Made by a program: the position numbers and the translations under genes. Below are positions 1-64,000 of a stretch of 64,000 nt of DNA, piece by piece. The notes below the pieces were generated by a model. That model was not told where the DNA came from, made no database searches, and saw nothing but the letters and a program-made list of their open reading frames with translations. This DNA is from Oscillospiraceae bacterium (GTDB taxonomy: Bacteria > Bacillota > Clostridia > Oscillospirales > SIG627). The stretch lies in NCBI GenBank assembly GCA_015063605.1, contig SVTV01000009.1, forward strand, positions 20,081 through 84,080, given 5' to 3'. Positions within the stretch are counted from its first letter, which is position 1. Every line of letters starts with the position of its first letter.

Positions 1-215
1 TTTGTGGATTTATCCATAAAGACAACTATTTTATTATAGCTGTCTATATCCTTGAGGTTGGCATCAAGATTCTCATATAAAAGCCATGCTGTTCCGGTAA
101 CAACAAGTGAACTGAAGAGAACGATTACCGAAGCGAGATTCATAATACCGTTTCGGAATATTCCGTTGAAGGTCAGCTTGAAATAATAAAAGAATTTAGG
201 AACCCTAAGCTTCAT
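1..215 (-). CDS. ftsX: Cell division protein FtsX, N-terminal part (runs off window start)
   Basis: Reverse-strand translation from ATG at 215: [71 protein letters not shown]; typical FtsX start, overlapping the ftsE stop. Confidence 0.85.
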   Translation of the reverse strand, partial: MKLRVPKFFYYFKLTFNGIFRNGIMNLASVIVLFSSLVVTGTAWLLYENLDANLKDIDSYNKIVVFMDKST

Positions 216-921
216 CAAACATACCTCCTTGTTCTCTGTCGCTCGTAAGTTTTCCGTCGCTTATCGTTATTACACGCTGCTGGTAATAGTCAACGAGACT
301 CTTTTCATGGGTTACCATAACTACGGTCGTTCCGAGTTTATTTATTTTCATGAGAAGATCCATCATCTCAACGGTGAGAAGGGGGTCGATGTTGCCTGTA
401 GGCTCATCTGCTATCAATAGCTTTGGTTTGTTTGCGATAGCACGGGCAAACGCAACACGCTGCTGTTCGCCGCCCGAAAGCTCGTTGGGGAACGAATTCT
501 TTTTATCTTCAAGATTTACAAGCTTCAGCAGATTATTTACTCTGTCCCTTATGACGCTTTTTCTTTCTCCGACAACGTGCATTGCTATAGCAATGTTATC
601 GAATACATTGAAATTGTCGAGAAGACGGTAATCCTGAAAAACAATGCCCATTTTTCGCCGTAAATGGGGAACCATGAATCCGGGCATTCTTTTAAGGTCA
701 TAGTTGCATACTTTGATGGTGCCGCTGAGAACCTTTACTTCACGCATCAAAAGCTTTATCAAAGTTGATTTTCCGGCACCCGACGGTCCGACGATAAAAA
801 CAAATTCACCGGGATCTACCTTGAAGGTGATACGCTTTAGGGCCTTTGTGCCGTTTGAATATTTCTGCGTTACGTTTTTGAATTCTATTATCGGCTTTAC
901 AGTTTTAGTGCTGGCTGACAT
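205..921 (-). CDS. ftsE: Cell division ATP-binding protein FtsE
   Basis: Walker [10 protein letters not shown], signature [14 protein letters not shown], Walker [13 protein letters not shown]; start MSASTK at 921 preceded by GGAGA. Confidence 0.93.
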
Positions 922-933
922 CAGAATCTCCAA

Positions 934-2022
934 TCATATGTAACGAGAGGGCTTGGAAGCCATATACTTATTGACCATAAGAGCGACCTTGAAGGTTATT
1001 GCATGATCGAATTCTCTCAAGTCAAGACCTGTAAGCTTACGGATCTTTTCAAGTCTGTATACGAGTGTATTTCTGTGAACGAAAAGCTTTCTGGATGTCT
1101 CGGAAACATTGAGGTTGTTTTCGAAAAAAGCTTGTATCGTTATCAAGGTTTCACGGTCGAGGGAATCAAGAGCACCCCGCTTGAATACCTCCTGAAGGAA
1201 CATTTCGCAAAGTGTTGTGGGAAGCTGATATATAAGACGGCCGATTCCAAGGCTCTGGTAATTGATGATGGACTTTTCGTTATCGAAGACCTTTCCGACT
1301 TCAAGGGCGATCTGAGATTCCTTGTAAGACTTCGCAAGGTCTCTTATAGACTCAACAACTGTACCTATACCGACAGTGACCTTAATATAAAACTCGCTGT
1401 TTACAGTATCTACTATACTTTTAGCAACCTTTTCGGCTTCTTTTGCCTCTATTGCGCTCTTAAGCTCTCTTACAAGTACAACATCCGTTTCACCTACTGT
1501 AAGTACATAATCTTTATTCTTATCCGGGAAGAGATTCTGGATAACGTCAATGGGGACGATATCTGCTTTCTGAGAAAACTTGATGAGATATACTATTCTG
1601 GGAGTTTCCGTATTAAGATGAAGTTCCTTGGATTTGGCATATATATCTGTAGGAAGGATATTGTCAAGAATGATATTTTTTACAAAGCTTGATTTGTCAT
1701 ATTTTTCGTCATAAAGTGCCTTAATATTGCTTAAAGAAACACACATCAAAGTAGAAAGATTTTCAGAAACGCTGTCTTCACCTTCAACAAAAACGATGTA
1801 TTCTGTTTTACCGTGATTGTTGATTGGACAGTAAGTATAACCGCCGAGGAAAAACTTGTCGTTTGTATAGAGTAATTCTTCCTTGATTCCGGATATCGTT
1901 TCGCCTATACGGGAAAGCTCGCTTGAGGCTAACACAACACCGTTTTCATCTACGACGCCTATTATGCGGTCTATCGCATCCTTCATTTGATGTACTATGC
2001 TTTGAAAAAGTCTGTTTGACAT
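934..2022 (-). CDS. PucR/CdaR-family transcriptional regulator (C-terminal HTH_30)
   Basis: C-terminal FFENNLNVSETSRKLFVHRNTLVYRLEKIRKLTGLDLREFDHAITFKVA is the typical PucR/CdaR HTH. Confidence 0.8.
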   Translation of the reverse strand: MSNRLFQSIVHQMKDAIDRIIGVVDENGVVLASSELSRIGETISGIKEELLYTNDKFFLGGYTYCPINNHGKTEYIVFVEGEDSVSENLSTLMCVSLSNIKALYDEKYDKSSFVKNIILDNILPTDIYAKSKELHLNTETPRIVYLIKFSQKADIVPIDVIQNLFPDKNKDYVLTVGETDVVLVRELKSAIEAKEAEKVAKSIVDTVNSEFYIKVTVGIGTVVESIRDLAKSYKESQIALEVGKVFDNEKSIINYQSLGIGRLIYQLPTTLCEMFLQEVFKRGALDSLDRETLITIQAFFENNLNVSETSRKLFVHRNTLVYRLEKIRKLTGLDLREFDHAITFKVALMVNKYMASKPSRYI

Positions 2023-2091
2023 AATTATATATCCTTTCTTATTTGAATTTAATTAATTTATGTTAATTGAATTAATTACGTAGTTTTTTAA

Positions 2092-2883
2092 TTATTCCTC
2101 GATGATTTGTACAGCTTTCGCAATACCGAATATGATAAACCAAATCATGAGTCCTGTTATAAAGTAAATCTCATAGCCGCTGACAAAACGTGAAAGTACC
2201 AGGGAAGCGGCAGATACTGCAAAGGAAATGGCAAAAGGAAGAACGGTTTTATTTCTGAAGATCCCCGTATTCTTATTAATTCCTTTAAGAAGTGATATTG
2301 CCAGAAGCGCCAACATAATAATTGCGCAAACCAATATCGCAATTCCCATAATGCCCGAATCCACATCACCGAAAAGCTTTATGATCCATATCAATCCCGC
2401 ACATACAGCAGTATAAAGTGAAAAAGAGTAAAAATCCTTTTTGAAATGCAGATATATAAAATAAAGTATTATAAATGCTATATTTATAACTATGAATATG
2501 GGTATATATCTGTGAGCCGAAAGCGCAAACACAACAGACCAAATTGTGAAAAGGGAAGAGAAATAGAGAATCAAAGGAGGGGTGAAAAGAAGGCTGTCTT
2601 CAGGTATTGCATTTTTTTTGATCTTCAAAACGTAATAAACAGATGCTCCGAGAGCACCGACGCTTAAAATGATAAACAACCAGGATACCTGCCACATATA
2701 GGCAGTAAAAGTCATATCGTCGATCATTGCAAAAAGGACTATTACAAAAACGGCTGAAATTAGCGATGCCCAAAAGCATCTTTTTGATTTTTTATCGGAG
2801 CTTGCTCCTGAAACGATCCCCATGCCGTTTCTCTTTGAGAGATTGTGTTTTTCTGTCTTATGTTTCTTAGTCAAAGTATCCAC
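2092..2883 (-). CDS. Hypothetical multi-pass membrane protein
   Basis: Long ORF with several hydrophobic segments after a basic N-terminus; family not recognised. Confidence 0.6.
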   Translation of the reverse strand: MDTLTKKHKTEKHNLSKRNGMGIVSGASSDKKSKRCFWASLISAVFVIVLFAMIDDMTFTAYMWQVSWLFIILSVGALGASVYYVLKIKKNAIPEDSLLFTPPLILYFSSLFTIWSVVFALSAHRYIPIFIVINIAFIILYFIYLHFKKDFYSFSLYTAVCAGLIWIIKLFGDVDSGIMGIAILVCAIIMLALLAISLLKGINKNTGIFRNKTVLPFAISFAVSAASLVLSRFVSGYEIYFITGLMIWFIIFGIAKAVQIIEE

Positions 2884-2923
2884 CTCATGATAGGTAATAA
2901 TATTTTTGTATGTATGAACATAC

Positions 2924-3697
2924 TTACATTTCCTCGTAAAGGATCATGGAAAGGGCAGCGATAGGTGCGGTTTCCGTTCTGAGTATCAATGGTCCGAGAG
3001 AAACCATAGGTATGTTGTTTTCTTCAAGAAGAGCATTTTCGGTTTCATCATACCCACCTTCGGGTCCGACTGTAAATGACAATGTAACGGTTTGTTCCGG
3101 GGAGACGTGAAGCTGGTTGTTTGTGAAGAAGTGCTTCAATGAAACTGTAGCATTTTCGTGGCACGAAAAAAATACATCTGTATCTTTTAATCTGCGTACC
3201 GCTTCCTTGAAATCAACGGGAGCCGATACTACAGGCGGCGATGAACGGTGCGATTGCTTTGCTGCCTCGTATGCTATTCTGTTCCAACGCTCGACCTTGT
3301 GAGCGGCTGATCGCTCATCCGGGACGGAAACGCACCGCTTCATATAAACAGGAACTATTTCGGATACACCGAGCTCTGTTGCCTTTTGGACTATAAGATC
3401 CATTTTATCACTTTTTACAAAAGCTTGATAAAGTGTTTTTTTGAATTTAGATTCAGTAAACTCAATCCTTTTTGAAATCAATAGTGTGACGGAATATGCG
3501 TCTATTGTCTGAGCAGGTGCCAATTCATCTATGACACACAAGAAAGCCGAACCATCCTTATCACAGACGGTAACGGCATCCGACTTCTTTTTTCTCAAAA
3601 CATTTATTATATGATGTGCATCATTTCCCGTCAATTTGAAGCTCTCGCCGGGTGTTCCGCCGAGCTTATCGGGTGAAAAAAAACGGTGCATTTTCAA
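2924..3697 (-). CDS. rsmE: 16S rRNA (uracil(1498)-N(3))-methyltransferase
   Basis: MHRFF...HHIINVLR, KSDKMDLIVQKATELGVSEIVPV, SFTVGPEGGYDETE, SLGPLILRTETAPIAAL motifs. Confidence 0.93.
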   Translation of the reverse strand: MKMHRFFSPDKLGGTPGESFKLTGNDAHHIINVLRKKKSDAVTVCDKDGSAFLCVIDELAPAQTIDAYSVTLLISKRIEFTESKFKKTLYQAFVKSDKMDLIVQKATELGVSEIVPVYMKRCVSVPDERSAAHKVERWNRIAYEAAKQSHRSSPPVVSAPVDFKEAVRRLKDTDVFFSCHENATVSLKHFFTNNQLHVSPEQTVTLSFTVGPEGGYDETENALLEENNIPMVSLGPLILRTETAPIAALSMILYEEM

Positions 3698-3892
3698 TTT
3701 TCACTTTCTCTAAAGAAACTTTGTACACTATGCATAAGAATTATACACCAAAGAAAGCGATTTGTCAAACATTTTTAGACGTATTTTGTGCATTTTTGAT
3801 AAAATTTATCGTTTGTTCACATAAATCGACCGAAACAAACGGTATATGAGCCTTTGAAGGGCTTTTTATACCGCTTGAATGATCATTTCTGA

Positions 3893-5242
3893 TTAATTTG
3901 CCAGCAGAGCTTCCGGGATATGGTCGTTGACTCTCTTTTCAAGATCCGCGATAACGGGATTTCCTCCGTAGTTGATCGCGCTTCCGTGAGTATCGAGTAT
4001 ATCCTGTGTCACATTCTTGAGAAGATAAAGCTTTATGTTTCTGTAGTCCTTATCGTAGTAATTGAACGTAGGTGTAACCTGAACATTTTCGATCTTAACG
4101 GGCGCCGCACCGTCCTTGGTGATATCGAACGTTACAAATGCACCGAGCATATACTTGATATAAAGCATCGTTGATACGGCATTTCCGAGAGAATAGCATA
4201 TTAGCGTTTCTCCTCCGTCGTTACGCTGTTTCATTTTTATCGTTTGAAGCATGTGAGGATGATGACCGATGATAACGTCAACTCCTGCATCTACAAGTGC
4301 TTGAGCAAGATTTTTCTGATCGTTGTTCTCGTAGTATTGATCCTCGGTGCCCCAATGGAGCGAAACTATAACACAATCAGCAAGAGTCTTTGCCTTTGCG
4401 ACCTGATCTAATATAACATTCTTTTCGGCATAGGGAATGAACACATTACCCGAGCTGTTGTCATGTGTGTAGTTGACAAAATCAGTATAGGAAAGCATCG
4501 CTATCCTTATACCGTTCTTATTGACAACGGTTATATTCTCAAATTCATCCTTTGTCTTGTAACCGCCGATAAGAGTAATGCCGTTCTGATTTCTCCAATA
4601 ATCAATACTGTTTATAAGACCGGAGGTCTTCATATCGAGCATATGATTATGCGCCGTATTCACGATATCAAATCCTAAGGATATAAGCTGTTCGCCCATT
4701 GCCCGCGGTGAATTGAAATCAGGGTAACCTACAGGTTTTTTTGTTTCATCTGCACATATTAGAGTTTCTTGATTCACAAAAGCAAGGTCAGCATTCTTTA
4801 CAAAGGGCGCGATCTCAGTATACATATGGGAAAAGTCGAATCCCTTGGAATAATCATCCGCTGTACCGCCGGCTTTGATTGAGGCATCGCGCATAACATT
4901 ATCGTGAACTATGTTATCTCCCATTGCAAAGAAGGAAACACTTCTGAAACCTTTCCCGTCTTCATTTTCCGTAGACGGAGGCTCTTCTGTGGAGGAGGGA
5001 GCGGTATCGGGAGGATTGTCCTCTGTTTCACCTGTGGTCCCGGGAATAAGTCCCTCTGCGGTCTGTGTATTTGATCCCGTTTCGATTTCTTCTTCGGTTG
5101 CGGGATTTGAATTCTCCTCTGATACATCGGGCGGTGCGACCTCGGACACCACTACAGCAAAATAAACGAGTCCTGCCAGTATCAATGACAGAATAAACAG
5201 CGTTAAAATGCGTAATTTCATATTTTCTATGTATACGCTCAT
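3893..5242 (-). CDS. CapA family (poly-gamma-glutamate synthesis-like) protein, membrane-anchored
   Basis: FFAMGDNIVHDNV, NQETLI, ANHMLD-like AHNHMLD, SLHWGTE, GHHPHMLQ motifs after N-terminal TM and Thr/Glu/Ser-rich linker. Confidence 0.9.
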   Translation of the reverse strand: MSVYIENMKLRILTLFILSLILAGLVYFAVVVSEVAPPDVSEENSNPATEEEIETGSNTQTAEGLIPGTTGETEDNPPDTAPSSTEEPPSTENEDGKGFRSVSFFAMGDNIVHDNVMRDASIKAGGTADDYSKGFDFSHMYTEIAPFVKNADLAFVNQETLICADETKKPVGYPDFNSPRAMGEQLISLGFDIVNTAHNHMLDMKTSGLINSIDYWRNQNGITLIGGYKTKDEFENITVVNKNGIRIAMLSYTDFVNYTHDNSSGNVFIPYAEKNVILDQVAKAKTLADCVIVSLHWGTEDQYYENNDQKNLAQALVDAGVDVIIGHHPHMLQTIKMKQRNDGGETLICYSLGNAVSTMLYIKYMLGAFVTFDITKDGAAPVKIENVQVTPTFNYYDKDYRNIKLYLLKNVTQDILDTHGSAINYGGNPVIADLEKRVNDHIPEALLAN

Positions 5243-5297
5243 AGGAGCGTATGGCCTTTCTTAATATTATTTGACAATAATTGACATAGGATAAACA

Positions 5298-6122
5298 TCA
5301 AAGCTGTTTTTTGATCTTATTTATAGCACCCTTTTCAAGTCGGCTTACCTGTGCCTGGCTGATACCGATCTCTTCCGCAATTTCGACCTGTGTTTTACCT
5401 TTGAAAAAACGCATGATCAAAATGTTTCTTTCGCGTTCGGGGAGTGTTTTCATAGCTTGAGAAAGAGCGATATTTTCAGTCCACTCATCCATCCCGCTTC
5501 CGGGATCAGCGATCTGCTCATAAAGATCAATAGAATCCCCGTTATCGGAATAAACCGGATCGTAAATTGAAGCCGGTGTCACTATAGCTTCAAGAGCCTC
5601 AGACACTTCGGGGGCGGTTATCGTTTTTGAGGATCTTTCATCTGTTTCACTGTCGCTATTATCGCAAGCATTTTTGTTTAATACTTCTGCGATCTCTTCA
5701 GGAGAAGGATCACGTCCCAACTCGGAGCAAAGCTTTTCCTTTACAGCTAACGCTCTGAATGCGAGTGTTCGCATTGATCGGCTTACGCGTATCATATTGT
5801 TATCTCTGAGATAACGTTTTATCTCTCCCTCGATCATCGGTACGGCATAAGTGGAAAACCGTACATTCTGCTCAGTGTCGAAATTATCGACTGCTTTGAT
5901 GAGCCCTACGCATCCTACCTGAAACAGATCATCGGGATTCTCACATCTGTTTGAGAACTTTTGTACTACGCTGAGTACCAGACGGAGATTTCCGCCTATT
6001 AATTCTTCCCGGGATTGTGTGTTTCCGTTTTTCATATCTATCAGCAGTTTTGTTTTTTCTTCCTCAGTCAATACCGGCAGCTTCGCGGTATTAATACCGC
6101 ATATTTCAACCTTACCAAACAT
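5298..6122 (-). CDS. sigG: RNA polymerase sporulation sigma factor SigG
   Basis: MFGKVEICGINTAKLPVLTEEEK..., NGNLRLVLSV-like, DDLFQVGCVGLIKAVDNFD, VRFSTYAVPMIEGEIKRYLRDNN, EIAEEIGISQAQVSRLEKGAI; start at 6122 preceded by GGAGG. Confidence 0.88.
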   Translation of the reverse strand: MFGKVEICGINTAKLPVLTEEEKTKLLIDMKNGNTQSREELIGGNLRLVLSVVQKFSNRCENPDDLFQVGCVGLIKAVDNFDTEQNVRFSTYAVPMIEGEIKRYLRDNNMIRVSRSMRTLAFRALAVKEKLCSELGRDPSPEEIAEVLNKNACDNSDSETDERSSKTITAPEVSEALEAIVTPASIYDPVYSDNGDSIDLYEQIADPGSGMDEWTENIALSQAMKTLPERERNILIMRFFKGKTQVEIAEEIGISQAQVSRLEKGAINKIKKQL

Positions 6123-6235
6123 TTGAAAACCTCCGTAAAGACACATTTGTCTTTATGAAGTATTTCCAAAGTCATAGAATGATAATCAAAATTTAACTTG
6201 GCAAAATATTCTTGTAAACCGGATTTGTTAAACGA

Positions 6236-6721
6236 TTATTTCTTTATATCATTAAACATCTGCTGAGCAGCTTGAACGTCAGCACATACTATATAAATGA
6301 GGTATGTGCCATCCTTGATAACGAGTGCGGATTCAAGCTTAGGAGTCTCTTCAGGTGCATATCCGGAAAATTGAGAGATTCTATTCTCTATATATCTATT
6401 TATCTTTGTACAGTATTCATCCAATTTTTCAGTTGAAGGTGCTTCAGCAACGATAAGTTCATCTGCTGTTACTCCGGAAATACCTGCGTAGCATACTTTC
6501 CATGGAGAATCATCCAAAAAAGAGAATACATTGGACACAGAATTGTCTCCAAGCTGTATCATTTCCTCGGAAAAAATATTTGTACTTGTTGAAATATCTG
6601 ATACAAACTTTTCAGCTTGCTCTCTTGTTATGGGTAAATTGTTCTTACTGCAGCTACAAAGCAAAACTGCGGCCAAAGCTAAAATAACGGCTGTTAACGA
6701 AATAAGTTGTGCTCTTTTCAT
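6236..6721 (-). CDS. DUF4358 domain-containing lipoprotein
   Basis: Signal with lipobox LLCSC; pattern ...DELIVAEAPSTEKLDEYCTKINRYIENRISQFSGYAPEETPKLESALVIKDGTYLIYIVCAD matches DUF4358. Confidence 0.72.
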   Translation of the reverse strand: MKRAQLISLTAVILALAAVLLCSCSKNNLPITREQAEKFVSDISTSTNIFSEEMIQLGDNSVSNVFSFLDDSPWKVCYAGISGVTADELIVAEAPSTEKLDEYCTKINRYIENRISQFSGYAPEETPKLESALVIKDGTYLIYIVCADVQAAQQMFNDIKK

Positions 6722-6830
6722 TTATATGCGCATACCTTTCTATCATGTTGGAGGTTTATGTATTTAACGTCAAATACAATACTTCATATTGTTAAATGCG
6801 GTATAATCTTCATGTCTTGAAAATTGTAAT

Positions 6831-8033
6831 TTATACCGATCGTTCTTCATCAATCGCATGTTCTTTTAAATACTCATACCAAAGATTTGTATATTTCAAA
6901 CTTGGATGAACTCCGTCTAATGAAACATCGTCAAGAAGATATCCGTCTTCGCCTGTCATTATGGATGCAACATCCAAATAATAAACTTTCTGCCCTGATA
7001 GTTCTTCGCAGATCTCCATTTCATATGTACGGAAAATAGAAGCAGCTTCGTTATTGTATACCGCATCTGTTCTTTTTTCGGCCTTCGGGGCAACGGGCAA
7101 GGTGCTCTGAACGTATATTACAGCATCCGGATAATAGCTTCGTATAAGTTCAATTAATTTTTTATAACTTGTTTTAAATATATCAAAATACTGCCAACCT
7201 TGTTCGTTTGTTCCAAACATTAGGTAAATTTTTTTAAAATGCGGGTTCTTTTGGAATGCTTCTTCAAGAGTTAACAGTTCTTTTTTCTCGTTGTTTCCGG
7301 AATCATCAGATTCTATAAAACGCTTTGTCGAGATGTTACTTATCATTACTCCTCGGTAATAGTATGAGTTTGTCTTGACATTAGCATAACGGATGAAAGT
7401 CTCTATCATGGAGTCTCCTATAAAAAGAGCATCTTGAAAATAGACATTATCGACTTTTTTATACACTATTTCTGTTTTAAGGTATTCTCCGAATACTTCC
7501 TTTTCCAATAATTCCCGTATACTCCTTGTCGAATCATTTATCTCAATGGGGATCAACGATTCATTGTCGCTATCTTTAATAATTTTGAAAGTTAGATATC
7601 CGGTTTTGTCATCCGAATTCTCAGGTAAAAGTGCAACGTATGTATTGTTTTCAAATACTATATTGCCTAATATATTGTAAATTTGTTCATTCCCATCGGT
7701 ATCAATAATATTTATCGTTTTCATTTCCGTAATAGACAGATCAGGTTTATTTTCTTCGGTTTTGACCTCGGTATCTGTTATTGGCGGTTTTTGTGTATAT
7801 TCTTCTGTCCCGAATGTGTCTGTAGGATCATTAGTCTCTTTTGTACTCGAGGATGTTTGTGCCGAAACAGTATCGTGAGTGGATTCATCAGTTTGGAAGG
7901 AAAGGGTATCGTTAGGAATGTCATGCCAAAACATATAATACAAACACAGTAAAGTAATGAAAACCAATGACATGAGAATCAAGATTGATGCGAATAATAT
8001 ATTATGTTTATTATAATTTGCTTTATTGTTCAT
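6831..8033 (-). CDS. SGNH/GDSL hydrolase with N-terminal TM anchor and internal DUF1292-like domain
   Basis: ALFIGDSMIETF (GDS block), YLMFGTNEQGW, DGVHPS catalytic blocks; start at 8033 (MNNKANYN) preceded by GAAAGG; central segment resembles the neighbouring DUF1292 protein. Confidence 0.82.
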   Translation of the reverse strand: MNNKANYNKHNILFASILILMSLVFITLLCLYYMFWHDIPNDTLSFQTDESTHDTVSAQTSSSTKETNDPTDTFGTEEYTQKPPITDTEVKTEENKPDLSITEMKTINIIDTDGNEQIYNILGNIVFENNTYVALLPENSDDKTGYLTFKIIKDSDNESLIPIEINDSTRSIRELLEKEVFGEYLKTEIVYKKVDNVYFQDALFIGDSMIETFIRYANVKTNSYYYRGVMISNISTKRFIESDDSGNNEKKELLTLEEAFQKNPHFKKIYLMFGTNEQGWQYFDIFKTSYKKLIELIRSYYPDAVIYVQSTLPVAPKAEKRTDAVYNNEAASIFRTYEMEICEELSGQKVYYLDVASIMTGEDGYLLDDVSLDGVHPSLKYTNLWYEYLKEHAIDEERSV

Positions 8034-8226
8034 ATAAGTACCTTTCGATATCAAAAGGGTAAACGTCAAAAGTTTAATCACAATAATTATATCATGATAA
8101 TTGATTTTTGGCAATACCGGAGCAGATAATTTTTTTTATTATATCGGGTATAAAGGCACCTTTTTTTGAAAAAGATAATAAATATTAAAAATATAATAAA
8201 ATAGGCAATAATTTTAGAAAATACTC

Positions 8227-8255
8227 TTGACTATTTGGCAATTACGGTGTAAAAT
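8227..8255 (+). promoter_or_regulatory. Sigma-A type promoter upstream of DUF1292 gene
   Basis: TTGACT - 17 bp - TAAAAT. Confidence 0.7.
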
Positions 8256-8283
8256 ATCCATAACAGATTCTGGCAATATATAT

Positions 8284-8301
8284 GGTGCGGCGTTCCGCAC
8301 C
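8284..8301 (+). promoter_or_regulatory. Hairpin immediately upstream of the Shine-Dalgarno of the DUF1292 gene
   Basis: GGTGCGG-CGTT-CCGCACC, perfect 7-bp stem directly adjoining GGAAAGAAGG. Confidence 0.55.
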
Positions 8302-8317
8302 GGAAAGAAGGTATGAA

Positions 8318-8632
8318 ATGACAGAAAATATGGAAAACTTTGATTTTGAAACAGTTACCCTTACTGATGAAGAAGGCGTTGAAAGAGATTTTGAAGTAAT
8401 AGGAAGTCTTGATCTTGACGATAATGTTTATCTCGCACTCGTTCCCGCAGACGGTGAGGATTCCGATGAATACATCATTTTGAAGCTCGTTGAAGAAGAC
8501 GGCGAAGAAGTTCTCATTACTATCGATGATGACGATGAATTTGATAAAGTGGCTGACGCTTTCGAAAATGAAGTTCTTGCTGAATATGATTACGACGAAG
8601 AAGAGGAAGATGAAAGCGGAGACGAAGAGTAA
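8318..8632 (+). CDS. DUF1292 domain-containing protein
   Basis: ENFDFETVTLTDEEGVERDFEVIGSLDLDDNVYLALVPADGEDSDEYIILKLVEEDGEEVLITIDDDDEFDKVADAFENE with acidic tail; start at 8318 with AGAAGG SD. Confidence 0.9.
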   Translation: MTENMENFDFETVTLTDEEGVERDFEVIGSLDLDDNVYLALVPADGEDSDEYIILKLVEEDGEEVLITIDDDDEFDKVADAFENEVLAEYDYDEEEEDESGDEE

Positions 8633-8659
8633 TTTGCTGATCGGATCTTAAAACATTTT

Positions 8660-8850
8660 CCTGCTTGATTCGTGATGTGCGTGTATTTAAACCCACAATA
8701 TTGAAAAGGGATCTTCCTTCCCAAAGCTGTTGCAGACCTCCCGCTTGCCATTCTGCGAGCGGAAGCTGGGAGCATGAAGGCCTCGGAGAATTTCCCACCC
8801 TTGCTTACGCAGGGTTTTCAATCGTGCACACACGGTCCGGTGGGGTAATA
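8660..8850 (+). ncRNA. ssrS: Structured non-coding RNA, best guess 6S RNA (boundaries approximate)
   Basis: No credible ORF; nested complementary arms ATTGAAAA...TTTTCAAT, apical hairpin CCGCTTGC-cattct-GCGAGCGG, small 3'-side hairpin CCC(T)TGC-TTAC-GCAGGG, followed by a rho-independent terminator; layout resembles Firmicutes 6S RNA. Confidence 0.5.
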
Positions 8851-8858
8851 AAAAAAGC

Positions 8859-8903
8859 AACACAGAGAATGCCTTTACGGTAAACTCTGTGTTTTCTTTT
8901 TTT
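8859..8903 (+). terminator. Rho-independent terminator, likely bidirectional
   Basis: AACACAGAG ... CTCTGTGTT followed by TTCTTTTTTT; A-run on the other side gives a U-tract for the minus strand. Confidence 0.85.
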
Positions 8904-8909
8904 GATCGT

Positions 8910-10205
8910 CTATTTGAATTCTTCGTTCAAGAGTTCGGTCATCGGTATACCCTCGGCTTCGCTAAGATCAATTTTGAGGATCTTTGCGAATGTGGGAGCG
9001 TGATTTACCAGAATGCTTTCGGGTAAGAACGAACCATTTTTGAAAGCGGGACCCTTGGCTAAGAAAACGGGCTGAGGTCCTTTTTCCGGCATATACCCGT
9101 GGGTAGCATGTCCCGAACGGTAGTCGCTGTTGTTCATATTGGTTATCAAGGGACGGACATGCTTATCACCGAATGATGTATATCCGTCTGTTTCCAATAC
9201 GAAGGAGAAGTTACCGCTTAAGCCGTATCGCTTATCGGCTTCCTCAGTAGTGAGTACTTCGCTTATTCCGTATACCTCGGATCGGCAAAGAGAATCAAGC
9301 AACTCACTAACCTTTCCGAAAAGCTCCTTATCGTTTTTGTCTCTGAGATATACGTATGCAGACATTCCGACAGAGCGGACACATGCGTCCCATGAAACGA
9401 TCTTGTTATTCTCGTCAAGCGTTATGAGTCCTTCTTCAGCAAGAATGACATTCAGGTTTATGACACGGTTAATGTTCATTTGTCCATGGTCACTGAGGAG
9501 AACAATATTGGTTTCATCCCATACGCCCGCTTCGATAGCGGCTTGGGCAAGGATACCTATAAATTCATCAGTCTCGGCGACGCCTTTAGTAACGGCAGGA
9601 GCAAAAACACCGTGAGCGTGGCGGTATCCGTCGATATTTCCCGGATGTATCATTAGAAGATGGGGCTTATACAGCTTGATCATTTCGGCGGCACATCCGA
9701 TGACAAAGTCATCACAAAAAGGATGCTTTCTTTCTCTGTGTATAGGCATATACTTGTCTATAACATTTTTCAATACATCCTCATTGGATCCGCTTCTTGC
9801 AAATGCACTTCTGGGATCATCGTCCTTGCCTTGAGCCCAATACTCATCAATGAGATAATCGATATCGGGGTGATTTCCCGTAACGGGCCAGAATACAGCA
9901 GCTGTAGTCAGACCTTTTTTCTTTGCAGCAGTGAATATGTCCTCTGTTTTTACACATTCGTGGAACCATTGCCAATCCTTTGAGAAATCTTCAAGATTGG
10001 AATAAATGCCGTGCTTATGGGGAAATGTACCCGTTGAGATTGATGTATGTGCAGGGTAGGTAACGGTGGGATAAATTGAGCGCACCCTGCCGACAACGGC
10101 ACCGCCTTCAAGATACTTTTTATAGTTAGGTAAAGTCTTTAAATAGTCAAGATCCTCCGTAATCATTGCATCGGCGGATAAGACTATCAATCTTTGTTGT
10201 TTCAT
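8910..10205 (-). CDS. Alkaline phosphatase superfamily / ectonucleotide pyrophosphatase-phosphodiesterase-like protein
   Basis: VLSADAMI, YPTVTYPAHTSISTGTFPHKHGI, LLSDHGQM, SGHATHGYMPEKGPQPVFLAKGPAFK motifs; start overlaps the potD stop by 4 bp. Confidence 0.9.
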   Translation of the reverse strand: MKQQRLIVLSADAMITEDLDYLKTLPNYKKYLEGGAVVGRVRSIYPTVTYPAHTSISTGTFPHKHGIYSNLEDFSKDWQWFHECVKTEDIFTAAKKKGLTTAAVFWPVTGNHPDIDYLIDEYWAQGKDDDPRSAFARSGSNEDVLKNVIDKYMPIHRERKHPFCDDFVIGCAAEMIKLYKPHLLMIHPGNIDGYRHAHGVFAPAVTKGVAETDEFIGILAQAAIEAGVWDETNIVLLSDHGQMNINRVINLNVILAEEGLITLDENNKIVSWDACVRSVGMSAYVYLRDKNDKELFGKVSELLDSLCRSEVYGISEVLTTEEADKRYGLSGNFSFVLETDGYTSFGDKHVRPLITNMNNSDYRSGHATHGYMPEKGPQPVFLAKGPAFKNGSFLPESILVNHAPTFAKILKIDLSEAEGIPMTELLNEEFK

Positions 10206-11263
10206 TTGTTTTCGCTTTGTACGGATATCCAGAGTTCTCTGTAGAGATCATCAACATCGCTGGAAAGATATCTGAAGTGCTCCCAGTTATCTTTGATCTC
10301 GGGATAAGATATACCGTCATTCTTTACTTCTTCATCCAAAAGGTCGTAAACTGCCTTATTGGGGGTCGAATATCCTACATAATCAACATTGAGCAAGCCT
10401 ATTTCTGCTTCGAGCATAAAGTTGATAAACTTTTCTGCAAGATCCTTCTTTTCACTTGTTACGGGGATGCACATAGCATCGTTGAATATGTTTGTTCCGC
10501 TTTCGGGAATATAAAATGCAAGGTCTTCGTTTTCTTCCTTGACCGTGATGTAGTCGCCCGCATAGTAGGGCATCATATACGCATCCTCATTGGGAAGTCT
10601 TTCGAAGAATTCATCCATCTTATAGTCGAAAGTCTGCTTCTTGAGTTCTTCCGCTGCGGCACGGATCTCTTCCTCATTTGTAGTGTTCAAGGAATAACCG
10701 AGCTTGTTGAGAGCTATGGCAAATGCATCTCTCGGATTGTTGAACATCATGATCTTGTTGGGATATTTATCACTCCAAAGTACATCCCATCCGTTGAGCT
10801 CATCCTCGGAAATATACTTGGAATTGTATACGAGACCTACCGTACCCCAGAAATAGGGAACTGTATACTCGTTTGTTTCGTCATAATACGGATTCTTGAA
10901 TTCATCCATAATGTTGGCGAAATTGGGAATATTCTCGAAATTGATCTTGTGAAGCATACCTTCATCGACCATTTTTTCAACCATGTAATCGGAGGGGAAT
11001 ATTACATCATATTTCGCACTTCCGTTTTTCATCAATGAGTAAAGGTCTTCATTTGTTGTGAATGTACGATACTTTACCTTGATACCTGTTTTCTCCGTAA
11101 ATAATTTAATTACGTCCTCGGTACTGTCAACGCCTGAACCTGTTGACATATACTGTCCCCAGTTGCATACAACTATAGTGTTTTCATCAGAGCCGCATGA
11201 GTAAAGCGGGAGTGTGCAACACAAAAGAAATAAAGCAGCGATAACGATAGAGAGTTTTTTCAA
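10202..11263 (-). CDS. potD: Spermidine/putrescine ABC transporter substrate-binding lipoprotein
   Basis: Lipobox LPLYSC; VCNWGQYMSTG, YDVIFPSDYMVEKMV, YMMPYYAGDY, MCIPVTSEKKDLAEKFINFML. Confidence 0.92.
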   Translation of the reverse strand: MKKLSIVIAALFLLCCTLPLYSCGSDENTIVVCNWGQYMSTGSGVDSTEDVIKLFTEKTGIKVKYRTFTTNEDLYSLMKNGSAKYDVIFPSDYMVEKMVDEGMLHKINFENIPNFANIMDEFKNPYYDETNEYTVPYFWGTVGLVYNSKYISEDELNGWDVLWSDKYPNKIMMFNNPRDAFAIALNKLGYSLNTTNEEEIRAAAEELKKQTFDYKMDEFFERLPNEDAYMMPYYAGDYITVKEENEDLAFYIPESGTNIFNDAMCIPVTSEKKDLAEKFINFMLEAEIGLLNVDYVGYSTPNKAVYDLLDEEVKNDGISYPEIKDNWEHFRYLSSDVDDLYRELWISVQSENK

Positions 11264-11292
11264 TTTTTTAATACCTTCCTTATTTGAAAAAA

Positions 11293-12105
11293 TTATTTAT
11301 TTCGTTTCGATTCTTTTCCGGATCTGATATTGGAGCAAATATCTTTCATATTTGTCAGGAGAAGAGCCGATATAACGACTAAGAAGAGAAGTGCCGTAAG
11401 GGCATTGATGGAAAGCGGAATTGGTTTTTTCAGAAGTCCGTATATGTATACGGGGAGCGTCTGGAATGTACCGCTTACAAAATAGCTAATTACAAAATCA
11501 TCAAGTGAGAAAGTAAAAGCCATAAGGAAACCTGCTGATATACCCGGAAATATTTCCGGAAGTACGACCTTGCGGAAAGCCTCAGCGGGAACGCAACCAA
11601 GATCAAGCGCAGCTTCATAAAGATTCATGTTGAGCTGTCTGAGTCTCGGCATTACATTGAGCACAACATACGGTGTGCTGAAAGCAATGTGAGATAAAAG
11701 AACAGTCACAAATCCCAATTCACCGTTGAATATCTTCGTAACAAAAACGAAAAGAAGCATCAGAGAGACGCCTGTGACTATCTCGGGGTTTATAATGGGA
11801 ATATTTGAGAGATTAAGAACGAGATCGCGTGTCCTCTTTTTAAGATTCATTATACCTATCGCTGCACAAGTTCCGAGTATGGTTGCGACGATACTTGAAA
11901 TGACCGCTACCAAAATGGTATTGAGAAGTGCCTCCATCATCCATTCGTCTCTGAAAAGCTCCTCATACCATCTGAAGGAAAAGCTTTCGAAGGATGTTTT
12001 GCTTTTGGTGGAGTTGAAGGAAAAGGCGATAGTGACGAGTATCGGTGCGTAAAGAAAACCGAATACCACGAACATATAAAGCTTAGAAAAGAACTTTTTC
12101 AACAT
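11293..12105 (-). CDS. potC: Spermidine/putrescine ABC transporter permease
   Basis: BPD transporter inner-membrane signature region EAALDLGCVPAEAFRKVVLPEIFPGI; ALDDFVISYF-like SLDDFVISYFVSG. Confidence 0.9.
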   Translation of the reverse strand: MLKKFFSKLYMFVVFGFLYAPILVTIAFSFNSTKSKTSFESFSFRWYEELFRDEWMMEALLNTILVAVISSIVATILGTCAAIGIMNLKKRTRDLVLNLSNIPIINPEIVTGVSLMLLFVFVTKIFNGELGFVTVLLSHIAFSTPYVVLNVMPRLRQLNMNLYEAALDLGCVPAEAFRKVVLPEIFPGISAGFLMAFTFSLDDFVISYFVSGTFQTLPVYIYGLLKKPIPLSINALTALLFLVVISALLLTNMKDICSNIRSGKESKRNK

Positions 12106-12121
12106 AATTGACCATTCCTTT

Positions 12122-12928
12122 CTATATAAGCATTGAACCGGCCTCGTCTTTATCGAGATGATTGACTACAGCCATGCTTATTATTATAACGACCATCAAT
12201 ACCAATGACAGCATCGATCCCGTACCTAAGTCGGGTGAGTTACCGACATAGTACTGCTCAATGGCATCTCCGATCATCATTCCCCGTCCGAGACGCTGGC
12301 TTATTACAAATGTACTTGCCGCAGGGACAAATACCATCGTTATGCCTGTGATAACTCCGGGAATAGAAAGAGGGAAGATTATACGTCTGAATATTTCAAA
12401 TGTATTGCACCCGAGATCTTGTCCCGCCTCAATAAGAGAATTTTCTATTTTAGAAAGAACATTGTATATGGGGATTATCATAAACGGAAGATAATTGTAT
12501 ATCATGACCGTTATGACAGCTCCGTCTGTATTTATGAGAGTCTGTCTTTCGAATCCCAAAGCCACAAGTATATTGTTAATAATACCGTTATTCTCAAGAA
12601 GCGTTATCCACGAGTATATTCTGAGCAGGAAGTTCATCCACATGGGAAGCATTATAAGCATATTCATCATACGCTGTGTGTTGACCTTCGTTTTTGTCAT
12701 AATATATGCAAAGGGATAAGCAACAAGAAGACAGATAAGCGTAGCAAAAAAAGCCATACGCAGAGAGTCGGCATATACTTCCGTGAGCTTTGTGATATTC
12801 AGAAAGTTATTGAATGTAAAATTACCGTCACGGTCTGTAAATGAATAGTAAACAACAAGACCCAAAGGGATAATGGTGAAAAGTACCATCCATACGATGT
12901 ACGGATACAAAGGCTTGGTTGATTTCAA
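12122..12928 (-). CDS. potB: Spermidine/putrescine ABC transporter permease
   Basis: EAGQDLGCNTFEIFRRIIFPLSIPGVITG permease motif; gene order potABCD. Confidence 0.9.
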   Translation of the reverse strand: MKSTKPLYPYIVWMVLFTIIPLGLVVYYSFTDRDGNFTFNNFLNITKLTEVYADSLRMAFFATLICLLVAYPFAYIMTKTKVNTQRMMNMLIMLPMWMNFLLRIYSWITLLENNGIINNILVALGFERQTLINTDGAVITVMIYNYLPFMIIPIYNVLSKIENSLIEAGQDLGCNTFEIFRRIIFPLSIPGVITGITMVFVPAASTFVISQRLGRGMMIGDAIEQYYVGNSPDLGTGSMLSLVLMVVIIISMAVVNHLDKDEAGSMLI

Positions 12929-14382
12929 TTCTTTTCGCCCTCGCTTTCATCCGAGTTTTTATCAGCTAAAAGCTTTACATTGATCTTTTCGGGAGAAATA
13001 CGTATACCTACATCGGTAGAAACTTGCTCATCATTGAGCGTTTCTATAAGATAACGTCTTTCGTCCGTGATGACTATCATTTCGTTGTATTTATTCTTCC
13101 AGATAACGCTGTCAAGGAAACCGTTGAAATCTCCCTCATCCTCGGGGACGATCTCCATATCATAGGGGCTGAATTCAACAGATATTCTGCTTCCTTCTAA
13201 AATGTCTTTCGGATCGCAGCCGAGCACCGACAGGGGAAGCGTGTATTTATGATCTTCTATTTCAAATGAGAAGCTTTCTTCGTCCACGGAAGATACAGAT
13301 GATGCTATAACATTGGATTCAGTGGGGAACATACGCTTCATAATATGAGTGTTTTCCGGTGTCACATACATTCCGATAGTCTCGCCAACGGATGCAGTCA
13401 CCGTTGAATGTATCAGCCATGTGTATCCGCCGCAGTCAACGTTCATTTCGTAATGAACACCCTTGAACATACTCGAAGTTACAAGTCCGGTAAGAATGCC
13501 TTTTTCGGGAGATGTTACCTCAATATCCTCGGGACGTATAACGAGATCCACAAGACGGTCTCCGTCGGGACGCTTGTCAACGCAATCGATCGTTCCGCCG
13601 CAAACCTTTACTTTGTAATCCTCGTCCATCACCGCATTGAAGATATTGGCTTCACCGATAAAATCGGCAACAAATGCGTTTGCAGGTTCGTTATAGATGC
13701 TTTCGGGTGTGCCTATCTGCTGAATCGTTCCCGACTTCATTACAACGATAACATCAGACATGGTAAGAGCTTCTTCCTGATCGTGGGTAACGTAAATAAA
13801 TGTAATGTTGGCTTGCTGCTGGATCATCTTCAGTTCTAGCTGCATGTCTTTTCTCAGCTTTAAATCCAAAGCACCCAGAGGTTCGTCAAGGAGAAGGAGC
13901 TTGGGCATGTTTACCAAAGCACGTGCTATTGCAACTCGTTGCTGCTGACCGCCGGACAGCTTTGCCACGGGACGCTTTTCATAACCCTTAAGGTCAACCA
14001 TTGCAAGCATCTTTTTGACTTTTTCGTCTATCTCCTTCTGAGGAGTCTTTTTGATCCTCAAGCCGAATGCCACATTTTCATAAACATTCAGATGAGGGAA
14101 GAGAGCATATTTCTGAAAGACCGTATTTACCGGTCTTTTATGAGGAGGAACATCGTTTACCTTTGTGTTCCCGAAATAGATATCACCGCTTGTGGGAGAT
14201 TCGAAACCGCCGATAAGGCGTAAAATAGTTGTTTTGCCGCATCCGGAAGGACCGAGCAGCGTGACAAAAGTCTTGTCCTTAATATACAGGTTGATGTTCT
14301 TCAGAACATCCTCACCGTCAAAAGATTTACATAAGTCAGTAAGCCGAACGAGTATGTCGGAACAGGACTCGTTTTTTGTCAT
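12925..14382 (-). CDS. potA: Spermidine/putrescine ABC transporter ATPase with extended C-terminus
   Basis: GPSGCGKTT, LSGGQQQRVAIARA, LLLLDEPLGALD, TOBE-like region, extra C-terminal ~120 aa. Confidence 0.9.
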   Translation of the reverse strand: MTKNESCSDILVRLTDLCKSFDGEDVLKNINLYIKDKTFVTLLGPSGCGKTTILRLIGGFESPTSGDIYFGNTKVNDVPPHKRPVNTVFQKYALFPHLNVYENVAFGLRIKKTPQKEIDEKVKKMLAMVDLKGYEKRPVAKLSGGQQQRVAIARALVNMPKLLLLDEPLGALDLKLRKDMQLELKMIQQQANITFIYVTHDQEEALTMSDVIVVMKSGTIQQIGTPESIYNEPANAFVADFIGEANIFNAVMDEDYKVKVCGGTIDCVDKRPDGDRLVDLVIRPEDIEVTSPEKGILTGLVTSSMFKGVHYEMNVDCGGYTWLIHSTVTASVGETIGMYVTPENTHIMKRMFPTESNVIASSVSSVDEESFSFEIEDHKYTLPLSVLGCDPKDILEGSRISVEFSPYDMEIVPEDEGDFNGFLDSVIWKNKYNEMIVITDERRYLIETLNDEQVSTDVGIRISPEKINVKLLADKNSDESEGEKN

Positions 14383-14449
14383 TTCATTTTTCCTTTCCCG
14401 AAAGAAAAACCTCTTTCGAACCGTTTTAAAATAATTTTAAAAGTTAAAC

Positions 14450-14477
14450 CTTTTTTGCGAAAAATCGCGCAAAAAAG
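14450..14477 (-). promoter_or_regulatory. Perfect 10-bp inverted repeat in the potABCD leader
   Basis: CTTTTTTGCG-AAAAATCG-CGCAAAAAAG between the promoter and potA. Confidence 0.5.
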
Positions 14478-14501
14478 TAAAGGATCTCTACACCCCACTA
14501 T

Positions 14502-14530
14502 ACTATATACCTTAATGAGAAAAATGTCAA
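14502..14530 (-). promoter_or_regulatory. Sigma-A type promoter for potABCD
   Basis: Minus strand TTGACA - 17 bp - TATAGT. Confidence 0.75.
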
Positions 14531-14649
14531 TAGATTTATGAAAAAAATTTATTTTCAGTAATTATGACGAATAAAAAGCGATTAGAGGCGATAGGAGCGA
14601 ATAGATTCAGTTTTACCCTTTTAAACTTCCGAATCCTCCTTTAAACTCG

Positions 14650-14711
14650 TTTTTGCTCGGAAAGAACACTTACGAAAAAATTATTCTCCGTCATATTCCT
14701 CCGAGCAAAAA
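14650..14711 (-). repeat. Perfect 12-bp inverted repeat with 38-nt spacer downstream of the beta-helix operon
   Basis: TTTTTGCTCGGA (14650-14661) and TCCGAGCAAAAA (14700-14711). Confidence 0.6.
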
Positions 14712-14722
14712 GCAGAATCGTG

Positions 14723-16171
14723 TTATTTGATTTTACCGTTGATTATATTCTTTTCGATAAGCCTTGCGGAATCGGAAAGAGTATCTTTTTTGTATTCAAA
14801 ATATAATGGATCGCCTTCGGTGCGCTTTTGCGCTTCACCGTCCTTACGTTCGGGGAAACGTCCCTCTGAATATGAAAAGTTGTTATATGTGCATATGACC
14901 GCTCCGTTGTCATCTCCGGGCGTTATTATTATGGGAAGACGGGTGATACCTGCATCAAATCTGTTGTGGGATATATCAAAGGTATCCGCACTTGAAAAAA
15001 TGAAGGGATGGGAAGTACATTCCCTGCATTTGATCTGATTTCCCGTAATGCTTATATTATTTTTGCACCTTTCCGTATGAGCACCCTTTCCTCCCATACT
15101 GACTACGGCTGATATCCTTCCCGCGTTGACGATATTGTTCTTGATCTGGATAGAACCGCAATGCTGGGAGTAATAGCAGTTGAAGGGAATGGCACCGCCG
15201 TTTTCGAAGGAGAAATTAAGTATCTCGTTTTCCGAGATAAGGAAATTTCGCTCGGTCAGACTGTTGGAAGCTTCGCCTGCGGTTCCGAAGCCGATACCCT
15301 CTATCCAATTGTATATCGGAAGATAAGGCGTGTTTTCGAGAACCATGTTTGTGATCATGTTACCTGTAATCACCATGTTATTCGTGCGTGATCCCTCTGC
15401 ATATATTCCGTACAGAATATTTCCTTCACAGATGTTGCCTTCGATAACGGCATTCATACCTGCGTGAAGGTCAATACCTTTTCTTGAATTGAAGGAGCAT
15501 TTATTACCGATTATCTGAATGTTAAGAGGAGTTGCTCCCGACCATCCCGTGGTACCGTATCCCGTTCCTCCGTCGTTTTTGCTTCCGTGATGCTCCAGAG
15601 TGTTGTTGGTAATGGTTATACCGTCTGTAAAGCCGTAAAGGACGCCTGCCACTCTGTTATGATGTATATAACATTTTTCGACCTTTATTCTCTTTGAATA
15701 ATTATCCTTTGTTCCGTAAAAAGCTATACCGCAGGCGTTGAAGCCTTTTATCTCCACGTTAGATACTGTGATATCAAAGCATGTATTGAAATTCAGTGCG
15801 GAGACCCTGCCGTAATAGCTCTTTTGCGGTTCATCGAAGAAATATCCGGTATATTCAAAAGACATATCTTTGACAATGACATCGGATATATTATCTTCAA
15901 ATATGAAAAGAGAAGCGCTTCTGTGGTCGTCATCTTCCTTTTGTTCGTATGTGTATACTATCTTGCTTTGCTTGCCGTCACCCGTAACGGTAAGATGATC
16001 TCCGGAAATGTTTATCGGTTTTTCAATAAGGTAAGTTCCGGAGGGGAAATACAATGTTCCGCCTTCCTTGAGCGAAGTGACAGCTTTCAATACTGCTTCC
16101 GAGCAGTCGGTATCTCCCATGGGAGATGCGCCGAAATTACGTACATCGGCATATTTGTTTTCGTTTATCAT
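14723..16171 (-). CDS. Right-handed parallel beta-helix protein (pectate lyase superfamily-like), paralog 1
   Basis: DVRNFGASPMGDTDCSEAVLKAV...GGTLYFPSGTYLIEKPI start typical of Pectate_lyase_3/beta-helix proteins; RKGIDLHAG, repeated N-I-x-G/N-N coils. Confidence 0.85.
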   Translation of the reverse strand: MINENKYADVRNFGASPMGDTDCSEAVLKAVTSLKEGGTLYFPSGTYLIEKPINISGDHLTVTGDGKQSKIVYTYEQKEDDDHRSASLFIFEDNISDVIVKDMSFEYTGYFFDEPQKSYYGRVSALNFNTCFDITVSNVEIKGFNACGIAFYGTKDNYSKRIKVEKCYIHHNRVAGVLYGFTDGITITNNTLEHHGSKNDGGTGYGTTGWSGATPLNIQIIGNKCSFNSRKGIDLHAGMNAVIEGNICEGNILYGIYAEGSRTNNMVITGNMITNMVLENTPYLPIYNWIEGIGFGTAGEASNSLTERNFLISENEILNFSFENGGAIPFNCYYSQHCGSIQIKNNIVNAGRISAVVSMGGKGAHTERCKNNISITGNQIKCRECTSHPFIFSSADTFDISHNRFDAGITRLPIIITPGDDNGAVICTYNNFSYSEGRFPERKDGEAQKRTEGDPLYFEYKKDTLSDSARLIEKNIINGKIK

Positions 16172-16209
16172 AATGTGATCCTCTTGACGTCTGAAAGGTT
16201 GATTTTTAG

Positions 16210-17688
16210 TCAGTTTATAATTTTTCCGTTAAGAACGTTGTCTTTAATAATTTTTGGATAATCGTACGGTGTGTTTTCACCCAATTCGAAGAATAACTTT
16301 TCTGTGTCCGTAAATTCATGCGGAGGAAGCTTATCATTCGCAGCCATGTCTTTAAAAGAAAGGTTATTATATGATGTAAAGAAAGCGCTGTTATTTGCGC
16401 CGGGCGTAAGAATAAACGGATACATGGCTTTTCCCGCATTGATCCTGTTATGTGAAAAATCGAATGTATCGAAGCTCGATGCAACAAACATATTACCCTT
16501 GCATTCGTCGAATTTGAAATGATTACCCGTGATGCTTATAACATTTTCGCATTTTTCGGTATGAATACCTTTTCCGCTGAAAACAGCTACGTTTCCTATT
16601 TTTCCGGCTTTAACGATATTATTTTTTATTTGTATCGTTCCGCAATGCTGACCGTAATAGCAATGGAAAAGGATGCCGCTGCCGTTTTCATATGAGAATC
16701 CCGATATTTCGTTTTCGCATATTGTGAAATTTCTTTCCTCACGTTCGTTTGATACACCGCCGTAAAAACCGAATCCGATGCATTCCATCCATGTAAATGT
16801 AGCCTCGGGCTGATAGGGAGGGTTCTCAAGATACATATCGGTTATCATGTTTCCCGTTATCGTAATATCGTTGGTATATCTTCCCTCGGCATATATTCCG
16901 CTGAGAACATTCCCCTCGCAGATATTTCCTTCGATGAGTGCTTTCTTTCCGGCGTGAAGGTCGATTCCTTTTCTGTAATTGAAAGAAGCCTTATTGCCTA
17001 TGATCTGAATATTGAGAGGCTTTCCTCCGGATGAGCCCGCACAACCGTATCCGGTTCCGCCGTCATACTTGCTTCCGTGGTATTCGAGATTATTATTTGT
17101 GATAGTAAGACCGTCTACATATCCGTAAAGGATACCCGCAACTCTGTTATGGTGGAGATAACACTTATCTACCTTGAGTCTTTTTGAATACTCCTCGGAA
17201 GAGCCGATGAATGCGATCGCATTTGCATTGAATCCCGTTACCTCGATATTTGTGATGAACACATCAAAGCATATTCCGAAATAGAATGCTGAGATCTTAC
17301 CGTAATAGCTTTTCATAGGCTCATCAAAAAATTCGCCTCTGTATTCAAGATACAGATCTTTTACCTTCAGATCCGATATATTATCCGCAAATGAGAAGAG
17401 GGAAGCCGTTGAACCGTTGTCATCATCCTTCTGCTCATATGTATAGATTATCTTGCTGTGCTTTCCGTCGCCTGTTATGGTAAGGTGATCGCCGGACACC
17501 TTGACCGGCTTTTCAATAAGATATGTTCCCGAAGGAAAATATAACGTTCCGCCTTCTTCTATAGAGGTAAGAGCCTTGATAACAGCCTCTGAGCAATCGA
17601 TATCTCCTTTGGGTGATGCGCCGAAATTGCGTACGTCCGCAACGCTGTTTGCTAACATATTATATTCCTGCCTTTCGGATGAGCTCAT
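16210..17688 (-). CDS. Right-handed parallel beta-helix protein, paralog 2
   Basis: Highly similar to the flanking ORFs (DVRNFGASPKGDIDCSEAV, NNNLEYHGSKYDGGTGYGCAGSSGG, RKGIDLHAGKKALIEGNICEGNVL). Confidence 0.85.
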   Translation of the reverse strand: MSSSERQEYNMLANSVADVRNFGASPKGDIDCSEAVIKALTSIEEGGTLYFPSGTYLIEKPVKVSGDHLTITGDGKHSKIIYTYEQKDDDNGSTASLFSFADNISDLKVKDLYLEYRGEFFDEPMKSYYGKISAFYFGICFDVFITNIEVTGFNANAIAFIGSSEEYSKRLKVDKCYLHHNRVAGILYGYVDGLTITNNNLEYHGSKYDGGTGYGCAGSSGGKPLNIQIIGNKASFNYRKGIDLHAGKKALIEGNICEGNVLSGIYAEGRYTNDITITGNMITDMYLENPPYQPEATFTWMECIGFGFYGGVSNEREERNFTICENEISGFSYENGSGILFHCYYGQHCGTIQIKNNIVKAGKIGNVAVFSGKGIHTEKCENVISITGNHFKFDECKGNMFVASSFDTFDFSHNRINAGKAMYPFILTPGANNSAFFTSYNNLSFKDMAANDKLPPHEFTDTEKLFFELGENTPYDYPKIIKDNVLNGKIIN

Positions 17689-19118
17689 ATTACTTTTCCG
17701 TTCAGTATGTTTTTCTCGATTATTCTGGGATAATCGATCTTACCGGAATCTCTGAATATCTTTTCGACCTCAGAGGAGCTTCTGTCGGTATTATCCTCAT
17801 AGGTGTGCAGTTCGGAGCACGAGAGATTATTATATGTGCATATCAAGGCGCCGTTATCGTCACCGGGGGAGGCTATAAACGGATATCTTCCTTTTTCGAT
17901 CTCAACACGGTTATGAGAAAAATCATATGTGTCAAATGATGATACCAAAAAGGGACTGTATGTACATTCTCTGCACTTTATTTGATTTCCCGTGATAGAT
18001 ATGTTGTTTTTGCAAGCTTCCGTGTGAGGACCTTTTCCGTTGAATCCGACTATCGTAGCTACCTTTCCCAAGTTCAATATATTATTCTTTATCTGAACAG
18101 AGCCTCTGTGAAGACCGTAGTAGCAATTAAAGGGAACTGCAGAACCGTTTTCAAAGGAAAAATTCAATAATTCATTTTCCGAAATTACAAAATTGCGTTC
18201 CTCGGTATCATCCTTAACTCCTCCGTATATGCCGAATCCTATACCTTCAATACCTTTGTATATAGGTGGATAAGGTGTGTCGATCAGGGACATATTCGTT
18301 ATCATATTTCCGGTAACAATAATATCGTTGGCATATCTTCCTTCTGCGTATATAGCGCAGAGCACGTTACCTTCACATATATTGCCTTCTATAACTGCTT
18401 TTTTACCGGCGTGAAGATCGATTCCTTTTCTGTAGTTGAAGGAAGCCTTATTTCCGATTATCTGCACATTGAGAGGTATACCTCCCGATGAGCCCGCACA
18501 GCCGTATCCCGTACCGCCGTCGTATTTGCTTCCGTGGTATTCAAGGTTGTTGTTGGTGATCGAGATCCCGTCAACGTATCCGTAAAGCACCCCCGCCACT
18601 CTGTTATGGTGCAGATAGCATTTATCCACCTTGAGACGCTTTGAATAATCCGAGGGTGATCCCATAAAAGCGATCGCATTGGAATTGAATCTTGTTATTT
18701 CAACATTTTTGAATGCTACATCGAAGCATATACCGAAATAAAATGCAGAGACCTTTCCGAAGTAGCTTTTCTGAGCTTCGTCGAAATATTCGCCCTTGTA
18801 TTCAAGATAAAGATCTTTTACATTAATGTCGCATATATAATCTTCGAATGAAAAGAGCGATGCGGTCGTTGCATTATCTTCTTCTGTTTGCTCGTAAGTA
18901 TAGATTATCCTGCTTTGTCTTCCTTCGCCGATCAAAGTAAGGTTGGAGCGGTTTACTCTGATGGGATTTTCGAATAAATATTCTCCGCGTGGAAAAAATA
19001 TTATTCCTCCGTTTGTAAGGCTTTCTTCGGCTTTTTTAAATATGCCCGAGCAGTCCGAATCTCCGTTAGGCGATGCACCGAATTCACGTATATTGATTAC
19101 ATTGTAAGTGATTTCCAT
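17685..19118 (-). CDS. Right-handed parallel beta-helix protein, paralog 3
   Basis: NIREFGASPNGDSDCSGIF, NNNLEYHGSKYDGGTGYGCAGSSGG, RKGIDLHAGKKAVIEGNICEGNVL. Confidence 0.85.
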   Translation of the reverse strand: MEITYNVINIREFGASPNGDSDCSGIFKKAEESLTNGGIIFFPRGEYLFENPIRVNRSNLTLIGEGRQSRIIYTYEQTEEDNATTASLFSFEDYICDINVKDLYLEYKGEYFDEAQKSYFGKVSAFYFGICFDVAFKNVEITRFNSNAIAFMGSPSDYSKRLKVDKCYLHHNRVAGVLYGYVDGISITNNNLEYHGSKYDGGTGYGCAGSSGGIPLNVQIIGNKASFNYRKGIDLHAGKKAVIEGNICEGNVLCAIYAEGRYANDIIVTGNMITNMSLIDTPYPPIYKGIEGIGFGIYGGVKDDTEERNFVISENELLNFSFENGSAVPFNCYYGLHRGSVQIKNNILNLGKVATIVGFNGKGPHTEACKNNISITGNQIKCRECTYSPFLVSSFDTYDFSHNRVEIEKGRYPFIASPGDDNGALICTYNNLSCSELHTYEDNTDRSSSEVEKIFRDSGKIDYPRIIEKNILNGKVI

Positions 19119-19159
19119 GTTTTGTCCTGTTAATTTTATCCTTTATAGTATAAAATAAG

Positions 19160-19184
19160 ACCGCTTCGCAAAATGCGAAGCGGT
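19160..19184 (-). terminator. Rho-independent terminator downstream of metA
   Basis: ACCGCTTCGCA-AAA-TGCGAAGCGGT perfect 11-bp stem; minus-strand tail CTTATTTTAT. Confidence 0.8.
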
Positions 19185-19259
19185 ACACTTCACGTGCTAT
19201 GCAAAAAGATAACACAAAACTATCGTTATGTCAATAGTTATTTTGATTTTTTTTCAAAA

Positions 19260-20189
19260 TTATTCGTTGCTTTGAGTTATAGCCGAAATGTCAAAGGGAG
19301 TCTGCTGGTATACAAAGTAATTCATCCAATTTGAGAAGAGAAGATGAGCGTGTGAACGCCAGCGGTTTACGGGACGTTTTTCCGGATCGTTATCGGGGAA
19401 GTAATTAAAAGGAATATCAATGGGAAGACCTTTGTTTACATCTCTGAAATACTCACGGGAAAGTGTATCGAAATCATACTCCAGATGACCTGTAATAAAT
19501 ACATTCCGTCTGCTTTTTGATGCAACAAGCAAAACTCCCGCATCCTCGGATTCTGCAAGTAATTCCACTTTGGGACAAGCAAGGATATCTTCTCTGGAAA
19601 CAAAGGAATGTCTGGAGTGGGGAGCAAGGAAATTTTCGTCAAAACCTCTTACAAGTTCATGAGAAGGATTGATTACCTTATGGTCGAAAACCCCGAATAC
19701 CTTTTTATCTGTGGGATATTTCTTTATTCCGTAATTATAGTAAAGACCTGCCTGTGCGCCCCAGCATATATACATGGTTGAATGAACATTTTTCTTTGAC
19801 CATGCAAGAATATCGCAAAGCTCATTCCAATAATCCACCTTCTCGAATTCAAGATTCTCAACCGGAGCACCCGTTATTATCATTCCGTCAAATTTCTTTT
19901 CTTTTACTTCATCAAAGGATTTGTAAAAGTAATCGAGATATTCTGCGGATGTATTCTTCGAAACGTGTGTGGATGTTTTGAGAAGAGTAATATCTATCTG
20001 CAGAGGAGTATTGGACAAAAGACGGCAAAGCTGTGTTTCGGTAACAGTCTTTGTAGGCATGAGATTAAGAATGATTATATGAAGAGGGCGTATGTCCTGG
20101 TGTATCGCCCGTGTCTCACTCATAGTGAATATATTTTCTTTTTCAAGTATTTCCGAAGCAGGAAGTAAGTTGGGAATTTTGATCGGCAT
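19260..20189 (-). CDS. metA: Homoserine O-acetyltransferase (MetA family)
   Basis: [11 protein letters not shown] start, [33 protein letters not shown]; residue 111 from MPIK is Glu (TGAPVE). Confidence 0.93.
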
Positions 20190-20234
20190 CGTTATCACCC
20201 TTTCATCAGTAATTTATTCAATGTGGTTTGTTTT

Positions 20235-20254
20235 ACGGGAAGATCGCTTCCCGT
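20235..20254. repeat. Perfect hairpin in hslO-metA intergenic region
   Basis: ACGGGAAG-ATCG-CTTCCCGT. Confidence 0.55.
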
Positions 20255-20265
20255 TAGTTTTAGAC

Positions 20266-21159
20266 TTAGTTTTTTGCTTCTATTGAATCTAGCATTCTCT
20301 TAAGATCTTCGGGAGAGAAGTTGTATTCCGAGTTGCAGAAATAACACTTGGCAGTCTGAGTTTTGTTTTCCTCGTACATCTCGGTAAGCTCTTCCTTGCC
20401 GAGGCTTATCATGGCCTTTTCATATTTTTCGTAAGAGCAGTTGCACTTGTATTCCACTGGGATCTCGTCGAATATATCGTATTCTATACCGTTGAATACT
20501 GTGCGTATAATATCCTCATTGGTGCATCCGTCGGCAAGCATTGCCGTAACGGAGGCAAGAGGCGCTATATTACGCTCGAGTATATCTATTATTGCATCAT
20601 CCGCTCCGGGGAGAAGCTGCACTATAAATCCACCGGAAGCCAGAACGGTTCTGTCTCTGTCTATAAGCACACCCAAAGCACAGACTGTGGGAGTCTGTTC
20701 GCTTTGCGCAAAATACTCTGTTATATCCTCGGCGATCTCACCCGATACAAGAGGCGACATTCCTATATAAGGCTCTTTCAGACCCATATCCTTGATGATA
20801 CAAAGAGTGCCTTCATGTCCGATTGCTCCTCCTACATCAAGCTTGCCTGCAGAATTGAGGGGAAGATCAACGTAAGGATCTGCTGCATATCCCTTTACGT
20901 TTCCCATGTAATCCCCCACGCAAACAACCTTGGATGCGGGACCGTTTCCTGTTATCTGCAATGTTAAGGTATTGTCTTTATCCTTGAGAAGACAGCTCAT
21001 AAGAGAGCATGCGGTCAGTGCTCTGCCGAGAAGGGCAGTGGTAGTAGGCGTAAGCCCATGGATCTGCCTTGCTTTCTCTGTAATGCTTTTTGAATTCAAT
21101 ACAAGTATACGTGCGCTTCCGTCTCTTGATACGGCACGTGTCAATATATCCGTACTCAT
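20266..21159 (-). CDS. hslO: Hsp33 family redox chaperone HslO
   Basis: LTPTTTALLGRAL, GNGP, GYAADPYVDLPLN, CNCSYEKYEKA ... CYFCNSEYNF zinc-binding cysteines. Confidence 0.93.
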   Translation of the reverse strand: MSTDILTRAVSRDGSARILVLNSKSITEKARQIHGLTPTTTALLGRALTACSLMSCLLKDKDNTLTLQITGNGPASKVVCVGDYMGNVKGYAADPYVDLPLNSAGKLDVGGAIGHEGTLCIIKDMGLKEPYIGMSPLVSGEIAEDITEYFAQSEQTPTVCALGVLIDRDRTVLASGGFIVQLLPGADDAIIDILERNIAPLASVTAMLADGCTNEDIIRTVFNGIEYDIFDEIPVEYKCNCSYEKYEKAMISLGKEELTEMYEENKTQTAKCYFCNSEYNFSPEDLKRMLDSIEAKN

Positions 21160-21213
21160 CGTTATTTGTTCCTGATTCTGTTATTACTATTTATAATGCG
21201 TATTACAATGACA

Positions 21214-22017
21214 TTAATCTGTTAAATTATTTTCAACGATCCGTTTTCTGGCGGTGAAGATCATTTTATGCGGAATATCGTTCTCCCGTGCGGAAGAAAA
21301 TATATCCTTATCCGTACATACCGATATGACATCAAATCCATTTTTATCAAGAAGGGATCTGATCGTTTTCTCGGAAAAATATTTCTGACGCTGGTGTTCG
21401 TCAACTCTTGAATAATTATCCCTCTGTCCTGCATTTTTTATAAAGAGAGTGAGATAAAAATCGCATATCTGCTTTTCGCTGTCGTAAGCGTTTTCCCACG
21501 CACAGAAAAGCTCCGGGTAGTCGAAAATGAATGTATTTTGGTTGTAATGGGATTCGTATCTTTCCGATGTGCTTACATCGAAGATGAATAATCCTCCATC
21601 CTTCAGAGCGTCTGATGTGCTTTGGAATGCAGCATTCAGATCTTTTTTTGTAAGGAGATAATTAAGGGAGTCATATAAGCAAACGCAGGAGTCGGCTTGG
21701 GAATACAGTCTGTAATTCCGCATATCCTGGCAAGTGAAAAATATCTCAGAATTGCTTACTTCCGAGCACTTGAAGCTTGCTTCCGATAACATATCGGGGG
21801 AGAAATCCAATGCTATGACTTTGTATCCTTCTTTATGAAGTCTCAGAGTGACCTCGCCTGTTCCGCATGCGAGATCAAGTATGCGTGAATTCTTGTTTAT
21901 GCCGTTGGTGGCAAATACCGTATTTATATATGCAAGATATTCGTCATAAGCCGCACCGTCATTCAGAATATCGTAATACCTTGAAATTGATCTGTATTGA
22001 GTTTCGGTTTTAAACAT
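21214..22017 (-). CDS. Class I SAM-dependent methyltransferase
   Basis: ILDLACGTGEVTLRLHKEGYKVIALDFSPDMLSEA. Confidence 0.85.
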   Translation of the reverse strand: MFKTETQYRSISRYYDILNDGAAYDEYLAYINTVFATNGINKNSRILDLACGTGEVTLRLHKEGYKVIALDFSPDMLSEASFKCSEVSNSEIFFTCQDMRNYRLYSQADSCVCLYDSLNYLLTKKDLNAAFQSTSDALKDGGLFIFDVSTSERYESHYNQNTFIFDYPELFCAWENAYDSEKQICDFYLTLFIKNAGQRDNYSRVDEHQRQKYFSEKTIRSLLDKNGFDVISVCTDKDIFSSARENDIPHKMIFTARKRIVENNLTD

Positions 22018-22102
22018 AAACTCTTCTGTGTCTCTTTCTTAACAACCCGTTGAATTTTTAAACTCATGTCTGTCTTCCGATGGAACGTAAGAATAATAAG
22101 CC

Positions 22103-22414
22103 TTATTCTTCTTCCTTAAGTGCACCGTTTGTTTTGAGTCTGTCGATAACATTTCTGTACCCGTCACTTCCGTATTTTAAACAGCGGTTCACACGGCTTA
22201 TCGTTGCCGTGGACAAGCCTGTTTTTGCACAGATCTCATTGTAAGGAATATTTTTGTCAAGCATTATTGCCGCTTTAAAGCGCTTTGACATTTCTTTCAT
22301 TTCGGCAACCGTGCAGAGATCGTCAAATAAGCGGTAGAATTCTTCGGTGTTTTCCAAAGTAAGCATCGCCTCGAACATTATATCTGTATCTCTGTCTTTT
22401 ATCTTCGGATTCAT
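22103..22414 (-). CDS. YerC/YecD family TrpR-related protein
   Basis: LCTVAEMKEMSKRFKAAIMLDKNIPYNEICAKTGLSTATISRVNRCLKYGSDGY. Confidence 0.88.
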   Translation of the reverse strand: MNPKIKDRDTDIMFEAMLTLENTEEFYRLFDDLCTVAEMKEMSKRFKAAIMLDKNIPYNEICAKTGLSTATISRVNRCLKYGSDGYRNVIDRLKTNGALKEEE

Positions 22415-22482
22415 TTTTTGACCATACCTTTCGTGCAAAGGGCTGTCTCGCTGACTTAAGACAGCCCTTATAGCCGTAAAAA

Positions 22483-23775
22483 TCAGTTGAATTTAGCTTT
22501 GTCTGCCCAAAGTCCCAATGCGGGGTTGGAAATATAATATATTTCTTCTCCGTCTTCCAATGTATTGAAGCCATCCTTCAATTTCTTTGGATCGTAACGT
22601 TTTGCAGCCTCGTCATAAGGAATATAGTTGAAGCATACGCCCTCTACCTCTTCCTTTGTAAGAAGCTTTGTGCAGTAGGTTATGCTGAATCTGTCGTCGG
22701 AGGAACCGTGGATAAGATGAGCAGCAGCGGAAAGATTGTTTCTGATATCTTCATTTTCTTCAACGAGCTTGAGAACGTTCTTTCTTCCGCAGTAACCGTA
22801 TTTTCTGATAAGCTTGTCGATATTGGCATCCTCTCCGAACTTGTCAACGCCGGGAGCAAGAACTATAAGCTCTCCGCCGTCGGCTATTGCCATACGTGTT
22901 CTGTATATGCTCTTGTTGCCGAGCCATGTGCTCTTGAACTCGATATCATCGAGAAGGACAACTACCTTCTTGAAGGGCTTGTCAACGAGCTGGAGATTGA
23001 TCTTCTGGCTAAGCTCGACAGCCTGCTCGAAATACTTTCTTTCTCTTCCTACAAAGAGACCGTGAATGTGTATGTTACCCTCTGTCTGTGTTGTTACAGT
23101 GAGAACATACTTGAGAGGAATATGGGAAAGAAAATGCTCTTCCGCATAGTCGAATACCTTACGAACGGGAGAATGATCCTTACCCATTATACGCTCCATG
23201 CCGTAGAAGGCACCGAGCATATGAGAGCTGTTTATCATATCGCTTCCGCCGCATCCGACGAAGATATTCTTATTTCTGTTGGCCATTCCAACAACTTCGT
23301 GAGGAACTACCTGACCGATTGAGAGAATAAGGTCGTAGGAGGGATCGAGAAGAAGCTTGTTTACTTCAACAGCGACTGCGTTGTTTACGAGACCTTCGGA
23401 AACCTCGCTTACGTATTCAGCGGGAACCTCTCCTATCTTTTCGATGTCTGTTCTCCAATTGTGATAAATAAACTTTTCAACGGGAATGTCACCGTACATC
23501 GATTTGATCTCTTCCTCAGTCATCGCAACATGAGTTCCGAGAGCGGGTAAAATATCTATTTCACATGTGTCCTTGAGAAGATCGTAATAGATCTGAGTTA
23601 TCTTTCCTGCACCGGAATGAAAACGTGTATAGTCAGGGGGAAGGATGAGAACCTTTTTCAACTGACCTTTTGAGGAGGAAAGGGAAGCCTTTAAAGCTTC
23701 AAAAAGATCGCTGTCGGATATTCCGTCGGGAGTATCCGCGTATTTAGTAAAGCCGAAGCTTGTTAAATCTGCCAT
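22483..23775 (-). CDS. LarA family (nickel-pincer lactate racemase-like) protein
   Basis: ILPPDYTRFHSGAG, ALGTHVAMTEEEI, PHEVVGMANRNKNIFVGCGGSDMINSSHM retaining the His/His/Lys/His pattern of LarA. Confidence 0.82.
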   Translation of the reverse strand: MADLTSFGFTKYADTPDGISDSDLFEALKASLSSSKGQLKKVLILPPDYTRFHSGAGKITQIYYDLLKDTCEIDILPALGTHVAMTEEEIKSMYGDIPVEKFIYHNWRTDIEKIGEVPAEYVSEVSEGLVNNAVAVEVNKLLLDPSYDLILSIGQVVPHEVVGMANRNKNIFVGCGGSDMINSSHMLGAFYGMERIMGKDHSPVRKVFDYAEEHFLSHIPLKYVLTVTTQTEGNIHIHGLFVGRERKYFEQAVELSQKINLQLVDKPFKKVVVLLDDIEFKSTWLGNKSIYRTRMAIADGGELIVLAPGVDKFGEDANIDKLIRKYGYCGRKNVLKLVEENEDIRNNLSAAAHLIHGSSDDRFSITYCTKLLTKEEVEGVCFNYIPYDEAAKRYDPKKLKDGFNTLEDGEEIYYISNPALGLWADKAKFN

Positions 23776-23805
23776 GATTACACCTTTCTGATAGTTAGTT
23801 ATATA

Positions 23806-23859
23806 TTCAACGAAGAGCGTATCCTTTCCACGAGTAAATGAATACGCTCCGCCGTTGAA
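23806..23859 (-). repeat. Long interrupted stem-loop between gnd and larA-like gene
   Basis: TTCAACG-aa-GAGCGTAT ... ATACGCTC-cgc-CGTTGAA. Confidence 0.6.
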
Positions 23860-23907
23860 TCGATTATTTATTATCTGTAGCTTATATGATATCTTTGAAA
23901 TTTAAGA

Positions 23908-25359
23908 TCAGACCACATATGTGGAAGCAGATGTGTTTCCGCCTTCGCCTGTCCAGTTGGTGTGGTAGAACTCACCTCTGGGACAATCTGTTCTTTCGTA
24001 TGTGTGTGCACCGAAGTAGTCACGCTGAGCCTGGAGAAGGTTAGCGGGAAGTCTTGCTGTGCGGTAGCCGTCATAGTAGTTGAGAGCTGTTGTCATTGCA
24101 GGTACGGGAATTCCGCTCATAACGGAAGCTGCGCAAACGCGTCTCCAGCCTGCCTGTGCATCGTCGATTATAGCCTTGAAATAAGGATCGAGAAGGAGGT
24201 TTGTAAGCTCGGGATTCTTATCGTATGCTTTCTTGATCTCGCCGAGGAATACGCTTCTGATGATGCATCCGCCTCTCCACATGAGAGCGATTCCGCCGTA
24301 GTTGAGGTTCCAGCCGTATGTCTTGGCTGCAGCTCTCATAAGGGTGTAGCCCTGTGCGTAGGAAACGATCTTAGCAGCGAAAAGTGCTTTTCTGATGTCA
24401 TCGATGAATGCCTTCTTGTCGCCTTCAAACTTAACTGCGGGACCGGAAAGAATCTTGGAAGCTGCAACGCGCTCTTCCTTCATTGCGGAAAGGCAACGGG
24501 AGAATACTGCTTCGCCGATAAGTGTAAGAGGAGTTCCTTCGTCAAGAGCAGCGATAGCTGTCCATTTACCTGTACCCTTCTGTCCTGCTGTGTCGAGTAT
24601 GAAGTCAACAACAGCTTCGCCCTTTTCATCCTTGTATCCGAGAATGTCACGAGTGATTTCTATAAGATAGCTGTCAAGCTCAGCCTTGTTCCATTCGGAG
24701 AATACTTCGTACATTTCTTCGTTGGACATGCCGAGATAATCTCTCATGAGCTGATAAGCTTCGCAGATGAGCTGCATATCGCCGTATTCGATACCGTTGT
24801 GAACCATCTTTACGAAATGACCTGCGCCGTTTTCGCCGACCCAGTCGCAGCAGGGAGAACCGTCTTCTACCTTTGCGCAGATAGCCTGGAATATGGGCTT
24901 AACTGCTTCCCAAGCCTTGGGAGATCCGCCGGGCATCATGCTGGGACCCTTGAGAGCGCCCTCTTCACCGCCGGAAACACCGGTGCCGATGTAAAGGAGA
25001 CCCTTGGATTCAACGTAAGCTGTTCTTCTGATAGTGTCGGGGAAGTGGCTGTTTCCGCCGTCGATGATGATATCGCCTTCTTCAAGATAGGGGATGATCT
25101 TTTCGATGAAATCGTCAACGGGCTGACCCGCTTTAACCATCATCATTACCTTGCGGGGCTTCTTAAGGCTCTTGCAAAGCTCTTCGATGGAATATGTTCC
25201 TATTATGTTGAGACCCTTAGCTCTGCCTTCGACAAAGTTAGTGACCTTTTCGGTGGAACGGTTGTAAACCGCTACCGTAAAGCCCTTGGACTCCATGTTC
25301 ATTACGAGGTTTTCGCCCATAACGGCGAGGCCTATAAGACCTATATCTGCTAATTTCAT
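23908..25359 (-). CDS. gnd: NADP-dependent decarboxylating 6-phosphogluconate dehydrogenase
   Basis: MKLADIGLIGLAVMGENLVMNMESKGFTVAVYNRS, VSGGEEGALKGPSMMPGG, HNGIEYGDMQLI, ALNYYDGYRTARLPANLLQAQRDYFGAHTYER. Confidence 0.95.
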   Translation of the reverse strand: MKLADIGLIGLAVMGENLVMNMESKGFTVAVYNRSTEKVTNFVEGRAKGLNIIGTYSIEELCKSLKKPRKVMMMVKAGQPVDDFIEKIIPYLEEGDIIIDGGNSHFPDTIRRTAYVESKGLLYIGTGVSGGEEGALKGPSMMPGGSPKAWEAVKPIFQAICAKVEDGSPCCDWVGENGAGHFVKMVHNGIEYGDMQLICEAYQLMRDYLGMSNEEMYEVFSEWNKAELDSYLIEITRDILGYKDEKGEAVVDFILDTAGQKGTGKWTAIAALDEGTPLTLIGEAVFSRCLSAMKEERVAASKILSGPAVKFEGDKKAFIDDIRKALFAAKIVSYAQGYTLMRAAAKTYGWNLNYGGIALMWRGGCIIRSVFLGEIKKAYDKNPELTNLLLDPYFKAIIDDAQAGWRRVCAASVMSGIPVPAMTTALNYYDGYRTARLPANLLQAQRDYFGAHTYERTDCPRGEFYHTNWTGEGGNTSASTYVV

Positions 25360-25412
25360 TTTTGTAAATCCTTTCGGTATATTATTAACATTTGTTATAT
25401 TGTGCTTAACTA

Positions 25413-26279
25413 TCAAAGCTCGTTGATAAGTTTAAGAGCGTTCTTGTAGTAGATCTTGTCGAGAATATCCTGAGAAAGATTGAGGGAATTGAGGAATTCC
25501 TGATGTTCATTGTCAAAATAGTCTCTTGCGTAGAGGACTCTGTCCTGATACTTTGTGAGGAATTCAACTGCGAATTCGGGGTCTCTCTTCAATGCACCGC
25601 ATCCGCTTCCCGCAGACCAGTCACAGTAGAGATTTGGATATTTGTCGAGCATTTCAACAAGCTTTCCTCCGGGGACAACTTTTCCGCGGGGATAGGCTGT
25701 CTTCATATCGTAATCTCCGGAAATGTGAGCCCAGAATCCGGGAGCATGACCGAGGAAGTTTGTTTCGGGACACTTAGCTATTGCACGTTCGAAAGCATCA
25801 ATACCGCCGCCGTACCAGTAGTTGGGACGGGGATAATTGGTCGCTCTGTTGAATTCATAGTCTATATGAACTGTAACGGGGAGACCTTTTTCACCGCAGA
25901 AACGGTACATTCTGATAGCATCGGGGTTGTCGAGCATCATACGAAGCTTCAATTCTCCGTATACCTTTACGCCGTAAAGATCGATCGCTGTGCTGAGGTT
26001 GTCTATAGCATCGGGACGGCGGGGGTCGGGAGCATATCCGAGAACGAATCTATCGGGATAAGTTTCAGCATAATGACGGCATCTCTCAAAGCATATGGGA
26101 CCGTTGCCGGTATATGAATGGAGATTTACATTCTTGAGATAAGAAGGGTCGAACTCATCTGCGGGAGCTTCCCATGTGAGTATCCATGTTTTGTCGATTC
26201 CGTACTTATCCATATTTTCAACTGTTCTGTGAACATTATGACCGTACCAATCGGCATGATTGTGAGCATCAATAATCAT
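25413..26279 (-). CDS. Amidohydrolase family (metal-dependent TIM-barrel hydrolase)
   Basis: MIIDAHNHADWYG (HxH), FLGHAPGFWAHISGD, RVLYARDYFDNEHQEFL. Confidence 0.8.
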   Translation of the reverse strand: MIIDAHNHADWYGHNVHRTVENMDKYGIDKTWILTWEAPADEFDPSYLKNVNLHSYTGNGPICFERCRHYAETYPDRFVLGYAPDPRRPDAIDNLSTAIDLYGVKVYGELKLRMMLDNPDAIRMYRFCGEKGLPVTVHIDYEFNRATNYPRPNYWYGGGIDAFERAIAKCPETNFLGHAPGFWAHISGDYDMKTAYPRGKVVPGGKLVEMLDKYPNLYCDWSAGSGCGALKRDPEFAVEFLTKYQDRVLYARDYFDNEHQEFLNSLNLSQDILDKIYYKNALKLINEL

Positions 26280-26314
26280 AATAAAAATCCTTTCACGATG
26301 TAACGATACTTATT

Positions 26315-26330
26315 CGCTTAAAACTAAGCG
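26315..26330 (-). repeat. Small hairpin in leader of amidohydrolase-gnd-larA operon
   Basis: CGCTTA-AAAC-TAAGCG. Confidence 0.4.
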
Positions 26331-26348
26331 CATTTTTTCACATATATA

Positions 26349-26377
26349 ATTATAATACGTAACTTCGCCGTTGTCAA
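26349..26377 (-). promoter_or_regulatory. Consensus sigma-A promoter for amidohydrolase-gnd-larA operon
   Basis: Minus strand TTGACA - 17 bp - TATAAT. Confidence 0.85.
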
Positions 26378-26509
26378 GAGATATTATTGTAAAAGAATGG
26401 AATTGTTTTCAAAAGCGATAAAAAACGACGTATTTATCGGAGATTTTAGAATTTTGGGATTAAAATCGCAATTTTTATGATTTTGAGGGCAAAAAAAGTA
26501 AAAAAACAC

Positions 26510-26538
26510 TTGAAAAATGATCAATGCGATGATATAAT
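26510..26538 (+). promoter_or_regulatory. Sigma-A promoter for XRE-cupin operon
   Basis: TTGAAA - 17 bp - TATAAT. Confidence 0.8.
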
Positions 26539-26633
26539 AGACTGTATTGTTTGCTATCATGTGAATATTGGATTTATAAGAAGAAAGGAATGCGGATACT
26601 GATTTCCCAGTGTCCGACGGCCGGTAATTTGTG

Positions 26634-27233
26634 ATGTCGCAAAGTAGTGTGGAATCCGATGTGAAGCGCAGCAAGACTGAGAATCTTTCCGATTCCGTTG
26701 GTGCGGTAGCATCTCGTATAAAAGAAATGAGAGACATTCTCGATATATCTGTAGAGGAAATGTCAGAGAAGCTCGGTGTATCCCTTGAGCTTTACTCCGA
26801 ATATGAAAGCGGAACAAAGGATATCCCGATAGGTATTATCTATAAGGCGGCAAACGTAATGGGTGTGGACTCGACACTCCTTCTCATAGGTGAGAACGCA
26901 AGGATGCAGTCGTACACGGTAGTAAGAAACGGTGCCGGAGTTGAGATAGAGCGTTATCCCGGATACAGTTTTTCATCGCTCGCTATTAATTTTATCGGCA
27001 GAACCATGGATCCCATGATAGTCACGATTCATGCCGATGACCTTCCCGCAAAGCTCGTAAAGCACGGCGGACAGGAATTTAATTACGTTATCGAAGGCAG
27101 TATCGCCGTTACCATCAACGGTCGTGAATTTACACTTACTGAGGGAGACAGCATCTATTTTGATCCGTCTCTGCCTCACGGTCAGAAGGCTGTTTCGACT
27201 GTCGCAAGATTTCTTACTGTAATAAACGAATAA
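26634..27233 (+). CDS. XRE-family HTH plus cupin domain regulator
   Basis: N-terminal HTH (IKEMRDILDISVEEMSEKLGVSLELYSEYESG) and C-terminal cupin (EFNYVIEGSIAVTINGREFTLTEGDSIYFDPSLPHG). Confidence 0.9.
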   Translation: MSQSSVESDVKRSKTENLSDSVGAVASRIKEMRDILDISVEEMSEKLGVSLELYSEYESGTKDIPIGIIYKAANVMGVDSTLLLIGENARMQSYTVVRNGAGVEIERYPGYSFSSLAINFIGRTMDPMIVTIHADDLPAKLVKHGGQEFNYVIEGSIAVTINGREFTLTEGDSIYFDPSLPHGQKAVSTVARFLTVINE

Positions 27234-27290
27234 GATCAAACTGTTCAGGGTGTTTCATTTGCCGCATACACCCCGTAACGGTGAAAGGAT

Positions 27291-28985
27291 ATGGAACACA
27301 TGGAAACGAAGAATTATTTACTCAATAAGTTTTTAGACAGAATAGATTTTGACTCATACGAGGATTTCAAAAAAAATTATAAGCTCAACATACCAGACAA
27401 TTTCAACTTTGCATACGATGTAGTCGATGAGTGGGCGAGAGTTGCTCCCGATAAGCTTGCACTTGTTCATATAACTGATGACGAGAAGGAAACAAGATAC
27501 AACTTTTCCGATATCAAGAGACTGAGCGACAAAGCCGCCAATATGCTTACCGCATTGGGAATCGGCAGAGGAGACACGGTAATGCTTATATTGAAGCAGC
27601 GTGCCGAGGTATGGGTAATGCTTTCCGCTCTATGTAAAATAGGTGCGGTAGCTATCCCGGCTACATTCCAGCTTACTCCCAAGGATATCGTATACCGCTG
27701 TGAATGTGCCGATATAAAGATGATTTGTTGTGTCGATGATGATAATATATTGGACAATATCAAGGCGTCAAGAAACGATTGCAAGACCTTGAAGTATGTA
27801 GGAGTTGTCGGAGATAAGATTCCCGAGGGATGTATAGACCTGCGTAAATGCATTGATGAGTCGTCTGAGAATTTTGAGAAGAAAGAAACTCCCATCCACG
27901 ATCCTATGCTTATATATTTCTCCAGCGGTACTACCGGTATGCCCAAGATGATACTTCACGATTTTACGTATCCTCTCGGACATATAACCACAGCAAATTA
28001 TTGGCATCGCGTTGATGACGGCGCTCTTCACTTGACTGTATGCGACTCAGGCTGGGCGAAATTTGCGTGGGGAAAGATATACGGTCAATGGATATGCGGC
28101 GCTGCCATAGTTGCGTATGATACCGAAAAATTCAATCCCGAGAGCCTTTTAAAAGTAGTACGCAAGCTGAAGGTAAACACATTCTGTGCGCCTCCCACCA
28201 TATACAGATTCCTCATTAAGGCAGAACTAAAGAGGGAAGACTTTGCTTCCGTAAAGCATTGCACTATAGCCGGAGAGCCTCTCCTTCCCGATGTTTTCAA
28301 TAAATTCAAAGATATAACGGGTCTCGAGGTAACGGAAGGCTTTGGTCAGACCGAGACCACCGTACTTCTTGCAAATTATAAGTGGTATCCCATAAAGCCC
28401 GGTTCCATGGGCAAGCCCAGTCCCTTGTACGATATAGAGCTTCAGGATGAAAACGGAAATCCCTGTGAGGACGGCGAGGTCGGCGCCATTGTTGTAAAGA
28501 ATGTATTCAAGAACCATCCCACCGGATTGTTTATAGAGTATTACAGATCTCCCGAGGCTATGGAGCATTCCTTCAAAAACGGTAATTACAACACCGGTGA
28601 TATGGCTTGGAGAGATTCCGACGGCTACTATTGGTTTGAAGGAAGAAATGATGATATCATCAAATGCTCCGGATACAGAATAGGACCCTTTGAGGTTGAG
28701 AACGCTCTTGCATCTCATCCTTCCGTTCTCGAATGTGCGGTAACCGCAGCACCCGATCCCATCAGAGGCCAGGTAGTTAAAGCAACGATAGTTCTTGTTA
28801 ATGGTTATACCCCTTCCGATGAACTTAAAAAGGAACTTCAGGATCACGTAAAGAAGACGACCGCTCCTTACAAATATCCGAGAATAATTGATTTCGTTTC
28901 CTCGCTTCCAAAGACGGCAAGCTCTAAGATAATGAGAAAATCCATTAGAAATGAAAACTATGATTCGGCTAAAAAGTCCGAATAA
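27291..28985 (+). CDS. AMP-binding acyl-CoA synthetase/ligase
   Basis: YFSSGTTGMPKMILHDF, TEGFGQTETT, GYYWFEGRNDDIIKCSGYRIGPFEVENAL, PKTASSKIMRKSIR. Confidence 0.92.
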   Translation: MEHMETKNYLLNKFLDRIDFDSYEDFKKNYKLNIPDNFNFAYDVVDEWARVAPDKLALVHITDDEKETRYNFSDIKRLSDKAANMLTALGIGRGDTVMLILKQRAEVWVMLSALCKIGAVAIPATFQLTPKDIVYRCECADIKMICCVDDDNILDNIKASRNDCKTLKYVGVVGDKIPEGCIDLRKCIDESSENFEKKETPIHDPMLIYFSSGTTGMPKMILHDFTYPLGHITTANYWHRVDDGALHLTVCDSGWAKFAWGKIYGQWICGAAIVAYDTEKFNPESLLKVVRKLKVNTFCAPPTIYRFLIKAELKREDFASVKHCTIAGEPLLPDVFNKFKDITGLEVTEGFGQTETTVLLANYKWYPIKPGSMGKPSPLYDIELQDENGNPCEDGEVGAIVVKNVFKNHPTGLFIEYYRSPEAMEHSFKNGNYNTGDMAWRDSDGYYWFEGRNDDIIKCSGYRIGPFEVENALASHPSVLECAVTAAPDPIRGQVVKATIVLVNGYTPSDELKKELQDHVKKTTAPYKYPRIIDFVSSLPKTASSKIMRKSIRNENYDSAKKSE

Positions 28986-29000
28986 TACAAGATCAAAGGT

Positions 29001-30206
29001 TTGGATATGTTACTGAAAGAAGTTCTCAAAAGGCTTGAAATAGATGATCTGCCTGTCGGAGCGGCAGATCATTGGGATGAATCACAAATTTCATATGTTA
29101 AGGAAGCCTTTTATCTGAATAAGGATTTCATTTCTCATATGGCAGATGTTATTCAAATGAATGACGAGCTGAAAAAGGCATATTTTGATACAGCGGAAAA
29201 GATTTCGTTATCGGAGGAGGCTTCCCGCTTTGCGTGGTTCTTGTATCATGTTTATTGCGTAAAGAAGGTGCCGCCGACAAACGATCTTCCCGTTCCTTCA
29301 AGAAATATTCTCGGACCAAACGAAAGAATGTTTGTTTTTATCGTTCTTTCACCTATTGCCGCCGAATTGGAAAAGAGCTTTGAGACAAGCGGCATCCCCG
29401 TGAAATATTTCAACTCCACCATGAGATCTATGGACTTTCAGTTCAAGCTCTGTCTTGATAATACGGGTTCATGGGGGATATGGCATCCCGCATGGACTGT
29501 CAATTATCTTAACGGCGGGGTGTTTACGGTAGGTCGCTTTGTTTACAGAAAGAACATTTACGGAGGACCCGTCAGATCCGTTTTGAAGGATAAGATCTCC
29601 GGAAAGAATGTCCTTTTATATGATGAAGGATACAGTATACGTAAAGACGGTCATATCAATGGGACGAACGACATTTATGAAGAGGGCTGTACCGTGACAG
29701 TTTATAAGGAAGATGAAGAAGGAATTACGGCTCACACCGCTCATGACGGGATAGTTGAGCTTTCGGTATCTTATTTTCCTTTTGAGCGTTATGAAAAGAA
29801 GTTTTCTAAGGGTGATGTCTACCTTGAGATACATATCCCCTCGGGAAGCCGTTTGACAAATGATGTGGTGCTTTCGTCCTACAAGGAAGCCCTTGAATTT
29901 TACAACGTTCACATTGGTGTCTCTCCTAAGGCGCTGATATGTACTACATGGCTTCTTGATAACGATTTTGACCGCCTCTTGCCTCCGGAATCGAATATAT
30001 TGTCCTTTCAGAGTATGTATGAGTTATATCCCATAAAGACAAACGGCGGCGGTGTATTTTCATTTATGCTCTTCGGAGATAAGGATAAACCCGAAACATG
30101 GCAGCAGAATACATCCTTCCAGAAGCGCATGAAGGAATTTCTTGTGAACGGCGGAAAGACACATGAAAACGGCGGTATCATATTGCCGTGCGATATTATA
30201 AACTGA
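29001..30206 (+). CDS. Acyltransferase-domain protein of the NAT_N/GNAT_C type
   Basis: DVYLEIHIPSGSRLTNDVVLSSYKEALEFY and ICTTWLLDNDFDRLLPPESNILSFQSMYELYP resemble GNAT_C acyltransferase-domain proteins. Confidence 0.68.
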   Translation: MDMLLKEVLKRLEIDDLPVGAADHWDESQISYVKEAFYLNKDFISHMADVIQMNDELKKAYFDTAEKISLSEEASRFAWFLYHVYCVKKVPPTNDLPVPSRNILGPNERMFVFIVLSPIAAELEKSFETSGIPVKYFNSTMRSMDFQFKLCLDNTGSWGIWHPAWTVNYLNGGVFTVGRFVYRKNIYGGPVRSVLKDKISGKNVLLYDEGYSIRKDGHINGTNDIYEEGCTVTVYKEDEEGITAHTAHDGIVELSVSYFPFERYEKKFSKGDVYLEIHIPSGSRLTNDVVLSSYKEALEFYNVHIGVSPKALICTTWLLDNDFDRLLPPESNILSFQSMYELYPIKTNGGGVFSFMLFGDKDKPETWQQNTSFQKRMKEFLVNGGKTHENGGIILPCDIIN

Positions 30207-30291
30207 ATACCGAAAGGTGTTTTAATAGATAGTTAATAAAGTAATTAACAGATCAAACATATATAAATAACAGATCGGAAAGGGTAAATCA

Positions 30292-31692
30292 ATGTTTGTT
30301 AAAAGAACCAGGATTGCGGAAATTTACAAAAATAAAGAAGCGTACAAAGACAGCACGATAACCGTTGCGGGCTGGATAAGAACCATCAGATCCAATAATA
30401 AGTTCGGTTTCATCGAGCTTAATGACGGAAGCTGCTTCAAGAATCTTCAGATAGTGTTCGAGGCTGAGAAAATAGCGGAATACGAAAAAATCGAAAAGCA
30501 GAATGTCGGTGCTTCCTTGGTAATAGAGGGAACATTGATATTGACACCCGAAGCAAAGCAGCCCTTTGAGCTCAATGCTTCCGATATCAAGATAGAAGGT
30601 ACTTCCACAGCGGACTATCCCCTTCAGAAAAAGCGCCATTCACCCGAATTTATGAGAGAGATCGCTCATCTCAGACCCAGATCCAACCTCTACGGTGCTA
30701 TTTTCAGAGTTCGTTCTGCGGCTGCATACGCTATTCACCGTTTCTTCCAGGAAAAGGGATTTGTGTATGTAAACACTCCTCTTATTACGGGAAGCGACTG
30801 CGAGGGTGCAGGTGAAATGTTCAGAGTAACCACTCTCGACCTTGAAAACATTCCGAGAAAAGATGACGGAACCGTAGATTATTCCAAGGATTTCTTTAAA
30901 AAGTCCACCAACCTTACGGTATCCGGTCAGCTCAACGGCGAAACATTTGCCATGGCATATGCTAATATATACACCTTCGGACCTACATTCAGAGCGGAAA
31001 ATTCCAATACGCAGCGACATGCGGCGGAATTCTGGATGATGGAGCCCGAAATGGCATTTGCCGATCTTGAGGACAATATGGCTATAGCTGAGGAAATGAT
31101 AAAGTACGTTATCGAATACGTTCTCGAAACATGCCCTCAGGATATGGAATTCTTCAATAACTTCGTAGATAAAGAGCTTTTGCAGAGACTTCACAGCCTC
31201 GTTGAAAGCGATTTCGGTCATGTAACATATACGGAAGCTTGCGAGCTCCTTCAGAAGAGCGGAAATAAGTTTGATTATCCCGTTTCCTGGGGTATTGATC
31301 TTCAGACCGAGCACGAAAGATATCTTACGGAAAAGATATTCGGCAGACCTGTATTTGTAACCGATTATCCCAAGGAGATAAAGGCGTTCTACATGAGAAT
31401 GAACGATGACGGAAAGACCGTTGCGGCTATGGATATGCTCGTTCCCGGCGTAGGCGAGCTTATCGGCGGAAGCCAGCGTGAAGAAAGATATGATATGCTC
31501 GTTGCACGTATGGATGAGCTCGGACTTAAGACTGAGGATTACAAGTGGTATCTCGATACAAGAAGATACGGCGGGGTAACACATTCCGGATTCGGTCTCG
31601 GATTCGAAAGACTTGTAATGTATCTTACCGGTGTTTCCAACATCAGAGATGTTGAAGCTTTCCCCAGAACCGTTGGAAATGCAGAGTTTTAA
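30292..31692 (+). CDS. asnS: Asparagine--tRNA ligase
   Basis: [88 protein letters not shown]. Confidence 0.96.
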
Positions 31693-31716
31693 TTTGCTTT
31701 ACTTATAGAAAGGTTT

Positions 31717-33006
31717 TTGATTGAATTTATGAACTATATCAATGCGACAAAGAATGAACTGAAAAGTCTGCTTGATTCAGAAAGAAAAAAATACGATGAA
31801 ATAATAAGCAAAAAGCTTTCTCTCAACATGTCGAGAGGAAGACCCTGTACGGAACAGCTTGATCTTACGGAAGGTATGCTTTCTGTATTGTATAAAAACG
31901 ACATGTGTAATTTGTCGGGAAATACCGACGTAAGAAATTACGGTGTTCTTTCCGGTATAGATGATATAAAGACGATATTTGCCCCTATTCTTGGAGCGGA
32001 TAAGGATGAGATATTCGTAGGAGGAAACTCCTCTCTCAATCTTATGTACGATATGATAAGCGATGGTATGCTTTACGGATATAACGGCTGCACACCTTGG
32101 GCGAAGCTTGAAAATGTAAAGTTCTTGTGCCCCGTTCCGGGTTATGACAGACATTTCATGATATGCGAAAAGCTCGGTATCGAAATGGTCAATGTCGATA
32201 TGCTTGAAGACGGTCCCGATATGGATACCATCGAAAAGCTTATTTCGGAGGATGACAGCATAAAGGGTATTTGGTGTGTACCGAAATATTCAAATCCTCA
32301 GGGAATCACGTATTCCGATGAGGTAGTGCGCCGTTTTGCCGATCTTTCTCCCAAGGCGCCGGATTTCAAGATATTCTGGGATAACGCATATGCTATCCAT
32401 GATCTGGATGAAGAAAAGGATGTTCTTCTCGGACTTCTTCACGAAGCTGTAAAGAACGGTAAGGAGGATATGGTATTTGAATTCACATCCACCTCCAAGA
32501 TAACGTATGCCGGAGCAGGTGTATCTTTCCTTGCTTCTTCCGTTGAAAATATTAAGAACCTTTCCAAGCGGATCGGCATACGTACAATAGGATATGATAA
32601 GGTCAATCAGCTAAGACATGCACTTTTCTTTAAGACGACCGAAAATGTTTATGAGCACATGAAGCTTCATGCGGAGATACTGAGACCCAAGTTTGACATA
32701 GTTGTCAATACATTGGAAAGTGAGCTGGGAGACACCGGTATTGCTTCCTGGCACAGGCCCCGCGGCGGTTATTTTGTAAGTCTTGAACTTATGCACGGAA
32801 CCGCAAAAAGAGCATGGCAGCTTGCAAATGAGGCAGGCGTTGTGCTTACAACAGTAGGCGCTACTTATCCTTACGGACGTGACCCCAAGGACAGCAATAT
32901 AAGAATTGCTCCTTCCAATACAACGAAAGAAGAGCTTACCGCAGCTATGGATGTGCTTTGCGTGTGTGCGAAGATCGCGGCTGTTGAAAAGCTTCTCGAA
33001 GCTTAA
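31717..33006 (+). CDS. Aminotransferase class I/II (MocR-like fold, PLP-dependent)
   Basis: LNMSRGRPCTEQLDLTEGML, PKYSNPQGITYSDEVVRRFA, FTSTSKITYAGAGVSFLASS. Confidence 0.88.
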   Translation: MIEFMNYINATKNELKSLLDSERKKYDEIISKKLSLNMSRGRPCTEQLDLTEGMLSVLYKNDMCNLSGNTDVRNYGVLSGIDDIKTIFAPILGADKDEIFVGGNSSLNLMYDMISDGMLYGYNGCTPWAKLENVKFLCPVPGYDRHFMICEKLGIEMVNVDMLEDGPDMDTIEKLISEDDSIKGIWCVPKYSNPQGITYSDEVVRRFADLSPKAPDFKIFWDNAYAIHDLDEEKDVLLGLLHEAVKNGKEDMVFEFTSTSKITYAGAGVSFLASSVENIKNLSKRIGIRTIGYDKVNQLRHALFFKTTENVYEHMKLHAEILRPKFDIVVNTLESELGDTGIASWHRPRGGYFVSLELMHGTAKRAWQLANEAGVVLTTVGATYPYGRDPKDSNIRIAPSNTTKEELTAAMDVLCVCAKIAAVEKLLEA

Positions 33007-33052
33007 CGGGAAAAGTATTCACTATTTAATTAAGGAATGTAAATTTACCGAA

Positions 33053-33709
33053 ATGAAGAAAAAGATATTTTCATTGTTGATAGCGGTGGTAACGGTCTTC
33101 TCCATGTACGCTTGTGCGTCAAGAAATACCGCGCTTGTGCTTTCCTTCGAAAATGATAAAACCACTTTCGAGGAAGTGTCCGATGTCTTGAGATCAAGGC
33201 TGGAACGGCTTTACATCAGCAATACGAATATAGACATTACGGAAATATCTGCAGGCGAATTGAATGTCCGCATCAACGGAACGAGTCTCAGCGACGAGCA
33301 GTTGAAGATATTGCTTTATTCCGAATCCTTGAGTGTCAAGGATGCCAAAGGCAATACAGTTCTTTCAGCCGAAGATTTTATGGATTGCAGTGTGGGATTC
33401 GATCCCTCCAAGTCCGATGGAACGGGTGAGAACGGATGCTACGTGAAGCTGACCTTTACCGATGACGGTGCGGAAAAATTCAAGGAGCTTACAAGGAGAA
33501 TAAGCTCGGAATCCGAAGAAAAAAACAGAAAGCTGTTCTTTTTCAGCGGAAAAGAGCTAATATATGAACCGGTCATAAATTCAACCGTGATATCAAAGGA
33601 TATCATGCTTACGGGTGAATTTGAGCTTACTGAGTGCATTTTGTCCAGTGCTCAGATATTTTCCGCAATAAAACCTTTGCCTTGCCTGGTTGAAGTCAAG
33701 TTGGAATAG
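33053..33709 (+). CDS. Lipoprotein resembling the extracytoplasmic (P1) domain of SecD
   Basis: Lipobox SMYAC; VSDVLRSRLERL...LSVKDAKGNTVLSAEDF and CYVKLTFTDDGAEKFKELTRRI...LFFFSGKELIYEPVINSTVISKDIMLTGEFELTE align with SecD encoded just downstream. Confidence 0.75.
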   Translation: MKKKIFSLLIAVVTVFSMYACASRNTALVLSFENDKTTFEEVSDVLRSRLERLYISNTNIDITEISAGELNVRINGTSLSDEQLKILLYSESLSVKDAKGNTVLSAEDFMDCSVGFDPSKSDGTGENGCYVKLTFTDDGAEKFKELTRRISSESEEKNRKLFFFSGKELIYEPVINSTVISKDIMLTGEFELTECILSSAQIFSAIKPLPCLVEVKLE

Positions 33710-33763
33710 AACCGTATTTTTTATTTAATCGAATAATATACAGTTTTATGAAAGGATAAAAAA

Positions 33764-35032
33764 ATGTCAAAAGAAACATCAAGATTAATTTTTGCGATCA
33801 CGCTTATAGCTACTCTCGTAACCATAGCTGTATGCGGTCTCCCTTATCTCGGACTTCCGGGAGTGTTTGAAAAGGACGCCATAAGAAAGGGTCTCGACCT
33901 TTCCGGCGGTTCTCTTATAGTGTACGAGGCTCAGATCGAAGGCGATATGCCCGATGACCTCGAAGAGAAGATGGACGCTGTTGTTGTAATGATGCGCAAC
34001 CGTCTTACAACTCTCGGTTATACCGAAGCAGTTGTTACAAAGATTGGTGATACAAAGGTTCAGATAGAGATTCCCAATATTACCAACCCCGAAGAAGCTG
34101 TTCAGAAGCTCGGCTCCACAGCAAAGCTTGAGTTCCGTGACTATGAAGGCACAGTTATTCTTACCGGTGAAGATATAGCAGGTGCAAATGCCGTTTACGG
34201 TCAGTATGACGACAGCGGTGTTGCAGGTTATTTCGTAAGCCTTCAGCTTTCCGAGGCAGCTGTTGAAAAGTTCGGCGAAGCTACAGACAGAGTTAAGGAT
34301 TATGCTTCCGAAGGTAATAACTATATTGCTATTTACCTTGACGATGAGCTCCAGACATCTCCCTCCGTTACACAGAAGCTCAACACCTCCGAGCTTTCCA
34401 TCACCAAGGCTGACTACACAGCCGAAGAAGTTAAGTGGCTAGCAAGCGTTATATCCGCAGGTGCTCTTCCTTTTGCACTCAAGGATATCCAGCTTGAATC
34501 CATAGGTCCCGAGCTCGGTGAAAACGCGCTTGAAACAAGCTTCCTCGCAGCCGTTATAGGTCTTGCACTTGTAATCATATTCATGTGCGTAGTATATAAG
34601 ATGTTCGGTATCATTTCCGCACTTTCTTTGGCTGCTTATACAGCAATAGTATGCATAGTTATCGTTCTCTTCAAGGTCAACCTTTCTCTTCCCGGTATCG
34701 CAGGTATCGTTCTTTCCATCGGTATGGCTGTTGACGCCAATGTCGTTATTTTCGAAAGAATTCGCGAAGAGATACGTCTCGGAAAGAGCCTTGCAGCCGC
34801 TACAAAGGCAGGCTTCAACAGAGCATTTGCTGCCGTTATCGACAGTAATATCACAACGTTGATCGCAGCTATCGTTCTTTGGGTATTCGGTACAGGTTTT
34901 ATTACCGGATTTGCTATAACACTCTTCATAGGTGTTGCTGTTTCTCTGTTTACGGCTATCGTTCTCACACGCTTTATTCTTAATGCGATAGTAAGGACAA
35001 AGTTTGCCGATTCCAAGCTTTTCAATATATAA
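33764..35032 (+). CDS. secD: Protein translocase subunit SecD
   Basis: IRKGLDLSGGSLIVYEA, IGMAVDANVVIFERIREE, SNITTLIAAIVLWVFGTG. Confidence 0.95.
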   Translation: MSKETSRLIFAITLIATLVTIAVCGLPYLGLPGVFEKDAIRKGLDLSGGSLIVYEAQIEGDMPDDLEEKMDAVVVMMRNRLTTLGYTEAVVTKIGDTKVQIEIPNITNPEEAVQKLGSTAKLEFRDYEGTVILTGEDIAGANAVYGQYDDSGVAGYFVSLQLSEAAVEKFGEATDRVKDYASEGNNYIAIYLDDELQTSPSVTQKLNTSELSITKADYTAEEVKWLASVISAGALPFALKDIQLESIGPELGENALETSFLAAVIGLALVIIFMCVVYKMFGIISALSLAAYTAIVCIVIVLFKVNLSLPGIAGIVLSIGMAVDANVVIFERIREEIRLGKSLAAATKAGFNRAFAAVIDSNITTLIAAIVLWVFGTGFITGFAITLFIGVAVSLFTAIVLTRFILNAIVRTKFADSKLFNI

Positions 35033-35045
35033 GGAGGACACATAA

Positions 35046-35978
35046 ATGAAAAAGTTTAAAGAAATGAACTTCGATTTTATAGGAAAGAGCAAGATATTCT
35101 TTATTATATCCGCTGTTGTTTTCCTTGTAGGTATAGTCTCTCTCGTAGTATTCGGACTCAATCTTGATGCTGACTTTATCGGCGGCACAAGCTTTACGAT
35201 GGATCTCGGTAAGCCCGTGGATTCCGCTGTGATCTCCGAAGTAAGAGCACTTGTTACGGAGTCCATAGGTGTAACTCCTTCTTCCGTTCAGACTGCAGGC
35301 TCCAACGGAACTACTGTTCTTATCAAGACTCCCGAAGTCGATACAGAGAACAGAGACAAGCTCGTTAATGATATAGTCGCTAAGTATGAGCTCGGCGAAA
35401 ATTACACCGATTATCAGGTTTCCAACGTAGGCGCATCCATGACAAAGGATATAACAAAGTCCTTGTTTATGGCTACAATAATCGCCGTTATTCTCATGCT
35501 TGTGTATATCACATTCAGATTCGATCTCAGATCCGGTGCTGCTGCGGTAGTATGTCTTATACATGACCTTTTTGTAATGCTTACGGTTTATTCACTGTTC
35601 AATATATCCGTTGATTCCAACCTTATAGCCGCATTCCTTACGATACTCGGTTACTCAATAAACGGTACTATCATCGTATTCGACAGAATCAGAGAAAACA
35701 AGGGCAAGTATGCTTCCAAGCCTTTCAAGGAAATCGCCAATATGAGTATAAATCAGACCTTCAGACGTTCCGTAAATACAATGGTAACGACATTGCTTAC
35801 GATCGTTATGATCTATATTCTCGGCGTTGAATCCATCAAGAACTTTGCGTTCCCGCTTATTATCGGTATCCTCGCAGGCTTCTATTCCAGCACATGCCTT
35901 GCAAGTGCTGTATGGTCGATGCTTTACAAGGATAAGAATGCAGCTCCCGCTCAGGAAGCAGTTGAGTCCGCTCAGTAA
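35046..35978 (+). CDS. secF: Protein translocase subunit SecF
   Basis: FGLNLDADFIGGTSFTMDLG, TILGYSINGTIIVFDRIREN, NMSINQTFRRSVNTMVTTLLTI. Confidence 0.95.
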   Translation: MKKFKEMNFDFIGKSKIFFIISAVVFLVGIVSLVVFGLNLDADFIGGTSFTMDLGKPVDSAVISEVRALVTESIGVTPSSVQTAGSNGTTVLIKTPEVDTENRDKLVNDIVAKYELGENYTDYQVSNVGASMTKDITKSLFMATIIAVILMLVYITFRFDLRSGAAAVVCLIHDLFVMLTVYSLFNISVDSNLIAAFLTILGYSINGTIIVFDRIRENKGKYASKPFKEIANMSINQTFRRSVNTMVTTLLTIVMIYILGVESIKNFAFPLIIGILAGFYSSTCLASAVWSMLYKDKNAAPAQEAVESAQ

Positions 35979-35999
35979 TTAAATATTATTGATGTAAGT

Positions 36000-36034
36000 A
36001 AAAGACAGGGGACTTTCCGTTCTCTGTCTTTTAT
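36000..36034 (+). terminator. Rho-independent terminator after secF
   Basis: AAAAGACAG ... CTGTCTTTT. Confidence 0.75.
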
Positions 36035-36052
36035 GGAATTAAAAAAATAATA

Positions 36053-36412
36053 ATGTGCGATATGAAACATAAGCATGAAATATTATTGAGATTTGCAGAA
36101 ACTGCTGAACACGGTGAAGAAATTGCAAAAATATTAACTTCATTGGAATATGAAGAAGCTTCCGATCATTTCTATGACCTTTTCAGTTGGATCGAAGACT
36201 TAAATACTCCGGGTGCAATGCAGGTGTTTGAATATTTGAAAAAAGCTCCCGCAGAGCTTTTGTATCCGGAATTCAAAACAGCAGCGGAAGCCTCTTTGAA
36301 AATGCAATCAAGGTCATTATTTTTGAATCTTTGCGAACTTCTGAGTTGTAATTCGGGTTTATACAGAATTTTGAAATCAAATGATCCGAAACTATGTAAA
36401 TTATTTTTCTGA
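36053..36412 (+). CDS. Small hypothetical protein (possibly DUF5071-like)
   Basis: YDLFSWIEDLNTPGAMQVFEYLKKAPAELLYPEFKTAAEASLKMQSRSLFLNLCELL; weak resemblance only. Confidence 0.5.
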   Translation: MCDMKHKHEILLRFAETAEHGEEIAKILTSLEYEEASDHFYDLFSWIEDLNTPGAMQVFEYLKKAPAELLYPEFKTAAEASLKMQSRSLFLNLCELLSCNSGLYRILKSNDPKLCKLFF

Positions 36413-36420
36413 AAGTAAAT

Positions 36421-36470
36421 GAACATCCGTGTCGCCGTTATGGTACAGCAAGCCGGATGTTCTTTTCTTT
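36421..36470 (+). terminator. Rho-independent terminator
   Basis: GAACATCCG ... CGGATGTTC followed by TTTTCTTTCT. Confidence 0.8.
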
Positions 36471-36525
36471 CTGTTGAATTGTTAAATCAGCATTTTGCAA
36501 GTGCATAATACATCGTATAGTTTTT

Positions 36526-37236
36526 CTATACTGTAAAATTTTCGTCATTTGTTATATCTCCGCTTTGATCAAGTGAGATCGGATCGCCGAGATATGTGGG
36601 TCTTACATTGAAAAGGCAAGAGAAAAAGTCTTTATCTCTTGCAAGGATTTCTCGCAGCTCTCTGTAGGATTGGCCGAAATATGTCCTGGGATCGGAAGGA
36701 ACGCCGTACGCCTCAATTCCGAGGCTTTCGGCGATATATAAGGCTCTGTACAAATGATATTTCTGAGTTACTATCACGATCCTTTTGCATCCGAAGATCT
36801 CTTTTGCACGGTACAAGCTTTCGTATGTGGAGAATCCGGCATGATCCATGAAAATATCCTCTGAGGGCACACCTTTTTCAATGGCGAATTTTTTCATTAC
36901 CGTTACTTCGTCATATTCCTCGCGTCCATGGTCACCGCTCATAAGTATTTTCGGTGCGGCGTTACTTTTGAATAAAGATATTCCTTCAAGCAGACGGTCT
37001 TCCAGCATATGGCTTGGTGTATTATCTTCTCTGACTCCGGCACCCAGAATAAGTATACAGTCAAGATCGGAATCGGGAAGTTTTTGAGGCGAAACGATCC
37101 GGTCTTTCGATTGAGTTATAATATATCCGTTAAGAAGGAGTGCACCCGATAAGCAGACGGCAATTAACACGGAAAGAATAATAAGTATTATCATGATATT
37201 TTTTCGTATATTTTTACTTGACAAATGATTTTTCAA
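36526..37236 (-). CDS. YdcF/SanA-family (DUF218) membrane protein
   Basis: CILILGAGVREDNTPSHMLEDRLLEGISLF, ILMSGDHGREEYDEV, IVIVTQKYHLYRALYIAESLG. Confidence 0.9.
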   Translation of the reverse strand: MKNHLSSKNIRKNIMIILIILSVLIAVCLSGALLLNGYIITQSKDRIVSPQKLPDSDLDCILILGAGVREDNTPSHMLEDRLLEGISLFKSNAAPKILMSGDHGREEYDEVTVMKKFAIEKGVPSEDIFMDHAGFSTYESLYRAKEIFGCKRIVIVTQKYHLYRALYIAESLGIEAYGVPSDPRTYFGQSYRELREILARDKDFFSCLFNVRPTYLGDPISLDQSGDITNDENFTV

Positions 37237-37495
37237 AACAACACCTCATAAGATTTATATACAATATGATACATCAAAAATGAGTTTAAATCAATATGCA
37301 AAGTTTCATTTTAATATAAAATTAAGAATAACGTAAGATTTCTGTCATATGCGGGAGAAAACATAAACTTTTTTGTTATTATTCAGTAAAAAATTCGTTT
37401 CACCTATTTACAAATCGGAAAGAAAAGGGTAAAATATATAGTGGCGGCAGAATAGCCGTTTTTCAAAAAATCTATATAACACGGAGAATGTTTAT

Positions 37496-38254
37496 ATGAA
37501 TACTGCAGATGCAAATAACAGTTCTTGTAAAAAGTACAATCGAATTTTGATAAAGCTGTCCGGCGAAGCGTTGGCTTCTTCTCCCGACGGTAAGACAAAG
37601 GGTGATTCCGTATTGAATTACTCAACCTTGCGGATAATCTGCGAAAAGATAAAAGAAGTACACGATATGGGAACGGATATCGCTGTTGTTGTAGGCGGCG
37701 GAAATATTTGGAGAGGCGCTCAGGGTGTTGATTTTGACAGAGTGCGTTCCGATCATATGGGCATGCTTGCTACTACCATCAATTCACTTGCTTTGCAAGA
37801 TACATTGGAGCATATGGGTGTTGACACACGTGTTATGACTGCTGTTGAAATGAAGCAGTTTGCCGAGCCTTATATAAGAAATATGGCTATGTCTCATCTT
37901 AACAAAAAGAGAGTCATCATTTTCGGATGCGGAATAGGAAGCCCCTATTTCTCAACAGATACAACGGCTGTTCTCAGAGCTAAGGAAATTAATGCCGACA
38001 TCGTTCTTTTTGCGAAGAACGGAACAGACGGAATATATGATTCCGATCCCAATGCGGAAAATTCCCATGCTAAGTTTTTGCATCATCCCGATTATGATTA
38101 CATATTGTCCAATAAGCTTGGTGTTATAGACGGAACCGCAGCTGCATTCGGTCAGAAGAATAAGATCAAGTGCTGTGTATTCAACCTTAACGATCCGGAA
38201 AATATAGTGAGAATAGTAAAAGGCGAGGACATCGGTTCCATAGTTGAAGAATGA
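37496..38254 (+). CDS. pyrH: UMP kinase
   Basis: YNRILIKLSGEAL, VVVGGGNIWRG, DHMGMLATTINSLAL, RVIIFGCGIGSPYFSTDTTA. Confidence 0.96.
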   Translation: MNTADANNSSCKKYNRILIKLSGEALASSPDGKTKGDSVLNYSTLRIICEKIKEVHDMGTDIAVVVGGGNIWRGAQGVDFDRVRSDHMGMLATTINSLALQDTLEHMGVDTRVMTAVEMKQFAEPYIRNMAMSHLNKKRVIIFGCGIGSPYFSTDTTAVLRAKEINADIVLFAKNGTDGIYDSDPNAENSHAKFLHHPDYDYILSNKLGVIDGTAAAFGQKNKIKCCVFNLNDPENIVRIVKGEDIGSIVEE

Positions 38255-38368
38255 GATCGTAACGATCGTATCAATTTCTTTAAGAAAAATTTTGTCATAA
38301 AGATCCGTGCAAAAAGACGGCAGAAAATATAATAAAATATAATTATAAAGTATAAGAGAGGTATTAAA

Positions 38369-38923
38369 ATGAAGTTAGACACAAAGCCCTACGAAGAAAA
38401 AATGCAGAAGACAGTAAACACATACGAAAAAGAGTTTTCCACAATACGTGCGGGAAGAGCAAACCCCGCGGTTCTTAACAAGATAAATGTTGACTATTAC
38501 GGAACTCCCACTCCCATAAATTCTCTTGCAGAAGTTAAGGTTCCCGAACCCAGAATGATAACAATACAGCCTTGGGACGCAAAGGTGCTTAAGGATATCG
38601 AGAAAGCCATCCTTGCATCCGATGTTGGAATCACACCCGTTAACGACGGTAAGATCATCAGACTTGCATTCCCTCAGCCCACAGAGGAAAGAAGAAAAGA
38701 GCTTACAAAGCAGATCACAAAAATGGGTGAAGAAGGCAAAGTAGCTATAAGAAATATCCGCAGAGAAGCAACCGATAAGATCAAGGATATGAAGAAGAAG
38801 AGCGAAATGACCGAGGATGAACAGAAGCAGAGCGAAAAGCTCATTCAGGACGTTACCGATAAGTTCACCAAGATGATGGACGGAGTTGTAGCCGCAAAGA
38901 ACAAGGAAATAATGACTGTATAA
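38369..38923 (+). CDS. frr: Ribosome recycling factor
   Basis: FSTIRAGRANPAVLNKINVDYYGTPTPINSLAEVKVPEPRMITIQPWD. Confidence 0.97.
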   Translation: MKLDTKPYEEKMQKTVNTYEKEFSTIRAGRANPAVLNKINVDYYGTPTPINSLAEVKVPEPRMITIQPWDAKVLKDIEKAILASDVGITPVNDGKIIRLAFPQPTEERRKELTKQITKMGEEGKVAIRNIRREATDKIKDMKKKSEMTEDEQKQSEKLIQDVTDKFTKMMDGVVAAKNKEIMTV

Positions 38924-38962
38924 GTGATATAAGTTAATTAACGATCGAAAGGAAATAAAGCA

Positions 38963-39664
38963 ATGAATCTCCCTCGACATATCGGGATAATAATGGATGG
39001 AAACGGCAGATGGGCGAAAAAAAGAGGTCTGCCGAGAAGTGCCGGTCATATAATGGGAAGTAAGACCTTCAGAAAGATCACGGAGTATCTGTATGATCTT
39101 GGTATCAAGGTGTCGACATTCTACGCCTTCTCAACCGAAAACTGGGAAAGACCCGATGAAGAGGTAAATTCATTGCTTAAGCTTTTCGGCGAATATATTA
39201 CTATATATTACAATGACAGCGAAATGAAGCACAAGTATTCTTCCGTACGTATTTTAGGAGATAAGTCCAAGTTTCCGGAAGAACTCAGAGATCGCTTTTT
39301 GGAGCTCGAGAATAATACCGCAGCCAATGCAAGCGAATATCAATTGAATATCGCTTGTAATTACGGAAGCCGTGATGAGCTCTGCCGTGCCTTTGAGTTG
39401 CTTCGTGATAAGGACGGTCCTATCACATCGGAGGATATAAGCAACGCTTTGTACACCCATGATCAGCCGGATGTGGATCTTATTATACGTACCGGCGGAG
39501 AAAAAAGGTTGTCCAATTTCCTTCTTTGGCAGGCGGCTTATGCGGAGCTGTATTTTACCGATAAGCTGTGGCCCGATATCACTGAAAAGGATATCGACGA
39601 GGCTTTGGAGTTCTATTCAAGCAGAGAACGACGTTTCGGAAAAATAGACAAGGACAATAAATGA
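38963..39664 (+). CDS. uppS: Isoprenyl transferase (undecaprenyl diphosphate synthase family)
   Basis: HIGIIMDGNGRWAKKRGLPRSAGH, FYAFSTENWERP, DLIIRTGGEKRLSNFLLWQAAYAELYFTD. Confidence 0.96.
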   Translation: MNLPRHIGIIMDGNGRWAKKRGLPRSAGHIMGSKTFRKITEYLYDLGIKVSTFYAFSTENWERPDEEVNSLLKLFGEYITIYYNDSEMKHKYSSVRILGDKSKFPEELRDRFLELENNTAANASEYQLNIACNYGSRDELCRAFELLRDKDGPITSEDISNALYTHDQPDVDLIIRTGGEKRLSNFLLWQAAYAELYFTDKLWPDITEKDIDEALEFYSSRERRFGKIDKDNK

Positions 39665-39688
39665 CTATTTAACATCAGAGGAAATCAA

Positions 39689-40504
39689 ATGAGACAACGA
39701 CTTCTAACAGCCATTATCGGAATTCCGATTACTCTTGTTATAATTTTTTTCTCTCATACATATGTTTGGGAGACAGCAGGCTTGATATTAACGGTGATAG
39801 GAATTTATGAGGCCTTGGCTTGCATCGGACTGAAGAAAGATCCTTATATCTCGGCTTTGTCCTATATTTACGGTGCTGTTACCATCATTCTTTCGTTCTG
39901 TTCTTACAGATTCGTGTACCATGCTACAAGCATATATGTCGTATTGCTTTTGGCGGCTTGCGTACTGTATAAAAATAAAATATCCTTTAACAGCATTGCG
40001 GCGATCGGTCTTGTAACCGCATATACCGTAAACGGTATATTTTCGCTCATTGCTCTCAGAAGGATAGACGGAGTTGGAATATATATGATATTCCTCGCGT
40101 TTATAGGAGCTTGGGTTACCGACGGCTTTGCTTTTATCGTAGGTAAGGCTTGCGGAAAGCATAAGCTTATACCTGAAATAAGTCCCAAAAAAACGGTTGA
40201 AGGCGCAATAGGCGGGGTTTTGTTCTGCGCTTTGGGATACGCGTTATTTGGTTTTATCGCTTCGTATTTTTTCGACCGACAGGTGAATTTTTTAGTGTTG
40301 ATAATTGCGGGAATAGTCATAAGTGTATTCAGCATGCTCGGAGACCTTATACTTTCGGCGCTTAAAAGAACATACGGTTTAAAGGATTTCGGAAATCTGT
40401 TGCCCGGTCACGGAGGTGTCCTTGACAGATTTGACAGCATATTTGCAATATCTCCCGTGTTGCTTATGATCTCCGGATTGGATATTTTTTATTTGATAAA
40501 GTGA
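39689..40504 (+). CDS. cdsA: Phosphatidate cytidylyltransferase
   Basis: SPKKTVEGAIGG, SMLGDLILSALKRTYGLKDFGNLLPGHGGVLDRFDS. Confidence 0.95.
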   Translation: MRQRLLTAIIGIPITLVIIFFSHTYVWETAGLILTVIGIYEALACIGLKKDPYISALSYIYGAVTIILSFCSYRFVYHATSIYVVLLLAACVLYKNKISFNSIAAIGLVTAYTVNGIFSLIALRRIDGVGIYMIFLAFIGAWVTDGFAFIVGKACGKHKLIPEISPKKTVEGAIGGVLFCALGYALFGFIASYFFDRQVNFLVLIIAGIVISVFSMLGDLILSALKRTYGLKDFGNLLPGHGGVLDRFDSIFAISPVLLMISGLDIFYLIK

Positions 40505-40517
40505 TTTTTAAAATAAT

Positions 40518-41702
40518 ATGAGTAATAAATTTGAAGATATCAGCTTGTCTGTTCTCGGATCAACAGGATCTATCGGCAAGCAAACTATAGATGTAGCCGA
40601 GAATCTCGGTATTAAGATCACCGCTTTATGTGCAAACAGCAATATCGAACTGCTTGAAGAACAGGTGAGAAAGTTTAACCCTCGTTTTTGCGCTGTATAT
40701 AACGATAAGGCTGCAAAAGATCTTAAAGTACGTGTTTCGGATACAAGCACAAAGGTGCTGACCGGACTCGACGGCATACTTGAATTATGTTATGAAGATA
40801 AAAGCAATATATTACTGAATTCACTTTCCGGAAGCGTCGGTGTAAAGCCGACGCTTTGCGCAATTGAAAGCGGAAAAAATATTGCTATGGCTAATAAGGA
40901 GCCGATTGTAGCGGCGGGAAAGATAATTCTGAAAGCCGCGAAAGATAAAAATGTTTCCTTGATACCCGTTGACAGCGAGCATTCCGCAATTTTTCAGTGT
41001 ATTTCAGGGAATTTTAATTCGGATAGATTTGTCAGACGCTTGATACTTACTGCATCGGGTGGACCCTTCTACGGAAAAAAGAGACATGAGCTTGTTGACA
41101 TCACTCCCGAAGAGGCAATAAAGCATCCTACTTGGAATATGGGGAAGAAGATATCCGTCGATTCCGCAACGCTTATGAATAAGGCTTTGGAGCTTATAGA
41201 GGCTGTAAGGCTTTTCAATGTGCCACAGGAGAATGTTGACATAACGGTGCATCGTCAATCCATAGTACATTCCATGGTCGAGTTTTGCGACAATAGTGTA
41301 CTTGCTCAGATGGGATATCCTAATATGCGTCATTGTATCCACTTTGCCTTGACTTACCCCGATAGGGCGGATGATAAAGGGTTGTGCAAACCCCTTGATT
41401 TCAAGGAAGCATTCAAGCTTACTTTCGATCCCGTTGATGAGGAAACATTTTCACTTATTGGTTTGGCAAGAAAGGCTGTTTCAAAGGATAACGGCGGATG
41501 TGCTGTCATGAATGCCGCTAATGAAGAGGCTGTAGCTTTATTCCTCGATAAAAAGATTGGATTTACGGATATTTTTGACTTTGTTGAGGAAACATATGAA
41601 ATGTCAGGCGATGTCGATATAACTTCTGTTGACGAGCTTGACGAAATTGAAGATTCGGCAAGACGATTCGTTCGTAAGCTTGCCGCATCCAAAAAGAATT
41701 GA
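40518..41702 (+). CDS. dxr: 1-deoxy-D-xylulose-5-phosphate reductoisomerase
   Basis: LGSTGSIGKQTIDVAE, IPVDSEHSAIFQC, ILTASGGPF, HPTWNMGKKISVDSATLMNKALELIEA. Confidence 0.96.
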   Translation: MSNKFEDISLSVLGSTGSIGKQTIDVAENLGIKITALCANSNIELLEEQVRKFNPRFCAVYNDKAAKDLKVRVSDTSTKVLTGLDGILELCYEDKSNILLNSLSGSVGVKPTLCAIESGKNIAMANKEPIVAAGKIILKAAKDKNVSLIPVDSEHSAIFQCISGNFNSDRFVRRLILTASGGPFYGKKRHELVDITPEEAIKHPTWNMGKKISVDSATLMNKALELIEAVRLFNVPQENVDITVHRQSIVHSMVEFCDNSVLAQMGYPNMRHCIHFALTYPDRADDKGLCKPLDFKEAFKLTFDPVDEETFSLIGLARKAVSKDNGGCAVMNAANEEAVALFLDKKIGFTDIFDFVEETYEMSGDVDITSVDELDEIEDSARRFVRKLAASKKN

Positions 41703-41729
41703 TTAATTGTAAAAATTGGAGGTTTTCGA

Positions 41730-42764
41730 TTGATGGGCATCGTTATTGCTATTTTGATGTTCGGATTTATGATCTTCATTCATGAATTGGGCCATTTTGT
41801 TACAGCGAAGCTTTGTAAGGTAACCGTGGAAGAGTTTGCCATCGGAATGGGGCCGAAATTATTCGGATACAGATCAAAAAAATCGGGTACTCTTTATTCC
41901 GTGAGATTGCTTCCTCTGGGTGGATTTACAAATATGCTTGGAGAAATGGATGAAACAGATGATTCTGAGCATTCTCTGTACAAGAAGCCTTGTTGGCAGC
42001 GATTTATTATACTTGCATCGGGCTCCGCTATGAATATAATAAGTGCTGTTTTGGCATTGTTTATTCTGAACATGACTGCGGCAGGCTTCTATACCACTAC
42101 TGTCAAAGGCTTTTATGAATCGAATGCAAGCTCCTACAACAGCGGACTTCGGAGCGGAGATGTGATACTGTCGATAAACAATAATAAGGTCAACGTTTAT
42201 ACTGATATAGCTTTTAATATAACACGAGAAGGTACTGAACCGTGTGAAGTAACAGTTCTCAGAGACGGTGAAGAGATCGTATTGAAGGATGTTGTTTTTC
42301 CCACGGAAGAAACCGACGGTATCTTGTACGGCGTCATGGATTTTGCTACCGATGTTGAATATACAAGCCCGGGGCTTGTGTTGAAGCAGTCGGTATTCCA
42401 ATCATTTTCAACTATTAAATTGATGTATCAATCTTTATTGGATGTTATAACAGGAAGATACGGCATGGAAGCTGTTTCGGGACCTATAGGCGTTGTTGGA
42501 GAAATAGGAGAGGTCGCAAAGCAGAATAATTATGCAGCTATGATAAATCTGTTTGTGTTTATAAGTATGAACTTAGGTGTGTGCAATCTTCTTCCTATCC
42601 CCGCTCTCGACGGTGGAAGACTTATCTTTGTTGTTTTGGAAATGATAAGAAGAAAACCTTTAAAGCTCGAATATGAAGCTTATATTCACCTTGCCGGTAT
42701 GGCTATACTTCTTATTTTTATGGGAGTGGTTGCTGTTTTTGATATAATGCGTCTGGTAGGTTAA
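41730..42764 (+). CDS. rseP: RIP (site-2 protease family) zinc metalloprotease
   Basis: FIHELGHFVTAKL (HExxH), PDZ-like RSGDVILSINNNKV, NLLPIPALDGGRL. Confidence 0.94.
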   Translation: MMGIVIAILMFGFMIFIHELGHFVTAKLCKVTVEEFAIGMGPKLFGYRSKKSGTLYSVRLLPLGGFTNMLGEMDETDDSEHSLYKKPCWQRFIILASGSAMNIISAVLALFILNMTAAGFYTTTVKGFYESNASSYNSGLRSGDVILSINNNKVNVYTDIAFNITREGTEPCEVTVLRDGEEIVLKDVVFPTEETDGILYGVMDFATDVEYTSPGLVLKQSVFQSFSTIKLMYQSLLDVITGRYGMEAVSGPIGVVGEIGEVAKQNNYAAMINLFVFISMNLGVCNLLPIPALDGGRLIFVVLEMIRRKPLKLEYEAYIHLAGMAILLIFMGVVAVFDIMRLVG

Positions 42765-42826
42765 ATTGCGATTAATCTTATAAAACAATAAGAAATATAA
42801 ACAATCGAAGAAAGGTATGGTCATAT

Positions 42827-43888
42827 ATGAGAAAAAAGACAAGAAAAGTAAGAATAGGCAAGACTTATATAGGCGGAGATTCTCCCATACTTATTCAGTC
42901 GATGACGAATACAAAGACTTCGGATTTTGAAGCTACTCTTGCTCAAATAAAGGCTTTAGAAGCTTCCGGATGTGATATTGTTCGTTTTTCGGTTGCTTCT
43001 CATGAAGATGTCAAAACTATTTATAAGATCAAATGCGAAACCGATATCCCTATTGTTGCCGATATTCATTTTAATTACAGATTAGCTGTTGAAGCTGCCG
43101 AAGCGGGAATTGACAAAATAAGGATCAATCCGGGAAATATAGGTGACGAAGAAAGAGTGGCGGCTGTTTGCAAGGTGTGCAAAGCTAAAAGTATACCTAT
43201 TCGTATAGGAGTAAACTCCGGATCACTTGAAAAAGAGGTTTTGGCAAAGTACGGTGCTCCTACCCCCGAAGCTCTTGCTGAAAGTGCATTTTTCAATGTA
43301 CTGCTTCTTGAAAAGTATGATTTTAATGATATAGTTATATCCGTGAAATCTTCCGATCTTTCATCTATGATAAGTGCCAACAGGATCATTTCATCCAAAA
43401 CGGATATTCCTCTTCACCTCGGAGTAACAGAAGCAGGAACAGAAGAGATGGGCTTGATAAAATCTGCAATAGGTATAGGTTCGCTTTTGTGTGACGGTAT
43501 AGGAGATACGATCAGAGTATCTTTGACAGCTGATGTACGTAAAGAAGTTGAAGCAGCAAAGAATCTTCTTTCAGCATGTGGATTGCGTAACACTGTAAAC
43601 GTCATTTCGTGTCCTACCTGCGGACGCACTCAAGTGGATCTGATCGTTTTGGCAGATTCACTTAACCGTGAAATAAAGAAGAGATTTCCGAACCCAAAAC
43701 GATCCTTGAATGTAGCCGTAATGGGATGCGCGGTAAACGGTCCCGGTGAAGCAAGAGAGGCTGATATAGGGATCGCAGGCGGTGTCGGAGAATTCCTTTT
43801 GTTTAAAAAGGGTGTATCCATGGGGAAGGTTTCCCAGGATAATGCAATACCTGTTTTATTGAGTGAAATAGAAAAAATACTTTATTGA
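42827..43888 (+). CDS. ispG: 4-hydroxy-3-methylbut-2-en-1-yl diphosphate synthase
   Basis: IQSMTNTKTSDFEATLAQI, DIHFNYRLAVEAAEAGIDKIRINPGNIG, SCPTCGRTQVDL, GCAVNGPGEAREADIGIAGG. Confidence 0.96.
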   Translation: MRKKTRKVRIGKTYIGGDSPILIQSMTNTKTSDFEATLAQIKALEASGCDIVRFSVASHEDVKTIYKIKCETDIPIVADIHFNYRLAVEAAEAGIDKIRINPGNIGDEERVAAVCKVCKAKSIPIRIGVNSGSLEKEVLAKYGAPTPEALAESAFFNVLLLEKYDFNDIVISVKSSDLSSMISANRIISSKTDIPLHLGVTEAGTEEMGLIKSAIGIGSLLCDGIGDTIRVSLTADVRKEVEAAKNLLSACGLRNTVNVISCPTCGRTQVDLIVLADSLNREIKKRFPNPKRSLNVAVMGCAVNGPGEAREADIGIAGGVGEFLLFKKGVSMGKVSQDNAIPVLLSEIEKILY

Positions 43889-43902
43889 TTGGCAGTACAT
43901 AT

Positions 43903-46900
43903 ATGGTGAAAAATAAGAAAAGCTTTTCGGAGCTGTTTTATAAATATGCTCCTGATATGCAGGATTCAATAACAATATCAAAAATAAAGGATTTTTCATA
44001 TTCGTTGAACAAGGAGAACCGTTTTATCAAGATAAATGCGATCTTCGATGAAATGATCCCAAAAGAAAGTATACTCAATCTTGAAAACAATCTCAGAAAC
44101 GTATATGAATTGAATTATTGCCGCATATACACGATATACTCAAGCGAGATGTTCAATAAAATGGTTTCTCAGGGAAATGATGAAAAGAAAATACTGTTTT
44201 ATGAGATCATAGATGAGCTTAAACGCGATTACGCATTTATAAACGGTTATTTTGACGGTGCAGATTTTGAATTCAAGGAAGGGAAGCTTAATATCGTTTT
44301 GCGCCCCGGTCTTGATCTTCTTCCAAAGCTTTCGGATTGCGAAAGGGAAATATCCGCTTCAATGAAACGTGAATTTGATGTGGATTATACAGTCTCTGTC
44401 TCTGCTCCCGCTTTTTCGGAGGAGTTTTATAAAAAGGAGATCGCCGAATTCTATGCTGCAAATGCACCTGTTTTTGCGGCGGCTCATGATGTCAGTGAAG
44501 AGCGCGCTGCTGAAAAGCCTCACTCTTCCATAAATGAAGATGTTGCTAAGGTCGAGGTCATACGAGGTGAGAACAGCGAGATAAAGATAACATCGGGTTA
44601 TTACACATATGATCTTTCTTCTCCCGAGTATGTGTTAGGTACACCTATACCCGAATCTCAGTATGATAAAATAATCTCTCCCGCAGAGCTTAACGATCCC
44701 GATGATAATGTGACAGTATGCGGTACTGTTTTCTTTTCGGAAGGAAAGGAATCAAAAAGCGGTGACAGGATCACATATACCATAAGAATAACAGATGATT
44801 CAGGATCTGCAACCTTGAAGGTGCGCGGAAAGATTGAGAAGGTGAATGGAGTTTCCGGTGTAAAGCCCGGTTCGCATATTCTTACAAATGGTCAATTCAA
44901 ATATGATGAATACGAGAAGGATTACGTTCTTTCGCCCAAATCGGTTGCTTTGATAAAGCGAGAGGAAAAGAAGGATACCGCCGATGTTAAGAGAGTAGAG
45001 CTTCATCTTCATACACAGATGTCTTCGATGGATGCTACGATACCTCCTGATGTTATTGTCAAGACAGCATATAAGTGGGGGCACAAAGCAGTTGCCATAA
45101 CGGACCATGGAAATCTTCAGGGATTCCCCGAAGCTATGCTCGCTTATGAAAAGCTTGGCGTTTCTCCCGACGAATTCAAGGTTATATACGGTATGGAGGG
45201 CTATTTTGTTGACGATACAGCAAGAGCCTCATTCGGAAATCAAAATGCTGATTTTACAAATGACGAATTCATTATATTCGATATAGAAACAACGGGACTT
45301 TCTCCCACCTCCTGCGGTATCACAGAGATCGGAGCGGTGCTTTATAAAAACGGTGATGTTCTCGATGTGTTCAATACCTTCGTAAATCCCGCACAGCCTA
45401 TTCCCGAAGAGATTACACGCCTTACGGGAATTACGGATGACATGGTTGCCGATGCTCCTTGTGAAAAGAATGCGGTTGAAAGCTTTCTTGAGTTTGCAAA
45501 GGATAGAGTCCTTATCGCTCACAATGCGGGATTTGATACAAGCTTTATACGTCGTGTATGCACAGATCACAATATACCTTTCGAAAACTCGTATCTGGAT
45601 ACTGTCGCTTTATCGAGATTTTTGAATCCCGATCTGAAGCGCCACAGACTTGATACATTGAAGGATCATTACGGTCTACCCGATTTCAATCACCACCGTG
45701 CTTCCGACGATGCCGAGATGCTTGCGGCAATATTCACGAAAATGTGTGAAGGTTTAGCTCAGATAGGTATTAATGATCTTAACGATCTTAATGAAGAAAT
45801 GAGCGCAAACTGCGATCCCAGAAAGCTTCCCAGCTATCACATAATAATTCTTGTTCAGAACCTTACGGGATTAAAGAATCTATATAAGCTTGTTTCTGAA
45901 TCTTACCTTAAATACTATAAGAGAAATCCCAGAATACCTAAAACAGTTCTTGCCGAGCATAGAGAGGGATTGATAATCGGTTCTGCTTGTGAGGCAGGTG
46001 AGCTTTACAGCGCTGTTGTGGCGGGCAAACCGAAAAGCGAGCTTATGAGGATAGCCGATTTCTATGATTATCTCGAGGTCCAGCCTTTAGGCAATAATGA
46101 ATTTCTTGTATCTCAAAATAAGGTAGACAGTATAGAAAAGATAAAAGCCTTTAATAAAACTATTATAAATATAGCCAAGGAGAAAAACAAGCCTTGTGTT
46201 GCAACGGGCGACGTACATTTTTTACATCCTCAGGATGAGGTATACAGAAAGATCCTATTGCACGGAATGAAATTCTCCGATGCCAACAGGTCGATCCCTC
46301 TTTATTACAGAACTACAGAGGAAATGCTCAATGAGTTTGACTATCTTGATAAAAAAACAGCTTATGATATAGTTGTTACCAACACAAACAAGATAGCTGA
46401 TATGATAGAGCCTGTACGACCGATACCCGAGGGTCAGTATACTCCCGAGCTGGAAGGCTCGGAGAAAGAGCTTGTGGATGCGTGCAATAACAAGGCAAAA
46501 TCCATGTTCGGTGATCCTCTTCCGGAAATAGTGTCTACAAGACTGAACCGTGAGCTTGACGCTATTATCAAATACGGCTTTGCAGTATTGTATGTTATTG
46601 CAAAGCGTCTTGTCGAGAAAAGCGAAAAGGACGGATACCTTGTTGGTTCAAGAGGATCTGTCGGCTCAAGCTTTGTCGCGACTATGGCAAGTATTTCCGA
46701 GGTAAATCCGTTGCCGCCCTTCTATCTCTGTACTAAGTGTAAGCACAGTGAGTTTATAACAGACGGTACATACGGAAGCGGATTTGATATGCCTACAAAA
46801 AAATGTCCCAACTGCGGAATAGATATGTTCCAGGACGGACATAATATACCTTTCGAAACATTCCTTGGATTCAAAGGCGATAAATCTCCGGATATAGACC

Positions 46901-48321
46901 TGAATTTCTCCGGAGACGTACAGGCTGAGGCGCACAAGTATACAGAAGTTCTTTTCGGTAAGGATAATGTCTTCAGAGCGGGTACTCTCGGTACATTGGC
47001 ATCAAAAACCGCATTCGGCTTTGTTATGAAATATCTCGAGGAAAACGGTATTTCGTCAATAGGAAAAGCTGAAACGGAACGCCTCATAAACGGATGTGTC
47101 GGTGTAAAGAGAACAACAGGTCAGCATCCCGGAGGTATTATAGTTATACCGCGTAATAAGGATGTCCACGATTTTACACCCGTTCAGCATCCCGCAGATG
47201 ACCCGGATTCAAGCATTGTTACTACTCACTTTGCTTTCACGTATCTTCACGATACAATATTGAAGCTTGACATACTCGGACACGATGTACCTACAAAATA
47301 TAAGCTTCTTGAGGAGTACACGGGAATGAGTGTTCTCTCTGTTCCTATGAACGATCAGAAGGTAATGGGGCTGTTCTTGTCTCCCGAGCCTCTCGGTGTT
47401 ACAAAAGAGCAGATCAAGAGTGATACGGGAACATTGGCTCTTCCCGAATTCGGTACGGGCTTTACACGTCAGATGCTTCTCGATTCAAAGCCGAAATGCT
47501 TCTCCGACCTGCTTCAGATATCGGGTCTTTCCCACGGTACCAATGTTTGGGTCGGAAACGCACAGGACCTTGTAAGAAACGGCGTTTGTACCATATCCGA
47601 CGTTATTGGAACACGTGATAATATCATGGTGTATCTTATGCAAAAGGGATTGCCTTCCGCCGAATCCTTCAAGATAATGGAGGACGTTCGTAAGGGAAGA
47701 GGCTTGAAGCCCGAATATGAGCAATTGATGACGAAAAACGGTGTTCCCGATTGGTACATCGAATCCTGCAAAAAGATCAAATACATGTTCCCGAAGGCTC
47801 ATGCCGCCGCATACGTTATTTCCGCAATACGTCTCGGATGGTTCAAGGTATATAAGCCTCTTGAGTTTTATTGTGCATACTTCAGCGCGGCTCCCGACGG
47901 ATTTGACGCTGAGATAGCTATGTCGGGAAGAACGAATATCATTAAAGTTATAGACGATCTTGAAGCTAAGGGTCTTGACCTTACTCAAAAGGAAGACGGA
48001 CTTTTAGCCGCAACACGGCTTATACTTGAAATGATCTCAAGAGATGTAAAAATTCTTCCCGTTGATCTTGTTCATTCCCATGCCCATCGTTTTCTTCCTG
48101 AAAACGGTTGCATGAGACTGCCGTTCTCGAGCCTTTCCGGATTGGGTACGGCTGCCGCAAACAATATTTATGAAGCTATGAAATCGGGAAAAGTAAAGTC
48201 TGTTGAAGACCTTAAGACTATATCCGGCATTTCAAAGTCGGTAGTTGAGATACTGTCCCGCACGGGAGTTCTTTCTTCTTTACCCGAAACAAATCAGCTT
48301 ACATTGTTTGATCTGGCTTAG
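43903..48321 (+). CDS. polC: DNA polymerase III PolC-type alpha subunit
   Basis: PHP HLHTQMSSMDA, exonuclease FIIFDIETTGLSP, GSRGSVGSSFVATMA, zinc cysteines CTKCKH...CPNCG, GQHPGGIIVIP. Confidence 0.97.
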   Translation: MVKNKKSFSELFYKYAPDMQDSITISKIKDFSYSLNKENRFIKINAIFDEMIPKESILNLENNLRNVYELNYCRIYTIYSSEMFNKMVSQGNDEKKILFYEIIDELKRDYAFINGYFDGADFEFKEGKLNIVLRPGLDLLPKLSDCEREISASMKREFDVDYTVSVSAPAFSEEFYKKEIAEFYAANAPVFAAAHDVSEERAAEKPHSSINEDVAKVEVIRGENSEIKITSGYYTYDLSSPEYVLGTPIPESQYDKIISPAELNDPDDNVTVCGTVFFSEGKESKSGDRITYTIRITDDSGSATLKVRGKIEKVNGVSGVKPGSHILTNGQFKYDEYEKDYVLSPKSVALIKREEKKDTADVKRVELHLHTQMSSMDATIPPDVIVKTAYKWGHKAVAITDHGNLQGFPEAMLAYEKLGVSPDEFKVIYGMEGYFVDDTARASFGNQNADFTNDEFIIFDIETTGLSPTSCGITEIGAVLYKNGDVLDVFNTFVNPAQPIPEEITRLTGITDDMVADAPCEKNAVESFLEFAKDRVLIAHNAGFDTSFIRRVCTDHNIPFENSYLDTVALSRFLNPDLKRHRLDTLKDHYGLPDFNHHRASDDAEMLAAIFTKMCEGLAQIGINDLNDLNEEMSANCDPRKLPSYHIIILVQNLTGLKNLYKLVSESYLKYYKRNPRIPKTVLAEHREGLIIGSACEAGELYSAVVAGKPKSELMRIADFYDYLEVQPLGNNEFLVSQNKVDSIEKIKAFNKTIINIAKEKNKPCVATGDVHFLHPQDEVYRKILLHGMKFSDANRSIPLYYRTTEEMLNEFDYLDKKTAYDIVVTNTNKIADMIEPVRPIPEGQYTPELEGSEKELVDACNNKAKSMFGDPLPEIVSTRLNRELDAIIKYGFAVLYVIAKRLVEKSEKDGYLVGSRGSVGSSFVATMASISEVNPLPPFYLCTKCKHSEFITDGTYGSGFDMPTKKCPNCGIDMFQDGHNIPFETFLGFKGDKSPDIDLNFSGDVQAEAHKYTEVLFGKDNVFRAGTLGTLASKTAFGFVMKYLEENGISSIGKAETERLINGCVGVKRTTGQHPGGIIVIPRNKDVHDFTPVQHPADDPDSSIVTTHFAFTYLHDTILKLDILGHDVPTKYKLLEEYTGMSVLSVPMNDQKVMGLFLSPEPLGVTKEQIKSDTGTLALPEFGTGFTRQMLLDSKPKCFSDLLQISGLSHGTNVWVGNAQDLVRNGVCTISDVIGTRDNIMVYLMQKGLPSAESFKIMEDVRKGRGLKPEYEQLMTKNGVPDWYIESCKKIKYMFPKAHAAAYVISAIRLGWFKVYKPLEFYCAYFSAAPDGFDAEIAMSGRTNIIKVIDDLEAKGLDLTQKEDGLLAATRLILEMISRDVKILPVDLVHSHAHRFLPENGCMRLPFSSLSGLGTAAANNIYEAMKSGKVKSVEDLKTISGISKSVVEILSRTGVLSSLPETNQLTLFDLA

Positions 48322-48395
48322 ATTAAAATATTGAGTGGGATACACTTAAGTATTCCACTCATTGAACAATCAGTAAAAACAGAAAGGGTGTTTGC

Positions 48396-49439
48396 ATGAA
48401 TAACCAAAATTTTAACCCGGGTGTAGGTTATAATTATCAGCCTCCCAAAAAGAAAAACACAGCTTTGATCGTTGTAATATGTATTATTTCGGCACTGGTT
48501 TTGCTTTTCGTTTTCGGAGCGGTCATGTCTTCGATAATAAACGGTATTTTCTCCCACATTACGGATGATTCCGTAATGTTTGAGCAATCGACATACCTTC
48601 CGGCATATGATAATATCGCTATGGTGAATATTTCCGGTACAATAAGCTCCGTCTCCGATGGAATGTATAATCATGAGTGGCTCCTCAGTACAATAAAGGA
48701 GCTTGCAAGCGATACTTACAATAAGGGTTTGTGTCTGTTTATAAACACTCCCGGCGGCGGGGTATATCAGACAGACGAGATATATTTGGCACTCCTTGAT
48801 TATAAGGAGACAGGACGGCCTATATATGTTTACATGGGTGAGATATGCGCTTCCGGCGGCTATTATATGGCTTGTGCAGCGGATAAGATATATGCAAACA
48901 GAAATACGTTTACAGGTTCGATCGGTGTCGTTATGAATACCGTTTACGATGTGTCTGATCTTCTTGAAAAGCTCGGAATAAAAACTGCTACCGTATTTTC
49001 GGGAAAAAACAAAAATATGGGCAGTTATTTCGATGAATTTACGGACGAGCAAAGAGCTATCTACCAATCCATCTGCGATGAAGCGTATGAGCAATTTGTT
49101 TCTATTGTTGCAGAGGGAAGAGATATGTCTGTTTCCGAAGTGAAGAAATTGGCAGACGGAAGGATATATACCGCCAAGCAAGCGAAAGCTAACGGGCTAA
49201 TAGACGATGTGATAACTTACGAAGAATTTATTGAAACGGTTACTTCGGAAATATCATCAAGCGTGTCATCAGATGAAGCGCTTCCCATAACAGATTACAC
49301 GTACTACTACAGCTATAGCTTGTTTGATATCTTCGGATTGGGATTTGCCGCAAAGCCCGTATCATCAGAGGAAGCTTTGATATATGAGATATTGAAATCT
49401 TCTTCAGTACGTCCTGTGTACTATTGCTCTATGAATTGA
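48396..49439 (+). CDS. sppA: Signal peptide peptidase SppA-type S49 serine protease
   Basis: FINTPGGGVYQTDEIYLAL, MGEICASGGYYMACAADKIYANRNTFTGSIGVVM, GRIYTAKQAKANGLID. Confidence 0.92.
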   Translation: MNNQNFNPGVGYNYQPPKKKNTALIVVICIISALVLLFVFGAVMSSIINGIFSHITDDSVMFEQSTYLPAYDNIAMVNISGTISSVSDGMYNHEWLLSTIKELASDTYNKGLCLFINTPGGGVYQTDEIYLALLDYKETGRPIYVYMGEICASGGYYMACAADKIYANRNTFTGSIGVVMNTVYDVSDLLEKLGIKTATVFSGKNKNMGSYFDEFTDEQRAIYQSICDEAYEQFVSIVAEGRDMSVSEVKKLADGRIYTAKQAKANGLIDDVITYEEFIETVTSEISSSVSSDEALPITDYTYYYSYSLFDIFGLGFAAKPVSSEEALIYEILKSSSVRPVYYCSMN

Positions 49440-49541
49440 TAAAAAACGTGAATCGGACATTTGAAAATAAGCCAAAAAAACGAGAAAATCGAAGAAAATC
49501 GAAGCTTTGAAAGAATATTTTGATTTTTTTCAAAAAAGGGG

Positions 49542-49570
49542 TTGACAAATCGATAATAAGAGTGTATAAT
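49542..49570 (+). promoter_or_regulatory. Perfect consensus sigma-A promoter for rplM-rpsI
   Basis: TTGACA - 17 bp - TATAAT. Confidence 0.9.
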
Positions 49571-49608
49571 ATGCACCGTTAAAGAAGTTTTTTATGGAGG
49601 AAATTTCA

Positions 49609-50040
49609 ATGTCCACATTTATGGCGAAAGCCGAAACCATTGAACGCAGATGGTATGTTTTGGACGCTGCCGGAAAGCCCCTCGGAAAAGTAGCTGTTGC
49701 TGCTGCCGATATACTCCGCGGAAAGCATCGTCCCGAGTTTACACCCCACGTTGATTGCGGTGAATTTGTTATTATAGTTAACTGCGCACAGGCAGTTCTC
49801 ACAGGCAAGAAGCTTGAGCAGAAAAAGTACAGATATCATACCGGCTATATAGGCGGTTTGAAGGAAATCAGCTACAAGGATTTAATGGCTAAGAATCCCG
49901 AAAAGGCTATGATGCTTGCAGTTAAGGGTATGCTTCCTAAGAACACAATAGGAAGAAAGAGCATGACACGTCTTAAGACATTTGCAGGTTCTAACCACAA
50001 GCACGAAGCTCAGACACCCACTAAGCTTGAAGTTAAATAA
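49609..50040 (+). CDS. rplM: 50S ribosomal protein L13
   Basis: [46 protein letters not shown]; start at 49609 with GGAGG SD. Confidence 0.97.
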
Positions 50041-50054
50041 GAAGGGAGAACAAC

Positions 50055-50468
50055 ATGGCTGTTAATTATCAGAGTGCAAAACCGTATTTTTACGGCACAG
50101 GTAGAAGAAAAAAGAGTATAGCTCGTGTACGCATTTACCCCGGTACAGGTTCTATCACAATAAACAAGAGAGACATAGATGATTACTTCGGTCTCGATAC
50201 ATTGAAGTTCGTTGTTCGTCAGCCCTTCGCAGTTACTTCCACAGAAGGTACATTTGACGTTATATGCAACGTAGTAGGCGGCGGTGTTTCCGGTCAGGCA
50301 GGCGCTATCCGTCACGGTATAGCAAGAGCCCTTGTACAGGCTGATGCTGAAACTTATAAGTCTGCTTTGAAGAAGGCAGGATTCCTCACTCGTGACCCGA
50401 GAATGAAGGAAAGAAAGAAGTACGGCTTGAAGGCTGCTCGTCGTGCGTCCCAGTTCTCCAAGAGATAA
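50055..50468 (+). CDS. rpsI: 30S ribosomal protein S9
   Basis: [72 protein letters not shown]. Confidence 0.98.
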
Positions 50469-50489
50469 TTTGCATTATCACATATACGA

Positions 50490-50520
50490 AAAGCTCTGCA
50501 TTGCGCAGGGCTTTTTTGTT
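50490..50520 (+). terminator. Rho-independent terminator after rpsI
   Basis: AAAGCTCTGC-attgc-GCAGGGCTTTTTTG. Confidence 0.88.
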
Positions 50521-50657
50521 TTGAGAAGCAAAATACAGTTTTTAGTATCAGTCAGGATCTGCATAAAATGAATTATTTTGTGCCGATCTCTTTATTTATT
50601 CATATTATTATGATATAATGTATAAGTCAGATAAAGTTGAATTTGACGGAGGTGAGC

Positions 50658-51083
50658 TTTATGATGTATGAAAAGTCATGCGGTGCAGTTGTATTTACAA
50701 AAATTGATGGTGAGATCAAGTATTTGTTGGTATCAAACAGAGAAGGAATCTACGGTTTTCCGAAAGGTCATGTTGAGAAGGATGAAACAGAGACGGAAAC
50801 CGCTTTAAGAGAAGTTTACGAAGAAACAAATTTGAAAATTGACTTGATAAATGACTTTCGAACTTTTGATGAGCATCTGATTCCTCAAAAAGAAAATACA
50901 GTCAAACAAATCGTCTATTTTTTGGGCTATTTCGAAAAGCAAGATATCGTTTATCAAAAGGAAGAATTGTCAGGCGCTTGCTTGGTAAGTTTTTCAGAAG
51001 CTATGGGATTGTTTCAGTTCGAAAGCTCGAAACGCATTCTCACAGAGGCAAACGATTATTTAATGAAAAGTTTTGACCATTAA
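50658..51083 (+). CDS. NUDIX hydrolase (diadenosine tetraphosphatase-like)
   Basis: SCGAVVF, GFPKGHVEKDETETETALREVYEETNL Nudix box. Confidence 0.9.
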   Translation, partial: FMMYEKSCGAVVFTKIDGEIKYLLVSNREGIYGFPKGHVEKDETETETALREVYEETNLKIDLINDFRTFDEHLIPQKENTVKQIVYFLGYFEKQDIVYQKEELSGACLVSFSEAMGLFQFESSKRILTEANDYLMKSFDH

Positions 51084-51285
51084 TGAAGGTCTGTGCGTTC
51101 AAGTTATGCACAATGGTTCTTTTGATGATGAACCTGCAACAATTGCCTTGATGGATGATTATTCAGAGCAAAACGGCTATGTGAATGACTTCAGTGAAAG
51201 CAGATTGCACCATGAGATCTATCTCTCAGATGTAAGAAGGGTCCCTCCCGATAAATTGAGAACCGTCATTCGTCATCCGATCTAA
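51073..51285 (+). pseudogene. C-terminal remnant of a GyrI-like small-molecule-binding protein
   Basis: LCVQVMHNGSFDDEPATIALMDDYSEQNGYVNDFSESRLHHEIYLSDVRRVPPDKLRTVIRHPI matches only the C-terminal part of GyrI-like proteins. Confidence 0.75.
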
Positions 51286-51324
51286 AAATATAATAATCAG
51301 GCTTTTACAAAGGAGTGTTATAAT

Positions 51325-51555
51325 ATGAAAAGAGCATTGATTGGTGGATTTCTTTCACTGATAGGAAGTATTTGGACGTTGGCAATAGTTTTTATTACAG
51401 GAAATAATCTTGTTACATCATGGGATCCAAATCTTGGAAGGTTTTGGTCAACTGTAATCGAGTTGGATTTGATGTTTCTGTTTATTCTTTCTGTGGTATT
51501 AACAATAATCGGTATAATATTAATGATGATTGAATTATTCCGCAAAGATCAGTGA
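51325..51555 (+). CDS. Small two-TM hypothetical membrane protein
   Basis: MKRALIGGFLSLIGSIWTLAIVF...LFILSVVLTIIGIILMMIELF; SD AAAGGAG upstream. Confidence 0.6.
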   Translation: MKRALIGGFLSLIGSIWTLAIVFITGNNLVTSWDPNLGRFWSTVIELDLMFLFILSVVLTIIGIILMMIELFRKDQ

Positions 51556-51660
51556 AATAATTTAATTTGATAAATGAGAGCAGTTGAATGAAAAAGATAG
51601 TCGCTTTATATGATGTATTTAATAATGATAAATAGCGTATGTGCGAAGGGAGTGTAAACA

Positions 51661-51990
51661 ATGCTGGCGTTTATAGGAACTTTAATTATTGGTATAATAT
51701 GTATAGTTATAGGTATTTCAAATATGCGAGGCAACATATCTTCATTGCATTCATATCACAGACACCGTGTATCCGAGGAGGATAGAATTCCATTCGGCAA
51801 AAAGGTAGGTTTTGGTACGATCTTATGCGGTTGTTCAATATCGATATTCAGTGTGTTTTCTGCGATAACTCTTTATACGAGTAATAATTCTTTTATATTG
51901 ATAGGCTCCGCATTTTTACTATCAGGTCTTATTATCGGGCTTATAATAATGATAAGTGCCATCTGCAAATATAATAAGGGTTTATTTTAA
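51661..51990 (+). CDS. Small hypothetical membrane protein
   Basis: Hydrophobic segments at N- and C-termini; GGGAG upstream. Confidence 0.6.
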   Translation: MLAFIGTLIIGIICIVIGISNMRGNISSLHSYHRHRVSEEDRIPFGKKVGFGTILCGCSISIFSVFSAITLYTSNNSFILIGSAFLLSGLIIGLIIMISAICKYNKGLF

Positions 51991-52036
51991 GAAAAACTGT
52001 CTATAGTATGATAACATACAAAGCGAGGTATTTTAT

Positions 52037-52747
52037 ATGTCTATGTGGAATCCTTGGAGGGGCTGCAAGCGATGCAGTGACGGATGCTTGCACTGCTATA
52101 TACATAAAGGCGACGCAAAACGTAATATTGATACTAATGAGATCGTTAAAACAAAAGATTTCTATAAACCGATAGAGAAGCAGAAAAACGGTAATTATAA
52201 GATGAAGCCGGGAATGGTATATCTTTGCTTTTCCACCGATTATCTTATCGAAGAAGCTGATGAATGGCGCAAGGAGTGTTGGTCTATGATAAAAGAAAGG
52301 CAGGATTGCACATTTCTTTTTCTCACCAAAAGGATCGAGCGCTTCATGGATCATGTTCCGCATGATTGGGGAAACGGATATGACAACGTTGTTGTGTGCT
52401 GTACTGTCGAAAACCAAGCAAATGCAGATAAAAAGCTCGGTATTTTTAAAGATTTACCAATAAAGCATAAATGCATCACGGCACAACCTTTGCTTGAAAG
52501 AATAGATATGGAAAAGTATCTCGACGACATTGAGCTTGTTGTTGTCGGCGGCGAATCGGACAGTAATGCACGCCCTCTAAATTATGATTGGGTTCTTGAT
52601 ATCAGAGAGCAATGTATCAGAAAAAACGTGAATTTTGAATTCAGACAACTGGGAACATATTTCATCAAAGATGAAAAAATGTATAAAGTACAAACGAAGG
52701 ATCTGTGCAAGCAGGCAAAAGCCGCAAATATAGATCATAGGAAATAA
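52037..52747 (+). CDS. DUF5131 family protein
   Basis: MWNPWRGCKRCSDGCLHCYIHKGDAKR, FLTKRIERF, VVVGGESDSNARPLNYDWVLDIREQC, FRQLGTYF. Confidence 0.85.
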   Translation: MSMWNPWRGCKRCSDGCLHCYIHKGDAKRNIDTNEIVKTKDFYKPIEKQKNGNYKMKPGMVYLCFSTDYLIEEADEWRKECWSMIKERQDCTFLFLTKRIERFMDHVPHDWGNGYDNVVVCCTVENQANADKKLGIFKDLPIKHKCITAQPLLERIDMEKYLDDIELVVVGGESDSNARPLNYDWVLDIREQCIRKNVNFEFRQLGTYFIKDEKMYKVQTKDLCKQAKAANIDHRK

Positions 52748-52764
52748 ACCGAGAAATTAAACTG

Positions 52765-53031
52765 GTGGTTGTGCTCGAGGTGCAGAAAAATATCAGAACA
52801 CAACGCATAAGAAACAGATCTTTCGGAAAATTCGGAAACAGAATGCTTCCGGGAGGTGACCTGTACGAGAGTGAAGAATCCTTTTTTAAAATGGCAGGAT
52901 CACGTAATGAAGACTATGTCGAAAAATGGATACAAAATTTAAAGTGTCCCGTGATTCGAATAGACGGCACCAAAAATATCGAAGAAAATGTTGATCTTAT
53001 CATTAAACACATTAAAAATATACAGATTTGA
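52765..53031 (+). pseudogene. C-terminal remnant of a P-loop kinase-like protein (no Walker A)
   Basis: RNRSFGKFGNRMLPGGDLYESEESFFKMAGSRNEDYVEKWIQNLKCPVIRIDGTKNIEENV; N-terminal nucleotide-binding half absent. Confidence 0.6.
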
Positions 53032-53052
53032 AAATCCGAGAGAAATAAGAAA

Positions 53053-53286
53053 ATGAAAAAGAAACATATTTTGGCAATGTTGCTTATAACGGGAATTATA
53101 CTTATGTGCTCGGGTGTGATTTTGGCTTTTGCTCGAACGAATGCTAAAGATATTATTGGCGGTGCGGATATACATACATTTTTGTTTGTTTTCTTTAATG
53201 GTAATGGAGGAACGTATTTTTATCTGACATTGTCGGGATTGATCGAACTCATTGTTTTGTCAATATTAAGGAGAATTTCGAAATGA
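53053..53286 (+). CDS. Small hypothetical membrane protein
   Basis: Two hydrophobic segments; 4-bp overlap with following ORF. Confidence 0.55.
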   Translation: MKKKHILAMLLITGIILMCSGVILAFARTNAKDIIGGADIHTFLFVFFNGNGGTYFYLTLSGLIELIVLSILRRISK

Positions 53287-53726
53287 ATAAAGTGGATATA
53301 AGTAAAGCAATTCTATTATTGTTATCATTGAGTTGCGTATTGACCTATTTTGCTTCTTGCTCAAGTAATATGACCGATAAGGATGAGATCATAAAGCTTT
53401 TTCGCAATAAGGAAAGGGTTTTCTTAGATGCGGCAAACAATAATGATTTCAGCAAGGTCAGCAAAATTTACGGTGTACAAAATGTAGATACTTGGGAAGA
53501 TTATATTGATATACAATGCGGAGGAGCGGGATTCGGTTCGAGCACACATTATTACGGAATATTTTATTCTGAGAATGATGATCTGTGTGCCGTCAGATTA
53601 GGTGCTCCCGGAGATCAACTTAAGGAACATGAAAACGGGTTTTTGTATACAGAGGAAAACGGTGATAACAGATATTATGTTGAACCTTTAGGCAATCACT
53701 TCTTTTATTATGAGGCTCATTTTTGA
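53283..53726 (+). CDS. Hypothetical lipoprotein
   Basis: N-terminal hydrophobic segment with YFASC lipobox. Confidence 0.65.
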   Translation: MNKVDISKAILLLLSLSCVLTYFASCSSNMTDKDEIIKLFRNKERVFLDAANNNDFSKVSKIYGVQNVDTWEDYIDIQCGGAGFGSSTHYYGIFYSENDDLCAVRLGAPGDQLKEHENGFLYTEENGDNRYYVEPLGNHFFYYEAHF

Positions 53727-53757
53727 TATTTTAATAAATTAAGGATATTGATTTGAA

Positions 53758-54486
53758 ATGATAAAGAGGATTTTTGATAAGCACGAAACATTGATATGTA
53801 TGCTATTGATAGCATCATATATAGTTATAAATTCATTCTGTGTGCAAAGCTTCGGTATTACCGATTACCGCAGTGCCACCATAAATACGGTTTATTCACT
53901 TCTGTTATTGAGTTTAATATTATTGCTCGGAAGGGCGTCTTATTACGGTTTGGTAAAGCCAAGAAATGCAAAAAGGTTTTTATATTTCATTCCGCTTGTT
54001 ATCATAGTTTCGGTAAATCTTTGGAATGGAGTGAATATAAATAACACGGTTGATGAAATAGTATTCCATATCATCACAATGATAAATGTGGGATTTGCGG
54101 AAGAAATTATTTTCAGGGGCTTCCTTTTTAAAACGATGGCAAAGGACAATCACAAAGCCGCGGTTATCGTAAGCACTCTTACTTTTGGTATCGGCCATAT
54201 AATAAATCTGTTTAACGGAGCAGATATAGTACCGACAATACTGCAGATATGTTATGCAACAGCTATAGGATATCTTTTTGTTGTGATTTTTATAAAAAGC
54301 GGTTCATTGATACCGTGTATTATCGCGCATGCGGTTAATAACTCACTTTCGGTATTTTATATTGAAAACGATATTTCCTTGTATGCCGTTCCTGTGTTTT
54401 TAACTGTTGTTCCGTTAGTTTACACCGTGTACATAAATATAAATACAAAGGACAAAGAAGATAACGATCAACGAGTTGTCTTATAG
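53758..54486 (+). CDS. CPBP family intramembrane glutamic endopeptidase
   Basis: FAEEIIFRGFLF, LTFGIGHIINLF, IIAHAVNNSL motifs. Confidence 0.9.
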   Translation: MIKRIFDKHETLICMLLIASYIVINSFCVQSFGITDYRSATINTVYSLLLLSLILLLGRASYYGLVKPRNAKRFLYFIPLVIIVSVNLWNGVNINNTVDEIVFHIITMINVGFAEEIIFRGFLFKTMAKDNHKAAVIVSTLTFGIGHIINLFNGADIVPTILQICYATAIGYLFVVIFIKSGSLIPCIIAHAVNNSLSVFYIENDISLYAVPVFLTVVPLVYTVYININTKDKEDNDQRVVL

Positions 54487-54514
54487 AATAAGACGGTCGG
54501 ATAAGCAGAAGAAT

Positions 54515-54562
54515 TTAAGCCCCTGGCAGCGTAGTAATGTCGGAGGCTTAACTGTTTTTTGC
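54515..54562 (+). terminator. Rho-independent terminator after CPBP gene
   Basis: TTAAGCC ... GGCTTAA followed by CTGTTTTTT. Confidence 0.7.
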
Positions 54563-54643
54563 AAAAAGTTCATAATTGCGTTTAAATTAATCTACAATTA
54601 TTTTGCGTTACTGTGTTTATTTTTATAGCGATATATGATATAA

Positions 54644-54770
54644 TAAGCGCATGTAACTTTTGTGCAAGCAAAAACATGCGCTTAACAAAATTGTGCGCCG
54701 TGCGCCCAATTTTCCGATTGCATCTGCGGAATTGTGCACATAAATTTGTGCGAACAAAAACATGCGCTTA
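54644..54770 (+). repeat. Palindromic repeat cluster upstream of histidine phosphatase gene
   Basis: TAAGCGCATGT (54644-54654) / ACATGCGCTTA (54674-54684) / second ACATGCGCTTA (54760-54770); AAAATTGtGCGCcgtGCGCcCAATTTT between them. Confidence 0.75.
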
Positions 54771-54796
54771 ATTAAAATTAAATATAAGGGAAAGAA

Positions 54797-55438
54797 ATGA
54801 AAACAACAATAATTATGATAAGGCACGGATTCAGCGTGTCAAATAAAAAGCAGTTTTTTACGGGAAATATGGATATAGAGCTTTCCGATATCGGAAAAGA
54901 ACAAGCCAAGCTTTGCGGAAAGTATTTTAAAAACAAAAAAATAGATGCTATTTATTCAAGCGATCTTATCAGAGCCTACGATACAGCCGTGCCTATTTCC
55001 GAGGCTACGGGAGTTGAGATCATAAAGGAAAAAGAGCTACGTGAAATAAGAGCAGGAGATTGGGAAGGTGTTTACTTCAGTGAGCTTGAAGAGAAGTACC
55101 CTTATGAATACGGATTGTGGCGCAGAGATATAGGAAAAGCTGTATGTCCCAACGGTGAAAGCGTGAAAGAGTTTTCAAAACGCATAATAAATATCGTTAC
55201 TAAGCTCGCCGAAGAAAACCAGGGCAAAACGATCTGTATGACAACTCATGCAACACCTATACGTGTTATGTGTACATATGCCTCGGGAATACCGATTGAT
55301 GAAATGGCAAAGGTTCAGTGGATAAGAAATGCTTCCGTCAACGTATTTGAATACGAGAACGGAAGCTTTACACCGGTAATGCTCGATTATGTGGAGCACC
55401 TTGAAAACTTACATACGGCTCTACCGGATAATGTATAA
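54797..55438 (+). CDS. Histidine phosphatase (phosphoglycerate mutase-like) family protein
   Basis: IMIRHGFSVSN, YSSDLIRAYDTA, GDWEGVYFSELEEKYP, TTHATPIRV. Confidence 0.92.
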   Translation: MKTTIIMIRHGFSVSNKKQFFTGNMDIELSDIGKEQAKLCGKYFKNKKIDAIYSSDLIRAYDTAVPISEATGVEIIKEKELREIRAGDWEGVYFSELEEKYPYEYGLWRRDIGKAVCPNGESVKEFSKRIINIVTKLAEENQGKTICMTTHATPIRVMCTYASGIPIDEMAKVQWIRNASVNVFEYENGSFTPVMLDYVEHLENLHTALPDNV

Positions 55439-55450
55439 GATTTTGTATTA

Positions 55451-57166
55451 CTAATTAACGGAAAAGCTGTTGAAAAATTCACCTGCTTCGTTTTTGAAAA
55501 GCGTTTTATCGGATATATCATCCTTTGTAATGAGCTTTCCGCCGATATTTATATTCTCTAATTTGATGTCGGAAAAGCTTCCGTTTTCAGCTGAGAAATG
55601 CATACGAAATGCATGTGTGCTTTCTTCCTTTGAGTGAACAGTTAAATTACGGAAGGTGATATCGTTAAGGTTTCCACCGTTGCCCATGATCTGCATATTG
55701 ATAACGTTCGGGGAGATAACGTGATATATTTCGATATTCTCAAATGTTATGTCTGACCATTTGGAGCTTCCGTTGCTTCCGAGAAGACAATCCAAGGCGG
55801 TATTTCTGTCCGCCCATGTGGGTTGTGCAAAGCCGATGGTGTTATTCCTGAATATCATATTTTTCATTGAGCATGTAGACTCCCATGTCAGACAGTAACC
55901 TGCACCTTTGTCCGTCCATATGTCATTGAATTCATATATACAGTTGCTGCCGACCGTTCCTGTGCCGTTCCACCAGCCTGTGCCCTTGAATTCAATGGCA
56001 TCATCTCCTGTGCGCACGAAATTGTATCTGCCCGAGCTGTTGATACATTCCGACATCATTATCCCGTCCGAATAAGTTCTGTAAGACAGAAGCAAATTGT
56101 TATTTATCTTAACATTTTCGCTGTTGTAAGCGCAGATCGTCCAAGTGTTTGAATTGATGATAGTCAATCCTTCAATAGTTACGTTTTTTGAGCGCGCGGT
56201 ATTTACTACGTGCTTATACTTGTTATCTCCGCCTTGAAGCTTTCCGCAATCGAGAAGACCGCGTGAGATGATTTTGACATTTGAGCAATTATCCGCATGT
56301 ATTGCGGTAAGGGTATTGTGAGAGCCGTCTGCATTTATTCGGTCTTCGGCTTTAATATAAGCTCCTTGCTCGATATAAAGAATACTGTTGGATGGCAAAC
56401 CTATAGATGAAATACTGTGGAAGCCCTCTTTGATTACGTACACGGTGCTCTGATCCTTGAATTCCAGCTCATCGTTATCGTGGTAGCCCGGCTGTATATT
56501 GACTACATTGTAGTTTTTCGGTATATTAAGCTCGCTGCGGCGCGATACCATAAGGGTCAAGGGCATATAGCTCGGGTCTGTTGCGGTATCATTTTTTGAG
56601 AAAGTATATGTAAATGATCCCGTATCGGTTATGTACGATACAATTGAAGCACCGTTGACCTCGGGAATGACTTCACGGCTTTCGGGAAGAATAACGCATT
56701 TCTTGAATGGTTGGGTAAGCTCCAGCTCGGCTTTCAGAATAAAATCCGATTCTGAAGTAATATCTACCCATGCGAAGGAATGTGCGCCTTTTCCGCATCG
56801 TGCTGTATATACGGGTACAGTTATTCCGTTGATCCTGAGAGAATGAAACGGACTGTTTATTACCGCATTATCTGTAGGATCATCGTTGTTGTAATTGTTT
56901 TTGAAAACTTCATTCTTCCATTTTTCAAATGAGCCTGCTTTTGTTTCATTTGCATTTTTTATCTCTTCTGTATTGTATACAGTAGGAGAAAATGATGTGT
57001 TGCGATATATCTGTTCTGCGGATTGAACTTCTGTAAAGCTTGTGTCGAAATCATTTGTAGTCATGGTATCTCCGATATAAGTGTTTGGCAAATTTTCATG
57101 TGAACATGATGAGAGAAAGAATATAATACATATTACTGCCTCTGCAATACTGATTATGCGATTCAT
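55451..57166 (-). CDS. Lipoprotein with right-handed beta-helix, glycoside hydrolase 28/49-like
   Basis: Lipobox FFLSSC; NSILYIEQGAYIKAEDR, GRGLLD-like SRGLLDCGK, VRTGDDAIEFKG. Confidence 0.75.
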   Translation of the reverse strand: MNRIISIAEAVICIIFFLSSCSHENLPNTYIGDTMTTNDFDTSFTEVQSAEQIYRNTSFSPTVYNTEEIKNANETKAGSFEKWKNEVFKNNYNNDDPTDNAVINSPFHSLRINGITVPVYTARCGKGAHSFAWVDITSESDFILKAELELTQPFKKCVILPESREVIPEVNGASIVSYITDTGSFTYTFSKNDTATDPSYMPLTLMVSRRSELNIPKNYNVVNIQPGYHDNDELEFKDQSTVYVIKEGFHSISSIGLPSNSILYIEQGAYIKAEDRINADGSHNTLTAIHADNCSNVKIISRGLLDCGKLQGGDNKYKHVVNTARSKNVTIEGLTIINSNTWTICAYNSENVKINNNLLLSYRTYSDGIMMSECINSSGRYNFVRTGDDAIEFKGTGWWNGTGTVGSNCIYEFNDIWTDKGAGYCLTWESTCSMKNMIFRNNTIGFAQPTWADRNTALDCLLGSNGSSKWSDITFENIEIYHVISPNVINMQIMGNGGNLNDITFRNLTVHSKEESTHAFRMHFSAENGSFSDIKLENINIGGKLITKDDISDKTLFKNEAGEFFNSFSVN

Positions 57167-57286
57167 TATTTATAAAATTCCTTTTTTTGAAATTATAACA
57201 TATCGGCAGGCAAGTGTCAATCCGATATTTTGAGTTTTATTTACGGTTCAGATCTGATTATACTATGAGTTAAGGGGTGACTATAC

Positions 57287-58483
57287 ATGAGTGTAACACA
57301 AAACATATTTGATAACAGTGAGTTTTTTGAAGGATATAAAAAGATAAGGGATAATCCGTTAAGCGCAAATGAGATCGAAGAAAAGCCTGCGCTGTTTTCT
57401 CTTTCTCCCGATCTGAAGGGTAAAGCGGTTTTGGATCTCGGGTGTGGATACGGTGAAAATTGCAATGAGTTTGCCCAAATGGGCGCAGAAAGAGTTCTTG
57501 GGGTTGATATATCGGAGAAAATGCTTAATGTTGCATCTGTTGAATATCCCGATCTTACTTTTGTAAGAGGTGATATGAACGATCTCGGATTTATAACCGA
57601 TAAATACGATGTTGTGTTCAGTTCTTTGGCGGTTCATTACATCGAAGACTTTAAGAAATTCACAAAACAGGTTTATGACCTTCTCGGTAATGTTGGATAT
57701 TTTATCTTTTCTCAGGAGCATCCTCTTACCACTGCCCCTGTTAAAGGAGTTTCGTGGAGTAGAAACGAAAAAGGAGAAGTAACTCATTATAATTTGAGCG
57801 ATTATACCGTAAGCGGAGAAAGGCATGTGCGTTGGATAGTTGATGATGTTAAGAAGTACCATAGAACATTTTCCGAAATTATAAACGCTCTGTTAAGTGC
57901 AGGTTTTGAAATAGAAAAATGCGTAGAAACATTACCTCCCGAAGAAGTATTGGAGCTTGATGAATCTTGTAGAAAAGATTTACATAAACCGAATTTTCTT
58001 GTTATAAAGGCAAAGAAATCGGTGGATGAGGAAAGCACGGAAAATGTAGTACTCACAAATATGTGCATGGTTTACGATGATAATGAAAGGGCGGTCTTCA
58101 TAAGAAGAACAGACCCGGATTGGTTCGGTTATGCCTTGCCCGGCGGTCATGTGGAAAAGCATGAATCTCTTACCGATGCATGTATCAGAGAGATATATGA
58201 GGAGACGGGGCTTACGATATCGGATCTTAAAATGTGCGGAGTAAAAAACTGGATAAGAGATAACGGTACAAGGTATATAGTATATCTTTATAAGACGAAT
58301 ACATTCAGCGGAGAATTGCGTTCATCCGAAGAGGGAAAAGCGGAATGGGTAGAACTGAAGGATGTTTTCGATCTTCCCCTTGCGGAGGGAATGGATGATA
58401 CTATGGTAATGTTTACCGATGACAAGTACACCGAGCAGTTTTTCTGTAAAGAAAACGGCAAATGGGTAGAAAATCTAAAATAA
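57287..58483 (+). CDS. Fusion protein: class I SAM methyltransferase + NUDIX hydrolase
   Basis: N-terminal VLDLGCGYGENCNEFAQMGAERVLGVDISEKML; C-terminal GGHVEKHESLTDACIREIYEETGL; one uninterrupted frame. Confidence 0.88.
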   Translation: MSVTQNIFDNSEFFEGYKKIRDNPLSANEIEEKPALFSLSPDLKGKAVLDLGCGYGENCNEFAQMGAERVLGVDISEKMLNVASVEYPDLTFVRGDMNDLGFITDKYDVVFSSLAVHYIEDFKKFTKQVYDLLGNVGYFIFSQEHPLTTAPVKGVSWSRNEKGEVTHYNLSDYTVSGERHVRWIVDDVKKYHRTFSEIINALLSAGFEIEKCVETLPPEEVLELDESCRKDLHKPNFLVIKAKKSVDEESTENVVLTNMCMVYDDNERAVFIRRTDPDWFGYALPGGHVEKHESLTDACIREIYEETGLTISDLKMCGVKNWIRDNGTRYIVYLYKTNTFSGELRSSEEGKAEWVELKDVFDLPLAEGMDDTMVMFTDDKYTEQFFCKENGKWVENLK

Positions 58484-58494
58484 GACTTTGAAAA

Positions 58495-58749
58495 ATGATA
58501 ACGAAAATGAAAAAGCCGAAAATGATATTGTTTGATTACGGTCAAACCTTGATAAACGAGGAAAAATTTAACGGTCTTGAAGGAACAAAGGCTGTTATGC
58601 AATATGCCGTGAAAAATAAACATGGATATTCTTGCGAAGCGGTTAATAAATATTATACAGGAGCTACAACCGTAACAGAGAAACATGATGAAATTCTAAC
58701 TATATCTTCATGGAAGGAATTGAAAGAAGAATTATCGCGTTATGAATAA
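58495..58749 (+). pseudogene. N-terminal HAD-family fragment
   Basis: KMILFDYGQTLINEEKFNG HAD motif I, but only 84 aa; no motifs II-IV. Confidence 0.65.
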
Positions 58750-59497
58750 GATCAAAGCAATCATTACAGACCTTGACAGGACTTTACTGCATACCGATAA
58801 AAGTGTCTCTCGGTACACTTTGGATATTCTTAAAAAGTGCCACGAAAGAGGTATCCTTGTTATGGCGGCAAGTGCCCGTCCGATGCGTGCAATAACAGAT
58901 TATGACAATATTATAAAGTTCGATGGTATCACAACGTTAAACGGAGGAGTTACTATTCTGCCAGATAGAAAAAGTGAAATAGGCATCGAAAAGAAAAACG
59001 TGAAAAAGATGATTTCGTACTTCATGAGATACGACGATGCTTTTATTTCCGTTGAGGCGAGTACAGCTATATATTCAAACAAAGATGTACCTGCATGGCA
59101 TCCGATCATTTTTGATAGATTTCCGCAGCTGCCCGATGATGAGTACATATATAAGATTCTTGTCAGCAGTACAGATAACGCTCTTTATGAAGAGATCAAC
59201 GGTATATTGACCGATGACGTCTATTCTTCAATAGCACAAAAAGACCTTATTCAGATTATGAATAAGAAAGCTACAAAGTGGAACGGTATTAAAGAAATGA
59301 TCTCGTATTATAATATTTCTGCCGAAGAAGTTTTGTTTTTCGGTGATGATAATGACGATCTGGAGCCTATTATCAAATGCGGTACAGGTGTAGCTGTATC
59401 GAATGCTATCCCGTCTGTTTTTGAAGCGGCAGATAAAGTGACAACAAGTAATGATGAAGACGGTGTGGCACGATTTATAGAAGAAAATATAATCTGA
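58742..59497 (+). CDS. Cof-type HAD-IIB family hydrolase
   Basis: AIITDLDRTLLHTDKSVS, TLNGGV, VLFFGDDNDDLEPIIKCGTGVAVSNA. Confidence 0.93.
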   Translation: MNKIKAIITDLDRTLLHTDKSVSRYTLDILKKCHERGILVMAASARPMRAITDYDNIIKFDGITTLNGGVTILPDRKSEIGIEKKNVKKMISYFMRYDDAFISVEASTAIYSNKDVPAWHPIIFDRFPQLPDDEYIYKILVSSTDNALYEEINGILTDDVYSSIAQKDLIQIMNKKATKWNGIKEMISYYNISAEEVLFFGDDNDDLEPIIKCGTGVAVSNAIPSVFEAADKVTTSNDEDGVARFIEENII

Positions 59498-59525
59498 TCT
59501 TAAAAACGAAAGGAAGTGTACAGAG

Positions 59526-60410
59526 ATGATAGGATTAAAAAGAGGTACAGTAAAGCTTTGCGACCATGAAAAGGAATGGGAGATCGAAGCGCAGAACACG
59601 ATAAGGAGATTGAAGGAAGTATTGGGCGATGTTATCAAGGGAATCGAACATGTGGGAAGCACCTCAATATTGTCAATAAAGGCAAAGCCTATAATTGATA
59701 TTGCACTTGCCGTTGACAGCTTTGATGATATATTGGCTTATGAACAGGAATTGCTTGAAGCGGGATTTTACTATAGACCAAAAGCGCAGGCATCTCTAAG
59801 AAATCAATTGCTGTTTGCTTGCGGTAGTTATTATGATGAATCGGGAGATATACAGACACACTTTATCCACGTTGTTTTAACGGGCAGCATGGATTGGAAA
59901 AATTATATAAATTTCAGAGATTATCTGAATAACGATCTTGCAGTAGCAAAAGAATATGAAGCTCTGAAAGTATCTTTGGCGGAAAAAGCACCGATCGATG
60001 CGGGCAGAGAACAATATCTCAAGGGCAAACATGATTTTATTACATATACCTTGAGAAAAGCGCTTGTCAAGTCGTATCTCGGCAAGACGGTAGATATAAA
60101 GATCGACCGTCCGATAGGTTATGTTCATGTGAAAGAGGGATACAGCTTGACTTATCCCATAAATTACGGATACATTCCCGGTGTTTTGGGCGGCGACGGA
60201 GAGGAGCTTGATGTCTATCTTCTGGGTGTTGATGAGCCTGTTGAGGAATATTCGGTACATATAATCGGCATTGTGCACAGACACAATGATGTGGAAGATA
60301 AGCTTGCCGCTGCTCCCGTAGGAAAGAGCTTTACTGCCGAAGAGATAGCGGATGCGGTAAGATTTCAGGAACAGTATTACGATAGTGAGATTGAAGTTTA
60401 TAATGGGTGA
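59526..60410 (+). CDS. Fusion protein: GrpB (UPF0157) nucleotidyltransferase-like + inorganic pyrophosphatase-like domain
   Basis: IEHVGSTSILSIKAKPIIDIALAV (GrpB); TYPINYGYIPGVLGGDGEELDVYLLGVDEPVEE (PPase-like). Confidence 0.88.
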   Translation: MIGLKRGTVKLCDHEKEWEIEAQNTIRRLKEVLGDVIKGIEHVGSTSILSIKAKPIIDIALAVDSFDDILAYEQELLEAGFYYRPKAQASLRNQLLFACGSYYDESGDIQTHFIHVVLTGSMDWKNYINFRDYLNNDLAVAKEYEALKVSLAEKAPIDAGREQYLKGKHDFITYTLRKALVKSYLGKTVDIKIDRPIGYVHVKEGYSLTYPINYGYIPGVLGGDGEELDVYLLGVDEPVEEYSVHIIGIVHRHNDVEDKLAAAPVGKSFTAEEIADAVRFQEQYYDSEIEVYNG

Positions 60411-60513
60411 AACGATGGAATTCAGAGTTGGAAGCCGGGAACAAGGTGGTATTCAATGATACATTCATTCTGTTCTTGGCGAAAAAGCCATTATAAGCTT
60501 TGGAGGAAACAAA

Positions 60514-61386
60514 ATGAATGTAATTTGGTCTAAATATGTGCAAGGTACTAAAACCTTGTATTATTCACGAAAGCTCCGATTTAACGACTTATTCGCTGAA
60601 CAATACAGAGAATTGTTTGGCTTGAATGAAAAACGTTCACTAAAAATACTTGAAATTGGTTGTGGTCCGGGTGCCCTTGCAGGCGCTCTCCATCGTTGGT
60701 ATCCGTGCGCTGAAATAATTGCTGTTGATAGGGATAGCGAATTTATTAGTTTTGGCTCTGAAAACGAGCCGGGTGTAACCTTTATGGAGGGTGATGCCAC
60801 ATCGCTTCCTTTTGATGATAATACCTTCGATGTTACAATATCCAATACGGTAGCTGAACACATTGAACCGTCTAAATTCTATGGCGAACAATTTCGAGTA
60901 TTAAAGCCCGGCGGTGTGTGCTTGGTACTTTCTTCTCGGAAAGGAATTAACATCAATCCAAGTTGCATCACTTTTAATGAGTACGAGCAGCAGTTCTGGA
61001 AAAAGGCAGAGCAGCATGACGATTCAATGGATAGATTTGCTGTGTGCAAATATCCCATGAGCGAAGCGGAAATGCCTGTTGCAATGTCAAAGTATGGTTT
61101 CTCCAATGTCAGTACAGGTTTTGCTACGATTGATTTAACTCCGGATAATCCGAAGTTTTCAGCATCATTAGCGTTCGATATGATCAATGCTAACAGATAT
61201 ACCGCATTGGACGGAATTGACTCTGTTTTACATACAATGCCAGAGCATTTCACAACTCAAGAGGTTGAAGAAATGAAGCGTCTTGCAAACGCAAAATATG
61301 ATACTCGAATAAAACAGTATCAGCGTGGAGAAAAGCAGTGGGACACCAATGTTTCGATTATTATGGTAATCAGAGGGATTAAATGA
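60514..61386 (+). CDS. Class I SAM-dependent methyltransferase
   Basis: ILEIGCGPGALAGALHRWYPCAEIIAVDRDSEFI, SLPFDDNTFDVTISNTVAEHI, RVLKPGGVCLVL. Confidence 0.92.
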   Translation: MNVIWSKYVQGTKTLYYSRKLRFNDLFAEQYRELFGLNEKRSLKILEIGCGPGALAGALHRWYPCAEIIAVDRDSEFISFGSENEPGVTFMEGDATSLPFDDNTFDVTISNTVAEHIEPSKFYGEQFRVLKPGGVCLVLSSRKGININPSCITFNEYEQQFWKKAEQHDDSMDRFAVCKYPMSEAEMPVAMSKYGFSNVSTGFATIDLTPDNPKFSASLAFDMINANRYTALDGIDSVLHTMPEHFTTQEVEEMKRLANAKYDTRIKQYQRGEKQWDTNVSIIMVIRGIK

Positions 61387-61403
61387 CTTTTGTGGTGAAT
61401 TAA

Positions 61404-62612
61404 ATGAATTTTGTAACGAAAGAACCAATTAACAAAGGCTGGTCAAGTGATAAAAAATACTGTGTTACCGACGAAAACGGCACACGGTATCTTTTGCGTG
61501 TTTCCGATATTGCACAGCACGACACAAAGCAGTCTGAGTTTAACATGATGAAACAGGTCGCTTCTTTTGGAGTGCCTATGTGCCAACCTATTGAGTTTGG
61601 CACTTGTGAGGATGGCGTATATTCCATTCAAAGTTGGATTGACGGCGAAGATGCTGAACAGGTCATGGCGGGCTATTCTGATACCGAGCAGTATGCATAT
61701 GGTTTGGAAGCGGGACGGATCTTACGTAAGATCCACTCCATTCCTGCTCCTGCAACGCAGGAAGATTGGGAAATCCGTTTTAACCGCAAAATGGATTATA
61801 AGATCAAAAAGTATGGTGAGTGCCCCATAAAGTACGAAAACGGCGAGGCTTTCATCGACTACATAAATGAGAACCGTCATTTGCTGAAAGACAGACCGCA
61901 GGTGTATCAGCACGGCGATTATCACATCGGCAACATGATGATCGACAGAGGCGGTCAGCTCCACGTTATCGACTTTAACCGTAACGATTACGGCGATCCG
62001 TGGGAAGAATTTAACCGCATTGTGTGGTGCGCTCAGAAAGCTCCTCTCTTTGCTTCCGGTATGGTGAACGGATACTTTGATGATAACGTACCTATGGAGT
62101 TTTGGAGATTGCTTGCGCTTTACATTTCAAGCAATACTCTCTCGTCTGTATATTGGGCAATTCCGTTCGGACAAGACGAAGTGAACACAATGTTGAACCA
62201 AGCCAAGGAGGTTCTGTCTTGGTACGATAATATGCGTAATCCTGTGCCGACATGGTACAAAGGAGATTTTAACAATCTATTCGCTCTGCCGTGTTACTGT
62301 GGTCATTATTGTTCAAAGTGTGTTACATATATTGCAACGCAAACCAATAATGAAGATCTGCGCAGACAGGCGCAGAGCTTTTATAAAGAAAGCTTTGGAT
62401 TTGACATTCCTCTTGAAAAATTATATTGCGACGGTGGCAGGTCAAAGAATGTGTTTGAGCTGTGCAAGGAATGTCCTTTCAAAAAGTGTTGCATTGAACA
62501 TGGTATAGATGCTTGTAGTAAATGCTCGGAATACCCTTGCAAAGATATTTCGGACTATCAAGAAAAGTATGTAAATAAGTGCAACCAATCGGAGAAGAAA
62601 ACAAATTGGTGA
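61404..62612 (+). CDS. Fusion protein: APH-family phosphotransferase + cysteine-rich DUF3795-like domain
   Basis: VYQHGDYHIGNMMIDRGGQLHVIDFNRNDYGDPWEEF (APH); CYCGHYCSKCVTYIATQTNNEDLR...CKECPFKKCCIEHGIDACSKCSEYPCKDI (DUF3795-like). Confidence 0.87.
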   Translation: MNFVTKEPINKGWSSDKKYCVTDENGTRYLLRVSDIAQHDTKQSEFNMMKQVASFGVPMCQPIEFGTCEDGVYSIQSWIDGEDAEQVMAGYSDTEQYAYGLEAGRILRKIHSIPAPATQEDWEIRFNRKMDYKIKKYGECPIKYENGEAFIDYINENRHLLKDRPQVYQHGDYHIGNMMIDRGGQLHVIDFNRNDYGDPWEEFNRIVWCAQKAPLFASGMVNGYFDDNVPMEFWRLLALYISSNTLSSVYWAIPFGQDEVNTMLNQAKEVLSWYDNMRNPVPTWYKGDFNNLFALPCYCGHYCSKCVTYIATQTNNEDLRRQAQSFYKESFGFDIPLEKLYCDGGRSKNVFELCKECPFKKCCIEHGIDACSKCSEYPCKDISDYQEKYVNKCNQSEKKTNW

Positions 62613-62828
62613 TTAACAAAACGAATACTAAATTTGACCTTGTAAAGCTTCATCGATATCGGCTCACCCTGCATATGATTCTGCTTTATGGTTGGAAATC
62701 AAGGATAACAAAACCGATAAATTGGAATAGATTTGTTTATAAATAAGTAATCCGACACCACTCCGCACAGTGAATCGGGATTTTAAAATCACCTTTTGAT
62801 ATAATATGGGCAGACAAGGAGGGATAAT

Positions 62829-63740
62829 ATGGAGTGGATCATTGGATTGCAAAAGGCTATAGACTATATCGAAGACAATCTGATGGAAAAGATTGATTAT
62901 GAGATGATCGCAGCGCAGAGCTTTTCATCAAGCTATCATTTCCAACGTGTGTTTAGTATTCTTTGCGGTTTCACCATCGGCGAGTATATCCGCAATCGCA
63001 GGCTGTCGCTTGCCGGTACGGAGTTGGCCACAAGTGATGCAAAGGTTATTGATGTAGCGCTGAAGTATGGCTATGAAAGTCCGGACAGCTTTGCAAAAGC
63101 ATTCCAGAAGTTCCACGGTATATTGCCATCGCAAGCTCGAAATAACGGTAGTATGCTGAAATCCTATTCCCGTCTTGTACTTAAATTTTCTTTGGAAGGC
63201 GGTTGTACTATGAATTACAGAATTGAAAAGAAGCCGGAAATGATTTTGACTGGATATAAAGCTCATTTCACCGGTGTACCCTATGGCAAGGACAGAGAGC
63301 GTCAGGAGGAACAACTTTTTGTGACGACGCGAGGAAAACAGTGGTTCCTTCGTGGCGCATCACGAAACATTGATGCACATTGCGTTATCACCAATATCAC
63401 AGATGAAGGTTATGACTATTATTACTGCCATCTGTTAGATGGATGGGAAAGAGATAATCTTTATAACAAAGACGTTACCGGCGTTGATTTTGTTGAAGAC
63501 TTGGGTTTGGAAAACATTGTTATCCCTGAAACTACTTATGTTGTTTTTGAAACTAACGATGTCAAAAGCCCCATTTGTGATTATTTTGATCTGCTGAATT
63601 TGAGGATTCAGATTCTAACTGAGTGGATGCCGGAAATGGGTTTCCAACTCAAAAACGCCCCTGAACTTGCAGTCTATCATTGGCTACCGAAGGCAGAACG
63701 TAACGTTCAGATTTGGATGCCGATAGAGAAAGTAAAATAA
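62829..63740 (+). CDS. AraC-family regulator with C-terminal GyrI-like effector-binding domain
   Basis: QSFSSSYHFQRVFSILCGFTIGEYIRNRRLSLAGTEL...VALKYGYESPDSFAKAFQKFHG; C-terminal LAVYHWLPKA..VQIWMPI. Confidence 0.93.
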   Translation: MEWIIGLQKAIDYIEDNLMEKIDYEMIAAQSFSSSYHFQRVFSILCGFTIGEYIRNRRLSLAGTELATSDAKVIDVALKYGYESPDSFAKAFQKFHGILPSQARNNGSMLKSYSRLVLKFSLEGGCTMNYRIEKKPEMILTGYKAHFTGVPYGKDRERQEEQLFVTTRGKQWFLRGASRNIDAHCVITNITDEGYDYYYCHLLDGWERDNLYNKDVTGVDFVEDLGLENIVIPETTYVVFETNDVKSPICDYFDLLNLRIQILTEWMPEMGFQLKNAPELAVYHWLPKAERNVQIWMPIEKVK

Positions 63741-63757
63741 ACCCTTATGCAACCCTT

Positions 63758-63790
63758 ATGCCGCCTGTGTTATGCGGGCGGCACTTTTAC
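63758..63790 (+). terminator. Rho-independent terminator after AraC gene
   Basis: GCCGCC ... GGGCGGC followed by ACTTTT. Confidence 0.65.
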
Positions 63791-63918
63791 AACAGAGCTT
63801 CCAACCGGAAGTTGGATGAAACGCAGACTCATCAAACTAATGCGTCATTGTTTTTGAAGCTGCTTATTGGTAAAATATAATTGTAGCTACGAAAATAAAA
63901 ATCACGAGGTACTTGAAT

Positions 63919-64000
63919 ATGACTACAATTAAGATCAATGAACAAATTGCCTTTCTCCGAAAGCAGAAAGGTCTTACCCAAGAAGAACTTGCAAATGCCC
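63919..64000 (+). CDS. XRE-family HTH regulator, N-terminal part (runs off window end)
   Basis: MTTIKINEQIAFLRKQKGLTQEELANA. Confidence 0.85.
   Translation, partial: MTTIKINEQIAFLRKQKGLTQEELANA

Follow-up and report, generated by a model that had tools for sequence, protein, structure and literature searches.

A predicted stand-alone SecD P1-domain lipoprotein encoded directly upstream of secD-secF in an uncultured bacterium

Analysis of a stretch of 64,000 nucleotides from an uncultured bacterium, hereafter the window, indicates the presence of a predicted lipoprotein that consists of a whole SecD P1 domain behind a signal peptide, encoded directly upstream of secD-secF and devoid of the motor part of SecD. 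We propose, with a probability of about 0.5, that this membrane-tethered P1 acts as an accessory at the Sec exit, where it would bind emerging chains or dock foldases without a proton motor. SecDF is thought to pull chains, the movement of P1 being coupled to proton flow, and a natural P1 without a motor makes it possible to examine the contribution of P1 alone: chain binding, chaperone recruitment, or both. The P1 domain itself is already known and is recognised by Pfam; the stand-alone lipoprotein form appears to be new, given that no description of stand-alone SecD P1 lipoproteins was found in the open-access literature searched. The features of the locus are collected in Table 1.

Table 1. 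Features of the lipoprotein-secD-secF locus, in window coordinates
Feature	Position	Strand	Basis
Gene for the stand-alone SecD P1 lipoprotein, 218 aa	33053..33709	+	ORF and translation; PF22599; same-slot orthologs (G001, G003)
Signal peptide MKKKIFSLLIAVVTVFSMYA and lipobox cysteine (residue 21)	33053..33115	+	Read from the translation
N-terminal half of P1 base, ~residues 26-95, equivalent to SecD_1st	33128..33337	+	SecD alignment and AlphaFold strands/helices; boundary approximate
P1 head (~residues 96-195) and base-closing C-terminal helix/strand (192-218)	33338..33706	+	PF22599 match 101-194; AlphaFold elements H192-206, E213-217; Foldseek to SecDF P1
Complete secD, P1 domain included	33764..35032	+	TIGR01129 319.7 bits; SecD_1st, P1_head and SecD_SecF_C domains
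secF	35046..35978	+	TIGR00966 282.9 bits
Aminotransferase-like gene	31717..33006	+	ORF tables; function by eye from sequence

The lipoprotein ORF starts at an ATG and its frame is intact. It lies 46 bp from the aminotransferase-like gene and 54 bp from secD, which is followed by secF, in agreement with the position directly upstream of secD-secF given in a preliminary description of this DNA. The sole terminator-like site found on the plus strand between 32900 and 36200 is within secD, which makes it plausible that the lipoprotein gene is co-transcribed with secD-secF. An aminotransferase-like gene is also the upstream neighbour in genomes G001, G003 and G063, and it recurs upstream of secD (G004, G219, G063, G001 and G003) with or without a lipoprotein gene in between.

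Several sequence comparisons argue that the similarity of the window lipoprotein to SecD P1 is real. Pfam PF22599 (SecDF_P1_head) matches it with 30.2 bits, above the cut-off of 27, and BLASTP aligns residues 40-218 with the SecD encoded next to it at 22% identity (E=7e-7). In an independent local alignment the same pair scored 123, with ~24% identity, whereas 200 shuffles gave 60 at most. Moreover, a profile built from three lipoproteins alone, with no SecD included, matched SecD proteins over nearly the full length of P1, at 4e-14 for the one encoded in the window and at values as low as 7.7e-21 elsewhere in the order; a PDB sequence search with this profile returned zero matches. Pfam did not report PF21760 (SecD_1st) for the window lipoprotein, though this stretch of SecD does align with its residues 40-95. 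The RND transmembrane core is absent, there being no SecD_SecF_C match, and TIGR01129 reaches just 23.7 bits, far under its cut-off of 244.4. The GG motif that precedes the first P1 strand in SecD is also missing, and the cysteine and a short linker stand in its place. Given the lack of both the RND core and the GG motif, the window protein is, as judged from its sequence, not a SecD. The preliminary description had read it as a stand-alone SecD P1-like protein that aligns with the extracytoplasmic domain of SecD over most of its length and lacks the six-TM RND core, and each of these points was borne out.

The predicted protein comprises the head and both parts of the base, namely its N-terminal half and the C-terminal helix and strand by which it is closed. 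Past the cysteine and linker, P1 starts at the strand that follows the GG motif in SecD, so that TM1 and GG are excluded, and it ends with the residues that in SecD ('QLE-SIGP') run into TM2. In effect, the protein appears to have a lipid anchor where SecD has TM1, and it lacks the motor. The lipobox, SMYAC, was recognised by reading the sequence and not by a predictor; the assignment, already made in the preliminary description, is strengthened by the orthologs of G001 and G003, in which an equivalent signal peptide is followed by a cysteine.

An AlphaFold model computed from four rows (two lipoproteins and two SecD P1 domains) had a pLDDT of 80.6. Its nine best PDB matches in Foldseek were all SecDF, and TM-scores to the isolated P1 crystal 3aqo were 0.63/0.62. 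As the SecD rows could steer this model, modelling was repeated from two lipoproteins alone; the confidence was then low (44), too weak for the model to stand as fold evidence by itself, and the best PDB match was still an isolated SecDF P1 (E 7e-3, probability 0.96). The assignment of a SecDF P1 base-and-head fold therefore leans mainly on homology, with which the models agree, and the predicted fold is not an unrelated one.

Three genera have kept the gene at the same place, while the identity among orthologs is 21-31%. The ortholog of G001 (genus g2 of the same family; MAG SUG1173, Bacillota) is 31% identical to the window protein, and that of G003 (genus g4), a lipoprotein of 216 aa, is 21% identical. 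The latter was recognised by a profile of the other two with 26.5 bits, against a maximum of 7.9 in 2000 shuffles, and by a SecD-only profile with 25.4. Overlapping contigs of G001 carry two alleles of the gene that differ at 14 synonymous and 3 nonsynonymous sites (pN/pS ~0.06), which means that this ortholog is under purifying selection. A scan of genome contigs gave only SUG1173 contigs that had already been recovered. The gene appears to be missing from other genera of the family, and most relatives lack it, some of these absences not being firm because the searches miss some genomes. In G004, secD comes straight after the aminotransferase-like gene, with no lipoprotein between, and the GG-motif region of its SecD (L013) looks divergent, with no clear DLxGG.

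A survey of 396 sampled genomes of the order, whose counts are lower bounds, revealed further P1 lipoproteins directly 5' of secD. One of them, in G063 (family f23), is a P1-only lipoprotein of 240 aa, encoded again after an aminotransferase. Three more belong to family f19: a P1-only lipoprotein of 303 aa in G363, a lipoprotein of 652 aa that combines the P1 head with leucine-rich repeats in G339 (L108:1022-2980, minus strand), and a P1-only lipoprotein of 268 aa in G107, whose Pfam score of 20.1 is under the cut-off but which aligns with the SecD encoded beside it far better than shuffled sequences do. The lipoproteins of G363 and G339 group inside the SecDs of their own group, with support of 100/100 and 99/100 in two trees. 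A tree test rejected a single clade, and with it a single origin, for the five lipoproteins tested (p=0.0027), and did not reject the joining of the window family with G063 alone (p=0.32). This rejection and the nesting of G363 and G339 among their own SecDs indicate, from the sequences, at least two origins of P1-only lipoproteins, and the repeated origin of motor-less copies suggests that the domain does useful work alone. Among 400 genomes from across the phylum, most extra P1 heads were in longer frames of second-SecD size, which were not checked individually, and no short P1 ORF was seen beside secD beyond the cases named here. Three other candidates were discarded: those of G219 and G289 are SecDs truncated where the contigs end, and that of G365 is a lipoprotein of low complexity in which no P1 can be seen.

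Two studies of Sec partners bear on what such a domain might do. For E. coli, one of them assigns the substrate-binding cavity to the P1 head and describes a contact of this head with the membrane-anchored chaperone PpiD (PMC11470409). The other finds SurA bound to the SecDF/YidC side of the holotranslocon, with the P1 head as its location in AlphaFold (PMC9987972). In G464, which belongs to another family than the window genome, we found two lipoproteins of 465 aa (L135:409-1806, plus strand, and L133:101-1498, minus strand); the one scanned has a SurA_N domain (32.5 bits, cut-off 27.2) fused to a P1 head (40.3, cut-off 27). This natural fusion fits the recruitment of foldases or the binding of chains by a tethered P1, and together with the recurrence of P1 lipoproteins 5' of secD it lends indirect support to the accessory role at the translocon that the preliminary description had suggested.

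Under the proposed mechanism, the P1 part of a secD would have been duplicated, and a lipoprotein signal peptide would have taken the place of TM1. The product would be exported by Sec and then lipidated, and SecYEG/SecDF would be surrounded by more P1 domains. Close to the translocon exit, or at it, the tethered P1 would provide an extra polypeptide-binding site, which may capture or hold emerging chains or dock a foldase; lacking the RND core, it would not perform a proton-driven stroke itself. A wider proposal can be put forward tentatively, namely that bacteria have repeatedly separated P1 from the SecDF motor and turned it into a chaperone at the translocon exit that is anchored by lipid, binds chains independently of the motor and in some cases is fused to a SurA-type foldase domain; such proteins would form a class of Sec accessory undescribed in the literature searched. 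Both the repeated occurrence of P1 proteins next to secD and the fusion of SurA_N to P1 suggest that in Bacillota the outer face of the membrane is the site of a chaperone-like role. Counting against the Sec-exit reading are the scarcity of the gene among relatives, including other genera of the family, and the high divergence of the orthologs.

The free P1 might instead regulate SecDF, either by pairing with the P1 of SecD or the P4 of SecF, or by competing with SecD P1 for chains or partners. The complete base and head have been kept, and with them the partner surfaces of SecD could have been kept as well, and the operon-like placement with secD-secF fits this idea; an identity of just ~24% to its own SecD argues against it, and we consider regulation of this kind unlikely.

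P1 domains also occur away from secD. In G704, of a different family of the phylum, a stand-alone P1 lipoprotein of 197 aa (L134:1174-1767, plus strand) is encoded far from secD, and P1-head lipoproteins not near secD were found in G300 and G255. In G331, a secreted protein of 914 aa (L107:2546-5290, plus strand) begins with a P1-like domain that scores 26.9 bits, just short of the cut-off of 27, and ends with a YkuD L,D-transpeptidase domain; it also has SLH domains, and long frames similar to it are present in G313, G230 and G204. Additionally, a P1 protein of 264 aa with an N-terminal hydrophobic segment, encoded in G111 (L073:1875-2669, minus strand), adjoins a murD-like gene and not secD, with SecD_1st and P1_head both above cut-off. 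P1 lipoproteins that lie far from secD, or P1 joined to wall domains, mean that P1 need not imply Sec, which also weighs against a role at the Sec exit. They open the reading that P1 was co-opted for binding at the surface or the cell wall and plays no part in Sec, the adjacency to secD reflecting only an origin by local duplication, and the leucine-rich repeats of the G339 protein would suit it too. However, the gene stayed beside secD in three genera while identity fell to the values given above, and reuse of this sort is thus quite unlikely for the window protein.

Arrest ORFs are known upstream of secDF, including a group from Clostridia, uDF_DGMK-stop (PMC7897499, PMC10987492). Examples of arrest peptides are VemP before secD2F2, SecM before secA, and ApdA and ApdP before secDF2. 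By analogy, the ORF could be a secretion monitor, an exported upstream frame whose stalled translation tunes the expression of secD-secF. It is small, predicted to be exported and directly upstream of secD, and it would broadly fall within the criteria used in surveys for arrest peptides upstream of secDF (PMC10987492, PMC7897499). Against this, constraint spans the whole folded domain, and the C-termini of the three orthologs (VEVKLE, VSLLE and SPNKII) have no RAPP-like, DGMK or other conserved motif. RNA folding across the lipoprotein-secD junction was no better than in shuffles (z=0.37), so that there is no signal of an attenuator RNA at the junction either, and a monitor function is very unlikely. 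Finally, a decaying, functionless partial duplicate of secD, such as the patchy distribution and long tree branches might suggest, is hardly credible and was rejected on grounds of selection and synteny, given the full-length frames in three genera, the retained signal peptide and lipobox, the clean domain boundaries and the low pN/pS between strain alleles; nor is the gene confined to one genome as a degraded copy, a prospect that the preliminary description had raised.

The proposed Sec-exit accessory can be set beside several known systems. YajC is a small partner of SecDF that is often encoded near secD. Like the window protein, it is small, membrane-associated and encoded near secDF in many bacteria, but it is of another family: the Pfam scan gave no YajC match for the window lipoprotein, and a replacement of YajC is ruled out, given that YajC is encoded elsewhere in the same genome (G000:C34) and in most of the family. 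VemP, ApdA, ApdP and uDF_DGMK-stop are likewise exported ORFs directly upstream of secDF, whereas the window protein is predicted to be a folded P1 and has neither a conserved C-terminal arrest motif nor a stem-loop signal at the junction. PpiD and the SurA-type (SurA_N) chaperones are also extracytoplasmic, and P1 and SurA_N are joined in the G464 lipoprotein; the window protein differs from them in that the Pfam scan found no SurA_N or PPIase domain in it. With the P1 of SecD and SecDF (PF21760, PF22599; PDB 3aqo, 5xan, 5xap, 5yhf) it shares the domain itself, its base and head, the order of its elements and the predicted fold. It differs from SecD and SecDF in having no GG motif and no six-helix RND core, the latter implying that it would have no proton coupling, and in being held at the membrane by a predicted lipobox anchor in place of TM1.
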